IMG/VR virus record: IMGVR_UViG_3300046535_001359
Coordinates: 1-45,833 of that record
Origin: a virus
DNA length: 45,833 nt
Direction: 5' to 3' (one strand)
The notes beneath the pieces were generated by a model. It was not told the origin of the DNA and ran no database searches. It worked only from the letters and a program-made list of their open reading frames with translations. Below, piece after piece: positions 1 through 45,833 of the stretch. Positions within the stretch are counted from its first letter, which is position 1, and the number at the start of each line of letters is the position of its first letter. The translations under genes were made by a program, and so were the position numbers.

Positions 1-1
1 T

Positions 2-616
2 GTGGCGACGGCGACGACATTTTGCGCCGCAACGACCTGCTTCGTGACGAAGTTCTACGACCAGAGCGGCAACACCCGTGACATCTCGCAGGCGACAGCC
101 GGAAATCAGCCGCAGATTTTCCTGAGCAGCGGCCCGTCAGCAGGTTATCCCTATGTGAGCTTCACGGCAGGGTCGATGGCGCTGACTAGCGCGTCGAACT
201 TTACCCCAACGACGGGGGTTTTGTCGTTCAGCGCGGTCGCCAACCGGGCATCGGGAACGGGTGCCGGCAAGATGATGAGGGGCGGCAGCCCCAACGAGTT
301 TGACGTAAAAAGCGCCAGCGCAAACAACTGGGCGATTATTGGCGGCACCAGTGGCTCGGTGACCGGGGCCGCGACCGATGCGACTTGGCACGCCGGTAGC
401 GCCCTATTGAACGGGGCCAGTTCGGTCATCGGCATCGACAACACGGACACGACCGGAACTGCAACGGGGTCTGGAGGGGCTGGTGCCTGGGGGATGACCG
501 GGGCGAACAGCACGACGATGAAAATCGTCGAGAGCGGGTTCTGGTACAACATCACATTCACCGCGCAAAACCGGACTGATTTGAGCGCGCAGCAGCATAG
601 CGCGTGGGGGTTCTGA
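2..616 (+). CDS. C-terminal part of an exported arabinofuranosidase-B-like / lectin-fold phage protein (5' end outside the window)
   Basis: The reading frame is open from the first base of the window, so the true start lies upstream. The segment FVTKFYDQSGNTRD followed by QATAGNQPQIF resembles the catalytic/lectin-like domain of alpha-L-arabinofuranosidase B as found in phage tail proteins, where a WYDQSGN-type motif is typical. The remainder is a glycine-, serine- and threonine-rich beta fold. Two cysteines (FCAATTC) sit just before the motif. The frame matches the partial gene that starts at 45712 and runs off the right end, so the two are probably one gene on a circular map. In relatives I recall about 50 residues between the AGPG element, last seen at the right end, and this point, so a short stretch may be missing. 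The likely role is carbohydrate binding or cleavage at the cell surface. GTG at position 2 is only an internal codon. Confidence 0.6.
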   Translation: MATATTFCAATTCFVTKFYDQSGNTRDISQATAGNQPQIFLSSGPSAGYPYVSFTAGSMALTSASNFTPTTGVLSFSAVANRASGTGAGKMMRGGSPNEFDVKSASANNWAIIGGTSGSVTGAATDATWHAGSALLNGASSVIGIDNTDTTGTATGSGGAGAWGMTGANSTTMKIVESGFWYNITFTAQNRTDLSAQQHSAWGF

Positions 617-765
617 TGACGGTCTGGGAGCGCCACGCGGCCCGGCAGCAGATAGCGGAGCGGCTTAGCCTATCGGCGAGTGGGGCGGGGATGGGCAAGC
701 TCGAATACGGTCTGATCATCGGATCGGTGATGGCAACGCTGCTGCTGTGGTGGACCGGATTATGA
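616..765 (+). CDS. Small single-pass membrane protein (49 aa)
   Basis: This short gene starts with ATG overlapping the upstream stop (TGATG). It encodes a charged N-terminal helix (about residues 4-18, rich in R, Q and E) followed by one hydrophobic segment (about residues 32-48, LIIGSVMATLLLWW). The 3' end overlaps the next gene through ATGA, so the two are translationally coupled. The size and single transmembrane helix resemble holin accessory or tail-associated membrane peptides, but no family is recognised. It is followed by a second small membrane protein and a Tat-signal protein. Confidence 0.6.
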   Translation: MTVWERHAARQQIAERLSLSASGAGMGKLEYGLIIGSVMATLLLWWTGL

Positions 766-956
766 AGAAAGGATCGCTGATGAACATTTTGGAACGGCAT
801 GAGGCGATCCGCCAAGATCCCTCGGGGTTCTGGGTTATCCTGGCTGTGGTATTGGCGATTGGTATGGCCGTTACGCTGATAGGCGGGTCAACGCCTTCGG
901 TTTGCACGCCATGGTCGGGCGATGTGGCGACGCTGTTTTCAAAACTGAGGTGCTAA
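762..956 (+). CDS. Small single-pass membrane protein (64 aa)
   Basis: The start is taken at ATG 762, which overlaps the upstream stop; a GTG start at 747 would lie inside the neighbour. The N-terminus is charged (ILERHEAIRQD). One transmembrane helix follows at about residues 24-41 (WVILAVVLAIGMAVTL), then a short tail with two cysteines (VCTP and the final RC). No family is recognised. Together with the 49-aa neighbour it forms a pair of membrane peptides between two exported proteins. They could help in lysis or in envelope insertion, but this is inference from size and context only. Confidence 0.6.
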   Translation: MKKGSLMNILERHEAIRQDPSGFWVILAVVLAIGMAVTLIGGSTPSVCTPWSGDVATLFSKLRC

Positions 957-960
957 GATC

Positions 961-3900
961 GTGAAGCGAACCCGGCGGAGCATCCTGGCCGGCCTTGCCG
1001 CGAGCGTGCCTGGGATGGCTTGGGCCGCTCGGCGGAGCAAGACGCCGTTTGGAGTGCCGGTGCCGCCGCCGACGATTGTCTCGGTCACGCCGACAGCGGG
1101 CGGGTTCACGGCCGGCGCAGCAGGCGGAACGGTCATCGCGGCGGTAAACGTGCTTATGGCCCCGTCGGTGCCGACCTTCGCGACATTGGGCGGAACGATA
1201 ACGCTGACGGGAGCCGACGCAGCCAGCTTCACTCTGACCAACGGCGGATCGCTACCGTGCAACCTCGTGACGGTTGGGGTTCTCGGGGCTAATACCTACA
1301 GCATCAACTATGTGCCGCATCTCTCCGGGGCGGTCGGCGACGGGGTGGCGGTCCCGGTTTCAATCGTCGGTAGCGCCGGGGTCAAGGTCGCGACGATGAC
1401 CATCGTCAACACCTCCCCCTCGGTTACTCAGCCGTCCGGCTTCGTGACCCCGATGTTTGGCTGGTGCTTCAAGAAAGGCGACATTCCGAGCGGGACCGCG
1501 CCGATCTTCAAGAATGGCGGGCTGCCGCAGCCATATTCCTGGGGCATGCAGACCTATTGGAGCGACGGTAGCCTCAAGTTCGCCTCGTTTATGATGCTCT
1601 GTCTCGGCTCGACGATCGCCGGGGGTGCGTCGCTTCCGATCGAGGTATGGAGCGGCGGGACCGATCCGACGCCAAGTGTTCGGACGCTGACCGAGGTGTA
1701 CGCCGAGTCGATCGTCGCAAACGTGACCGGGGCCGGGACGAACTTCTTTCTGGTCGGCGCCCTCGGCGGCTGGCTCCGCAACGACGCCAACAACGTCGAG
1801 CAGGCGGTTTATCTGGATGGCGACGCCGGAAAAGTCTGGCGGGTACTGACCCACATGGCCCCGACGATCGGCGGGACCGCGCACGGCCAGATGGAGTGCT
1901 ATCACTATATCGCTGCGCTGACGGATTCGGATGGCGCTCTCGGTGGGTTCCGCTATCTGCCTTGCCTGACGCAACCGTGGTACGACGTTAACACCCCGGC
2001 GAAGGCGATCCGCTCGTTTACGACGGTTAACTGGCAGCATGGGGCGGGGCCGACGACGGTGCCGATACCACTCGGCGCAACGACGATCGACTTTACCCAC
2101 GCCGCGAGCACTACAGTCAATTGCACGACCCAGGTTGGCGGGGTAAATACGGTCAGCAATTACTACACCGGGTCATGGGATAATCTCTCATTGATGCCGT
2201 GTTATTTGACGACGACGGGAACACTGCCGACAGGGCTTAGCCTCGATAAGCTGTATTTCTGCCGGGGGACCAAGAACAGCACGACAGTCCAGTTCCAGGC
2301 AGCTAGTCCGAAATACGGCAGCGGCGCGGTGTCGATAACGAGCGCCGGAACTGGCACACATACGATTCATCCGCTGGTGACGCTGGGTCAGTTTGGCCGG
2401 ATCTTCATGCCGACCGTCGATGCGACGTGGAATTTCTTTCAAGGGTCGGGGTCGATCGCCGCCGACGCAACCGTGCGGACGACGATCGATCAGGTCTATT
2501 GGCACGGCGACGGCACCAACAAGCTGAGCCTGATCGTGCCGTGGGATCTGGCCCTCATTGGCCTCGCAACCGACACGCCGTACACCTACAACTGGAGTCC
2601 CGCCAGCATCGGTTCCTGCGCGATGGGTCGGGGCGGCGGCGGTGGCAATGCGGGACGCCCCGATCTTGGCGCGATGCCCGGATGGCAGGGGATCGACTTC
2701 CTACAGCAATCGGCCAACAGCGAGCGGCTAACTCGGATCAATGCTTTTGCCGGGGTGCACGACATGCACTGTCTGCGGAACAGTGCAAATTTTAATGTCG
2801 TGAACATGACGAATATCGCCCGTACCGGCATGACTAAATCCACCACAATCCGGTGGTATCCCGATACGGCTACCCCCGCCGGCACGTCCGGCATTACGGG
2901 CATACCGCAGACACCAGTTCTAAATACCAACTTCTACATGGATCAGGGCAATAACGCCCACAAGCCGGCATTCTTCTATTACGCATACCTGCGAACCGGT
3001 GAGCCGCAGTTCTTCGACTGCATGGTCGAAATGGCAATTGGCGGCACGATGGAGTTGCTCGCGACGAGCCGTAACCCGACCGCCGGCAATCCGGGAGCGT
3101 ATTTCGGGATATGCAGCCTGTGGGGCGGCAGCGGCACCGAGCGGGCGGTGGCCTGGGGGCACCGGGATTTGCAGACGGCGGCCAGCGTCATGCCGGCGAC
3201 GATGCCGGACGGCTCGCAGGCCAACCAATGCCTGATCGATATGGCTAATGACAGCCTCTCTGCCATGCTCGATCTCGGCGATAGCGTCTCGATCATGGGT
3301 AGCTATGCGGTCACGAACAGGCTGTGGTCATTTTACGATCCGGCTGGCGGCGGCTATACCAATTCTGGTTTCCAGCGCCCTTATGCCCAATCGCCAGCCA
3401 ATTTCGCGGCGGCGGCTCGTGAAAATGCCGACGCGATCACATGGCTCGGGCGCGAGAGGGATTGGAACGTCTATGTTGCCGCAACCTTTGGCTACTTTTG
3501 CACGACGAGTTATTTCGCCCACTACAGCACCAACATAGATATAAGCCTGATCGGCACTTTTCCGATTACCTCGGCCGCGATGTTTGCCTCGTCCTCACCC
3601 TGGCACGCATCTTACAGTTCTACCGATCCGCTGGGTTGGACCTTTACAAAGATTTATCCGAACAGCGGCGCGGTCCTTCGCGACGGGGACAAGTTTATCT
3701 TCAACACCGTCTCGTCATCGCCGCTTCCATCGAACTATGTGAAGGATACGGCGTACTATGCGATAGGAACAGTTGGCGATAAATGCAATCTGACTACTGT
3801 GGACGGCAACCCCCTGAATATCGTTGTCCCATCTAGTTCGGGAACCGTTACGGGGAATGCTGACTATAGCTGGTACGTGCCGGTTATAGACGTGCCGGCT

Positions 3901-4107
3901 GCGTTGGGGGCTGAGAACACCGGGTATCAAGGATCGGGATCGTATATGAGTTGGAAGCGTGCTTCGCAGCTCTTTATGACGGCGAACGGCGTGACGGGGT
4001 TGGCGGCCAGCATCACCGACGCGGGGATTCGCTCGGGGGCTACGGGGACGGATGCCGAGTTCCGGGCCGACACGCGCAACGCCTATCAGGATCATTTCGG
4101 CGCGTGA
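961..4107 (+). CDS. Large exported protein with Tat-like signal and PcRGLX/YetA-type polysaccharide-lyase-like region (1048 aa)
   Basis: The gene begins with GTG four bases after the preceding stop. The N-terminus (TRRSILAG, then a hydrophobic stretch ending AWA) is a twin-arginine signal with a cleavage site near residue 22. Residues about 30-155 form an Ig/cadherin-like beta domain. From about residue 160, FGWCFKKGDIPSG and the motif WSDGSLKFASFMM resemble the N-terminal RIFT-barrel domain of exo-rhamnogalacturonan-lyase-like (PcRGLX/YetA) proteins. The C-terminal half, with a region around YLRTGEPQFFDCMVEMA, fits an alpha/alpha-toroid lyase fold. The probable role is depolymerisation of a surface polysaccharide, either on the tail or secreted. 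The Tat-like signal is unexpected for a virion protein. The family assignment rests on motif memory, so it is moderate. Confidence 0.6.
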   Translation: MKRTRRSILAGLAASVPGMAWAARRSKTPFGVPVPPPTIVSVTPTAGGFTAGAAGGTVIAAVNVLMAPSVPTFATLGGTITLTGADAASFTLTNGGSLPCNLVTVGVLGANTYSINYVPHLSGAVGDGVAVPVSIVGSAGVKVATMTIVNTSPSVTQPSGFVTPMFGWCFKKGDIPSGTAPIFKNGGLPQPYSWGMQTYWSDGSLKFASFMMLCLGSTIAGGASLPIEVWSGGTDPTPSVRTLTEVYAESIVANVTGAGTNFFLVGALGGWLRNDANNVEQAVYLDGDAGKVWRVLTHMAPTIGGTAHGQMECYHYIAALTDSDGALGGFRYLPCLTQPWYDVNTPAKAIRSFTTVNWQHGAGPTTVPIPLGATTIDFTHAASTTVNCTTQVGGVNTVSNYYTGSWDNLSLMPCYLTTTGTLPTGLSLDKLYFCRGTKNSTTVQFQAASPKYGSGAVSITSAGTGTHTIHPLVTLGQFGRIFMPTVDATWNFFQGSGSIAADATVRTTIDQVYWHGDGTNKLSLIVPWDLALIGLATDTPYTYNWSPASIGSCAMGRGGGGGNAGRPDLGAMPGWQGIDFLQQSANSERLTRINAFAGVHDMHCLRNSANFNVVNMTNIARTGMTKSTTIRWYPDTATPAGTSGITGIPQTPVLNTNFYMDQGNNAHKPAFFYYAYLRTGEPQFFDCMVEMAIGGTMELLATSRNPTAGNPGAYFGICSLWGGSGTERAVAWGHRDLQTAASVMPATMPDGSQANQCLIDMANDSLSAMLDLGDSVSIMGSYAVTNRLWSFYDPAGGGYTNSGFQRPYAQSPANFAAAARENADAITWLGRERDWNVYVAATFGYFCTTSYFAHYSTNIDISLIGTFPITSAAMFASSSPWHASYSSTDPLGWTFTKIYPNSGAVLRDGDKFIFNTVSSSPLPSNYVKDTAYYAIGTVGDKCNLTTVDGNPLNIVVPSSSGTVTGNADYSWYVPVIDVPAALGAENTGYQGSGSYMSWKRASQLFMTANGVTGLAASITDAGIRSGATGTDAEFRADTRNAYQDHFGA

Positions 4108-4363
4108 CTTGGACTGGCAACTTGCCATTGCCTTCGGGGCGCTGGTGGTTGGTGCGATCGGGTTCCTGTCGCGGAGCCTCGACAAAGGGTTGTCGATCCG
4201 CGAACACGATGAGTTCCGCGCCGCGATGACCCGGGAGATCGTAGCCATACAAACCAGCTACCGACGCGAGTGTGACAGGCTGGAGGATCGGATCAAAGTG
4301 CTGGAGCAGACCCGCCCCACGACGGGTGAGATCGAGGCGCGGCTATCGGAAAGGAGACAATGA
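4052..4363 (+). CDS. Membrane-anchored coiled-coil protein, probable lysis accessory (spanin- or holin-like)
   Basis: One transmembrane helix (LAIAFGALVVGAIGFL) is followed by a charged alpha-helical region (REHDEFRAAMTREIVAIQ to the C-terminus) that should form a coiled coil. This is the architecture of inner-membrane spanin subunits and of some holin accessory proteins. It lies directly before the endolysin, overlapping it by four bases. ATG 4052 gives 103 aa but overlaps the preceding gene by 56 bases. TTG at 4109, two bases after the preceding stop, would put the membrane helix at the very N-terminus and is an equally reasonable start. No outer-membrane spanin partner was seen. Confidence 0.6.
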   Translation: MPSSGPTRATPIRIISARDLDWQLAIAFGALVVGAIGFLSRSLDKGLSIREHDEFRAAMTREIVAIQTSYRRECDRLEDRIKVLEQTRPTTGEIEARLSERRQ

Positions 4364-4890
4364 GCACCTTCAAAGGCACCGATAACTGCACCGACACGAT
4401 CCTCGATTTCATCCGGGGCGGCGTGCCGGAGCACAAGTCGGGCGAGGCCGGCGGCAACTACAACGCCTATTTTGGGCACGTGCACGCGACAGGCGACCTC
4501 GGTCTGATGACCCTCGATCAGGTCTATGCGTTTCAGGCATGGATGCTGAGCCGCGACCCGCGCTCGTCGGCTGTCGGCGGGTATCAGTTCTTGCGCCGCA
4601 CGCTGCAGAGCCTTCAGAAGGCGCTGAGCCTGCCGGGGACGACTCTGTTTACCCCCGCGCTGCAGGACCGGATGGCCGTCAGTCTGATGGTCGGACGCGG
4701 CTACAAGGCGTGGTGGCGCGGCGCGATGACCGATGCCGAGTTCGCGCACGGGCTTGCCTGCGAGTGGGCGAGCCTGCCGGATCCGCTGAACGGCGGCCGA
4801 TCGAAGTATGACGGCGATGGGGTCAACTCGACCGACACGACGCTCGATGCCGTCTATTCGCTGCTGCGCCGGGCGGCGGCGCTGAAATAG
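4360..4890 (+). CDS. Endolysin, lambda R-like muramidase/transglycosylase (176 aa)
   Basis: The protein has the layout of the lambda R / phage muramidase family. A candidate catalytic acid lies in PEHKSGEAGGNYNAYFG (Glu24 or Glu29), followed by the substrate-cleft signature SAVGGYQFL and a helical part ending in ACEWASLPDP, which parallels WASLPG in lambda R. It would cleave the glycan strands of peptidoglycan at the end of infection. No signal peptide or SAR helix is seen, so release through a holin is expected, and a holin-like gene follows. Family length is about 160-180 aa, so it is complete. It overlaps the upstream coiled-coil gene by 4 bases. Confidence 0.8.
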   Translation: MSTFKGTDNCTDTILDFIRGGVPEHKSGEAGGNYNAYFGHVHATGDLGLMTLDQVYAFQAWMLSRDPRSSAVGGYQFLRRTLQSLQKALSLPGTTLFTPALQDRMAVSLMVGRGYKAWWRGAMTDAEFAHGLACEWASLPDPLNGGRSKYDGDGVNSTDTTLDAVYSLLRRAAALK

Positions 4891-4899
4891 GAGAAGCGC

Positions 4900-5112
4900 A
4901 TGAACGGCATTTCACCCAAGGTCGCGGCCGGTGCCGGGGCTGCCGGCAGCTCGACGCCGCTATCGATCATCATCATCTGGATTCTCGGGCTGCTGAACGT
5001 GACGGTGCCGCCCGAGGTTGCCGCCTCCATCGGTGCGCTGATCGCCGCGCTTGGCTCTCTGTTTGCGGGATACATGGTTCCCCACCAACAGCCGGCTGGG
5101 CCGCCAGGATGA
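4900..5112 (+). CDS. Putative holin (70 aa, two hydrophobic segments)
   Basis: The protein is small and very hydrophobic. Segment one is LSIIIIWILGLLNVTV and segment two is IGALIAALGSLFAGYMV, joined by a short turn (PPEVAA), with a polar tail. This matches class II holins. The position directly after the endolysin and before the GNAT gene supports the call. An AGGAGAAG ribosome-binding site precedes ATG 4900. It ends overlapping the next gene (ATGA). The sequence itself carries no diagnostic motif, so the call rests on topology and context. Confidence 0.7.
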   Translation: MNGISPKVAAGAGAAGSSTPLSIIIIWILGLLNVTVPPEVAASIGALIAALGSLFAGYMVPHQQPAGPPG

Positions 5113-5582
5113 TCGTCTGCGGCTGGGAGAGTCTTGAGACGATCCTGGCCGAGCCCAACATCCGCGAGCTGCTGACGAGTTATTACCGGGAACTAAGCCC
5201 GATCAAGCACATCCCGCTCGACATCGACTGGCCCCGAATCTTCGCGTGGGAGCGGGAGTTCCTGTTCCGGGTGTGGACCTGTCGGGTAGACGGCACGCTC
5301 GCCGGGTTCATCACTTTCCTCGTCCAGCCGCACTTTCTGCACAAGACGACGCTGACCGCGGTCGATCATGGGCATTACCTCGCGCCGGCTTTCCGTGGTA
5401 ATGGCATGGTCGGCATGCGCATGTGGCGGTCCGCTGAGCGGGCATTGAAGGAGCTTGGCGTGCAGATGGCCTTTATCCACGACAATGCCCTGCGCCCGCT
5501 CTCGCCGTTCTTCCTCGCGATCGGGGCGCGGCCGTTCAGTTCTATGTGGCTGCTGGACCTGCGCGATGAAAATCATCATTGA
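5109..5582 (+). CDS. GNAT-family N-acetyltransferase (157 aa)
   Basis: The region around residues 88-105 (YLAPAFRGNGMVGMRM) carries the acetyl-CoA pyrophosphate-binding motif A of GNAT enzymes (R-G-N-G-x-x), followed by the expected helix (WRSAERALKELGV) and a beta strand (MAFIHDN). The N-terminal half is less conserved and probably binds the acceptor. The substrate is unknown; phage GNATs can modify host or virion proteins. It is embedded in the late operon between the holin and ejection-protein genes with 4-base and 17-base overlaps, so late expression is likely. Confidence 0.7.
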   Translation: MIVCGWESLETILAEPNIRELLTSYYRELSPIKHIPLDIDWPRIFAWEREFLFRVWTCRVDGTLAGFITFLVQPHFLHKTTLTAVDHGHYLAPAFRGNGMVGMRMWRSAERALKELGVQMAFIHDNALRPLSPFFLAIGARPFSSMWLLDLRDENHH

Positions 5583-5925
5583 GACGGTCCCGCACCGAAA
5601 ACAAAGATACGCCACGGCAGGCGATTGGGTCATCGACCCCGATGGCAACATCAGCATCCAGATTTCCGAGCTTGGCGACTGGCGCTTCGAGGCAGCCGTC
5701 GCCGCGCACGAACTCGTCGAGGTGCTGCTGTGCCGCAACGACGATGTGACCCAAGAGCGGGTCGATCATTTCGACATCGGGTTCCGCGGTGAGGGTGAGC
5801 CGGGCGACGATCGCGACGCGCCCTATGCCCGCCAGCATTGCTTCGCCACCGCCATCGAGCGGATGATGATCGCCGCGTTCGGCTTGTCTTGGGCGGAATA
5901 CTCGCGAGTCGTGGAGGCTTTGTAA
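5566..5925 (+). CDS. Conserved phage protein with HELVE motif (119 aa)
   Basis: The start is ATG 5566 (MKIIIETVPHRKQRY); the open frame extends further upstream only as a shadow of the GNAT gene. The pattern WRFEAAVAAHELVEVLLC with a downstream acidic helix (VDHFDIGF) and a histidine (ARQHCFATAIERMM) is a layout I recognise from a widespread phage protein of unknown function. The HELVE core resembles, but does not equal, the zinc-metalloprotease HExxH motif. Enzymatic activity is therefore doubtful. It is co-transcribed with the GNAT and the ejection proteins. Confidence 0.65.
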   Translation: MKIIIETVPHRKQRYATAGDWVIDPDGNISIQISELGDWRFEAAVAAHELVEVLLCRNDDVTQERVDHFDIGFRGEGEPGDDRDAPYARQHCFATAIERMMIAAFGLSWAEYSRVVEAL

Positions 5926-7346
5926 TGCAGAGCGGCGGCGGCACTTCCGGAAGCCCCGGTACGGGTCAAGTTTTCATGCCACCGGGGCAGCCTGCGGTAG
6001 CGGGAGCGTTGGGCTCGACCGTACAGCCGCTGATCGACATCTCGGCAGGTGGCGGGGTGGGCACCCCGGCCGGAGTCGCCTATCCGCAGGCGTCCAACTT
6101 CGTCTCGAATTTCCTGACTGGCGGCTCGGACCCGTCGCAGACTCCGTTCAATGACCTCCTGACCCGAGCTTTCCAGCCGGCCTACACGGCGGCGGATTAT
6201 GCAGCAACCTCGCTCTACCCCCGCGGCATCGCGCAGGGCGACGAGCTCAACGCGCTGGGCCAGGGTGCGGTCGGGCCGGCGGGGCAGGCGCTCAGCCAAG
6301 GCTTCGACCCGGCCTACGGGCAGGTCGTCTCGGGGGCGCAAAACAACCCGTACACGCCACTTGCCATCGGCGGCGCCCTACAGGGGGCGGGCCTCGGCGG
6401 GGCTGGGGCCAATGCCATCCAGGGCGGGGCCAACTCGGTCGCGAGCACTGTCGACCCGCTGATAACGTCGGGGTTCGATCCGAGGTCGGCGCTGTTCAAC
6501 CGTGGTCGGAACCAGCTTCTCGACCAGACGAACGCCATTCAGGCGATGTCGGGGGTGGCCGGAACGCCGTATGGAGCCAGCGTCCGGGCGAGCGCCTTGG
6601 GCAATTACGACATCGACTGGGCCAATCAGCAGCTTGCCCGGGAACAGTCGGCGGCAGGTGCGGCGGGTCAGGCGGCGGACAGGTCCGGCCTGCTCTACGG
6701 AATGGCGCCGGGGGTGGCGACTTCTTCCGCGGCAGCGCCGAGCGCGGCTTACGGCAACAGCCTTGATCGGATCATTTCGGCGCTGCAGGCGCGCAACCAG
6801 GGCGCGACCTCGGGCCTCAGCAACTACGCATCGGGTCTCGGCTCGGCGACGAGTGGGTTTCAAGGGGGTCAGAACGCCGCGGCGCAGGGCGCGCAGTACG
6901 CCTCGCAGTTCGGCGCGGCGCCATACAACCTCGGGACCGGAGTCGCATCGAACGCGCTTACGGGGCTCACCCAACAGACCAATCTCGGCAACAACCAGTA
7001 TCTCCTGCCGCAGCAGGTCATCGGCGACCTTGAAGCGTATCTGACGGGAGGGCGAGCGGCTTCCGACATCGCCGGAAACCTGAGCAACCAGGCATTCAAC
7101 CAGAACGCCTCGGCCATTGGCGGCGGCCTATCAGCGGCGAACCAGCTTTTCGGCGGCGGTGGAGGAGGCGGATTGCTCGGTGGTCTTGGGGGTTTAGGCG
7201 GCGCGGCGAGTGACGTTGGTATATTCGGCGGCGGCGGGGAGCTTGGCGTTCCCGCCGCATTTGGGGCCAGCGTTGGGTCTGATTTGGCGGGCGGCGGTAT
7301 CGGTGGGTCGCTCGCTGGTCTCGCCCCGCTGGCGCTGAGCGCCTGA
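5925..7346 (+). CDS. Ejection / internal virion protein 1 (473 aa, Gly/Ala/Gln rich)
   Basis: The start at ATG 5925 overlaps the upstream TAA. The protein is low in complexity and rich in Gly, Ala, Ser and Gln, with helical segments such as RGRNQLLDQTNAIQAMSG in the middle and a glycine-rich C-terminus (GGGGGGLLGGLGG around residues 410-425). Position and composition match the first of the three internal virion proteins that short-tailed phages eject to extend the tail through the envelope. No enzyme domain is visible. The assignment depends mainly on the next two genes. Confidence 0.6.
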   Translation: MQSGGGTSGSPGTGQVFMPPGQPAVAGALGSTVQPLIDISAGGGVGTPAGVAYPQASNFVSNFLTGGSDPSQTPFNDLLTRAFQPAYTAADYAATSLYPRGIAQGDELNALGQGAVGPAGQALSQGFDPAYGQVVSGAQNNPYTPLAIGGALQGAGLGGAGANAIQGGANSVASTVDPLITSGFDPRSALFNRGRNQLLDQTNAIQAMSGVAGTPYGASVRASALGNYDIDWANQQLAREQSAAGAAGQAADRSGLLYGMAPGVATSSAAAPSAAYGNSLDRIISALQARNQGATSGLSNYASGLGSATSGFQGGQNAAAQGAQYASQFGAAPYNLGTGVASNALTGLTQQTNLGNNQYLLPQQVIGDLEAYLTGGRAASDIAGNLSNQAFNQNASAIGGGLSAANQLFGGGGGGGLLGGLGGLGGAASDVGIFGGGGELGVPAAFGASVGSDLAGGGIGGSLAGLAPLALSA

Positions 7347-7347
7347 C

Positions 7348-8517
7348 ATGCCCGGCTTTCCCCTCGCCGCCCTCGGCGCCGGCCTCGGCCAGTGGGCAAA
7401 CAGCGCCCGCCAGCAGCAAGAGGCGCGGGTCCGCAATCAGTATATGCAGATGGCGCTTCAGCAGCAGCAGCGCGAGAGGATGGCTAAGGAGCTTGAGGGC
7501 CTTGCCCTAGCTTCTGGCGGTCTTCCCGGTTTCGGCAATCAGGGAGGGGGCGGAATAAGTCCCGTAGGCCAAGGCGTCGGGGTGCCGATCCAGCCGCCTC
7601 CCGCCGCCCCCCCTATGCCTCAACCCCCGGCCGCAGCGGCAACGCCGGGGCCAGCCGCCGCCGACATCGCCACCAATCCGTTCTACAAGGGAGGCGTGTA
7701 TCAGGGCGAAGGTGCCCCCGCCACGGGTCAACAGTCGATTCCCCTTGATAGCACGCCGGCGGCTCCTGCTGCCGCGCCAACGGCACCAGCGCCCGCCCCG
7801 GCCTCCCAGGCAGCGCCGCAGGGCCAGGCTGCGCCTGATGCGGGGTTTGCCCCCGTTGGGGAGACCAAGGATGGCCGGGTGATCTTCGACGTTCCCAACA
7901 TGGGCAAGATGGATCTGACGAGCATGTTCCGTCAGGTCGATCCCTCGGCCATCGCTCAGAAGATCAAGCAGCTCCGCCCCGACGCGCCATCGGACGCGAT
8001 CGCGATGGCGACCGAGAGCCTTTACAAGATGGCGAATACCGGCGGAAAGGCCGAGCAGCTTCAGGTTGCCACGCTGTTGCGCTACCTCAACGCCACCCGC
8101 TCGCAGGACATTAGAGAGAAGGCTATTGATACCACTGCGGCAACGGCAGCCGCGAATCGCGGAAGCCGCGAGGGCATAGCGGGGGCGAATCGGGATGTAA
8201 CCAGGCGAGGTCAGGACCTTCGTGACGCATCTGGGGCGGCGAATCGCGAGCAGCGGGCGCAGCAGTTTGGGCAGCGGCAGACTGATCTGCGGGCAAAGCA
8301 AGCCCTCGATCGGGCAACCGGCCAGACCAAGATGCAGCTTGGCACGCTGGAGCGGCAGATGGCCGATATCGTACGGCGGCAGAACGTCATCATCAATGGC
8401 CCGAATCCGTCCAGCGCCCAGAACAAATCGGCGTTCGAGCAGATGAACAAGAGCCTCGACGCGCTTGAGAAGCAGCGTGACGAGATCGCCGCCACGGTGC
8501 TCGGGACGGCGCAATGA
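7348..8517 (+). CDS. Ejection / internal virion protein 2 (389 aa)
   Basis: The N-terminus is glutamine-rich and helical (NSARQQQEARVRNQYMQMAL). A Pro/Ala-rich linker follows (about residues 70-170), then a conserved segment around GRVIFDVPNMGKMDLTSMF, and a long coiled-coil C-terminal half rich in R, Q, A and E. Such a layout is usual for the second ejection protein of podoviruses. It starts one base after the previous stop and ends one base before the start of the transglycosylase protein, so the three are translated as a block. Confidence 0.6.
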   Translation: MPGFPLAALGAGLGQWANSARQQQEARVRNQYMQMALQQQQRERMAKELEGLALASGGLPGFGNQGGGGISPVGQGVGVPIQPPPAAPPMPQPPAAAATPGPAAADIATNPFYKGGVYQGEGAPATGQQSIPLDSTPAAPAAAPTAPAPAPASQAAPQGQAAPDAGFAPVGETKDGRVIFDVPNMGKMDLTSMFRQVDPSAIAQKIKQLRPDAPSDAIAMATESLYKMANTGGKAEQLQVATLLRYLNATRSQDIREKAIDTTAATAAANRGSREGIAGANRDVTRRGQDLRDASGAANREQRAQQFGQRQTDLRAKQALDRATGQTKMQLGTLERQMADIVRRQNVIINGPNPSSAQNKSAFEQMNKSLDALEKQRDEIAATVLGTAQ

Positions 8518-8518
8518 T

Positions 8519-11500
8519 ATGGATTGGGCTGAAGCATCTGAACTAATCAAACGCTACGAGAGCGCGGGCGGGCAGAACATCAAGAACCCGACCAGCTCGG
8601 CGGGCGGCCCGTGGCAAATGATCGACAGAACCTGGCGCGGCGCGGCTCCGGGCGTTGGCGTCGATATCAGGCAGTATCCGACTGCGCTCTCGGCTCCGGT
8701 GGGCCTTCAGGAGCAGGTTGCAAAATCGCTCTACCAGCGCGGCGGGTTTTCCGATTGGGCACCTTACAATCCAAAGCTTGCATCGGCGATCGGCTGGCAA
8801 GGTAAGACATCAACATACGACTCTGAGCTTGGGCGCGATGTTCCCTACGTCCGCATCTCGAAAGCGCCACAGGAGGAGTTGCCGCCGCTGCTATTCCTCG
8901 ACGGTCTGCTGGGAGGCTCCAAGCCGGGACCGGACGAGGGAGGTTCAGCGGCGGCGGCGCCAAACCCGCTAGCCTTTCTGGATAGCCTCCTGGGGCCACA
9001 AGGAGGCCAACAGGCGAGCGAAGTGCCGCCGGGGGGCACTCAGCAGGCCGAGCCAATCCATGCCCCTCTGACGGCTCCTATGCCGGTCGCATCCGAATTT
9101 CAGCAGCCGCTAGAGGCTCAGCCGATCCGTCCGGTTGGCCCCCAGCCGGCGAGCGATGAAAACCTTGCGGCGGCGCGGCGGATCAACGAGGGCATCACCG
9201 CGGCTCCGGTGCCGGGTAACGTCAAGCAATACATGCAGCGCGGCCCGGCGATGGACGAAGGTGAGACCATCGGGCCGCCGATGCGCTTTGAAACCGGCAT
9301 TCCACCGGAAGACCAAACCGACACCGCCGCCGGCGCTCCGAACGTCCGCCGGCAGTTCGAGAACATCCAGTATCGCTCGTCCGAGGCGTTGCTCGACAAG
9401 CTGCTCGGTGCGGTCAACCCGATCGGCTCGGCTCAGGCGGCCGAGACTCCCGCGCCGCCTGCCCGGTCGGCGCTTCCCGCTCCGCAAACCGGATTGCAAC
9501 GCTATCTCGCGACCTCGGCCGAGGCGCTGTCCGAGGCCCCGGCTGGCATTGCCAAGGGGGCGGGTCAATTTCTCGACACGCTTCTTGGTCTCGGCGAGCG
9601 GGTTGGCCTCGGCATGGCCGCGGGAGAGACCGGGCAGCCGATGCCGGAAGCAAAGATTCCGGTCGCGCCGGGTCTGCGGGCTCTCGGCGGGTTCGCCGAC
9701 TTCGCGACGGGCGGCCTCCTCAGTCCGCTTGGCATTGGAGGTCAGGCAGCGGCCACAACAACCCGTGCCGTGGGGCGCGAGGCCGAGATGGGCGTTCCTG
9801 GGGCGCTGGCCGATGTGCGAGGTGGAGCGCGGGCTGAGCCTCCCACTATTGGTGGGTTGCCCGGCGGTGGAAGCAGGCCGCCGCCACGGCCTCCGAAACC
9901 TCCCGAGCCACCTGGCACCGCCGCCCCGCTGCTCGACCCGCCGATTCCGGGCGAGGGGATGAAGCAGATAGCCACCCGCATCGACGATGCCCTGCATCGC
10001 GTTCTCGGCGGCAACACGGCCGACAAGATCGAGATGTCGAAGTGGTATCGCGGCATCCCCAAGCAGTTCAAGGACGAGAAGCTGCGCGCCTTCATGGCCG
10101 ACGACATCGAGCGGCGGATGATCGACCCGGAAGCGGCGCTCGATCCGCGCACCCAGGCATTCCTCGATCTGCCTCAGGTCAAGTTCATGACCGATGAGGA
10201 AAACACGGTCGCACGCGAGTTGGCCGAGAAGCTTGGCTCCGATGCAGACAAGGCCGACCTGCCGACTGCGGCGCAGGGTTACGTCCATCGCATCGTAAAG
10301 CGGGCGGACCAGCGCGAGGTGATCGGCCCGCTGGACCCGGAGCGTGCTCGCACCGCCGATGTCGTTACCGGGTCGATGACCGCCGGGCGAGGGCGCTCGC
10401 TCTCGACGTTCGCGCCGGGGATGCAGGCGCGGGCTCGCCGCTTTGTCCTTCAGGACGAGACCGGCAGGCGGGTCTTCAACACGAAGACCCTCGACGACAT
10501 GGGCTACGAATACGGTCAGGCCCTTCCCTCGCGTGACAAGACGTGGACCGTCAAGCCGCCGACGATGGCCGAGATGGAGGCCAACACCCCGGTTCGCTAT
10601 CACCGCGACTACATCGGCAACCTCGTCAGCAACGTGCTGCGGCTGCGCCGGATTAAGCGCAACGCCGACCTCTTGGGAGACCTCAAGACCGAGTTGAATG
10701 ACAAGGGGCTTTTCCACGAAGACCGCCGGATGATCGGGCGCGATGGCGCAGTCGAGCATTGGGTCAAGACCGGGCAGAGGCCGGAGGAGTTGTCGGCCGA
10801 AATCAACCTGCCGCAGCTAAAGGGTTGGACCGACCCGAAGATCGCCGCCGTCCTCAACGATTTCTGGAACGCCGGCGGCAACGAACTCGACGGGTTCTTC
10901 ACCAAGGTCAACCGCTTCCTTGTCGGCTCTCTCTTTGCGACACCCGTGCCGCACATCGCCAATGTCGGCGCGCATTGGCTGACGGGTCGCGGCTGGGATT
11001 GGCTCTCGATACCGGCCTATATCAACGGGGCCGTGTCGGGCGCGCGTGCGTTGAATGCCGTGTGGAACCTGACCCCGGAATACACCCGCATGCTGCGGGA
11101 GGGGTCGGGCCTTCTCTATGGCGACGTGCGGATGGAAAATTTCATTAACACGCTGATGCGTAAGACCTGGACCGAGCAGCTTCGCAACCCGGAAATCTGG
11201 AATGCTTACGCCAAATCGGTCGGGCTGAAGGGTGTCATTGATCTGGTCAAGGCCGAGTATCGCTGGTCCCGCAAGACGCTGTGGGCGGCCAGCGACATGA
11301 TGATGCTACAGCGGCAATTCGAACTGGAGCGGAAGGGGATGCTGACGCGGCAGGCGATCTTCGAGGCCGAGCGCGACATCCCTAATTACCGCGTTCCTTC
11401 CGAGGTGCTGGGCAGCCGAGGCTTTGCCCAGGCGCTCAAAAGTCCCAACCTGATGAACTTCGGGCGATACCATTACGGACTGTCCCGCGCCCTCGGGCTG

Positions 11501-12169
11501 ATGGTGCGCGATATGATAAGCCCGAAGGCGACGCCGCGGGAGCGCTGGGAGGGCGTCGGCAAGCTGACGGTCCTCGGCACGCTCGGGGCGCTTGGCTATC
11601 CCGCGATGGACGCTCTCCTGAAGGACCTGACCGGAAACGAGAGCGCGACCGTGCGCCGCGCTGGCCCGCTCGGCCCGGTTTCGTCGGCAGGCTATCTCGC
11701 GCGGAACGCCTATCAGAAATTCTCCGGGGAGAGTGCGCCGGAAGCGATCCAGAAACTCCTGCCCGGCGACCGCGAGTGGATCGCCATGATGTCGCCGCTG
11801 ATGACGCTGGCACCGACGCTGGAGATTCTGGTCGAGGGATCGCGCAACATCGACGCGCTCGGGCGGCTTGTCATTGACCCGCGCGGCTCTTTGCCGGGGA
11901 TGACGATCCAGGCCGGCGAGGCGGTGGCTAACCAGTTCATGCCGACCAAGATGGGGATGCAAGCGATGGGCGAGGGCGGTCTGCCGCAGGCGGCGGGTGG
12001 CCTCGTCGGACTCAACCTGCCGCCGCGTGAGCCGGGGCCGATGGGAAAGACCCAGCGGATGCTGCGCGGTCGCGCGCGCTCTCGCGAGAAACGTGATCCG
12101 GTGCAGCAGAAAATCCTCGAAGGCGTCGATTATCTGACCGGCCCGCGCACCAGTATCAACGGCCCATGA
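8519..12169 (+). CDS. Large ejection protein with N-terminal lytic transglycosylase domain (T7 gp16-like, 1216 aa)
   Basis: The start is ATG 8519 (MDWAEASELIKRYES), right after the preceding stop. Residues about 1-100 form a lysozyme-like transglycosylase domain, with Glu in KRYESAGG as the likely catalytic acid and GGPWQMIDRTW as the G-x-x-Q-M signature, ending near SDWAPYNPKLASAIG. The middle (residues about 120-500) is Pro/Ala/Gly-rich. The C-terminal part is helical, with hydrophobic stretches around LTVLGTLGALGYPAMDALL. The length and domain order match T7 gp16 (1318 aa), which opens the peptidoglycan and lines the ejection channel. It overlaps the ATP-grasp gene by four bases. Confidence 0.75.
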   Translation: MDWAEASELIKRYESAGGQNIKNPTSSAGGPWQMIDRTWRGAAPGVGVDIRQYPTALSAPVGLQEQVAKSLYQRGGFSDWAPYNPKLASAIGWQGKTSTYDSELGRDVPYVRISKAPQEELPPLLFLDGLLGGSKPGPDEGGSAAAAPNPLAFLDSLLGPQGGQQASEVPPGGTQQAEPIHAPLTAPMPVASEFQQPLEAQPIRPVGPQPASDENLAAARRINEGITAAPVPGNVKQYMQRGPAMDEGETIGPPMRFETGIPPEDQTDTAAGAPNVRRQFENIQYRSSEALLDKLLGAVNPIGSAQAAETPAPPARSALPAPQTGLQRYLATSAEALSEAPAGIAKGAGQFLDTLLGLGERVGLGMAAGETGQPMPEAKIPVAPGLRALGGFADFATGGLLSPLGIGGQAAATTTRAVGREAEMGVPGALADVRGGARAEPPTIGGLPGGGSRPPPRPPKPPEPPGTAAPLLDPPIPGEGMKQIATRIDDALHRVLGGNTADKIEMSKWYRGIPKQFKDEKLRAFMADDIERRMIDPEAALDPRTQAFLDLPQVKFMTDEENTVARELAEKLGSDADKADLPTAAQGYVHRIVKRADQREVIGPLDPERARTADVVTGSMTAGRGRSLSTFAPGMQARARRFVLQDETGRRVFNTKTLDDMGYEYGQALPSRDKTWTVKPPTMAEMEANTPVRYHRDYIGNLVSNVLRLRRIKRNADLLGDLKTELNDKGLFHEDRRMIGRDGAVEHWVKTGQRPEELSAEINLPQLKGWTDPKIAAVLNDFWNAGGNELDGFFTKVNRFLVGSLFATPVPHIANVGAHWLTGRGWDWLSIPAYINGAVSGARALNAVWNLTPEYTRMLREGSGLLYGDVRMENFINTLMRKTWTEQLRNPEIWNAYAKSVGLKGVIDLVKAEYRWSRKTLWAASDMMMLQRQFELERKGMLTRQAIFEAERDIPNYRVPSEVLGSRGFAQALKSPNLMNFGRYHYGLSRALGLMVRDMISPKATPRERWEGVGKLTVLGTLGALGYPAMDALLKDLTGNESATVRRAGPLGPVSSAGYLARNAYQKFSGESAPEAIQKLLPGDREWIAMMSPLMTLAPTLEILVEGSRNIDALGRLVIDPRGSLPGMTIQAGEAVANQFMPTKMGMQAMGEGGLPQAAGGLVGLNLPPREPGPMGKTQRMLRGRARSREKRDPVQQKILEGVDYLTGPRTSINGP

Positions 12170-13452
12170 AAATCCTCTGCATCGAGGCGTCGGCGGACGG
12201 CCTTCTCGACCTCGCCATGATCGCCCAGCGTCTATCACATTCCGTTCGTTATTACTGCGGCAGCTACGACTCGGTGAAGGCTCCGGTCGGCCGCGGCCTG
12301 GTCGAGCGGGTGCCGGACTGGCGGCAATCAATGAGGTGGTGCGACCTCTGCGTCGTCGGCGGCAACGGTAAATGGCTCGTCGAGCTTGATCGCTGGCGTG
12401 CCGAGGGCGTCCCCATCATCGGCGGCTGCGCCGAGGCGGCGGCCTGGGAACTCGACCGTATGGCAGGCATGGCGGCGTTCAAGCGCGCCGGCATCCCGGT
12501 CCCGCCGTTCCGCCAGTGCGCCACCCTCAAGGACGCGATGGCCTATGTCGAGCAGCGCGATGAGGGGTGCGCCGTCAAACCCTGCGGCGATATCGCCGAC
12601 AAGGCGACCTCGGTCGTCGGCAAGGACGCCCGCACGATCCTCTGGCGGCTCGGCCGCTGGCAGAAGGAGGGCAAGCAGTTCCCCGGCGGGCTGATGGTGC
12701 AGGACAAGATCGACGGCATCGAGTTCGCGGTCGGCGCCTGGATCGGCCCCGATGGCTTCGCGCCGGGCTGGGAGATCAACGCGGAGGAGAAAGCCCTGTT
12801 CGCCGGCAACCTCGGGCCCGCGACCGGCGAGCAAGGCACCGTGATGATGCTGACCAAGCGCGAGAAGCTGGCTGAGATGGTGCTGGCGCCGCTGGAGGAC
12901 CGGCTGGTCAGCCTCGGCTATGTCGGCAACGTCGATGTCAACTGCATCGTCGACGAGGACGGAACCCCGTGGCCGCTGGAGTTCACCATGCGCCTCGGCT
13001 GGCCGGCGTTCATGATCGAGTGCGCGCTTCACGCCGATCCGGTGGAGTTCCTGGCCGGGCTCGCCGCGGGGAAGCCGCCCAACACGCGCCGGCTAGACGA
13101 GGTGGCGGTCGGGGTCGTGCTGTCGCTGCCGCCCTACCCGCACAGCCACGCCAAGACCGAGGAAGTCGTCGGGGTGCCGGTGTGGGGCGTAAGCCCTAGC
13201 ATCGAGGAACGGGTGCATTTCGCGGAGGGGATGATGGACAAGGGCCAGCTTGCGAGCGCCGGGGGCTATGTCTGCATCGTCACTGGCTCGGGCGACACGG
13301 TGTCAGCAGCGCGGGGGCAGGCGTACCGCACAGCCGAGCGGGTCCAGTTCCCGATCAAGAGTCAATTCAGGATTGATATTGGCGCTCGATTGGCCCGGCA
13401 GCTACTCACGCTCCACGAGCACGGGTTCGCGAAAACCCTAGAGTACGCCTGA
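12166..13452 (+). CDS. ATP-grasp enzyme resembling PurD (phosphoribosylamine-glycine ligase), 428 aa
   Basis: The length is close to cellular PurD (about 425 aa) and the domains follow the same order. An N-terminal alpha/beta domain (MKILCIEAS to about residue 100) is followed by the ATP-grasp fold with AVKPCGDIADKATSVVG as the nucleotide-binding lysine and loop, MVQDKIDGIEFAVG as the EGxE-like strand, and GNLGPATGEQGTV, which parallels GPNTGGMG of PurD. NVDVNCIVDEDG and PLEFTMRLGWPAF supply the metal-binding Glu and the Arg. It could ligate glycine to phosphoribosylamine or another amine and acid pair. Several loops differ from PurD, so the substrate may differ. It is the last gene of the late operon and overlaps the ejection-protein gene, an unusual place for purine synthesis. 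Confidence 0.7.
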   Translation: MKILCIEASADGLLDLAMIAQRLSHSVRYYCGSYDSVKAPVGRGLVERVPDWRQSMRWCDLCVVGGNGKWLVELDRWRAEGVPIIGGCAEAAAWELDRMAGMAAFKRAGIPVPPFRQCATLKDAMAYVEQRDEGCAVKPCGDIADKATSVVGKDARTILWRLGRWQKEGKQFPGGLMVQDKIDGIEFAVGAWIGPDGFAPGWEINAEEKALFAGNLGPATGEQGTVMMLTKREKLAEMVLAPLEDRLVSLGYVGNVDVNCIVDEDGTPWPLEFTMRLGWPAFMIECALHADPVEFLAGLAAGKPPNTRRLDEVAVGVVLSLPPYPHSHAKTEEVVGVPVWGVSPSIEERVHFAEGMMDKGQLASAGGYVCIVTGSGDTVSAARGQAYRTAERVQFPIKSQFRIDIGARLARQLLTLHEHGFAKTLEYA

Positions 13453-13466
13453 CCAAAGGAGGGCTG

Positions 13467-13526
13467 ATGCTGCCCAAAGGGCGGCTGAATGACGCCAATA
13501 CCTCTCGTTTTGAAAAGCGCCGATAG
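13467..13526 (+). CDS. Possible 19-residue peptide with strong ribosome-binding site
   Basis: A near-consensus Shine-Dalgarno (AAAGGAGGG, 13455-13463) stands three bases before ATG 13467. The frame gives MLPKGRLNDANTSRFEKRR and a TAG stop. A 7-bp hairpin with an AAA loop overlaps the first codons (GCTGCCC and GGGCGGC). It may be a real leader-like peptide, or the remnant of a gene degraded at the strand switch. Nothing identifies a function. Confidence 0.25.
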   Translation: MLPKGRLNDANTSRFEKRR

Positions 13527-13592
13527 CACTACAGACCATGCCGCCGAGCGCAAAGATAGTTGCCGTCATCGGGAATGTCATTGGCCCTCGCA
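13527..13592. other. Convergent strand-switch interval, no gene seen
   Basis: The rightward late operon and the leftward early operon meet here. A small hairpin lies at about 13464-13482 just upstream, but it is not followed by a T-tract, so I do not call a rho-independent terminator. No ORF of interest is seen. Confidence 0.4.
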
Positions 13593-13847
13593 TTAATCTT
13601 TTTTCTGGGTTAGACGATCCATTTCAGCGACCGCCTCCGCGAACGACCGATATCCGAACGGGTTGCTTCGCACAAAAGATTCGAACGTAGGGGGAGAAAC
13701 GTGGTATCGGCAGAAATCATTGTACGCACGCCGATACTTCAGAAGCTCGTCCTGCGTCAGATGAAGATCCGGCCGCTCTGGCGGCATGCGCGGCACGAGA
13801 CGAAATCCCATAGCCTTAGCCAGTTCCCGTAGTTCGCTGACGGTCAT
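13593..13847 (-). CDS. Hypothetical protein, last gene of the leftward early operon (84 aa)
   Basis: This is a soluble, charged protein starting MTVSELRELAKAMGFRL, with helical segments and a central ERPDLHLTQDELLKYRR. There are no recognised motifs. It ends LTQKKD. It is the terminal gene of the reverse-strand cluster, 15 bases after the stop of the preceding gene. The gap is larger than the overlaps seen elsewhere in the operon, so it may be less tightly coupled. Confidence 0.55.
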   Translation of the reverse strand: MTVSELRELAKAMGFRLVPRMPPERPDLHLTQDELLKYRRAYNDFCRYHVSPPTFESFVRSNPFGYRSFAEAVAEMDRLTQKKD

Positions 13848-13862
13848 TACTCAGAATACCGC

Positions 13863-14393
13863 TCAACCGTCAGCCGGCTTCCGCCGGAAATCCACACTCA
13901 ACCACACCGCCGCATGCTCGCCCTGATTCAGGGCGGCGCGCGGAAGACGCGGGCTGACGACATTGAGCATCCCCACCGCCGGGGTCATCGTCTCGCCGCC
14001 GCACACCAGCGTCAGGCCGGGGTTCGAGCGCAGCGCGATCATCGCCCGGCCCCACCGCTCGAAATACGCCTCGGTCTCGCCGCGCCAGGCGAGGGCGGCG
14101 CCGGCGTCGATCATTTCGAAGAACGCCAATCCCTCGTCGATGCCCGGCGGCAGCAGCGCCTCGGCCCGGCTCTTGATCTCGTCCCTCACTGCGGCAAGCT
14201 CGGGCCAGCCTTTGGCGACGGTCGGGAAGGTGCCGAAGCGGTCCTCGTCGGGCGTGCTGTCCTTGAGGTGGCCGCGGACGCGAAGGATGCGGTGGCCGGG
14301 CTTCACCTCGCGGAACTCGCCGACCCGCTTGATGCAGGCGGAATAGGCCAGTTCCAGCACATCGAGATGTGCCAGGGGGATGAAGTTAGCCAA
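13863..14393 (-). CDS. Hypothetical phage protein (176 aa)
   Basis: The open frame runs up to 14447, but its first residues lie inside the upstream gene. A TTG at 14393 (ANFIPLAHLDVLELAYSAC) overlaps the upstream stop by eight bases and is the best start. The protein is soluble, with an alpha/beta mix, a helical region around FFEMIDAGAALAWRGETEAY and a beta-rich end (TPAVGMLNVVSPRLP). No family is recognised. Confidence 0.5.
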   Translation of the reverse strand: MANFIPLAHLDVLELAYSACIKRVGEFREVKPGHRILRVRGHLKDSTPDEDRFGTFPTVAKGWPELAAVRDEIKSRAEALLPPGIDEGLAFFEMIDAGAALAWRGETEAYFERWGRAMIALRSNPGLTLVCGGETMTPAVGMLNVVSPRLPRAALNQGEHAAVWLSVDFRRKPADG

Positions 14394-14640
14394 AGAGGCC
14401 CCCGAATACGCCCAGACCAAAACCGCCGAGACCCTGCGACTGACCACAACAAGGGCATCGCCCGGAGGCGGCCATCCGGCCCAGACCGGTGAACGCGCTT
14501 TGGTGAGCCAAGCCCGCCGCGTTCCTAAGCGAGTAATAGTCGCTCAAATCGTACACGGTCTCCGGCTCGAGCCGGATCGTGCAGACCCAAGTTCGCCCGC
14601 CCGTGCGTTGCCATGTGATGCCCGCCGGATATGTCTTCAT
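14386..14640 (-). CDS. Hypothetical protein with CPCC motif and Gly/Phe-rich tail (84 aa)
   Basis: ATG 14640 overlaps the upstream stop through ATGA. An N-terminal beta region (WQRTGGRTWVCTIRLEPETVYD) leads to a CPCCGQ motif at about residues 63-68 and a glycine/phenylalanine-rich C-terminus. The Cys cluster could bind metal. The function is unknown. The tail is of low complexity, and the reading frame is supported mainly by the coupling pattern of the operon. Confidence 0.45.
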   Translation of the reverse strand: MKTYPAGITWQRTGGRTWVCTIRLEPETVYDLSDYYSLRNAAGLAHQSAFTGLGRMAASGRCPCCGQSQGLGGFGLGVFGGLFG

Positions 14641-14655
14641 GCCGCATCCTCCGGC
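14637..14655 (-). repeat. 19-bp coupling repeat, copy 1
   Basis: TCATGCCGCATCCTCCGGC on the + strand is found here and, identically, at 14870-14888. Read on the minus strand it encodes the C-terminal PEDAA plus stop of one gene, a GGAGG Shine-Dalgarno and the ATGA start of the next. It is thus a duplicated translational-coupling element. Confidence 0.8.
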
Positions 14656-14873
14656 ATCGGCGGCCTGTGACTCGGCGGCCTGTGAATGGGCCTAAGCCAG
14701 ACAGATCCTGTGCGTAGCTCAGAAACCCCTCCCTCCAAATAAATGAAAAGGGTTTCCTTCCCGCCGTAGGTAGCTATCTCGGCGTGCTGCATACAGAGGG
14801 GTATCCCGGTGTATGCGGCGTATCGCCTACAGCGACGCCCCTTGACCACAGCGCAGCATTGCTCTCGGCTCAT
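14637..14873 (-). CDS. Small cysteine-containing hypothetical protein (78 aa)
   Basis: The start is ATG 14873 (MSREQCCAVVKGRRCRRYA), which overlaps the upstream stop by four bases and sits at a GGAGG Shine-Dalgarno inside a 19-bp repeat. The pattern C-C-x8-C-x11-C followed by MQH resembles small zinc-binding phage proteins of the CxxxTKxGxxCxxxxxxxxxCxxH type. The C-terminus is HRPPSHRPPMPEDAA, created by a short tandem repeat. The role is possibly DNA or RNA binding. Confidence 0.5.
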   Translation of the reverse strand: MSREQCCAVVKGRRCRRYAAYTGIPLCMQHAEIATYGGKETLFIYLEGGVSELRTGSVWLRPIHRPPSHRPPMPEDAA

Positions 14874-14888
14874 GCCGCATCCTCCGGC
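14870..14888 (-). repeat. 19-bp coupling repeat, copy 2
   Basis: This is the identical copy of the element at 14637-14655. Here it ends the 150-aa gene (PEDAA and stop) and starts the 78-aa gene. The repeat suggests duplication or recombination within the operon. Confidence 0.8.
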
Positions 14889-15322
14889 CCGATCGGCTCC
14901 ACTCCCGGTACGCCTTGCCTGAAGCGAAACCCCCTCGGCGAGCACGCGGCCCATTCCATCGGCGGCCCGAACTGCTCGCCGCCGTAAATGACGCCTCGAT
15001 CCACCTTCAGGTCATCCCCCGGCATCGGCGGCCATTCGCTAGGCAGATGGATGGGGGGATCGGAGGACTGAGCCTTCGGCACCAGCGACACGACCTCGCC
15101 CGGTCCCCGCCCCTCGACGGCGCGCAGCATCTGCCGCAGCACATCGGGATCGACGGCAAAGACCACAGTCCCCACCAGCGAGGCGTGCTCGGGTACGACC
15201 GCCAGCGCCGATTGCATCGCCATCGCCGCCGCCGTCGTCTCGTCCGGCGCGATCAGCAGCGAGCTGTGCAGCGGCCCCGGCGGGTTGAAGGCCAGTGTCA
15301 CGCAGAAGATTCGATTGGTCAT
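14870..15322 (-). CDS. Hypothetical protein (150 aa)
   Basis: ATG 15322 (MTNRIFCVTLAFNPPGPLH) overlaps the stop of the upstream 31-aa membrane peptide by four bases. It is therefore preferred over the TTG start further upstream. The N-terminal half is beta/alpha, with helices in ETTAAAMAMQSALAVV. The C-terminal half is Pro-rich and ends in the same PEDAA as the next gene. No family is recognised. It is soluble, with no signal peptide. Confidence 0.5.
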   Translation of the reverse strand: MTNRIFCVTLAFNPPGPLHSSLLIAPDETTAAAMAMQSALAVVPEHASLVGTVVFAVDPDVLRQMLRAVEGRGPGEVVSLVPKAQSSDPPIHLPSEWPPMPGDDLKVDRGVIYGGEQFGPPMEWAACSPRGFRFRQGVPGVEPIGPEDAA

Positions 15323-15414
15323 GTCATCAGCCCCCAAAGCGCGACGGCAAGCACGACCCCGGCGAACACCGAGCCCGCGATCTCGAAGCCGCGTGATTGC
15401 AGGAATTGGGTCAT
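15319..15414 (-). CDS. Tiny single-pass membrane protein (31 aa)
   Basis: This small ORF fills the gap between two coupled genes. It starts ATG 15414 overlapping the DUF550 stop, and ends ATGACATGACC overlapping the next ATG. It encodes MTQFLQSRG followed by one hydrophobic helix (VFAGVVLAVALWGL). The double ATGA overlap is strong evidence that it is translated. The role is unknown; it might anchor or modulate a membrane complex. Confidence 0.6.
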   Translation of the reverse strand: MTQFLQSRGFEIAGSVFAGVVLAVALWGLMT

Positions 15415-15719
15415 CGGGTATGCTCGATTGCTTGGTCGATTGGAACCGTTCGCCAATCCGGCCAGTCGCGGGCTTCGTTCTTCGTCTGCTTTGCGATCAA
15501 AGCCGCGACGATTTGCTCAGGTGAGTGTCCGGCGCGCCAAGCACCGTCGAATGCGAGGAGAGCAACGTCAATCCATTCCTCTAGGTTATCTGGGTCATCT
15601 TCAATTTCTCGAAGCTCCTTGCGAATGTGATCCACGACTCCCGCAGAACGATTGCCAGGACCGAAGGTCCGCTCAGAGAATTTGCGCTGCCGGCGCAGAT
15701 GTTCGATAAGGTCGCCCAT
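15411..15719 (-). CDS. DUF550 protein, predicted dATP/dGTP pyrophosphohydrolase-like (102 aa)
   Basis: The sequence from RTFGPGNRSAGVVDHIRK through LREIEDDPDNLEEWIDVA to QTKNEARDWPDWRT follows the DUF550 (dATP/dGTP diphosphohydrolase N-terminal domain) pattern closely. The acidic residues of EIEDD and EWIDVALLAFD are the likely metal ligands of this all-alpha NTP pyrophosphatase fold. It would convert dNTPs to dNMPs and adjust nucleotide pools. MazZ of 2-aminoadenine phages is related, but no PurZ is present here. ATG 15719 is chosen because it overlaps the ERF stop. Confidence 0.8.
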   Translation of the reverse strand: MGDLIEHLRRQRKFSERTFGPGNRSAGVVDHIRKELREIEDDPDNLEEWIDVALLAFDGAWRAGHSPEQIVAALIAKQTKNEARDWPDWRTVPIDQAIEHTR

Positions 15720-16567
15720 CAACCCGTGCTCCCCAGCAGAAATTGCCGCTGCCCCTCGATGCGGTCGGACAGCAGCGCCATCATCCCGTCCGCTTTCGCC
15801 TGGCTGCCCTCGACCGCCAGGATCTTCTCGGCGCATGTGATCCACGCCGGACATCCGGTGATGCCGTTGAGCTCGTCCAGCGTCATCGAGGCGTCGATCG
15901 CATCGCGCAACTCCCTCCACCGCTTGCGTGCGTCAGTTTGCGCCTCCGTGGACGCTGGAGCGGCCTGTTGGCGCTGCGGGGCTGCTCTGGCCGCCGGAGG
16001 GCGTTCCTGCGCTGTGCGGGCAGCGTTGGGCTTCCCTGACACCTCCACGGGGTTCCCATCGGCCACGTTCGCATCGTCATCGTCCTCACCGACGAGGCCG
16101 AGGGCCAGCATGAGGCCGTAGCGTCGGGCATAGGTGACACCCGAGGCAAAGCCCTGCGCGCCCGGCCGGTCGGCAAACAGCGGATAATCGCAGCCGTACC
16201 ACTGGCCCGAGCGGTGCGCGATGATGGTCCGCATGACCCAGTTGCTATCGCGCTGAGCGAGAAACTGGCGGTAGACGAGGCCCGCGTCCGACATCGGCTT
16301 GCGAATGACATCAACGACCTCCTCAAGCGGCGCATACTTGTAGTCGTAGTTGTACGAGCCCCCGGACTTCGTGGTGCCCTGGACCTTGGCCGTTTTGGTC
16401 TTCTTTGGGTTGCCCATGTTGCCCTGCGCCTCGGCCAGCGCCCCGAATATCTCGCCGCACTCTGGCGAGGCGAAGATCAGGTTGCGCTCACCCTGCGTCG
16501 GCATCGTCGCGGGAGCTGGCCGGCGAACCTCAATCTCGCCGGTCTCTCTGTCGAAATCCCCATCCAT
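15719..16567 (-). CDS. erf: ERF-family single-strand annealing protein (282 aa)
   Basis: The central region ALAEAQGNMGNPKKTKTAKV, then YKYAPLEEVVDVIRKP, is the signature of the phage P22 Erf family. Next comes QWYGCDYPLF and the block GFASGVTYARRYGLMLALG, also typical (AxTYARRYxL). After an acidic linker the C-terminal part is helical. It binds single-stranded DNA and anneals complementary strands for recombination and genome circularisation. The partner exonuclease is encoded four genes upstream in the same operon. It overlaps both neighbours. Confidence 0.88.
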   Translation of the reverse strand: MDGDFDRETGEIEVRRPAPATMPTQGERNLIFASPECGEIFGALAEAQGNMGNPKKTKTAKVQGTTKSGGSYNYDYKYAPLEEVVDVIRKPMSDAGLVYRQFLAQRDSNWVMRTIIAHRSGQWYGCDYPLFADRPGAQGFASGVTYARRYGLMLALGLVGEDDDDANVADGNPVEVSGKPNAARTAQERPPAARAAPQRQQAAPASTEAQTDARKRWRELRDAIDASMTLDELNGITGCPAWITCAEKILAVEGSQAKADGMMALLSDRIEGQRQFLLGSTG

Positions 16568-16740
16568 CAGAAGTCTCCTAATTCAAGCAGGTCGCAGTGA
16601 AACTCCGCAGCGCCGATCCTCGGCGGCGGGTCGGAAATGAGCCAGATGCACAGAACCGCGTTCGATTGCGTCGCGCGGATGACGGTCATCGGAGGTCCGC
16701 CGCTTTTGAGGATCACAGTATCGCCGACCTTGAAATCCAC
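16567..16740 (-). CDS. DUF2158-family small protein (57 aa)
   Basis: The gene starts with GTG 16740, four bases after the KTSC gene, and its stop overlaps the ERF start. The N-terminus DFKVGDTVILKSGGPPMTV is the hallmark of DUF2158 (YodC-like) proteins, small beta-barrel domains of unknown function that are common in phages and proteobacteria. The full length of 57 aa fits the family. Nothing indicates a specific partner, but its place beside erf suggests a role in nucleic-acid handling or host modulation. Confidence 0.75.
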   Translation of the reverse strand: MDFKVGDTVILKSGGPPMTVIRATQSNAVLCIWLISDPPPRIGAAEFHCDLLELGDF

Positions 16741-16744
16741 CGTC

Positions 16745-16948
16745 TCACTCCTTCACGAAGCTGAACTTGTCCTTGATCGTGCTCGCGAAGTAGCTGCCCG
16801 GCGAGGGCGCGGCCAGGAGGCCCGCGTACACGCTCTCGGGCACGTCGGCATAGCTGTACCGGCCACCGCCCCTGAATACGATCGTCATGCTCTGCGTCTC
16901 GGCGCTATAGTCGGCGCTGTCGAGATTGGATGATTTAAGCTGCGCCAT
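16745..16948 (-). CDS. KTSC-domain protein (67 aa)
   Basis: The pattern SSNLDSADYSAETQSM, FRGGGRYSYADVPESVY and GSYFASTIKDKF matches the KTSC domain: an N-terminal S-x-x-I/L, a central G-x-x-Y-x-Y-x-x-V-P, and a C-terminal S-x-G-x-Y/F-x-x-x-I-K. KTSC proteins are small and occur in phages and near lysyl-tRNA-synthetase-related genes; their role is not settled. The start at ATG 16948 lies 14 bases inside the upstream gene. Confidence 0.8.
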   Translation of the reverse strand: MAQLKSSNLDSADYSAETQSMTIVFRGGGRYSYADVPESVYAGLLAAPSPGSYFASTIKDKFSFVKE

Positions 16949-17120
16949 CGGCTTTCTCCTCCGCTTCGTCCTGCTTGTGTTGCTGGATACGCACGATCAG
17001 CGTGTGCAGCCGGGGCAGTAAATAAGCCTTCATCTGCCCAGGAGAGACGGCGCACGCATCCTCCCCGACCCGCAGCGCCATCAGCACCAGATCGGTCTCG
17101 TCGTCATCAAGCGTCAGCAT
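16935..17120 (-). CDS. Hypothetical acidic helical protein (61 aa)
   Basis: ATG 17120 (MLTLDDDETDLVLMALRVG) lies inside the end of the exonuclease gene. The open frame upstream of it is a shadow. The protein is helical and acidic, with an ending rich in E, D and K (HKQDEAEEKADGAA). No family is recognised. Confidence 0.5.
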   Translation of the reverse strand: MLTLDDDETDLVLMALRVGEDACAVSPGQMKAYLLPRLHTLIVRIQQHKQDEAEEKADGAA

Positions 17121-17976
17121 CTTCCGCCTCCATCTTGGCAACCGTCTGCGTGACGGCCCCGGCCCTCGATCGTGCGAGACGGTAGCGTCCCCACACAAAT
17201 TCCCCGACATCCTCGGGCACGAGAGTCTTCATATCCTCGCGGTGGATCGCCCACACCTTCGCCGCGGCATCGGTGCCGATGATGGCCTCGACGTGCTTCT
17301 TCGCATCGCCGATCCAGTTGTTCGAGCGGCAGAGTGCGGCGTACACGTCCGGGTCGTCGGTCGGCACGATGATCGAGCGCAGCTTCGGTTGCGGCTTGGG
17401 CGGCAGGACCGGCGCGGCCTCGGCTTCCGGCGGCTCGATGTCGTCGGTCACGAATTGCCAGAACTCGCGCTCTTTCGCGATCAGGTCCGCTTGATACATC
17501 GGGTCGATTTCGTTTTCGACCATTTCCCACTTGCTGTTACCGATGAAGACGCTCAGCACCCACCAGTCGAGGCCGAGGATTGTGCAGCAATGGGTCATCT
17601 GCGGCGTATAGCGCAGCACTGTCGCCTCATCGAGGCGCCCGACATGCTTAGCATCCCAATAGGCAAAGCCGTTCTTGGTCTGCGTGATGCCGTCGAGGTT
17701 CGCCGCCATAAAGGGGTGGCGCTGGGAAACCCGGAACTCGCCGCGATTTCCAACCGGACGCCCCGTCATTTTCGTGTACCAGAAGGCGTTAAACTCCTCC
17801 GTGGCTGAACCCATCTGAACGGCGAGATTGCCCGAGAGGTCTTCCGGCTTGGCGCGGCCAGTCTTTTCGGCCCACAACTCCCGCCACTGCCCCGACATCA
17901 CCTTGCCGGCATCGCTGCCGCCGACGTAGGCGCGGCGCTGATCAAGCTGCGCGTCTGACAATCCGAGGGCTCTCAT
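17107..17976 (-). CDS. YqaJ-type viral exonuclease (289 aa)
   Basis: The start is ATG 17976, which overlaps the upstream stop (ATGA). YVGGSDAGKVMSG at the N-terminus is the YqaJ signature (R-x-x-x-x-G-G-S-D). It is followed by NLAVQMGSATEEFNAFWY (helix with the metal-binding Glu), FMAANLDGI (Asp) and WDAKHVG, corresponding to the E-x-K site but with Asp. The C-terminal helices are usual for lambda-exonuclease-like proteins. It would resect 5' ends to produce single strands for the ERF protein encoded downstream. Confidence 0.82.
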   Translation of the reverse strand: MRALGLSDAQLDQRRAYVGGSDAGKVMSGQWRELWAEKTGRAKPEDLSGNLAVQMGSATEEFNAFWYTKMTGRPVGNRGEFRVSQRHPFMAANLDGITQTKNGFAYWDAKHVGRLDEATVLRYTPQMTHCCTILGLDWWVLSVFIGNSKWEMVENEIDPMYQADLIAKEREFWQFVTDDIEPPEAEAAPVLPPKPQPKLRSIIVPTDDPDVYAALCRSNNWIGDAKKHVEAIIGTDAAAKVWAIHREDMKTLVPEDVGEFVWGRYRLARSRAGAVTQTVAKMEAEDADA

Positions 17977-18311
17977 GGCTTCACCCAACCCTGTCCGGTC
18001 CACGAGCCGGCACCCTTTTGAAGGGCCGGCTCTACACGGGACGGGGCGATCCCGGTCTTCTCTGCAACCTGCTTTACGGTCTGCGGTTCGACGGTCAGCG
18101 CCTCGCGGACCAGCGCGGCGATGTCGCGGCGCGGCGCCCGGGTGGCCTGCATGTGATGCTGCGGAGTATCAATCTGCATCGCGGCCACGGCGCGGTCGTG
18201 CGCCTCAAGCTCGGCGGCGTTGGTGGCGAGGATGATGCGGGCGTTATCCGCCTCGCGCCGGGCCACCTCGATACGCCGCAGCAGATCATTCCGTATCTCG
18301 TCGAGGGTCAT
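17973..18311 (-). CDS. Winged-helix / coiled-coil regulator-like protein, first gene of the leftward operon (112 aa)
   Basis: The start is ATG 18311 (MTLDEIRNDLLRRIEVARR), preceded by GGGGAG; the longer frame would run through the promoter region. Residues about 1-45 form a coiled coil. Residues about 65-105 (REALTVEPQTVKQVAEKTG, SRVEPALQKG) form a helix-turn-helix or winged-helix domain. It could regulate its own operon or bind DNA at recombination sites. It is divergently arranged with the 18412 regulator gene. Confidence 0.6.
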   Translation of the reverse strand: MTLDEIRNDLLRRIEVARREADNARIILATNAAELEAHDRAVAAMQIDTPQHHMQATRAPRRDIAALVREALTVEPQTVKQVAEKTGIAPSRVEPALQKGAGSWTGQGWVKP

Positions 18312-18411
18312 TCCCGCTCTCCCCATTCCATATTTCATGTTTCTACGCCGCTCGGTAAAACGCCGCAACATAAATATTTCACGATGCGTCGTTTTCTGAT
18401 AGACGGGGTGC
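18312..18411. promoter_or_regulatory. Divergent control region with two inverted copies of the ATATTTCATGTT motif
   Basis: The 100-bp gap between the leftward operon and the rightward regulator gene is AT-rich compared with its surroundings. On the + strand it contains CCATATTTCATGTT (18328-18341). On the minus strand it contains GAAATATTTATGTT (18380-18367), the same motif with one base missing. Each lies 55-70 bp upstream of the gene it would serve. Closely related copies occur at 22205 and 23574 directly before TTGACG boxes, so these are probably promoter-linked operator or activator sites. Confidence 0.6.
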
Positions 18412-18684
18412 ATGACGACATTCGCGCGATGGCTGGCGGAACACGGTGAGGCGCACCACGCCTTCGCCAACCGCTACGGCATCAGCAAGGAAGGGGTGGC
18501 GCGGCTGGCCGGGGTTGGCCGCGCGCCGGCGGCCATCCGCTATTTCAAGCGGGCGTTCCTCGCGCTGGTGTCGAGCGAGACCGGCATCCCGGTCGAGACG
18601 CTGATCGAGGATGCGACGCGGGCCGCGCAGAACCCGACGCCACCGAGGCGGTATGTCCGCAAGACGGCAGAGGCGGCGGAATGA
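18412..18684 (+). CDS. HTH regulator-like protein (90 aa)
   Basis: RYGISKEGVARLAGVGRAP suggests a helix-turn-helix. It is preceded by a helix (FARWLAEHGEAHHAF) and followed by a helical region (RAFLALVSSETGIPVETLIED). The size, the divergent position at the early control region and the first place in the rightward operon fit a Cro- or Arc-like phage regulator. The HTH is not canonical and the family is not certain. The end overlaps the RusA gene by four bases. Confidence 0.5.
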   Translation: MTTFARWLAEHGEAHHAFANRYGISKEGVARLAGVGRAPAAIRYFKRAFLALVSSETGIPVETLIEDATRAAQNPTPPRRYVRKTAEAAE

Positions 18685-19022
18685 TCGACGACGAGCCGGC
18701 CTGCCGCTTCACGGTGCCGATCTGCCCGAGCACGAATAATCTGTACCTCGGTCGGCGCTGGAAGACGGCGGCCTATTCCAACTGGACCAACGACGCCGGG
18801 TGGATCGTCAAGGCGCAGCGGCCGGTGCCGCTCAAGGGCAGGCTGCGCGTTCTGATCGAGGCACCGCTGGCGCGCAATCGCGATATCGAGAATCTGAAAC
18901 CAATCCTCGATTTGGCACAAAGCCTTGGCATCATCGAGAACGACAACCGGGTAGACGATCTGCGTATCGTCCGCACCTCGCCACCCGGCGGCAGCATAGT
19001 GGTGAAAATATGGCCGATCTGA
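18681..19022 (+). CDS. rusA: RusA-like Holliday-junction resolvase (113 aa)
   Basis: RusA hallmarks are present. There is an N-terminal PICPSTNNLYLGRRWKT, corresponding to the PPSxNxxYR region. ARNRDIENLKPILDLAQ carries the D-x-D/E-N-x-x-K catalytic loop, and NDNRVDDLRIVRT carries the second acidic site. It would resolve four-way junctions produced by recombination or replication so that packaging can proceed. The length (about 110-120 aa) is right for the family. It overlaps both neighbours. Confidence 0.8.
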   Translation: MIDDEPACRFTVPICPSTNNLYLGRRWKTAAYSNWTNDAGWIVKAQRPVPLKGRLRVLIEAPLARNRDIENLKPILDLAQSLGIIENDNRVDDLRIVRTSPPGGSIVVKIWPI

Positions 19023-19201
19023 AAACCTGGACAACGCCGCTCGGCGTCAAGCTTACTGTCGCCGGTAAGGGCGGCCCCTGGACCGCTATCACCTCGCGTG
19101 TCCCGCCTGCCGTAAAGCCCGACACGCCGCTGCGTCTGCCGATCCTGCACAACGTCGACGCGGGCTGGTATTACCGCAACGGCTGGCAGCCGAAAGAATG
19201 A
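19010..19201 (+). CDS. Hypothetical protein (63 aa)
   Basis: ATG 19010 (MADLKTWTTPLGVKLTVAG) overlaps the RusA gene by 13 bases. It is a small beta-rich, soluble protein with a tryptophan- and tyrosine-rich C-terminus (DAGWYYRNGWQPKE). No family is recognised. It is coupled to the next gene by an ATGA overlap. Confidence 0.5.
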   Translation: MADLKTWTTPLGVKLTVAGKGGPWTAITSRVPPAVKPDTPLRLPILHNVDAGWYYRNGWQPKE

Positions 19202-19449
19202 GCAAGGCGCTGGCCGCCTATCCGCTATGGCTGATTAACGCGATCGTGTCGGCACCGGCGGCCCCGTGGTGGCTCAAGCATCTCCTGCTCGACGATCCGA
19301 GAGGGTGCGTCATCGTCGCCGAGGCAGCCCCCGGCGAGTCGTTCGAGGCATGGCTGCTGGCCCGCTCGCTGGTCCATATCCGCTCCGAGGCGTTCCGCGA
19401 ATCGACCGAGTACGAGATGCTGATGGCCGAGTGGGAGAGATCACGATGA
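19198..19449 (+). CDS. Hypothetical protein (83 aa)
   Basis: This is a helical protein with an amphipathic N-terminus (LAAYPLWLINAIVSAP) and a central WWLKHLLLDD, ending in an acidic helix (STEYEMLMAEWERSR). It may associate with membranes weakly, but there is no clear transmembrane segment. It overlaps both neighbours by four bases. Function unknown. Confidence 0.5.
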   Translation: MSKALAAYPLWLINAIVSAPAAPWWLKHLLLDDPRGCVIVAEAAPGESFEAWLLARSLVHIRSEAFRESTEYEMLMAEWERSR

Positions 19450-19718
19450 ACGAGGTGTGGGTTATCGAGCTCTATAGCGAGGGCGGCAACGATTGGTTGA
19501 TCGACCGTGTGGTCTCCACAAAACACGCGGCGTTCGCGCATCTTCTCTCTCCCTCAAAGCACGCGACATCTTGCCGTATAACCAATGCGGGAGGGGGCCG
19601 CATCGAGAGCAAGGTCAGCTTCCCGCTCAAGATGGGAATCTGCGCCAAACACACGGCGCATTACCGAGCGACACGCTACCTGGTCGATCAACAAGGTACG
19701 GAAGCGGACAGAATGTGA
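19446..19718 (+). CDS. Hypothetical protein (90 aa)
   Basis: The start is ATG 19446 (MNEVWVIELYSEGGNDWLI), overlapping the previous stop. The N-terminal half reads as a beta-sheet mini-domain of the kind phages use to report values (VWVIELYSEG, then DRVVSTKHAAFAHL). The remainder is basic and may bind nucleic acid. No family is recognised. Confidence 0.5.
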   Translation: MNEVWVIELYSEGGNDWLIDRVVSTKHAAFAHLLSPSKHATSCRITNAGGGRIESKVSFPLKMGICAKHTAHYRATRYLVDQQGTEADRM

Positions 19719-19795
19719 GTTGACAGCGGGCCGTGGGAGGGTCCGCAATCGCGCAAGACCCCTGCTTTCGCGGGGGCAGGCTTGGGGATGGGGAT

Positions 19796-20653
19796 ATGCC
19801 GGAAGCCGTGTTGCGCCCGTGGGCGCCGAAGCTCGTCAGCGATCAGGACGAGCTCGAGGGCGTCGATTACGACTACATGCTGGCCGAGCCCGAGCCGCTC
19901 GATTGGGCGGTCGAGAACACGTTTCTCAGCGAGACGGTGGGGCTGATCTCCGGGAATGGCGGCGCCGGCAAGACGACCCTTTTGATGCAGCTTGCCACCA
20001 GCGCCGTCCTGGGCCTGCCCTGGCTCGGGCTCGCGGTGAAGCCGGCCAAGGCGCTGATGCTGTGCTGCGAGGACGATCGGCGCATCGTGCGGCTGCGCCA
20101 GCGCTGGATCAACCGGGCGCTCGGCTGGGCCATGGCCGATGTGCTCGACGCCGGGCTCGACATCATCCCGCGCGCCGGCCGCGACAACACGCTGATGAAG
20201 CTCGACCGGCCGAGCTGGCAGATGAAGCGCACGCCGCTGATGGAATCCTTGATCCTCCGGTGCCGGCGCACCGGAATCCAACTCGTCATCATCGACACGG
20301 TGTCGAAGACCTTTGGCGGGCGGCTGATGGACGAGCGCGACGTGACGCAGTTCATCGCCGAGATGCAGCGCCTGGCCGAGATGATCCGCGGGGTGGTGCT
20401 GTTGACCCAGCACCCGAGCATGTCGGGGCGGCGCAGCGGCACCGGCGAATCGGGTAGTGTCCAGTGGGAATCAGCGGTGCGCTCGCGGCTCTATGTCCAC
20501 AAGCACCAGGCCCTCGGGCTGGTTGTCGAGAATATGAAAAGCAACTATTCGGCGAAAGCCCCGCCGCTCAAGATCGAATGGCGGCAGGGGCTGTTCGAGC
20601 GGGTCGAGGCCCCGCTGCCGGTCGACTACAGCGAGTCGCGGCGCGACGACTGA
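19796..20653 (+). CDS. RepA/AAA_25-type P-loop ATPase, probable replicative helicase-like protein (285 aa)
   Basis: The start is ATG 19796, preceded by a GGGGATGGGGAT purine tract. The Walker A motif is SGNGGAGKTTL (about residues 53-63), and Walker B is LVIIDTVSKTFGG (about 162-174). LLTQHPSMSG and the GSVQWESAVRSRLYV segment are typical of RecA-fold ATPases of the AAA_25/RepA group (RSF1010 RepA-like). It probably unwinds DNA or loads the replication machinery. With no DNA polymerase or primase in the window, it is the main replication gene seen. It is the last gene of the rightward early operon and converges with a leftward cluster. Confidence 0.75.
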   Translation: MPEAVLRPWAPKLVSDQDELEGVDYDYMLAEPEPLDWAVENTFLSETVGLISGNGGAGKTTLLMQLATSAVLGLPWLGLAVKPAKALMLCCEDDRRIVRLRQRWINRALGWAMADVLDAGLDIIPRAGRDNTLMKLDRPSWQMKRTPLMESLILRCRRTGIQLVIIDTVSKTFGGRLMDERDVTQFIAEMQRLAEMIRGVVLLTQHPSMSGRRSGTGESGSVQWESAVRSRLYVHKHQALGLVVENMKSNYSAKAPPLKIEWRQGLFERVEAPLPVDYSESRRDD

Positions 20654-20751
20654 CGTTTAGCGATTGGGGGCGGTGCGAGTAATTGCACAATTCCGCTAAT
20701 GGCGAGAGCCATCACCAATCCGACGAGCACGCCTAGACAGAAGATTATCAT
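20626..20751 (-). CDS. Small single-pass membrane protein (41 aa)
   Basis: ATG 20751 (MIIFCLGVLVGLVMALAIS) overlaps the upstream stop by one base. One hydrophobic helix fills the N-terminal half; a basic tail (KRQSSRRDSL) follows, so the C-terminus should lie in the cytoplasm. The 3' end overlaps the ATPase gene on the other strand by 28 bases. Function unknown. Confidence 0.5.
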   Translation of the reverse strand: MIIFCLGVLVGLVMALAISGIVQLLAPPPIAKRQSSRRDSL

Positions 20752-20936
20752 CACAGCAGCCCCGCCCGCAAAATCCTCACCACGGCGACGGCCAAGACCG
20801 CAGATGCGAGCACGAGCAGCGCGCCCTTCATCCACCAACACACCAGTGGCGTGCGCCTACGCGGCGGATTCCTGCCGACCCAGACCGAGCGCAGCGGCAG
20901 CGCATCGACCATGTGGAGCGCAAGGCGGCTGGTCAT
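20751..20936 (-). CDS. Small membrane protein (61 aa)
   Basis: ATG 20936 (MTSRLALHMVDALPLRSVW) overlaps the preceding stop through ATGA. A basic segment (GRNPPRRRTP) precedes one transmembrane helix (GALLVLASAVLAVAVV). The pair of coupled membrane peptides here mirrors the pair at 616-956. No family is recognised. Confidence 0.5.
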   Translation of the reverse strand: MTSRLALHMVDALPLRSVWVGRNPPRRRTPLVCWWMKGALLVLASAVLAVAVVRILRAGLL

Positions 20937-21112
20937 CGCCACCCCATGTCCTCGTCAAGTTGGCGGTGGGCGTCCTCCCGCTCCTCCTGAAGTGTCTCGC
21001 GCAGAGCCCGCTCACACTCTCGCGCCCCGCATGTGTCCGTGCGGTCGTAAAGGCGATCCTCGATCTCGCCCAACTCTGCGCCGCAGTTCCAGCAATGCCG
21101 CATCTTATTCAT
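20933..21112 (-). CDS. Small zinc-finger-like conserved protein (59 aa)
   Basis: The sequence MRHCWNCGAELGEIEDRLYD followed by TCGARECERALRETLQEE and HRQLDEDMGWR fits a small phage/alphaproteobacterial family I recognise. It has C-x2-C and C-x4-C pairs and ends in a helix with a DxDMGW tail. It probably binds zinc. The start is ATG 21112, preceded by a GGGGAA ribosome-binding site, and the region upstream is free of genes and holds a probable promoter. Confidence 0.7.
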   Translation of the reverse strand: MNKMRHCWNCGAELGEIEDRLYDRTDTCGARECERALRETLQEEREDAHRQLDEDMGWR

Positions 21113-21183
21113 CGTCGTTCCCCTTGCTCGAGACAGGCATTTTAATGCTCAAATATGCTCAGAAATGTCCGACCCTGGTGCCG
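21113..21183 (-). promoter_or_regulatory. Intergenic promoter region of the 20.6-21.1 kb leftward operon
   Basis: The 71 bases between the leftward genes contain the direct repeat TGCTCA-AATA-TGCTCA (+ strand, about 21148-21163). A GCATATTT half of the shared ATATTTCATGTT motif lies on the minus strand. A TTGACG box lies at the end of the preceding gene. The arrangement suggests a promoter, but no good -10 was found. Confidence 0.35.
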
Positions 21184-21405
21184 TCAAGCATCGGGATACA
21201 ACCTTTTCATAACGAGAAAACTAAGTCGGGCATTCTCGATCTGTGCCTGCCTCAGCATCTCATAGAGCTCGCGCCACACGCCCTCCGGCACCTCCTCCGT
21301 GCCGTCCTGCCAGTGCTGCACCGTGCGGCGGTTGACCTGCAGCCCGGCGGCGAGCGCAGCAACCCAATGGTCACCGCACAGCGCCTGCCCAATCTCCGCG
21401 ATCAT
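21184..21405 (-). CDS. HTH DNA-binding protein (73 aa)
   Basis: ALAAGLQVNRRTVQHWQDG (about residues 18-36) is a helix-turn-helix in the XRE style, flanked by a helix at the N-terminus (IAEIGQALCGDHWV) and an amphipathic C-terminal region (GVWRELYEMLRQAQIENARL). It resembles small phage regulators that bind a single operator. It overlaps the upstream gene by four bases, so it is the last gene of a three-gene operon. Confidence 0.65.
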   Translation of the reverse strand: MIAEIGQALCGDHWVAALAAGLQVNRRTVQHWQDGTEEVPEGVWRELYEMLRQAQIENARLSFLVMKRLYPDA

Positions 21406-21803
21406 CTATAGACCGCGGTGCCGCGTGAGTAGTACGCATCGACGTTTTCGCCTTCCGGCACATCGCCCGGTCGCAGCACGTACAGCGCTGCACCGCGCGG
21501 GTCGCCTTGAACGTAGAAACCGAGCGATGGATACCGCGCCATCACAGCTTGCAGGCGCCTCAATGCTCCTGCCTCACGGTCCGGTATGAGATAGGCACCG
21601 CCCCTATCCTGCCGAAACCACGGCTTCCCCGTTTCCTCATTACGTTCAATCGCGCCATAGTCGGTGCCGCACTCTAGCTCGTGCCAGCGATGCAGTTGCA
21701 TCGATATGCGCCGCAGCGCCTCCGCATCCTGCCGAGCAATGCCGACCCGCTCCAAGCGCCGCAGCATTTCCTCGGTATCAATCGCGTCTTTCCGGCTGGT
21801 CAT
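21402..21803 (-). CDS. Conserved phage protein of unknown function (133 aa)
   Basis: The start is ATG 21803 (MTSRKDAIDTEEMLRRLER), preceded by a GGAAGGGGA ribosome-binding site. The central segment LRRISMQLHRWHELECGTD is a block I recall from conserved phage hypothetical proteins. The C-terminal half is beta-rich (SLGFYVQGDPRGAALYVLRP). The family is known only as hypothetical. The ORF upstream of 21803 is a shadow. Confidence 0.6.
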   Translation of the reverse strand: MTSRKDAIDTEEMLRRLERVGIARQDAEALRRISMQLHRWHELECGTDYGAIERNEETGKPWFRQDRGGAYLIPDREAGALRRLQAVMARYPSLGFYVQGDPRGAALYVLRPGDVPEGENVDAYYSRGTAVYR

Positions 21804-21840
21804 CTCAGTTCCCCTTCCCGTGGTAAAGCGTTGCCATCGA

Positions 21841-22128
21841 TCAACCCTCCCGCACGCCAAGGAGCTTGGCGATCTGTTCAGCCGCAAATTTGCTTGCCGC
21901 AAGCTTGGCAGCCTTCTTGCCGCCGCGTCGAGTGCTGAACGTTTCTGACTGATTCCAATCGTAAACGCCGCGATCGTAAATCTCGACGTCATATGCCGGC
22001 TCATCCCTGTCACGCGTCCAATCCGTAATGCGGATTACCAAGTCGCGCTTGCGGGTTTCGACCGACGCGACCGTGTGGCGCGGCCATGATGTTGACGTGA
22101 GCGATACGTTGCTATCTTGAACAGTCAT
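21841..22128 (-). CDS. Hypothetical protein (95 aa)
   Basis: The start is ATG 22128 (MTVQDSNVSLTSTSWPRH), preceded by GGAGA. The first half is beta-rich, containing RDLVIRITDWTRDRDEPAY; the second is a basic helix (RRGGKKAAKLAASKFAAEQ). The alternating layout suggests a nucleic-acid-associated protein. It is the first gene after the ATATTTCATGTT promoter at 22205. Confidence 0.5.
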   Translation of the reverse strand: MTVQDSNVSLTSTSWPRHTVASVETRKRDLVIRITDWTRDRDEPAYDVEIYDRGVYDWNQSETFSTRRGGKKAAKLAASKFAAEQIAKLLGVREG

Positions 22129-22204
22129 CTGCAGGTCTCCACCGCAGGCGTTGCGAGCCATCCCCGCAACCAACACGCGCACTCTCTACCTATCCGAGAT
22201 GCCC

Positions 22205-22225
22205 GTCAACATGAAATATGCATGC
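22205..22225 (-). promoter_or_regulatory. Shared upstream motif plus TTGACG box
   Basis: Read on the minus strand the sequence is GCATGCATATTTCATGTTGAC, and the following G completes TTGACG, a consensus-like -35. It lies 77 bp upstream of ATG 22128. The same ATTTCATGTTGACG string stands before the 23520 regulator gene. The -10 box here is not clear. Confidence 0.55.
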
Positions 22226-22232
22226 CCGCAGA

Positions 22233-22805
22233 TTATTTTGCCGGATCGCCTTTCTCCGCGTCGAGGAGCTCGAGCAGCCGCCCGATGAGGTCCGTGTTCC
22301 GATCGCCCGCAGCCTTCTCCCGTGCCTGCTTTAAGAGCGCGTGGCTCATGTCCCCGACCAGCCGCTGCTGCTTCAAACTCTCCAAGGTCCGATCCTCGAC
22401 ATCAATCCGCTGCTCTATAATCCTGTTTAGCTGCCGCAACCCCGACAGCGCACCCCGCGCCATCAGCTCGGCCCCGTTGAGCTCGTCGAGCGGCGCCAGC
22501 ATCATGTCCGGTCGCACAATCGCCTCGAGCTGCGATATCTCGCTCACCACAATCGCCTTCGCCTCCTCCGCCATGCTCATCAACCTCGCTCGCGTCCGCG
22601 GCGGCCCAGGCCCACCCGGCTGGCGCAATCCCATCGACCAGCGCAGGCGCCGGTAACGATCGGCGCCGCGCCATATCGCCGACATGTCGCGCGGACCTTT
22701 CCGCCCGACCGCATGCCCGCCGTGATACCGGCAGCGACGCTTGCCCGGAACCGGCCGAGCACTACACCTGCCGCCATGCTTCGCCCGAGCCCCGCACAGG
22801 ATCAA
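22233..22805 (-). CDS. HGG-motif zinc-binding phage protein (190 aa)
   Basis: The N-terminus CGARAKHGGRCSARPVPGK followed by RRCRYHGGH is the C-x6/7-C-x8/9-C-x2-H zinc-knuckle with HGG seen in many phage proteins, often near terminase genes. A basic linker (about residues 35-75) leads to helical regions around EAKAIVVSEISQLEAIVRPD and RTLESLKQQRLVGDMSHALL. A small-terminase-like or DNA-binding role is possible; no proof is visible. It starts TTG at 22805 because the Cys motif begins at residue 4 and the upstream stop overlaps. Confidence 0.55.
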   Translation of the reverse strand: MILCGARAKHGGRCSARPVPGKRRCRYHGGHAVGRKGPRDMSAIWRGADRYRRLRWSMGLRQPGGPGPPRTRARLMSMAEEAKAIVVSEISQLEAIVRPDMMLAPLDELNGAELMARGALSGLRQLNRIIEQRIDVEDRTLESLKQQRLVGDMSHALLKQAREKAAGDRNTDLIGRLLELLDAEKGDPAK

Positions 22806-22987
22806 TCGAATAAGCCTCGCTCAACCGGCGCCGGAACGTCAAACAGCCCGCCCGGCGGCTGCTGCGGAGCTTTAGCGCGCATCCTGCCGCGGCTCAACGC
22901 CTCGCGCGCCTCCGCAGCCTGACGAGCCGATTGCTCCGCGCCCGGTAATACAATCTGATCGCCTTGTTCCGTCCGCTCGATTGTCAT
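22802..22987 (-). CDS. Small protein with repeated GLFD motif (61 aa)
   Basis: ATG 22987 (MTIERTEQGDQIVLPGAEQ) overlaps the regulator stop through ATGA. A helical middle (ARQAAEAREALSRGRMR) ends in QQPPGGLFD and then GLFD at the C-terminus. Such Q-x-x-x-G-L-F elements resemble sliding-clamp-binding motifs. No family is assigned. Confidence 0.5.
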   Translation of the reverse strand: MTIERTEQGDQIVLPGAEQSARQAAEAREALSRGRMRAKAPQQPPGGLFDVPAPVERGLFD

Positions 22988-23520
22988 ACCCGCACCCCTA
23001 CGCTCAACGCCAAAGCAATGCACGCAAGCTGCACAACGCGCGGTATCGGCTGATCGCCGCATTCATACATGATAATTATTCGTCGCTTCATACCAAGCTC
23101 GGTTGCCGCCCTCGCTTGCGTCCACCCGATCGACAGCCGCCAATCGCGAAGCTTCGGCCCGGTATCCGGCGCACCCGCCAATATGTCCAAATCCTCAACC
23201 TCCATAACGCGCGGGTCAAACGCATCGCGCCGCTCAATCCACCCGTCGCCACGTTCCTCCGCCACAAGGCCCGGTAGACCCGACGCTTGATCGCGTATCG
23301 CCTCCAGCAAATCGCTGATCGTCGAGTCCGGCCGGATGTACCGCGCTTCCTCCGCAGCCTCGCGTGCACGATCTATTGTGATCGCGCCGGCGCCATTGTG
23401 AGCCAGCCGCCCAAACACACCTTTGTTGACACGATGCAAGTCCATTGCTCGCAAGTCGCCCATCGTGTCGCGGACGCCTCCCAAACCTATCAGAAACTCT
23501 ATGATCGTCGGCGGCTTCAT
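22984..23520 (-). CDS. XRE-family transcriptional regulator (178 aa), probably autoregulated
   Basis: The start is ATG 23520 (MKPPTIIEFLIGLGGVRD), preceded by GAGGGG; the promoter -10 lies about 30 bases upstream, which rules out the longer frame. The N-terminal region is helical. The C-terminal region carries the helix-turn-helix (LRDWRLSIGWTQARAATELG, with the recognition helix near KRRIIIMYEC, about residues 130-160), ending in a short hydrophobic helix. Two near-identical palindromes surround its promoter, so self-repression is likely. Its position in its own operon with two accessory genes fits a phage control gene. Confidence 0.65.
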   Translation of the reverse strand: MKPPTIIEFLIGLGGVRDTMGDLRAMDLHRVNKGVFGRLAHNGAGAITIDRAREAAEEARYIRPDSTISDLLEAIRDQASGLPGLVAEERGDGWIERRDAFDPRVMEVEDLDILAGAPDTGPKLRDWRLSIGWTQARAATELGMKRRIIIMYECGDQPIPRVVQLACIALALSVGVRV

Positions 23521-23534
23521 CGCGCATCCCCTCG

Positions 23535-23684
23535 CTATGCCCGCCGACAACATACCGGGTGCAATGATTGCACGTCAACATGAAATGTGCAGCGATTGCA
23601 CGCGATATGGCCGATGTCGCGCTCATTGCCGAGCGTGGCGTTCCGCAGCAACACGCGCCCGACCGCTGTTTCATCCTGCTTCAT
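23535..23684 (-). CDS. Doubtful small ORF overlapping the regulator promoter (49 aa)
   Basis: ATG 23684 (MKQDETAVGRVLLRNATLG) to a stop at 23535. The start overlaps the end of another doubtful ORF (23684-23893) by ATGA, as real genes in this operon do. It would run through both operators and the promoter. No family is recognised; it may be chance. Confidence 0.2.
   Translation of the reverse strand: MKQDETAVGRVLLRNATLGNERDIGHIACNRCTFHVDVQSLHPVCCRRA
23548..23601 (-). promoter_or_regulatory. Promoter with twin operators of the regulator gene
   Basis: On the minus strand, TTGACG (23578-23573), 18 bp, then TATGTT (23554-23549) form a sigma-70-like promoter. The palindrome GTGCAATGATTGCAC (23559-23573) lies between -35 and -10. 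A second, GTGCAGCGATTGCAC (23587-23601), lies upstream, 28 bp centre to centre, about 2.7 helical turns. Between them sits the shared ATTTCATGTT motif. The regulator encoded downstream is the obvious binder. Confidence 0.7.
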
Positions 23685-24089
23685 CAAGGGCTTAGTGCGA
23701 CCCACCGCCGACGGGTCCTGTTCGGGGAGTGCCCGGGCCGCGGCGGGGGGGAGCGGAGATTTGTACTCACGTCTCGGAACTGCGGCTGATTTTTCGGAAT
23801 TGGGACGGCCTCGCTCCCCCCGGTTCGGGTCGGCGGCTGCGTCGAGGCATTGCCTTGCTGGCGAGCGCTGCTCTGCGTCGAGGGCGCCTGCAAGCAACAG
23901 GCGCAACGGATGCGCTAACGCGCATTCATGTGAGGCCCACGCCCCCCCAAACCCCCCCTCTCCCGTCAACGGTCAGAGGAGTAGGTTGGTCGTTTCTTTG
24001 GTGGCGCGCTCTTGTGGAGCGGGGGTGTCCCTACCGACCGGGGGTGTGGTCCCGGAGCGGGCATGTGGGTAAGCCCCTCGGAGCCTGGG
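23602..24089. other. Non-coding stretch of about 490 bp without a confident gene
   Basis: Six frames show only low-complexity ORFs. The stretch holds G-runs and C-runs (CCCACGCCCCCCCAAACCCC at about 23939-23958), two GGGGGTGT elements (about 24024 and 24041) and GAGCGGGGG-like blocks. It separates the regulator operon from the next leftward operon. Such an interval could carry an origin or a long regulatory leader, but I see no iteron set or AT-rich unwinding element. Confidence 0.4.
23684..23893 (-). CDS. Doubtful ORF (69 aa) in the intergenic region
   Basis: A Pro-, Ser- and Arg-rich frame (AVPIPKNQPQFRDVSTNLRS in the middle) with no recognised domain. The stop overlaps the next possible ATG. 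The evidence is weak, so it is kept only as a candidate. Confidence 0.2.
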   Translation of the reverse strand: MQAPSTQSSARQQGNASTQPPTRTGGSEAVPIPKNQPQFRDVSTNLRSPPPRPGHSPNRTRRRWVALSP

Positions 24090-24275
24090 TTACGTCGGGG
24101 TGGTCTCCCGGCGTGGTTTGCGGAGTTGCGGCGTCGCTTCTTCCGAGCGACGGAGTTCGGCTTGGTGGCGCTGTTCGGCCTTGCGTCGGGCTTCGCGCGA
24201 TTTGATGCCGGCGGCGCGCGCTCGGCGGAAGTTGGCGAGCCATGCGGATCGCGGAACGTGGACGATCTGGGTCAC
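24090..24275 (-). CDS. Basic helical hypothetical protein (61 aa)
   Basis: GTG 24275 begins MTQIVHVPRSAWLANFRR; the middle is a highly charged helix (IKSREARRKAEQRHQAELRR). It is the last gene of a leftward six-gene operon, 13 bases after the previous stop. It looks like a small DNA-binding or coiled-coil protein. Another frame over the same bases (24031-24285) has shadow-like composition. Confidence 0.5.
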   Translation of the reverse strand: MTQIVHVPRSAWLANFRRARAAGIKSREARRKAEQRHQAELRRSEEATPQLRKPRRETTPT

Positions 24276-24288
24276 GTCGCAGCAATCA

Positions 24289-24453
24289 TCAGAAGGGGAT
24301 TTCGTCGTCGAGCGTGGGGGCGCGCGGGCAGGGTTGCGGACCCTGGCTCACCACGAGGGTTTCGTGCCGGGCAACCGTTCGCTGGATCGACAACTCGAAC
24401 AGGATGTCGCTGGCGGCTTCCCGCGCGATGGGGCAGATAGTCCGCTCGCTCAT
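24289..24453 (-). CDS. Small protein with SSB-like C-terminal tip DDEIPF (54 aa)
   Basis: ATG 24453 (MSERTICPIAREAASDILF) overlaps the upstream stop by four bases. The protein is helical in the first half and ends APTLDDEIPF. This is very close to the acidic tip of bacterial single-stranded DNA-binding protein (DDDIPF in E. coli), which recruits RecQ, PriA, exonuclease I and others. Here the tip stands on a protein too small for an OB fold. It may mimic SSB or redirect host repair proteins. The start is chosen from ATGA coupling. Confidence 0.6.
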   Translation of the reverse strand: MSERTICPIAREAASDILFELSIQRTVARHETLVVSQGPQPCPRAPTLDDEIPF

Positions 24454-24719
24454 ATCAGCCCATTCTTCTTGGCGAGCCACTCGGCGCACCAGACCGCGCC
24501 ATCGTCGGCGATCTCGATCTGCGAGCGCGGCAGCCAGACGGTTCTGGATCCGTCGTAGAACTGGATGGCCTTGCCGGTCTGGATCTTCACCTCGCCGGTA
24601 AGCTCGACCATCTGCTCGGCGCTGCCGTTACCGGCGTCCGAACCGGCGTCCGAACGAGAGGAGGCGTGGCCGTGATAGCGCAGCCACCAGTCCGGCGGAT
24701 TGCCCGGCCACTCGTTCAT
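24450..24719 (-). CDS. Conserved phage protein with WLPRSQIE motif (89 aa)
   Basis: The segment KAIQFYDGSRTVWLPRSQIE followed by VWCAEWLAKKNGLI matches a small phage family I recognise by this block (W-L-P-x-S-Q and x-E-W-L-A-x-x-K-G-L). The N-terminus is polar. Function unknown; it often sits among replication or recombination genes. It overlaps both neighbours by four bases. Confidence 0.6.
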   Translation of the reverse strand: MNEWPGNPPDWWLRYHGHASSRSDAGSDAGNGSAEQMVELTGEVKIQTGKAIQFYDGSRTVWLPRSQIEIADDGAVWCAEWLAKKNGLI

Positions 24720-25042
24720 CGCCGCCCTGCCTTAGGTCCATGGGGCGGTACCGGCGCGAGTATGCCGATGCCGCGCGTCTCGGCAAGCACCCGGTCGAGC
24801 TTGGCGTGCAGCGCACAAAGACGCTCGTACAGCGTCGAGGGCTCGACCGGCTCGACCGGCTCGCCGTGGCGGCGCCATATCCCGACAATGGTGTTTTTGG
24901 TGACGCCGAACTCGGCCGCGACCGCCGCCTGGGTCATGCCTCCCCGCAGCATCCCGAGCACCCTCTTCTGATCCTCGACGCCAAGCACTCCCCAGCCGCG
25001 CTCGGCGCCATTCTGCCTGGGGGCTTTCATCGCCCCGCTCAT
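24716..25042 (-). CDS. GcrA-like / homeodomain-like HTH protein (108 aa)
   Basis: ATG 25042 (MSGAMKAPRQNGAERGWG) overlaps the upstream stop. Residues about 22-58 contain EDQKRVLGMLRGGMTQAAVA and FGVTKNTIVGIWRRHGEP. This has the form of the GcrA N-terminal helix-turn-helix (L-x-x-L-x-x-G-x-T/S-x-x-x-I/V-A). A short EPVEPVEP repeat follows, then a helical region (YERLCALHAKLDRVLAETRG). GcrA is a cell-cycle regulator of Alphaproteobacteria that acts with methylated DNA and sigma-70. The phage copy may redirect host transcription. Confidence 0.6.
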   Translation of the reverse strand: MSGAMKAPRQNGAERGWGVLGVEDQKRVLGMLRGGMTQAAVAAEFGVTKNTIVGIWRRHGEPVEPVEPSTLYERLCALHAKLDRVLAETRGIGILAPVPPHGPKAGRR

Positions 25043-25290
25043 CGCCCCGCCGCCTCGATCATCGCGCGCCAAATGTTGAAGATGCGATCGTTGTCGCAGG
25101 TTTCGCCGATCCCGGCCAGGATCATCGCCCCGGTCGGCTCGACCGGCACAATCACATACCCCGCCTCGGCCAGCGCCGCAATCAGACTGTCGGCGAGCAC
25201 GAAGTAGCCCTGCCGCGGCTCGTTGACCGCATGCCACAGCCCGCGCGCGATGATCTCGCTCGGGGCTTGCTTTTCGGCAGCGGCGGTCAC
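25039..25290 (-). CDS. Conserved phage hypothetical protein (83 aa)
   Basis: The start is GTG 25290 (MTAAAEKQAPSEIIARGLW), coupled to the upstream stop. The C-terminal block EPTGAMILAGIG and RIFNIWRAMIEAAGR is a pattern I recall from a small phage family (PTxAMxxAG with a terminal WRAMIxAA). No enzymatic motif is seen. The N-terminus shares EKQAP with the next gene upstream through a 15-bp DNA repeat. Confidence 0.6.
   Translation of the reverse strand: MTAAAEKQAPSEIIARGLWHAVNEPRQGYFVLADSLIAALAEAGYVIVPVEPTGAMILAGIGETCDNDRIFNIWRAMIEAAGR
25262..25276. repeat. 15-bp direct repeat, copy 1
   Basis: GGGGCTTGCTTTTCG here equals 25450-25464. On the minus strand both encode EKQAP near the N-terminus of two adjacent genes. 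Confidence 0.7.
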
Positions 25291-25487
25291 TGAATCCGCT
25301 CCAGCGTGGCGAGCACGTCGCGCATGGCGCGCAACTCGTACTCGGCCGCCGACGACTTCATTTTGCCGCGGGCGACAAAGGAGGGGTAGACCCGCTCGCG
25401 CATCGCGATCTCGCGCCTGACGCAGGCAATCTGCGCGCCGATCCCGAGTGGGGCTTGCTTTTCGTCGGTGGAGTTTGTATCTGACAT
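25287..25487 (-). CDS. Conserved phage protein, first gene of the leftward operon (66 aa)
   Basis: ATG 25487 (MSDTNSTDEKQAP) has CGGGAGA at a good distance; an alternative upstream start at 25508 is less likely. The core IACVRREIAMRERVYPSFVA, then KMKSSAAEYELRAMRDVL, belongs to a widespread small phage/prophage family of unknown function with the order C-V-R-R-E-I-x-M-R-x-x-V-Y-P. It is helical and soluble. Confidence 0.65.
   Translation of the reverse strand: MSDTNSTDEKQAPLGIGAQIACVRREIAMRERVYPSFVARGKMKSSAAEYELRAMRDVLATLERIQ
25450..25464. repeat. 15-bp direct repeat, copy 2
   Basis: Identical to 25262-25276 (GGGGCTTGCTTTTCG); it encodes EKQAP on the minus strand in the 66-aa gene. Confidence 0.7.
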
Positions 25488-25562
25488 GCTGTCTCCCGAG
25501 GTGCGCATACACCTATGACGGAGTCACGCTATGACGGACGTCTCCTGCCGTCAAGCCCAACG
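25488..25562. promoter_or_regulatory. Divergent region between the early operon and the late (terminase) operon
   Basis: Two direct copies of CTATGACGGA (25513-25522 and 25529-25538, 16-bp period) occupy the centre. On the minus strand TTGACG (25558-25553) lies 17 bp upstream of TAGCGT, a possible promoter for the leftward genes. No convincing late promoter was found on the + strand; phage-specific factors could use the repeats. Confidence 0.4.
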
Positions 25563-25600
25563 AGCGGCCCCGTCATATCCCCGGCGGGGCCGCTTTGTTT
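25563..25600 (+). terminator. Rho-independent terminator or attenuator ahead of the terminase gene
   Basis: A perfect 10-bp stem AGCGGCCCCG / CGGGGCCGCT (25563-25572 with 25585-25594) with a 12-base loop is followed by TTGTTT. It points rightwards although no gene lies between it and the divergent leftward operon. Transcripts from 25490-25560 would end here unless anti-terminated, so it could control entry into the late operon. Confidence 0.65.
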
Positions 25601-25613
25601 CGGAGGGTTGCGC

Positions 25614-27707
25614 ATGAGCGATGAGCCGAGCCTGCGGCTCTTACGCGAGCTGCACGCCGATCGCTGGTTCGCCCACCGCCATCTGTTCGCCCACCGCCAC
25701 CCCGACGAATCGGCCCCGGCGCACCGGGAGCTGGTTGCCGCGATCAACCGCCCGCTGGCCCGCCTCTCGGTCGAGGGGTTCCGCCGATTCGGCAAGACCA
25801 CCTATCTCGAGGAAACCGCGCTCCTAAAGGCGGTCTTCCGCGAGTATCACAACATGGTCATCGTCGGACCCAGCCTGCCGCGGGCCTGCGACCGCATCGC
25901 GGCGATCCAGAACGAGATACGTATAAACCCTTACTTCTCGGTGCCGGTCGAGGAGGGCGGCCTGTTCGGGGTCAAGCTGACGATCGACAGCGTAGCCAAG
26001 CTCGTGCTGTCGAACGGGGTGTGCATCCAGGCCCTGGGCAGGGACCAGAGCATGACCGGGATGAAATATCTCGCGTGGCGGCCCGATGCGTTCCTCGTCG
26101 ATGACGTGGAAGACCCGGAGGAAAAGCGCACCGACGCCGAGCGCAACGAGACCTGGCGCTGGCTGATGCAGACGTTTTTGCCGAGCTGCGACGACGTGCT
26201 GCGGACCTGGGGCCGCTTCCTCGGCACCCGCCGCGGCAAGAACTCACTCCCCGAGCGGCTGGAAAACGAGGGGATGGTGACGGTCAAGTTCCCGATCGAG
26301 AGCCTGGATGGCGACGGCGCCCGCATCGCGACGTGGCCGGCCAAGTTCGACATCCCGCAGATCGATCAGATTCGCACTCTATATAGAGGGGATCTGAGCC
26401 TCTTTGCCCAAGAGTATATGTGCGAGGCCGTCAGCCTGTCGGATCGAAGATTTGACCGGGGTATGTTCCGGGTCGAGCCGCGCGAGCGGACCTATGAGGC
26501 GGTCTATGCCTTTGTGGATCCGGCGCGGACGACGCACGGCAAGGCCGCCTCGACCGGCTGGGCGGTCTGGTCATGGGTCAGGAACCGCCTCATCGTCTGG
26601 GCGTCGGGAGCCGAGTTCATCGCGCCCGACGACATCGTGGCCCTCATTTTCGACATCGCCGAGCGGTTTGATCCGGTCTGGGTCTTCGCCGAGACCGACG
26701 GGCTCGTGCAATGGCTGATGCAGCCGATCCGCCAGGAGCAGATACGGCGCGGCGTCACGGTGCCGGTAAAGGGTGTCCAGGCGATCAGCGGCACCCGCGG
26801 CGGCGGGCAGGTCCGCTTTATCGAGGGGCTGCAGCCGCTGTTCAGCGCCGGCGAAGTCGTCTTCGCCCAGCCGATGCCGGCCCTGGAAGCGCAACTCCTC
26901 TCGTTCCCGCACGGGATCCGCGACACGGCGAACGCGCTGGCCTATGCGCAGACGACCCGGCCGGGCCAGTTGGTCTATGACGGGTTTACCGAGGGGCACA
27001 TCGTCGAGCAGCCGCTGGTCGGCCCCGGCCACAAATTGAGCCTCGCGGCCAATGCGACCGGGGCGATGACGGCGGCGATGCTGGTCAGCCACCACGAGGG
27101 CGTCCTGCGCATCCTCGCCGACTGGGTATTCGAGGGGCCGCCGAGCGAGCGAGCATCTGATATCGCGGTTGCCGCGGTGCTGGCGGCCGACGCGGCGCGC
27201 TACCGCCCCGTCGGGGATACCCGCGCATGGGATGCCGTCCTTCAGACCGTCGCACCCGACCGGATGCTGCTGCGCCGCGAGACGCCGGGTTGGGTCGTCG
27301 CGCCGCGGCACAGCGACCGCTATACCAATGTCGGGCTGATGCAGGCGATCCGGCACCTGCCGGCCGAGGTGCGGGCCGGCGGTACGGAGACCGCGGGCTC
27401 TATCTATATAAGAGACGCCTTCGCGCGCAGCGTGCGCGGCATGCCGGCGGTCGAGATCGGCGCGGCGGCGCGCTGGACCCTGCGGGCGCTCGCCGGCGGC
27501 TATGCGCGGCCGATGCTGCGGGGCCGGCTACAGGAAAACCCCGAGGACGGGCCGTACAAAGTGCTGATGGAGGGGCTGGAAAGCTATTGCGCCCTGATCT
27601 CGACCCGCCGCGAGGTGCAGGAAGATGATGACAACCGGCAATTTCAGCGTATTGATGAACGCACCGGCGCTCGTTATGCGAGCGCGATGCCGCAGCGGAG
27701 GGCGTAA
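25614..27707 (+). CDS. terL: Terminase large subunit (697 aa)
   Basis: The start is ATG 25614 with CGGAGGG as ribosome-binding site; the frame is open back to 25515 but would cross the terminator hairpin. The ATPase domain has a Walker A-like GFRRFGKTTY (about residues 52-61) and Walker B DAFLVDDVEDPE (about 158-169). The nuclease domain has Asp residues in AFVDPARTTHG (about 299), VFAETDG (about 360) and RDTANALAYA (about 440), as in RNase-H-like terminase nucleases. It packages DNA into the prohead at the portal. At 697 aa it is longer than T7 gp19, with an extra C-terminal region of about 200 residues. Confidence 0.88.
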   Translation: MSDEPSLRLLRELHADRWFAHRHLFAHRHPDESAPAHRELVAAINRPLARLSVEGFRRFGKTTYLEETALLKAVFREYHNMVIVGPSLPRACDRIAAIQNEIRINPYFSVPVEEGGLFGVKLTIDSVAKLVLSNGVCIQALGRDQSMTGMKYLAWRPDAFLVDDVEDPEEKRTDAERNETWRWLMQTFLPSCDDVLRTWGRFLGTRRGKNSLPERLENEGMVTVKFPIESLDGDGARIATWPAKFDIPQIDQIRTLYRGDLSLFAQEYMCEAVSLSDRRFDRGMFRVEPRERTYEAVYAFVDPARTTHGKAASTGWAVWSWVRNRLIVWASGAEFIAPDDIVALIFDIAERFDPVWVFAETDGLVQWLMQPIRQEQIRRGVTVPVKGVQAISGTRGGGQVRFIEGLQPLFSAGEVVFAQPMPALEAQLLSFPHGIRDTANALAYAQTTRPGQLVYDGFTEGHIVEQPLVGPGHKLSLAANATGAMTAAMLVSHHEGVLRILADWVFEGPPSERASDIAVAAVLAADAARYRPVGDTRAWDAVLQTVAPDRMLLRRETPGWVVAPRHSDRYTNVGLMQAIRHLPAEVRAGGTETAGSIYIRDAFARSVRGMPAVEIGAAARWTLRALAGGYARPMLRGRLQENPEDGPYKVLMEGLESYCALISTRREVQEDDDNRQFQRIDERTGARYASAMPQRRA

Positions 27708-27970
27708 TGGCGAAGGGCAGTGACGATTATTCGAGGGCCGCCGAGATGATCGACCCCGCCGAGCCGGCCGATCCGTCGATCAACGAGCCGCCGAAGCCGG
27801 TGAAGCCGGCCGACGAGGCGCTGGCGCACGTCCATTCGGTGCTTGACCAGATGGTCAGCGCGATGCAGGCGATCGCGGCGATGGTGCCGGCCGGCCATTC
27901 GCTGCAAAGCCACTTCGCGGGCCTGCGCGACAGCCTCGCGGCGCTCTACGCGCGGGCGCACAAGAAGTAA
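27707..27970 (+). CDS. Hypothetical protein between terminase and portal (87 aa)
   Basis: The N-terminus is Pro-rich (EPADPSINEPPKPVKPADEA). A helical C-terminal half (VHSVLDQMVSAMQAIAAM) ends ARAHKK. The start overlaps the terminase stop by one base, and the portal starts right after its stop. The position suggests a head-assembly accessory or small-terminase-like role, but no motif supports this. Confidence 0.55.
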   Translation: MAKGSDDYSRAAEMIDPAEPADPSINEPPKPVKPADEALAHVHSVLDQMVSAMQAIAAMVPAGHSLQSHFAGLRDSLAALYARAHKK

Positions 27971-30196
27971 ATGTCTGACGCTGGCACTGCGCTGATTGAG
28001 TTGCCGGCCGAACCGGGGGCAGAGGCTGGCGACGGCGAGGAGGTCGATGTTCTCGGTCGCCGGGACCGCGACCTCCTCGCTGGCCGCGGGACCAAGAAGC
28101 TGCGCGACAACCTCGACGACATCTTCAGCGCCGTCCACCGGGCGTTCGAGGATCAGCGCGACCGGGCCGACGACATCGAGGATTATTGGGACTGCTTCAA
28201 CTGCCGCTCGAACAGCCGGCAGTATTATAGCGGCATCGCCAACATCTATTTCCCGATCATCCACGACGCGGTGAAGGCGCGCGAGACGCGGTTCTCGAAC
28301 CAGATGTGCCCGCAATCGGGCCGCTTTCTCGAAGTCGTCTCGGCCGATGGAACGCAGCCGCAATCCTTGATCGGCCTCCTCGAGCACTATCTGCGCGAGG
28401 TGCGGTTCGAGACGCAGGTGTTGAAGCCCCTGTGCCGGATGGGCGACATCGAGGGGCAGTACAACCTCTATGTCGACTGGTGCGAGCTCGAGCGTGAGAT
28501 TGTTTCACGTGAAACCCACGGACCCCGCGTCCCGATGGACGGCGGCGGCGAGGTCGAGGCCCCCGGCGACGAGATGGAGGACGTAAAATCAGAGGTGATC
28601 CGCGAGGGCATGCCGGTCTTCGAGGTGCTGCACGATTGCGATGTCGGGGTGTGGCCGGCCAATGTCGACTCGCTCGACGAAGCATTCTCGGTAGGCGGCG
28701 GCGTCGCCATCGTCCGGCACTGGACCAAGGCCAAGATCGACAAGCTGATCGACCAGGGCGCGGTGCGGAAGACCGAGGGCAAAGACCTCAAGGACTCGAT
28801 GGACAAGGTGTCGAAGGACAACACCGACATCGAGAAGCATCTGGCCGAGGAGGTTGGGATCCACGCGAAGGGGACCGGCTGTACGGTGTGGGAGGTCTGG
28901 ACCTGCCTGCCGCTCGACAAGGATGGCGGCTTCGACGAGGACGGGTCGATGCGCCTCTGCCGCATCTTCTTCGGCCCGAACCGGGCGCAGCTCGGCGCCA
29001 AGCGCAACCCCTACTGGAACGACCGCTGCCCGCTGCTCTCGGTGCCGATCGAGAAAACACCCGGGGTCTTCAAGGGGAAAAGCCTGATTTCCTACGTGGA
29101 TTCCCTGCAATACGAGGCCAACGATGCGGTCAACGAGGGGGCTGACGCGGCGACGCTTTCCGCGGCGCCTATTGTTTTACGAGACCCGGAGAAATCCAAC
29201 GGGCCCCTCGTATTTGGTGTCGGCGCCATCTGGGATGGAGGGAAGGACGCGATTAGCCTACTTACGTTCCCTGATCTCACCCCCAGGGCACAGACCCGCG
29301 TACAGATGGCGCTTGCCGCGATATTCCAGTCGCTAGGCGTCAACCCCTCGATGCTGCCGCAGCAGACCCGCGCCGGCAAACCGAGCCAAGCGATGGTGGC
29401 GCAGGAGCAGGCGGTCGATCTCTTGACGACGGCGGAGGGTGTCAAGGTGCCGGTCGAGGGGCTGCTGACCCCGATGCTCGGCCTCGTCGTCGACTACGAT
29501 TATCAGTTCCGCGACACCGACCTCACCGTCCGTCAGTTCGGCGAGATGGGGGTCAGGGCGCGGCTTGAGCAGGTGCCGCCGCTGACCAACCGGGCCGGCT
29601 ACACCTTCATCTGGCGCGGCGCCGAGCAGGTCAAGCAGTCGATGATGATGCAGCAGGGCGGCACGGCCTGGATGAACGTCATGATGCAGCCGGCGATGCA
29701 GGCCGCGCTCGCCAAGGCCGGCTACGAGTTCGATCCGGCGCCGCTCGTCATCGCGCAGAACCAGAACCTCTTTGGCGCCTTCCTCGGTAGCCAGGTGCTC
29801 ATCAACCAGCGCGAATTGTTGACGATGAAGCCGGAGGAGGAGAACCAAATCCTGCTGACCGGCCAGCACCTCCACGTCCACCCGCTCGACCAAGACCCGC
29901 AGCATATGCAGGCGCACGCGCAGGCGATGCAGATGTCGGGCGACCCGTTCGGCACGATCGCCGAGCACATGGCGGCGCACGTCCAGTCGATGCAGATGAA
30001 AATACAAGCATCCATGCAGAAAGCCCAGGCGCAGCAAGGGATGCCGCCGGGTGGTGGGCCCGGACGGCAGGGCGGTGGTCAGCCGCAGCCGGGCGCACGA
30101 CCGGGCTTGCCGCATGCCGCGAAGGGGCCGCCGGGGACGATGCACCCGGATAGTGGCCCCGCCGCCGGCGTCATCGCCATGCCGAGGAGAAACTAA
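27971..30196 (+). CDS. Portal protein (741 aa)
   Basis: The protein has the size and layout of podovirus portals. The N-terminal helical region contains YWDCFNCRSNSRQYYSGIAN and FPIIHDAVKARETRF. The core beta/alpha region contains a DCDVGVWPANVDSLDE strand, then a helical barrel region and a C-terminal extension rich in Met, Gln, Gly and Pro (HVQSMQMKIQASMQKAQAQQ). It forms the dodecameric channel through which DNA enters and leaves. Its position directly after the terminase supports the call. Confidence 0.8.
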   Translation: MSDAGTALIELPAEPGAEAGDGEEVDVLGRRDRDLLAGRGTKKLRDNLDDIFSAVHRAFEDQRDRADDIEDYWDCFNCRSNSRQYYSGIANIYFPIIHDAVKARETRFSNQMCPQSGRFLEVVSADGTQPQSLIGLLEHYLREVRFETQVLKPLCRMGDIEGQYNLYVDWCELEREIVSRETHGPRVPMDGGGEVEAPGDEMEDVKSEVIREGMPVFEVLHDCDVGVWPANVDSLDEAFSVGGGVAIVRHWTKAKIDKLIDQGAVRKTEGKDLKDSMDKVSKDNTDIEKHLAEEVGIHAKGTGCTVWEVWTCLPLDKDGGFDEDGSMRLCRIFFGPNRAQLGAKRNPYWNDRCPLLSVPIEKTPGVFKGKSLISYVDSLQYEANDAVNEGADAATLSAAPIVLRDPEKSNGPLVFGVGAIWDGGKDAISLLTFPDLTPRAQTRVQMALAAIFQSLGVNPSMLPQQTRAGKPSQAMVAQEQAVDLLTTAEGVKVPVEGLLTPMLGLVVDYDYQFRDTDLTVRQFGEMGVRARLEQVPPLTNRAGYTFIWRGAEQVKQSMMMQQGGTAWMNVMMQPAMQAALAKAGYEFDPAPLVIAQNQNLFGAFLGSQVLINQRELLTMKPEEENQILLTGQHLHVHPLDQDPQHMQAHAQAMQMSGDPFGTIAEHMAAHVQSMQMKIQASMQKAQAQQGMPPGGGPGRQGGGQPQPGARPGLPHAAKGPPGTMHPDSGPAAGVIAMPRRN

Positions 30197-30466
30197 ATGC
30201 GGTGGACTGCCGACAAGGTGGCGATGCTGCGCGATCTCGGCCCTCGGGGTATCGGCTCCCGCGCCCTCGCCGTTCAATTCGGATGCACCATGACGGCCCT
30301 GCAAAAGAAGGCCGAGAAGCTGCATGTGCGGATTGCCCGGCGTCCATGTCTCCTGCCTTCGACGCGCTCGCCAGATGATGAATTGCGGGCTCGTTGGGAC
30401 AAGCTGCTCCCCAAACTCAAAGAGAGCCTACGCGCAGAAATGTGCGTCGCGCTTGACAGCGCATAA
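30197..30466 (+). CDS. GcrA-like DNA-binding protein (89 aa)
   Basis: MRWTADKVAMLRDLGPRGIG and RALAVQFGCTMTALQKKAEK follow the GcrA N-terminal pattern (W-T-x-x-x-V-x-x-L-x-x-L-x-x-x-G-x-S-x-x-x-I/L-A). A GAGGAGA ribosome-binding site precedes ATG 30197. It lies between portal and scaffold in the late operon, unusual for a cell-cycle regulator. The protein is shorter than cellular GcrA (about 170 aa), keeping mostly the DNA-binding half. A second GcrA-like gene is at 24716. Confidence 0.65.
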   Translation: MRWTADKVAMLRDLGPRGIGSRALAVQFGCTMTALQKKAEKLHVRIARRPCLLPSTRSPDDELRARWDKLLPKLKESLRAEMCVALDSA

Positions 30467-30565
30467 GATATAGGGACATAGGCAATCATCGACCGGGCGA
30501 TCGCAGTCCGGGGCTGGCCGGCCTAACCGGCTATCGAGCGGGGGAACGCGCCCCGAGGAGCGAAG
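30467..30565 (+). promoter_or_regulatory. Intergenic stretch before the scaffold gene
   Basis: About 100 bp. A TTGACA box lies at about 30452-30457 at the end of the preceding gene, followed by AT-rich GCGCATAAGATATAGGG; the spacing to a -10 is poor. GGCTGGCCGGCCTAACCGGC (about 30512-30531) could form a small hairpin. GAGGAG before ATG 30566 is the scaffold ribosome-binding site. Confidence 0.3.
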
Positions 30566-31402
30566 ATGCGGACACGTCAGGATGGCGGCGACGATGCGTT
30601 GCCGCGCGAACCAGTCATCGATGAGGGGGCGGACCTTGGCGAAATCGAAGAAGGCGATGATGCCGCCGAAGTCGATGAGGGTGGCGAAACCGAAGGCGAT
30701 GACGAAGGTCGGGATGACGGCGATGGCGAAGAAGAAGGGCCGGAAGCCGAAGATGATGTAGGCGAGCAGCCAGCGCCCCGGCGCGGCGGCGGCGGCTCTC
30801 AGGCCGTCAGAGCGCAGCGAGCCAGGGCACAGGCGGCGGAACAGCGGGCGCAGGCCGCGGAAGCGCGGATTGCCGCTCTGGAAAATACGCAGCGCCAGCC
30901 GGCCTATGACCCGGCGGCGGCGCAGCGAGCGGAAGCGGAGTTTTATGCTCAGCTTCAGTATGTACCGGAGGAGCAACGCCTACAGGCGGTGGTCAACCGG
31001 GAGCGACAACAGATGGGTGCGGCGCTCCAGCAGCTTCGCATCGAGCAACAGGAACTGGCCGATCAGGCAAGGTATGAGGCGTCGTGCGCACGTTCACCGA
31101 CCCGCGAAGCCTACCGTGACAAGGTTGAGCAGTACCGTGCTCAGCAGCGCCGCGCCGGTTTTATCATCGGGCGCGAGGAAGCCTATCATCTGCTCCTGGG
31201 CCGCGACACCGAGGCCCGAGCCGCCAGGGTTCGCCCTGGTCAGCAGCGCGCAGCCGCAGCGCGTGTCGCCGGTCAGCGGACCCAGCCGACCGGGGCGCGC
31301 AGCAACATGGCCGCACGCGGTCGCCGCCCCCAGCCGGGGAGCGAGGAAGCCGATCTGGCGGCAATCCGCGACGCGGACGCACGAGGCATCAAAATCTGGT
31401 AG
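30566..31402 (+). CDS. Scaffolding protein (278 aa)
   Basis: The N-terminal quarter is strongly acidic (EIEEGDDAAEVDEGGETEGD). The middle is a long alpha-helical coiled coil rich in A, Q, R and E, with EFYAQLQYVPEEQRLQAVVN. The C-terminus is basic and glycine-rich. This charge layout and the position before the major capsid gene are typical of phage scaffold proteins, which guide prohead assembly and leave before DNA packaging. No protease gene is seen nearby. Confidence 0.7.
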   Translation: MRTRQDGGDDALPREPVIDEGADLGEIEEGDDAAEVDEGGETEGDDEGRDDGDGEEEGPEAEDDVGEQPAPRRGGGGSQAVRAQRARAQAAEQRAQAAEARIAALENTQRQPAYDPAAAQRAEAEFYAQLQYVPEEQRLQAVVNRERQQMGAALQQLRIEQQELADQARYEASCARSPTREAYRDKVEQYRAQQRRAGFIIGREEAYHLLLGRDTEARAARVRPGQQRAAAARVAGQRTQPTGARSNMAARGRRPQPGSEEADLAAIRDADARGIKIW

Positions 31403-31442
31403 CGGGGGCCACGCTGCCCTCCGCGCAATGGAGGCGTAGCGA

Positions 31443-32795
31443 ATGGCCCAGGGCACGACACCCAACCAAAGTAATCAGTATGCCGGCATTACCACGCGGC
31501 ATATTGAGCGCGAGGCGATGAAGCAGGTCCAGCGCACCGTCGTCCTCTACAATTTCGCGGACAAGAAAACGATCCCGCACGGTCGCGGCGTCCAGTGGGA
31601 GGCGTTCCGCTGGAACTATATGCGCCTGCCGCGCTTCCCGACCGCCGAGGGTGTGCCGCCGACCCCGAACTCTCTCGACTTCACCCAGGTCACCGGCACC
31701 GCTGTCCAGTGGGCGGGCCGCTGGGTCGGCACCGATGTCGCGACGATCACGACGCAGCAGGAACTGATGACAGCCGCCGGGAAGCAGCTCGGCATGCAGG
31801 TCGCCCAGATGAAGGACCGCAACGGCTTCGTCAACCTGATGTCGGGCACCCAGGTCAATTACGCTAACTCGGTCGGCGCCCGCGCCTCGCTCGCCGCGAC
31901 CGACGTGCTGAATCCGACCGATGTCAACCGGACGTATGCCAACCTCTATAACCTCGGCGCTCCGCTGTGGAACGGGCAGACCGGCGAGACCGTCGAGCGC
32001 GGCATCGACTACACGCAGCGGCAGGCCGGGAAGACGATCCCAGGGGTCGAGCACTACGTCGCCATCGGCTCGATCTTCCCGCTCGAAGACCTCCGCAACA
32101 ACCCGACCGTCGTCACGGCTTGGAGCCGCAGCGATGTCGACAAGCTCTACATCAACCAGATGGGCTATTGGGGCGGCATCACGTTCGTCTCGACGAACCT
32201 CGCCCCGACCTTTACCGGCGTCGCCCAGGTCAACGGCGCGAACGGCGTCGGCTCGCTTGGCACCGCCACATACACGATCCAAGTGACGGGCTGGGACGAC
32301 CAGAATTTCTACGAGAGCCGCATCTACCAACTCTCGGCCGACATCTCGGTAACGACCGGCGGCATCACCCTGACCACCCCCTCGACGACCGGCTTTACCT
32401 ATGCGGTTTATGTCGGGGTCGGTTCCGGTGCGCTGCCGACGCAACTCGGCCTCACCAGCTCCGGCCCGTCGGGCGGATCGTTCCAGGGCCAGGCGATCGA
32501 GATCCCGCCATCGACCGTGGTCACGATCACCGGGCTCGGCGCGCAGATGATCCCGCCGGCCGCGCCGGCGACGGATGTGACGGTCTACCCAATCTTCATC
32601 TTTGGTCGCGAAGCCTTTGCCTGCCTCAAACTCGAAGGCATCCAGTGGCTGCGCCCGACCGGAGCCGATAAGGCGGATCAGCTCGACCAACTCCGGGTGA
32701 TTGGTTGGAAGATGATGGAGGGGTGGACGATTTTGGATCAACGCAAAATGGCGCGCATCGAGTGTTCTGCTTCAAACAGCGGCGCCTTCGCGTAA
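31443..32795 (+). CDS. Major capsid protein, N4-gp56-type, with an inserted beta domain (450 aa)
   Basis: The start is ATG 31443, with GGAGG ahead of it. The N-terminal part (YAGITTRHIEREAMKQVQ, then FADKKTIPHGRGVQWEAFRW) and the region QELMTAAGKQLGMQVAQM resemble the N4-gp56-family HK97-fold major capsid protein. Residues about 258-382 form an insertion rich in Thr, Gly and Ser (an Ig-like block), after which the fold resumes with FIFGREAFACLKLEGIQW and KMMEGWTILDQRKMARIE. The insert would face outwards. Confidence 0.8.
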   Translation: MAQGTTPNQSNQYAGITTRHIEREAMKQVQRTVVLYNFADKKTIPHGRGVQWEAFRWNYMRLPRFPTAEGVPPTPNSLDFTQVTGTAVQWAGRWVGTDVATITTQQELMTAAGKQLGMQVAQMKDRNGFVNLMSGTQVNYANSVGARASLAATDVLNPTDVNRTYANLYNLGAPLWNGQTGETVERGIDYTQRQAGKTIPGVEHYVAIGSIFPLEDLRNNPTVVTAWSRSDVDKLYINQMGYWGGITFVSTNLAPTFTGVAQVNGANGVGSLGTATYTIQVTGWDDQNFYESRIYQLSADISVTTGGITLTTPSTTGFTYAVYVGVGSGALPTQLGLTSSGPSGGSFQGQAIEIPPSTVVTITGLGAQMIPPAAPATDVTVYPIFIFGREAFACLKLEGIQWLRPTGADKADQLDQLRVIGWKMMEGWTILDQRKMARIECSASNSGAFA

Positions 32796-32826
32796 CCTCT
32801 GATCGTATAGCGGAAAGGACTTATCC

Positions 32827-33144
32827 ATGTCGGCAGTACGAATTGAGGTCGAGCTTCGCATCATGCAGGTGCCCAAGGGCGGCGGCACGGTGATGATGGG
32901 GCAGAGTCAGGCGAACAACCCCGGCGTCGGCCCGCTGGCCGGCCCCGGCTCGCTCGGCAACGCCCAGATGTTGTTCATGAACGACGCTACGGTGGTGCCC
33001 GGCACCTCGGGGTCGGTCACGTTGGCGAACATGCTGACAGCGCTCCAGACGATCGCGAGCGACTTCGCGGCGGCGAGCGGGACGACGCTCATCACCGCCG
33101 ACCTCCTCGCCCAGATCAACGACTGGAATAGCGGGAGTCCGTAA
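32827..33144 (+). CDS. Hypothetical head or decoration-associated protein (105 aa)
   Basis: The gene directly follows the capsid gene with a GGAAAGGA ribosome-binding site. The N-terminus is beta (VRIEVELRIMQVPKGGGTVM). The middle is glycine-rich, and the end is helical (LANMLTALQTIASDFAAASG). It may be a head-decoration or head-completion protein; no family is recognised. Confidence 0.5.
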   Translation: MSAVRIEVELRIMQVPKGGGTVMMGQSQANNPGVGPLAGPGSLGNAQMLFMNDATVVPGTSGSVTLANMLTALQTIASDFAAASGTTLITADLLAQINDWNSGSP

Positions 33145-33148
33145 GCCG

Positions 33149-33766
33149 ATGACGATCCAGGCGCTCGGAACGGACGCCGCCAATAGCCTCACTGCTTTCG
33201 TCTGGGAATCGGTTGCGGCTTCGCAAGCGAGCGTTGCCGCTATTAACGCGGCAATTCTCGACGACCAGAACCCGCGGCATCCGCTCGCGCAGACCAGCGG
33301 CTGCGGCGGCTTTGTCAAGGAGGGGCTGCTGTACGTTCCCAACCGGGGCGTCCTGACCCTGTTCCCCGGTGATGTCGTTGCGCTGGATGCGACCAGCGGG
33401 CAGGTCATTCTGCTGGCCGCCTTTGGAGTTGAGGCCGGCCCCTGGACGCTGGCGGGCGGCAAGCTGGGAACGAACGCGAACAACAGTCTCCTGGCGCTCG
33501 TCTGGACGGGCATGGCGACGGCTACCGCCGATGTCCGCACCATCAACATGAACATCCTTGACGATCAGAGCCCGGTTTTTAGATTTGCGGATGTCACCGG
33601 CGCCGGCGGTTTCGTCAAGGAGGGCATCCTTTATGTGCCAAACCGCGGGGCGCTGACGCTGTTTCCGGGCGATATCGTGGCGGTTGATGACGAGATCACG
33701 GGTAGCGGTCAGCCGATCCTGCTGACGGCCTACGGCCTGAGTGCCGGACCCTGGACTTTGACGTGA
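33149..33766 (+). CDS. Tandemly duplicated head protein (205 aa)
   Basis: The protein consists of two copies of about 100 residues. Copy 1 has GGFVKEGLLYVPNRGVLTLF and copy 2 has GGFVKEGILYVPNRGALTLF, with the same ILDDQ(N/S)P and AGPWTL elements. The copies lie at about residues 5-100 and 105-205. Such repeat proteins often decorate the capsid lattice at two equivalent sites. Position between the capsid gene and the head-completion genes supports this. Confidence 0.6.
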   Translation: MTIQALGTDAANSLTAFVWESVAASQASVAAINAAILDDQNPRHPLAQTSGCGGFVKEGLLYVPNRGVLTLFPGDVVALDATSGQVILLAAFGVEAGPWTLAGGKLGTNANNSLLALVWTGMATATADVRTINMNILDDQSPVFRFADVTGAGGFVKEGILYVPNRGALTLFPGDIVAVDDEITGSGQPILLTAYGLSAGPWTLT

Positions 33767-33773
33767 GGTAGAC

Positions 33774-34514
33774 ATGCCGTTGACCGAGGAAGAAAAGCAG
33801 CGTCGGCGCGAGGCGCTGGCCCGAGGCCGCGAGAAGGCGGCGGCGAACCGCGCGGCCCTGAAGGCGGCCCCGAAGCCCGAGCCGGTCGCGATGCCGCCGA
33901 TCGCGCATGAGACGCCACCCCCGATGCCGCCGCGATCGGTCTTTGAGACGCCGTTTTGGCGTGAGGATGCGGGCGGTCACATGGAGTCGGTCCCGGCGGA
34001 TTTTGTGTCGGTGCTAAAGCCTGACGAGCCGCGGGATGATTTCGAGCGGTTCCTGGCGGCTCAGGACGCCGACATCCGCGCCCTGCTGAGCGATTTGGAA
34101 CTCCGGGTCATCTACGACGCCGAGCAGAAGCGCGCCGCCGAGGAGAAGAAGACCGCGGCGAAGAAACTGGCCGTGCAGCGCGCCCAGCGCCACGCCCGCT
34201 CGACCGCCGGCCTCATCGGACCTGCCGCCCTCGCCGCCGCCGATCTGCGTGAGCGGATGAACCTTCCGGTCTCCTGGGTCATCAACATGCCCGAGGCCGG
34301 CAACAGCGGCACCGTCATCGACGAGGGGGTTCGGATCAACGGCAAGCTCTATGTCCACGGCACGACGGTCGAGGGCACGCTGGCCGAGTACATCAGCTAT
34401 CGCGAGATCGAGTATCGCGCGCACGAGAACGAGCGCCAGTTCCAGGGCAGGAGCCGCATGTCGCGCCTCGCCCAGAGCGGGATGCGCTTTCTCAACAACG
34501 TGGGGCACGCATGA
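33774..34514 (+). CDS. Hypothetical virion protein with basic helical and beta parts (246 aa)
   Basis: The N-terminal 35 residues are highly charged (EEEKQRRREALARGREKAAA). A Pro-rich linker, a helical middle (FLAAQDADIRALLSDLELRV) and a C-terminal domain (GTVIDEGVRINGKLYVHGTT, then a charged helix RAHENERQFQGRSRMSRLAQ) follow. No family is recognised. The location between capsid and tail genes suggests an assembly or internal protein. The gene overlaps the next by four bases. Confidence 0.5.
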   Translation: MPLTEEEKQRRREALARGREKAAANRAALKAAPKPEPVAMPPIAHETPPPMPPRSVFETPFWREDAGGHMESVPADFVSVLKPDEPRDDFERFLAAQDADIRALLSDLELRVIYDAEQKRAAEEKKTAAKKLAVQRAQRHARSTAGLIGPAALAAADLRERMNLPVSWVINMPEAGNSGTVIDEGVRINGKLYVHGTTVEGTLAEYISYREIEYRAHENERQFQGRSRMSRLAQSGMRFLNNVGHA

Positions 34515-34714
34515 GCGGGCTGCCCCGGTGCGCGATCTGCAATAGGCCGGTCGCCGAGCTTTCCGGGTGGGAAGACCAATCCACTATGGAGGCCGTGTTC
34601 AAGGTTCGATGCCACGGGGAAACGGAGACGGTTCGCATCAGCCGTTACGACATGATGGATGGCATGGCGATTGAGCCAGGTACAGCGTTCGCAACAAAGA
34701 GAATAGCCGCATGA
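34511..34714 (+). CDS. Small zinc-ribbon-like protein (67 aa)
   Basis: The N-terminus RCAICNRPVAELSGWED carries a C-x2-C pair and VRCHGETETV adds a Cys and His, enough for a metal knot. The remainder is a small beta/helix domain. No family is assigned. It is coupled to both neighbours by ATGA overlaps inside the virion gene block. Confidence 0.5.
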   Translation: MSGLPRCAICNRPVAELSGWEDQSTMEAVFKVRCHGETETVRISRYDMMDGMAIEPGTAFATKRIAA

Positions 34715-35256
34715 ACGACGACAAGACAGTCCTGGCGCCGATCGAGGTACCGGGGATGCAGATCAATTTCCAGAGCCCGGTCGGGGCGCAAGGAAAGGTC
34801 TTTCAATTTATCTGTTCGGCGGAAGCCGACATCACGGGCGACGACCTCAATCGCCGCCTCGATGTGATTACGTCGGCGGTACGCCGGCAGGACGCCTTTG
34901 AACAGTTGCGCTACGATCAGCAGGCAGTCCGTCAAAAGACGAAGGAGTTGCCGAAAGAGCGAGACAAGCTGTCTGCTCTGAAACGGGATCGGGATCGGAT
35001 GATCGCGACAATCAGCGCCAAGGCATCGGTCGCCGTGCCTGATCGCCGCAATCGGGTCCAGGCTGTCCCGACCTCTCCTGTCGACATCAGTTCCTTAGCG
35101 AGCATCGATAGGGACATCGCCGACAAGACCAGGGATATTGCGGCGATGGAGGATTTGATCGCCGGCTGCGAGGAGCGCATCCCGTTCTGGCGGGCAATCC
35201 TCAGGGGCGAGGAGCCGCTGGACCTGGGCGAGCCGCCGCGGATGGCGGCCGAGTAA
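34711..35256 (+). CDS. Coiled-coil hypothetical protein (181 aa)
   Basis: The N-terminal third is beta-rich (IEVPGMQINFQSPVGAQGK) with a cysteine. The rest is a long coiled coil (RLDVITSAVRRQDAFEQLRY, KTKELPKERDKLSALKRDRD) with a helical break near PVDISSLASIDRDIADKTRD. It may be a tail-assembly or chaperone protein, as phages often encode such factors between capsid and tail genes. Confidence 0.5.
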   Translation: MNDDKTVLAPIEVPGMQINFQSPVGAQGKVFQFICSAEADITGDDLNRRLDVITSAVRRQDAFEQLRYDQQAVRQKTKELPKERDKLSALKRDRDRMIATISAKASVAVPDRRNRVQAVPTSPVDISSLASIDRDIADKTRDIAAMEDLIAGCEERIPFWRAILRGEEPLDLGEPPRMAAE

Positions 35257-35267
35257 ATGGGGTGTCG

Positions 35268-35885
35268 ATGCCGGGATACCCAATCGCGGGAGGTGTCGCG
35301 TTAGCGGACCAACAGCAGGAATCACCTGTCGGGTTCGATCTCTCGTCCATCCTTAAACAGTGGCCTGCGCTGCAACCATATTTACAAAATACGCAAATCC
35401 AGCGCGGGACCGGAGAGGGGCACCTTGAGTTCTTTCCGCCGTGGGAGAGTATGAACCCAAATCCGGGGAAGACGACGATTGAAATTCGCGATCCGGCTCT
35501 AAAGGGTGACGCTCTCAATCAGAGCATCGCGGGTGATATGCTGCATATGCTGGGCGCGATCGACCCGAGGTCAGGATCGCCCGTAGACCCGCAATGGCTC
35601 GCGATGAAGAACCAGTTACTTGCTCAACGGACGCCAGAGGCTCAAGCGATCGACCGCCGTGCCTATCAGCAAGAAGAACCCAATGGTCGCCGATCGTTTG
35701 ACGATTGGATGGCGCAGAGCCGGGGCGACGCATACATCCGAGGATATCTGACCCCTGACGCGGCGGACGAGTGGCGCCAGCAGGGCGTCTACACCCCACA
35801 GATGACGCAGACGCTGGAGATGATGCAGCGGTATTTGCAAACTCCTCGCGGTGGTGTGGGTATACCGTTTCAAGGGCCGTTCTGA
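35268..35885 (+). CDS. Hypothetical virion-region protein (205 aa)
   Basis: ATG 35268, with a GGGG ribosome-binding element, is preferred over GTG 35262. The protein has a helical N-terminus (SSILKQWPALQPYLQNTQIQ), a middle around EGHLEFFPPWESMNPNPGKT and a helical, Gln-rich C-terminal part (LQTPRGGVGIPFQGPF at the end). The pattern HLEFFPP..N.....EIRDP suggests a peptidase-like or anchoring domain that I cannot name. It overlaps the adaptor gene by one base. Confidence 0.45.
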   Translation: MPGYPIAGGVALADQQQESPVGFDLSSILKQWPALQPYLQNTQIQRGTGEGHLEFFPPWESMNPNPGKTTIEIRDPALKGDALNQSIAGDMLHMLGAIDPRSGSPVDPQWLAMKNQLLAQRTPEAQAIDRRAYQQEEPNGRRSFDDWMAQSRGDAYIRGYLTPDAADEWRQQGVYTPQMTQTLEMMQRYLQTPRGGVGIPFQGPF

Positions 35886-36862
35886 TGCTGACGGCTGCGC
35901 GTATCATCACCGAGGCGGCCCAGATCGCGAAGGTGCCGGGCTTTGTGACGCAGCAGCTCGAGCTGCTGAACGCGGTCCTCTCCGACCTCTGCCAATCGAC
36001 CGATCTCGCTTTGGCGCGCGGCCAGTATAACTTCAACTTCAACCCGAGCCTGACATCGACGCTGTTCGGCAGCGGCCCCTACTCTCTGCCGCTCGACTAC
36101 CTGCGCACCTCGGGATCGAGCGGGGCGCGCGGCGTCACCAAATCGGCGTTTTACCTCTACCCGGCCCCGGCCTTTCCGGCGGGCCAGCCGATCTTTATGA
36201 CGCCGATCGACCTCGCCGAGTTCGACTTGTTCGCCAAGCTGCCGTCGCAATCGACGCCGGAATTGTGGTGCACCGACATGGGTGCGCCATTGACGCAGCG
36301 GATCGTGCTGGCGACGACGATGCAGATCGCCATCAACAGCACCGCCGCCATAGCGCAAGACCCCGCCGCGGTCCTGACGGCCGATCTCTCGGTCGCCGGC
36401 GAGGGGATCACCCCCGGCACGACGATCGTCTCGGCCACGCCTTCGGGCGGCGCCACGACCCTCGTGCTGAGTGCCGCGGCGACGGCGACGATCGTCTCGG
36501 CCTCGGTGTTCTTCGGCATTGCCCCGGTGGCCTATGTCTACCCCGCGCCGCTGTCGAACTGGCCGGTCACGGTGCGCTACCAGCGCTGGATGCCGTCCTT
36601 GGTCGACACCTCGCAATACCCGTGGTTTCCGAATGACGGGTATCTGATCGACAAGCTGGCGGCGAAGCTGATGGCGCTGGCCGACGATTCGAGGGAATTG
36701 TCGCGCGACGCCAAGGCCGACAAGGAACTCGGCAAGTACCTCGGGCTCAGCGACGATAAGACGAATCGCAGCCAAGCGGTCCAGCTTGATGGCCGCAATT
36801 ACGGCACCTCGGCCCTCGGCGGCCGCAACCTCCGCATGACGAAGCGTCAAGGCTGGGGATGA
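35885..36862 (+). CDS. Head-tail adaptor / tail tubular protein A-like (325 aa)
   Basis: ATG 35885 overlaps the upstream stop. The N-terminal helical part (ITEAAQIAKVPGFVTQQLEL, then LSDLCQSTDLALARG) and PYSLPLDYLRTSGS are usual in podovirus adaptor proteins (T7 gp11-like). A Gly-rich insert (about residues 155-210) with GEGITPGTTIVSATPSGGAT adds a beta domain. The C-terminus is helical and basic (LIDKLAAKLMALADDSRELS). It links the portal to the nozzle, whose gene follows. Confidence 0.7.
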   Translation: MLTAARIITEAAQIAKVPGFVTQQLELLNAVLSDLCQSTDLALARGQYNFNFNPSLTSTLFGSGPYSLPLDYLRTSGSSGARGVTKSAFYLYPAPAFPAGQPIFMTPIDLAEFDLFAKLPSQSTPELWCTDMGAPLTQRIVLATTMQIAINSTAAIAQDPAAVLTADLSVAGEGITPGTTIVSATPSGGATTLVLSAAATATIVSASVFFGIAPVAYVYPAPLSNWPVTVRYQRWMPSLVDTSQYPWFPNDGYLIDKLAAKLMALADDSRELSRDAKADKELGKYLGLSDDKTNRSQAVQLDGRNYGTSALGGRNLRMTKRQGWG

Positions 36863-36865
36863 TCT

Positions 36866-39133
36866 GTGCCGCTGAGAAACGCGCGCCCGATTTCCTGGCG
36901 ACCCAAGGGGCTGACTGACGCGAAAGACGGCACCAACGCCTTTGCCGGGGCGATGAAGACGCTCCAGAACCTCATCCCCGACCGGGCCAATACCGACGTT
37001 TGGGTGCCGCGCCCCGCTGCGACCGAGAAGACCAACTTCGCCGGGGGTCCGCCTGCCGCCGGCTTTATCTCGGCCCGACTCGTCGTTGGCGATATCGAGT
37101 ACGGCATGGTCGCGTCCTCGACGACCCCCGGTTTCGACGAGCCGTATGCCTACGATATAGCGAACGGGGTGTTCCTCCCGGTCTCGGGGATCACCGGCAG
37201 CAACGTCCCAGCCTCGCCGCCGACGAGCGGCTTTTGGACGCCGCCGATCATGGCGCAGGTCGGGAACCGAATCATCGTGACGCATCCGGGGTTTCCTGGG
37301 GGTGAGGTGTCTTTCGGCTGGTTTGATTTATCGGGCGCGCAGCTCGGCGCGGTTGGGGACACGGTTAGCGGCTCTCGGTACATTACCGGCAATCCGAATC
37401 TGCTGGGCGTGCAGCCCGGTCTGGCGGTTTCCGGCACGGGCATCCCGGCCGGCACCGTCGTCGTCAACACCCACCCCTACCCGATCGGCTTCGATTTTGT
37501 TGGCGACACCCACACCTCGACGGTGATCGACGGCATCGCCGACACAAGCGGCCTCAAGGCCACGCTGTTCATTTCCGGGCTCGGCATTCTGTCCGGCACC
37601 AGGATCGTTGCTGTTCACGCAAATTCGATCGACATCAGCCCCGCGACGACATCGAGCGTCGCGGGTGGGACAATTCAGTGCTACGGCGAGAATGTCCTTC
37701 AGGTCAGTCCGCCGGCGGATATTCAGGGCACGACGAACAGCAACACGACGCTCTCTCCCACAACCCCGAATATAACGGGTGGGGCTCCGCTGGGGGCCGC
37801 TGTTGGGCAGGGCATCTCTGGCCCCGGTCTTCTGCCGTTGACGACAATCACCTCGGTTGGCGTCAGCGCATTGGGTCTCAGTCAGGCGGCGACCATAACT
37901 GCGGTCAATGACTTCAAGTTTGAAGGCGCGACGATCGTTCTGTCCGCCAACGCGACCGCGACGAATGACGGGGTGTCTTTCACGATCACCGGGGGAACAG
38001 CGGCAGCGCCGCTGTGGGGGGCCGGGAATACCAATAACTTCTCGCTGCCGAGTGTTCCCGTTGGGGTGGCGCAGATGAATGGGCGGGCATGGTATGCCTT
38101 GGGCCGCGATGGGATCGTCTTCAGCGATAGCGGTTCGCCGTGCTCGGTCTCGAACACGCTCGGGGTCCAGGCGCTGACGACCAACGACGGGCTCGGTGTG
38201 ACGGCGATCGCGCCGCTCCTCCTGTCGGCCCCGATCACCGGCGGCATCGTCCAGGCGCTGATCGCCTTCGAGGAAGACGTAAAGATGCAGCAGATTACCG
38301 GCGACCAGGCGACCGGCAATCTCGCGATGAACCTCCTGCCGGTCGCCACGGGCACCCACTCGCCGCTGTCGATAGTGCCGACCGAGGCGGGTCTGGCCTT
38401 CATCTCGCCGACCGGGCTGCGATTCGTCACGTTCAACGGCACCGTCACGCCGCCGGTCGGGGCCTACGGCCAGGGCATCGTCGAGCCGTTCATCAATGCG
38501 ACCGAACCCTCGCGCGTCTGCGCCGCGGCGAATGCCGGGGTGTTGCGGATCACGACGCAGAACGGATTGGCTGATGGCGATTCGCAGGAATACTGGCTCG
38601 ACCTGACCAAGCAAATCTGGCACGGCCCGCACACCTTCCCGGCGAGCCTCATCCAGCCGTGGCGGACATCGTTCCTCATCGCGCCCGTTGGGATCGAGCA
38701 TTCGCTGTGGCAGAGCGATGCCTATGTGACCACCGCCTCGGTCTATGTCGAGAACGGCGATCAGATGCTGTGGGTGGAGGAGAGCGTGCTGCTGCCGGAC
38801 AACGCGGTGATGGCGATGAATGCGATGGTCCAGGCGTCGATCATGTTCAGCCTGGCCCCGCCGCTGGCGATCGAGGTGATGGCGCTCGACGAGGACCGCG
38901 GCATTATCGATCAGGCGTTCGCGCAAGGGGTGGCGAGCGCGATGCGCCAGCGTTCCCTCGATTGGAGCGAGCCCGTCGTCTTCAAGCAGATGAGCTTCTT
39001 GGTGAAGGGGCAGAGCGACGCGAGCCTGCGCCTCGGCAACCTCTATATGAACATTGCGCCGGTGAATTATCTTAACGACGGCGGCCGTCCCAATCTGGTG
39101 AAGGTCGATGCGGGTGGGGTGGTTGTTCCATGA
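36866..39133 (+). CDS. Tail nozzle / tail tubular protein B-like (755 aa)
   Basis: The gene starts GTG 36866, three bases after the adaptor stop. The N-terminus NAFAGAMKTLQNLIPDRANT is a pattern I recall from nozzle proteins (gp12/gp10-type). Beta-propeller-like repeats follow. Three inserted beta units resemble the adaptor insert (GTGIPAGTVVVNTH, ISGLGILSGTRIVAVHANS, ISGPGLLPLTTITSVG). The C-terminal part contains DLTKQIWHGPHTFPASLIQP and a domain that would meet the tail spike. It forms the end of the short tail. Confidence 0.7.
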   Translation: MPLRNARPISWRPKGLTDAKDGTNAFAGAMKTLQNLIPDRANTDVWVPRPAATEKTNFAGGPPAAGFISARLVVGDIEYGMVASSTTPGFDEPYAYDIANGVFLPVSGITGSNVPASPPTSGFWTPPIMAQVGNRIIVTHPGFPGGEVSFGWFDLSGAQLGAVGDTVSGSRYITGNPNLLGVQPGLAVSGTGIPAGTVVVNTHPYPIGFDFVGDTHTSTVIDGIADTSGLKATLFISGLGILSGTRIVAVHANSIDISPATTSSVAGGTIQCYGENVLQVSPPADIQGTTNSNTTLSPTTPNITGGAPLGAAVGQGISGPGLLPLTTITSVGVSALGLSQAATITAVNDFKFEGATIVLSANATATNDGVSFTITGGTAAAPLWGAGNTNNFSLPSVPVGVAQMNGRAWYALGRDGIVFSDSGSPCSVSNTLGVQALTTNDGLGVTAIAPLLLSAPITGGIVQALIAFEEDVKMQQITGDQATGNLAMNLLPVATGTHSPLSIVPTEAGLAFISPTGLRFVTFNGTVTPPVGAYGQGIVEPFINATEPSRVCAAANAGVLRITTQNGLADGDSQEYWLDLTKQIWHGPHTFPASLIQPWRTSFLIAPVGIEHSLWQSDAYVTTASVYVENGDQMLWVEESVLLPDNAVMAMNAMVQASIMFSLAPPLAIEVMALDEDRGIIDQAFAQGVASAMRQRSLDWSEPVVFKQMSFLVKGQSDASLRLGNLYMNIAPVNYLNDGGRPNLVKVDAGGVVVP

Positions 39134-41502
39134 AAAAGCCGGTCGTCTTGATCTTCGGGATGCTGGCGTTCGGCGCGCAGCCGGCGCTCGCCGACGCCTT
39201 CAGCGACCAGTACACCGGCATGGTCGGGCGCATTCCGCTGCTGACTTCGCCCTATCGCGCGACCGATTACCTGTCGGCGGTGCGCAACGGCATCCCATAC
39301 AAGGTGCCCGTCTTCGATCAGGGCACGTCGATCCCTCCTAATCCGACCGATCCGCAGTTCGGCGCAAAGTGCGACATTCAGGTCTTTGATGGCGGGGCGA
39401 CATGGAGCGCCGGAGGGACGGCGTTTACCCCAGGCAACAGCATCACGCCGACGAGCGCGAATGTCGGCAAGAAACTCGTCGTCCTCGGGGCCGGAACCGG
39501 CGGCAATTCCTATGCCGGGACGATCACCGGCATCAGCGGCACGGCATGGACCGTGACTCCTGCGCTGACATACGCGAGCGGACTGACGCAGCCTTATGGC
39601 GTTGTCGTCGCTACGCCGCAGTCTGGAGGTGGAAGTTACGCGCCGGGCGACACGATCACGCTCACCGGCGGCACGATTACCGGCGGCGCGCAGCCGATCC
39701 TCACCGTCAAATATACGAAGGTGGAGAGCGCGACCATCGCTGCGGCCGGGGCGGGAGGCACCAATGGCACCCGCATAGTGACTGGCACAACCGGCCGTGG
39801 TCAGTATTTCCAGGCGAACGTAACGGTTGCCGGCGGCATCATTACAGCGGTCAACTCGATTGTGGCCGATGCCTCGGGGAAAACTGGCGGCCAATACTTT
39901 ACGAATCCAACCAGTTTGACGAACGAGCCGGTGAATGGCGCTGGTCTTACCGGAGCTCAGTTGAGCCTCAAGATGGGCGTGGCGCAGGCCATTCCGACTT
40001 CGCCTGGTGGGTGGAGCGTCGCTCCGTCGAACCCAGTGGCTCAAGGGTCAACCTCGGGCAGCGGCACCGGGGCAACCTTCACGGTCACGCAGAGTTCCGT
40101 GGCGGTTAATCTCAAGCCGGGTTGGTGGTACTTCGGCACCGACGACGCGACGGCGTTGCAGGCCGGCTTTGATTGGGCCGGAACCAATCAGGCGACGCTT
40201 CAGATTTTGCCAAAGCAATGGTGCGGCACCGGCACGATGCTGACGATGACCGATAATTTCGCGACGGTGGCGGGTAACGGCAGCGGCATCACCGAGGCTA
40301 ATCGTAACTTTGCCAACATGCCTTACAATTCTGGCCTGTTCTGGCTCGGAAACGGCACTGATCCGATGATCGAGATCGCGACGCCAGATGGAGCCTCGCG
40401 CATCCTTGGTAACTCGGTGCAGCGAATGGCTCTGATCTGCGGGAACCGGGCCGGGTATGCGCTGAAATTCAAGACGGCTTATACCGGGCAGTTCCCCGAC
40501 ATTTATACCCAGCAATGCACCAACGCGGCGATCGAGACGAACACCAACACCAACGCGATCATCCCGACCGATACGCAGAATATCGTCTTCTCGGATGGGT
40601 ATATTAACCAAGAGGCCAGTAATGGGGTTGGCATACGCCTGACTGGAGACCCATCTGTCGGCACGGGCGATAGTAGCTTCCTTCTATTCAATAATATGCA
40701 TGGCTGGGTCGGTAACGATACGTGGGCAGAACTGGTGTATGCCGACACGAATACATTTTATAATTCGGGGGCATATCATCCTAGTTTTTCAGGGGCGCTT
40801 TACGACTGGGATTTATCGGGGATACCGACATTTTACACCTACAGTAATCACTTTATCCAGAGTGTCGGGATCATGATCGTGCGGGGGCAGGACTCTTCCG
40901 GCACGGCACAGGCGTCGATATTCAATACCTACAGCATCACGGGCGATCCGTACCTAGCCCCGGTCGAGGGGCTTAGCGCGCAAATCGTCTGGAACGACCC
41001 GCGCCAGGAAAATAGTAAGACACTGACCGGGAAGCTCATCACCGGACTCCCGGCGGGTGGCGGTCAACTCTTTGCGATCAGGAACATCATCGATAATTCG
41101 ACCTCTGGTCTCTACGAGGCGGGGGATATGACGATCGGCGGGGGCGTTCCTGCTGCTCTTTATTTCAACCTAAAATTTGATTCAAACCTTGGGTTCGTTC
41201 ATACCTCTACCGGCTCATCGTTCGCACTACGGAACGACAACTCAGCGATTTTGGACCTATTGGGAGCGCCAACCGGGGCCGGAGGCACGGCGGCCGTGCT
41301 GACGGGCATATGGAGAGCTACGGCGGGGGGTGGGGTACAGATCGGCTCGCCATCAGGCGGCGACAAGGGCGCGGATTCGCTGAACGTGAAGGGTGCAATC
41401 TGGTCTGACGGCACGCAGGGCATAGCGGCTTGCACCGTCGTTACGGCGGCAGCAACGATCACGATCAAGAATGGTCTTATCACAGCATTCACGGGATGCT
41501 AA
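39130..41502 (+). CDS. Tail-spike-like protein with N-terminal export signal (790 aa)
   Basis: The gene overlaps the nozzle gene by four bases, so it should be the tail spike. A signal-like N-terminus (MKKPVVLIFGMLAFGAQPA, cut near ALA|DAF) is atypical for a virion protein. Residues about 100-330 hold Gly-rich beta repeats (for example APGDTITLTGGTITGGAQP). The following region (residues 340-600) resembles a right-handed beta-helix with short repeats. The C-terminus ends in KNGLITAFTGC with a free-standing last cysteine. Mature cysteines number six. It would bind or cut a surface polysaccharide. Confidence 0.6.
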   Translation: MKKPVVLIFGMLAFGAQPALADAFSDQYTGMVGRIPLLTSPYRATDYLSAVRNGIPYKVPVFDQGTSIPPNPTDPQFGAKCDIQVFDGGATWSAGGTAFTPGNSITPTSANVGKKLVVLGAGTGGNSYAGTITGISGTAWTVTPALTYASGLTQPYGVVVATPQSGGGSYAPGDTITLTGGTITGGAQPILTVKYTKVESATIAAAGAGGTNGTRIVTGTTGRGQYFQANVTVAGGIITAVNSIVADASGKTGGQYFTNPTSLTNEPVNGAGLTGAQLSLKMGVAQAIPTSPGGWSVAPSNPVAQGSTSGSGTGATFTVTQSSVAVNLKPGWWYFGTDDATALQAGFDWAGTNQATLQILPKQWCGTGTMLTMTDNFATVAGNGSGITEANRNFANMPYNSGLFWLGNGTDPMIEIATPDGASRILGNSVQRMALICGNRAGYALKFKTAYTGQFPDIYTQQCTNAAIETNTNTNAIIPTDTQNIVFSDGYINQEASNGVGIRLTGDPSVGTGDSSFLLFNNMHGWVGNDTWAELVYADTNTFYNSGAYHPSFSGALYDWDLSGIPTFYTYSNHFIQSVGIMIVRGQDSSGTAQASIFNTYSITGDPYLAPVEGLSAQIVWNDPRQENSKTLTGKLITGLPAGGGQLFAIRNIIDNSTSGLYEAGDMTIGGGVPAALYFNLKFDSNLGFVHTSTGSSFALRNDNSAILDLLGAPTGAGGTAAVLTGIWRATAGGGVQIGSPSGGDKGADSLNVKGAIWSDGTQGIAACTVVTAAATITIKNGLITAFTGC

Positions 41503-41532
41503 CCCGACCGCCTAAATCCATGTTATAGCCGC

Positions 41533-42693
41533 TCAACCTCGGAGGACATGATGACCCGCACCTCGATCAGTTCCGGCCTCGTCGGCCTCTTTCTCGGCGG
41601 CGCGCTGTCGCTTGGCGTGATGGCTGTAGCCGCGCCGATCACCGGCCCGGTCGACCCTGGCAGCATCGTCGCCAACATCAATCGCTATATCCTTAACTGG
41701 ATGGGCTTTACCAACGACGGCGAACTCACCCTCGCGGGCGGCAATGCCTTTGCTCCGCTCGGCGTCGTCGCCACCGCCATGAGCTCGGTCGGCCCGGTCG
41801 GGTCGCACACGACCGTCCAGCGGTGGATGGTGGTCATCAACGCGGCAGGCACGGTCGGATTCGTCCCGGTATTCTGAGGCGCGGTAGCCGAGGACGGCGA
41901 CGAAGGGTATCCACGTCGCCGGAATGCCGGATATGAACAGCCCCTGCACAAACCAGGCGGCGAGGAACGGTCGGTAATCCGGCGCTGAGCGCCACGCTGC
42001 GACGAGCAGCCACGTCCCCGCGACGATAGCCGGGACGCCGCCCCAGATCAGCACGTCGAGCGGGATCGAGTAGAAGTGGTTGAGCCCGCCGACATTGATG
42101 AAGCCTTGGCCCCAGCCGAGGGCGAGGCGTTGCTGGGCAATCTGCCATCCGAGACGCCATAGACCTATTCGTGCCTCCTCGTTGCCGGGGCGGATCAGCA
42201 AGACGGCGATCATTATCGCGATGGAGCTGATACTCGCGGCTACTCGCTGCCACTTTCTGCCGCTCGCTGCCAAGACGAATAGACCCGCGCCGAGGGCGAG
42301 GAGCGCGCCGCGGCTCTGGCTGAGCGCGAGGGAGAGGAGGTTGGCTGCCACCGGGAGGGTGCGGGCTGACAATGCCAAGGTCTTTCCCCCTGACCCGGCA
42401 ACAGCCAGGAAGAACATTAACACGGCATAGGCCCCGAGGTAATTGGGTGAATTGAACGGACCCCATGCTCGGACCCCGGAATTGATTATCGCCTGGCCTG
42501 CCGCCATCGCCGCGATGCCCACAGAGAGCCACAGGAGGGCCGTCAGAAGCCGGTTCCAGCTGCGCGGCCCCAACCATCTGTAGAGCAGAAACAGCACCAC
42601 AGCGGACCCCACGGCGCCGAAATCGTGCCCTGGACCGAGGATGTCGGCGAGAGCCAGGACGGCGGCCAGGGTGAGGAAGGCGGCAGCAATCAT
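41533..42693 (-). CDS. O-antigen polymerase/ligase-like membrane protein, reverse strand (386 aa, end doubtful)
   Basis: The N-terminal 271 residues contain about eight hydrophobic segments (for example MIAAAFLTLAAVLALADILG, GAYAVLMFFLAVAG, SSIAIMIAVLLIRP). They include the Wzy/WaaL-type pattern NSPNYLGAYAV, ALSQSRGALLALGAGLFVLA and LGWGQGFINVGGLNHFYSIP, then VLIWGGVPAIVAG. Such proteins join O-antigen units or transfer them to lipid A. It lies antisense to the flanking tail-module genes. The last 115 codons (after GYRASEYRDES) are read antisense to the 41548-41877 gene and look artefactual, so the real end may be near 41880. ATG 42693 is chosen; 42738 is possible. It would modify the host surface. 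Confidence 0.55.
   Translation of the reverse strand: MIAAAFLTLAAVLALADILGPGHDFGAVGSAVVLFLLYRWLGPRSWNRLLTALLWLSVGIAAMAAGQAIINSGVRAWGPFNSPNYLGAYAVLMFFLAVAGSGGKTLALSARTLPVAANLLSLALSQSRGALLALGAGLFVLAASGRKWQRVAASISSIAIMIAVLLIRPGNEEARIGLWRLGWQIAQQRLALGWGQGFINVGGLNHFYSIPLDVLIWGGVPAIVAGTWLLVAAWRSAPDYRPFLAAWFVQGLFISGIPATWIPFVAVLGYRASEYRDESDRACRVDDHHPPLDGRVRPDRADRAHGGGDDAERSKGIAAREGEFAVVGKAHPVKDIAIDVGDDAARVDRAGDRRGYSHHAKRQRAAEKEADEAGTDRGAGHHVLRG
41548..41877 (+). CDS. Small exported or membrane protein (109 aa)
   Basis: ATG 41548 or 41551 with GGAGGA ribosome-binding site. A hydrophobic N-terminus (SSGLVGLFLGGALSLGVMAV) acts as a signal or anchor; the remainder is beta-like (GELTLAGGNAFAPLGVV, TVQRWMVVINAAGTVGF). 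It has no cysteine. The opposite strand carries the open C-terminal end of the O-antigen-polymerase-like gene. Function unknown. Confidence 0.55.
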   Translation: MMTRTSISSGLVGLFLGGALSLGVMAVAAPITGPVDPGSIVANINRYILNWMGFTNDGELTLAGGNAFAPLGVVATAMSSVGPVGSHTTVQRWMVVINAAGTVGFVPVF

Positions 42694-42728
42694 TTGACGG
42701 ATGCTCCCTTTGCCCGCATACCGCTCGG

Positions 42729-42935
42729 ATGAACACATCGAGTTCGTATGCCGGGATCGGCGGGGGGCGCAAGGTGGCGAAAAAGGAGAGTGCGTCGCAA
42801 AAGAAAGTCCACCGCGTCATGACCGAATTTAAAGAGGGTAAGCTGCACAGCGGCAGCAAGAAGGGCCCCAAGGTCAAGAGCCGTAAACAGGCCATCGCGA
42901 TTGGCCTTTCGGAAGCACGCAAGAGGGGGCGCTGA
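42729..42935 (+). CDS. DUF6496-like basic small protein (68 aa)
   Basis: A lysine-rich protein with GKLHSGSKKGPKVKSRKQAI then GLSEARKRGR at the C-terminus, the signature of DUF6496-type phage proteins (S-K-K-G-x-x-V-x-S-R-K-Q-A-I-A-I-x-L-S-E-A). The N-terminal half is also basic. It could bind nucleic acid; family function is unknown. It overlaps the next gene by one base. Confidence 0.7.
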   Translation: MNTSSSYAGIGGGRKVAKKESASQKKVHRVMTEFKEGKLHSGSKKGPKVKSRKQAIAIGLSEARKRGR

Positions 42936-43324
42936 TGTACGATTGGCACGATGGCCTCGATTGGCCGACCACGGGCCTGGGCCGCGCCCTGATGTGGGCG
43001 GGGATGAAGGCGCTCCTCTTTGGCGGCTTTCTCCTCATCGCCGGGATCAGTTTCGCCTACGCCCAATCAAAGCCGCAGGGCAACGGCACGCTCAACCAGG
43101 CGATCCAGGCGCGTCTGCTCGTCAAGAGCGACTCCACGACGTATCAGTTTACCCGCGGGCTTTTCATCGGCGACGCTACCGCCTGCAATGTTGCCATCCT
43201 TTTTGAGAAGGATACGGCGCCGGTCACTTTCACCAATGTCCAATCGGGGGCGCTTCTGCCGTTTTCCGTCACGAAGCTGATGAGCTCGGGAACATCATGC
43301 ACCGCCGTTTACGGACTCTGGTAG
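42935..43324 (+). CDS. Small exported protein (129 aa)
   Basis: Inside the first 45 residues a signal-like segment (MKALLFGGFLLIAGISFAYA, cut before QSKP) follows a short polar stretch. The true start may be that internal ATG at about residue 24. The mature part has two cysteines (DATACNVA, GTSCTAVY) and a beta-like pattern (APVTFTNVQSGALLPFSVTK). No family is recognised. The end overlaps the next gene by 28 bases. Confidence 0.55.
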   Translation: MYDWHDGLDWPTTGLGRALMWAGMKALLFGGFLLIAGISFAYAQSKPQGNGTLNQAIQARLLVKSDSTTYQFTRGLFIGDATACNVAILFEKDTAPVTFTNVQSGALLPFSVTKLMSSGTSCTAVYGLW

Positions 43325-43512
43325 TCCTCGCCCTGCTGCTGCTTTCGGGCGGCGCGTTGGCGCAGGGCTTCGGCTTCGGCATGGGGTTGGACGATCTTTC
43401 CCGCCGGGTCGCTGCCGGCCCGCCTGCCGTCATCGGCAATCTCTTGCTGGTCGGCGGCGGCAATATCCTGCTGGTCGGGGGAGGCAATTTGCAATGCGTC
43501 GGTTCCTGCTGA
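43297..43512 (+). CDS. Tiny exported protein with LLVGGGN repeat (71 aa)
   Basis: A signal peptide (HRRLRTLVVLALLLLSGGAL, cut after ALA|QG) precedes a mature part of about 49 residues. Its end carries the tandem repeat NLLLVGGGNILLVGGGNLQC and a closing cysteine (VGSC). The two cysteines could form a disulfide loop of five residues. The gene overlaps both neighbours, so translation is coupled. Function unknown. Confidence 0.6.
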   Translation: MHRRLRTLVVLALLLLSGGALAQGFGFGMGLDDLSRRVAAGPPAVIGNLLLVGGGNILLVGGGNLQCVGSC

Positions 43513-44921
43513 TCGCGGCGCTTGCCGCATTTCTGCCCGCCACGGCGCACGCCGACTCCGACGTGCCGACCCTGGCGGCGGGCACGTCGCTGACCTCTGC
43601 CGCAATGTATCTCGCCAACGCTGGGGCGAACAACAACAAGCTGGGCCTTACGACGTCGGTGTTTGACATCTCTGCGGGCGCCTTGACCTTGAAGGCGGGC
43701 GGCGTCAGCGACGCGATGTTAGCCAGCACGTTTCTTAAAACCAGCGCTCTCGGCACGGGTGTCGCGACAGCGCTGGGGGTCAATGTCGGGACCGCCGGAG
43801 CGTTCTTGAAGAATAACGGCGACGTGCTCAGCGGCACATATAGCGGCGATTTTGCGCTGAGCGGCACCACGATCCAGTTGACCGGGATTGCGCTGGATAC
43901 CCAGGACCGTTGCTTAGGGCTGACCGGGGCGGACGTAATCGTGTACTCGACCGGGGCCTGCGGGAGCGGCGGCGGGGGCGGAACAATCACCAGCGTCACC
44001 GGAACGAACGGTGTCACAGCGTCCACCACAACCGGGGCCGTCACGGTCAGCCTGACGACCCCGTGCCCGGTCGGGATCGACACCTGGGATGGCACGACCG
44101 ACAAGACGATCTCGGCATCAACCGGGTTGCTGTACACGACGCCTGGAACGCCGGTTGGCGCGGCGCGGGTGCTGACCTTGCCGGCAGTCTCGACTTGGGT
44201 GCTGAGCTGCCCGCTGACGGTGGTCGATCAGGGAGCGATCTTCAATTCGTCCTTTGCTGTTACGCCGACCAGGGCCGCCTCGGATACGATTGACGGGGCG
44301 AACACCGGGACGGACCTTGGGTGCTCGCATCAGGCGGTGATCTATAAGGCAACTGTTGCCGGGAAATGGGCGACCGTCAGCCCGCCAAGCCTTTGCACCG
44401 ATGCGGCGGTTTCGAATCAGTTTGTCACGGCGGTTCCCGATACCGGAATCATCACACGGGCGCAGCCGGCCTTTACGAACATCTCCGGGGTGGCAACGGC
44501 GGCCCAGCTTCCGGCGGCGACGACCTCGGCACAGGGCGCGGCGCTCTTACACAACGTGCCGTTCTCAATGGGCTGGAACAGCGCGACCAACCCCGACGGC
44601 AACTTCGTCGCGGTCGTAACCCAGGCGTCGAGGATAACCGCGATCAAGGGACGAATAGGGCCTGCGGTCGGAACGACGGCGACGATCATCGTCAAGAAAG
44701 CCGCCAGCGGCGTTGCCTGTGCAGCCTCCGGGACGGCGCTCCACAGCGGCAGCTTTGATGCTAACGGGACGGCGAATACGGTGCAAACGCTGACCTTGGT
44801 GGGCGGCGCGACGGACGATCTGGCGGCGGGTGATACGGTCTGCTTCTCGACGGCGGACGGTGCTGCGTTCCTGGGCGGGGTCGGCAAGGGCGTGATCTCG
44901 ATCGACTGGGCGCCGCTATGA
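43494..44921 (+). CDS. Exported tail-fibre-like protein (475 aa)
   Basis: A signal peptide (MRRFLLIAALAAFLPATAHA) is followed by tail-fibre-like repeats rich in Gly, Thr, Ser and Ala (SGTYSGDFALSGTTIQLTGI, then GGTITSVTGTNGVTASTTTG). The mature part has eight cysteines, in contrast to the cysteine-poor capsid protein. The C-terminal domain (AIKGRIGPAVGTTATIIVKK, then a SxDxxxDxxxGDTVCFS-like element) may bind host structures. It overlaps its neighbours. Confidence 0.6.
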   Translation: MRRFLLIAALAAFLPATAHADSDVPTLAAGTSLTSAAMYLANAGANNNKLGLTTSVFDISAGALTLKAGGVSDAMLASTFLKTSALGTGVATALGVNVGTAGAFLKNNGDVLSGTYSGDFALSGTTIQLTGIALDTQDRCLGLTGADVIVYSTGACGSGGGGGTITSVTGTNGVTASTTTGAVTVSLTTPCPVGIDTWDGTTDKTISASTGLLYTTPGTPVGAARVLTLPAVSTWVLSCPLTVVDQGAIFNSSFAVTPTRAASDTIDGANTGTDLGCSHQAVIYKATVAGKWATVSPPSLCTDAAVSNQFVTAVPDTGIITRAQPAFTNISGVATAAQLPAATTSAQGAALLHNVPFSMGWNSATNPDGNFVAVVTQASRITAIKGRIGPAVGTTATIIVKKAASGVACAASGTALHSGSFDANGTANTVQTLTLVGGATDDLAAGDTVCFSTADGAAFLGGVGKGVISIDWAPL

Positions 44922-45079
44922 TCCGGGTGGTGCTGGTCGTCGCGTTGATGGCCCTGGGCGCGGCATCGGCTCATGCGTGGCTTATCCAGGGCCCGGGCGG
45001 CTCAGCTACGCCGGCATGTTCTGACAACATCACCGGAGCTGTTAATTCTAATGGTAATACTGCCCTTACCTGCCCATAG
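44918..45079 (+). CDS. Tiny exported peptide (53 aa)
   Basis: The gene overlaps the preceding stop by ATGA. A signal-like N-terminus (MIRVVLVVALMALGAASAHA) leaves a mature peptide of about 33 residues with two cysteines (ATPACSDN and LTCP) that could form one disulfide. The next gene starts 12 bases on with TAGGAG as ribosome-binding site. No family is recognised. It is too short for the usual ORF length cutoffs. Confidence 0.6.
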   Translation: MIRVVLVVALMALGAASAHAWLIQGPGGSATPACSDNITGAVNSNGNTALTCP

Positions 45080-45091
45080 GAGCGTTGAGTC

Positions 45092-45715
45092 GTGAAATAC
45101 AGAACCATCCTTGCCACTGCGATAGCGGTAATCGTGCCCGCTCTTGCACTAGGGCAGGCAACGCATTCGATCGGAACTGCCAACACTACGCTTGGCATAC
45201 TCAAACTGTTCGGTTCGACCTCGGGAGACCTTAGTATCAAGCCGCCTGCGGTGGCAGGAACTGCGAGCACGATTGTTTTGCCTAGCGGTTCCACGGACTT
45301 TACCGGTACGGTTGGCGTGGTGCAGCAAGCAACGACCGGAGCCGCCATCACGGTCGGAACGGTGCCGCAGACGCAAGTTACTGCCGTCACCTTCGCGACC
45401 GGCACGACGCACACGTTGGGAACTGGCGGGATAACCAGTGAAATCTGGGAATGCACCGGAGCATGCACCGTGACGCCACCGACGCCGGCAGCGGGATATC
45501 AGTTTCTCGTCCGCAATACTCCGGGTACTACGGGGGTCATCACTATAGCGGGGGTTTCCAGCGTTCTCTATGAGAAAACCGATTACTCCGGCTATGGAAC
45601 GGCAAATACATCGGCGACCTCGGGCGGGGCGTTGGGCGATAAAATCTGTCTCATTGGTCACGACGCAACTCACTATGACGTGGGTTGCTTCAACGGCACA
45701 TGGGCGGTGCCATGA
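45092..45715 (+). CDS. Exported beta-rich protein (207 aa)
   Basis: GTG 45092 starts a signal-like N-terminus (MKYRTILATAIAVIVPALAL, cut near G|QAT). The mature part resembles phage tail or spike beta repeats (GDLSIKPPAVAGTASTIVLP) and has four cysteines (WECTGAC, ICLIG, GCFNG). The end overlaps the next gene by ATGA. It may coat or bind the cell surface; no family is assigned. Confidence 0.6.
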   Translation: MKYRTILATAIAVIVPALALGQATHSIGTANTTLGILKLFGSTSGDLSIKPPAVAGTASTIVLPSGSTDFTGTVGVVQQATTGAAITVGTVPQTQVTAVTFATGTTHTLGTGGITSEIWECTGACTVTPPTPAAGYQFLVRNTPGTTGVITIAGVSSVLYEKTDYSGYGTANTSATSGGALGDKICLIGHDATHYDVGCFNGTWAVP

Positions 45716-45833
45716 GGCGGCTTCTTCTCGGGCTGCTTGTCTGGGTCGCACTCGTTGGTGCTGCTCAGGCCCAATTGCTCCAGGCCATTGTTGCGGACAA
45801 GCATGCGGGAGCAGCGGCCTATGCCGGACCCGG
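45712..45833 (+). CDS. N-terminal part of an exported arabinofuranosidase-like protein (3' end outside the window)
   Basis: ATG 45712 overlaps the preceding stop (ATGA). A signal peptide (MRRLLLGLLVWVALVGAAQA, cut before QLLQ) is followed by IVADKHAGAAAYAGPG. The last two bases of the window plus base 1 complete a Gly codon, and the frame then continues into the ORF at 2-616. The AGPG element is typical just before the lectin-like domain, so this is very probably the start of that protein. Confidence 0.6.
   Translation, partial: MRRLLLGLLVWVALVGAAQAQLLQAIVADKHAGAAAYAGP

Follow-up and report, generated by a model that had tools for sequence, protein, structure and literature searches.

The minus strand of the window, by which we mean the whole stretch of 45,833 nt analysed here (a 45.8-kb IMG/VR virus record), carries a gene for a compact membrane protein of 275 amino acids (41869..42693) with a predicted Wzy/WaaL-type fold. 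Our computational analysis finds the gene in a conserved antisense position among its relatives, with two arginines kept and with Tyr in place of the catalytic His of WaaL. Its size of about 275 rather than about 400 amino acids and the invariant Tyr at the His position set it apart from WaaL and from phage D3 Wzy-beta. We take surface remodelling as the leading explanation: with roughly an even chance of being correct, this reduced, His-less accessory protein acts on the lipid-linked surface glycan of the host during infection.

The open reading frame extends over 41533–42738 and encodes 401 amino acids from its outermost ATG, or 386 from the one at 42693; the probability that a 401-codon open frame arises by chance, given the local base composition, is about 4e-5. 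We place the start at ATG 42693, because the relatives align from there and because one of them (L072) has an in-frame stop immediately 5′ of the corresponding codon. A ribosome-site-like sequence, AAAGGGAG, lies about 10–17 nt before this ATG, and a spacer of 35 bp (42694..42728) separates the gene from a divergently oriented small basic gene. A sigma-70 promoter scan of this spacer gave no match, and no clear common promoter was seen among the relatives in the DNA upstream of the Wzy-like gene. The codon model used to score coding signal had been trained on ten long genes from the plus strand of the window. The minus frame from 42693 to 41878 reached +0.196 bits per codon, compared with a maximum of 0.047 among 210 equally long antisense control windows and a mean of 0.322 for sense windows, 7% of which score below the value of the core; coding signal was absent in all plus-strand frames over the same interval. 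The GC content of the 1-kb windows over the gene (0.614 and 0.636) is within the range of the remaining window; the comparison of codon use and GC content with the neighbours, proposed by the first-pass annotation, yields a codon score above all antisense controls and a native composition. As that annotation had observed, every long coding gene on either side lies on the plus strand. Only part of the open reading frame is a gene; this real gene reaches from ATG 42693 to about 41869. That the entire frame is a chance opening antisense to other genes is exceedingly improbable. Long antisense frames do arise in high-GC genomes, and the last 336 nt are exactly such a case, but the core is conserved with a dN/dS of about 0.5 or less, has a confident AlphaFold model of the WaaL type and lacks any competing plus-strand signal; its codon score, which exceeds all 210 antisense controls, led us to reject this explanation for the core.

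The remaining part of the frame (41533..41868, minus strand, ending with the TGA at 41535–41533) is a C-terminal read-through of non-conserved length. Beyond about 41878 the minus frame has a codon score of −0.28, with GC3 of 0.59 and GC1 of 0.84, and the plus-strand gene over the same stretch (41548..41877) scores +0.41 with GC3 of 0.84. This convergent gene encodes a small protein of 109 amino acids with a signal-peptide-like start and has homologues at seven related loci (L069–L072, L074, L075 and L082). Given the negative minus-strand score and the positive score of the plus gene, the last third is no more than an open frame opposite a real gene, in agreement with the earlier remark that it reads antisense through 41548–41877. 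In the window the frame continues for 345 nt from 41877 and spans all of the partner gene. At the 13 other loci readable at the 3′ end, two near-duplicates among them, the conserved core invariably stops at the 3′ end of the convergent gene and the antisense read-on measures 84 to 342 nt. In most cases the partner encodes a small exported protein whose end resembles that of the window (HTTVQRW.VV...); exceptions are L069, where the partner gene weakly matches a methyltransferase, and L073, where it is yet another gene. The likeness of the tails between relatives (DD..P.LDGRVR...) is an antisense shadow of the partner gene. The proposed foreign insertion with loss of its own stop did not hold: we reject a lost stop because convergent antisense overlap is general across the family, and an insertion because the GC content is in range and the place is conserved in relatives. 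A further late-strand polytopic membrane protein of 290–320 amino acids (LLWALLLASTIPTAVPVILVAGFDF...HFLIDGEVWRRGRAVV), which has no Pfam match, was seen just before the convergent partner in L070 (10417–11388) and L073, and upstream of the 41548-like gene in L071 and L072.

Single-sequence searches with the window protein found no homologue in INPHARED, IMG/VR, GTDB, PLSDB or PDB (the last with phmmer), and searches of Pfam, PHROGs and NCBIfam with this protein alone gave no family assignment. The family relation surfaced only after relatives had been gathered through the major capsid protein, which identified 44 related IMG/VR loci. A Wzy-like homologue was present in 9 of the 23 searched records of these loci (E ≤ 2e-31), and wherever a homologue shared a piece with capsid or tail genes it was opposite to them in strand. 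With profile searches the total rose to 20 other IMG/VR records, with identities down to 37–38%; two pattern scans of GTDB, one from the single sequence and one from the alignment, revealed no bacterial relative. Pairwise dN/dS values of the core were 0.29–0.52 by a simple Nei–Gojobori count in which many pairs are near synonymous saturation, indicating purifying, not very strong, selection. The gene is accessory: four related genomes (G017, G018, G020 and G021) are without it and keep the flanking module with its exported tail proteins. In one of them (G018, locus L078), the neighbouring DUF6496 gene begins 3 bp downstream of an exported gene with a weak N-terminal resemblance to 41548–41877, an arrangement that looks like the empty site of the Wzy-like gene.

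At the family level, the assignment of the protein to the Wzy/WaaL superfamily appears clear from sequence profiles. Wzy_C (PF04932) is matched by 13 of 14 family members (best E = 1.5e-7), two homologues being at or above the cut-off of 31.7 bits (31.7 and 32.8 bits). In the PF04932 search suggested by the first-pass annotation, the window protein alone stays below this cut-off, with 15.5 bits in a one-genome search and 9.7 bits with hmmscan. NCBIfam profiles matched as well, IctB (TIGR00947) in 11 of 14 members (best 2e-6) and PEP_O_lig_1 (TIGR03097), a putative O-glycosylation ligase, in 7 of 14 (best 3.2e-5); both profiles belong to the O-antigen polymerase/ligase superfamily. Against PDB sequences, the family profile placed the WaaL O-antigen ligase 7tpg at the top (E = 0.0084). 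No PHROG matched the family at a meaningful level. PF15864 (PglL_A), provided that the Pfam copy includes it, was absent among the Pfam matches of all 14 members, and no SEDS family appeared among them either.

AlphaFold with a 14-member alignment predicted 11 helices (pLDDT 80.6, pTM 0.81), whereas with 9 less diverse sequences the model was useless (pLDDT 46.5). Foldseek against PDB returned WaaL 7tpg first (E = 8.4e-4, probability 1.00) and two RodA (SEDS) structures second and third (probability 1.00), all other listed matches being at or below 0.2; the viral structure library gave no match at E ≤ 0.001. The model thus predicts a WaaL/SEDS-type GT-C_B fold, and fold and profiles agree with the earlier description of a Wzy/WaaL-like membrane protein. 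Within the core, R128 and R175 are present in at least 90% of members. R175 aligns with R265 of 7tpg, the loop Arg before the W..G.Q helix, and R128, in an RG motif, aligns with R191 in a segment that does not score positively by itself. The FYS of the family is aligned to AHN of 7tpg, so that Y208, invariant in 14 of 14 members, would occupy the position of the His, and G219, eleven residues on, would complete a counterpart of the HX10G motif (Y208-X10-G219); the His itself is absent. Both Pseudomonas aeruginosa WaaL and D3 Wzy-beta require this His (PMC4815439), and PglL has a conserved counterpart of it (PMC3643930). Loss of the His makes standard ligase chemistry unlikely, yet counts against a standard ligase and not against any polymerase, since P. 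aeruginosa Wzy-alpha has RX10G tracts instead of the His motif (PMC4815439). A His-less protein of this kind may act as a variant transferase or, as a decoy, bind the lipid-linked glycan; the kept arginines would fit both.

The gene lies inside a tail module with exported neighbours, as first described. Upstream is a protein of 790 amino acids (39130..41502, plus strand) with a coding signal and a signal-peptide-like start, and downstream on the same strand are four genes with such starts (43297–43512, 43494–44921, 44918–45079 and 45092–45715). By script, signal-peptide-like starts were found at 39130, 41548, 43297, 43494, 44918 and 45092, and additionally at 961 (961–4107), and in none of the other window genes tested. 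Relatives likewise have exported tail-module proteins, whether or not they carry the Wzy-like gene; in a tailed phage, export of proteins resembling tail fibres or spikes is unusual. The divergent neighbour is a small basic DUF6496 protein of 68 amino acids (42729..42935, plus strand; PF20106, E = 4.4e-16), found in the same place in L069, L072 and L073, and also in L078, which is without the Wzy-like gene. Its N-terminus resembles the start of the major capsid protein (31443–32795; MNTSSSYAG..., MNTSGNFAGTIGRKR versus NTSSNFAGAIART, NQSNQYAGITTR). Such capsid-like N-termini occur on two different small basic bodies, and were also seen in L092 (5578–5796), L095 (5725–5946), L101 (5737–5940), L050 and L037; the shared start could be a capsid-targeting or common N-terminal arm. 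The next gene encodes a head-spike-base-like protein of 129 amino acids (42935..43324, plus strand; NF048002, E = 2.4e-8, above cut-off; phrog_12296) with an N-terminus that by eye is hydrophobic and signal-like. NF048002 is a spike-base family that takes its name from the Rhodobacter GTA gene Rcc01079, and the match hints at an alphaproteobacterial host. An endolysin-like gene lies at 4360–4890, adjoined by a GNAT acetyltransferase gene at 5109–5582 (PF00583, E = 2.5e-7). On the assumption of circular permutation, the endolysin-like gene would come after the tail module; the assumption is helped by a related genome (G015) in which the capsid and Wzy-like genes are near opposite ends of the record.

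The closest parallel in layout is wzy(beta) of Pseudomonas phage D3, which that phage encodes on its minus strand, with tail fibre and endolysin genes on either side; for the window, the position in the tail module is observed and the proximity to a lysis gene assumes circular permutation. D3 Wzy-beta, an O-antigen beta-polymerase, is likewise a phage-borne membrane protein of the Wzy_C superfamily, and together with Iap it confers superinfection resistance (PMC4815439). It differs in having 386 amino acids and an essential His in an HX9-10G motif, compared with about 275 and a Tyr in the window core, and D3 is temperate with an integrase, whereas none was found in 11 records from the group of the window. 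Direct comparison detected no similarity between the family and D3 Wzy-beta. The O-antigen ligase family protein VG_p25 of VarioGold is also phage-borne and on the minus strand near lysis genes (PMC9658991); it has 411 amino acids, belongs to a temperate phage and is 31% identical to the D3/phi297 proteins, to which the window family has no detectable resemblance. WaaL (7tpg/7tpj), the best match by fold and profile, with both arginines kept in the family, has 403–413 amino acids and is thus about 130 residues longer. For WzyPh1 of an Acinetobacter baumannii prophage, a phage-encoded Wzy acting on the host glycan, a change in the host glycan linkage has been demonstrated (PMC9241936); it is likened to the window protein by its description.

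On the surface-glycan reading, the polytopic protein would sit in the host inner membrane, where the kept arginines would bind the undecaprenyl-diphosphate-linked surface glycan of the host. Polymerisation or ligation of the glycan would be changed or blocked during infection, either by a variant transferase activity or by a decoy competing with host Wzy/WaaL, and superinfecting phage or released progeny would meet an altered surface. The step from fold to effect is drawn from the superinfection resistance in D3 and the glycan change by WzyPh1. This reading is favoured by the gene and the selection on it, the family, the fold, R128/R175, the D3 layout, the WzyPh1 precedent and the accessory status. 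Against it are the sub-threshold Pfam score of the window protein alone, the lost His, the lack of detectable direct similarity to D3 Wzy-beta, and the little time available in a virulent phage for a changed surface to form.

Among the alternatives, a PglL-like protein O-oligosaccharyltransferase that transfers the host lipid-linked glycan to the exported tail or spike proteins of the phage in the periplasm is unlikely. Wzy_C also includes PglL, pglL genes often adjoin those of their target proteins (PMC3643930), and the window gene is likewise next to exported proteins, six genes in 39130–45715 plus 961–4107 having signal-peptide-like starts; the putative O-glycosylation ligase profile matched by half of the members points the same way. 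In contrast to PglL, however, the family has neither a PF15864 match (0 of 14) nor the His, and the exported proteins persist in relatives without the Wzy-like gene. In a more specific form, which we consider very unlikely, a WaaL-fold oligosaccharyltransferase with Tyr at the active-site His position would decorate the Sec-exported tail or spike proteins of a virulent phage; virion parts would then be glycosylated outside the cytoplasm, in the periplasm, before joining the particles at lysis. Another alternative is interference with cell-wall synthesis, in which a SEDS-like decoy would engage lipid II or a RodA/FtsW partner and thereby impede division or leave the wall weaker ahead of lysis; the RodA matches fit this, as does the endolysin-like gene that would come after the tail module under circular permutation. 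Such a role is decidedly unlikely, with WaaL first by both fold and profile and Wzy_C, not a SEDS family, recovered among the members. The proposal of the first-pass annotation, lysogenic serotype conversion of the classical prophage type, is improbable to a similar degree. The layout is that of D3 and VarioGold, but searches for tyrosine integrase (PF00589) and serine recombinase (PF00239) gave no match in 11 records, mostly near full length though some may be fragments, and were positive in control genomes, which makes lysogenic conversion unlikely; in addition, the two GTDB pattern scans found no relative in any bacterial genome. The phage of the window is apparently virulent and from soil, and integrase-independent lysogeny is possible for these phages.

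In the literature consulted, phage-borne Wzy proteins belong to temperate phages, where they act in lysogenic conversion. A selected, small, His-less version in a group without a detectable integrase suggests that interference with surface glycan may pay within a single lytic cycle. The family also offers a compact natural variant for asking what role the WaaL His has and what minimal fold is needed.
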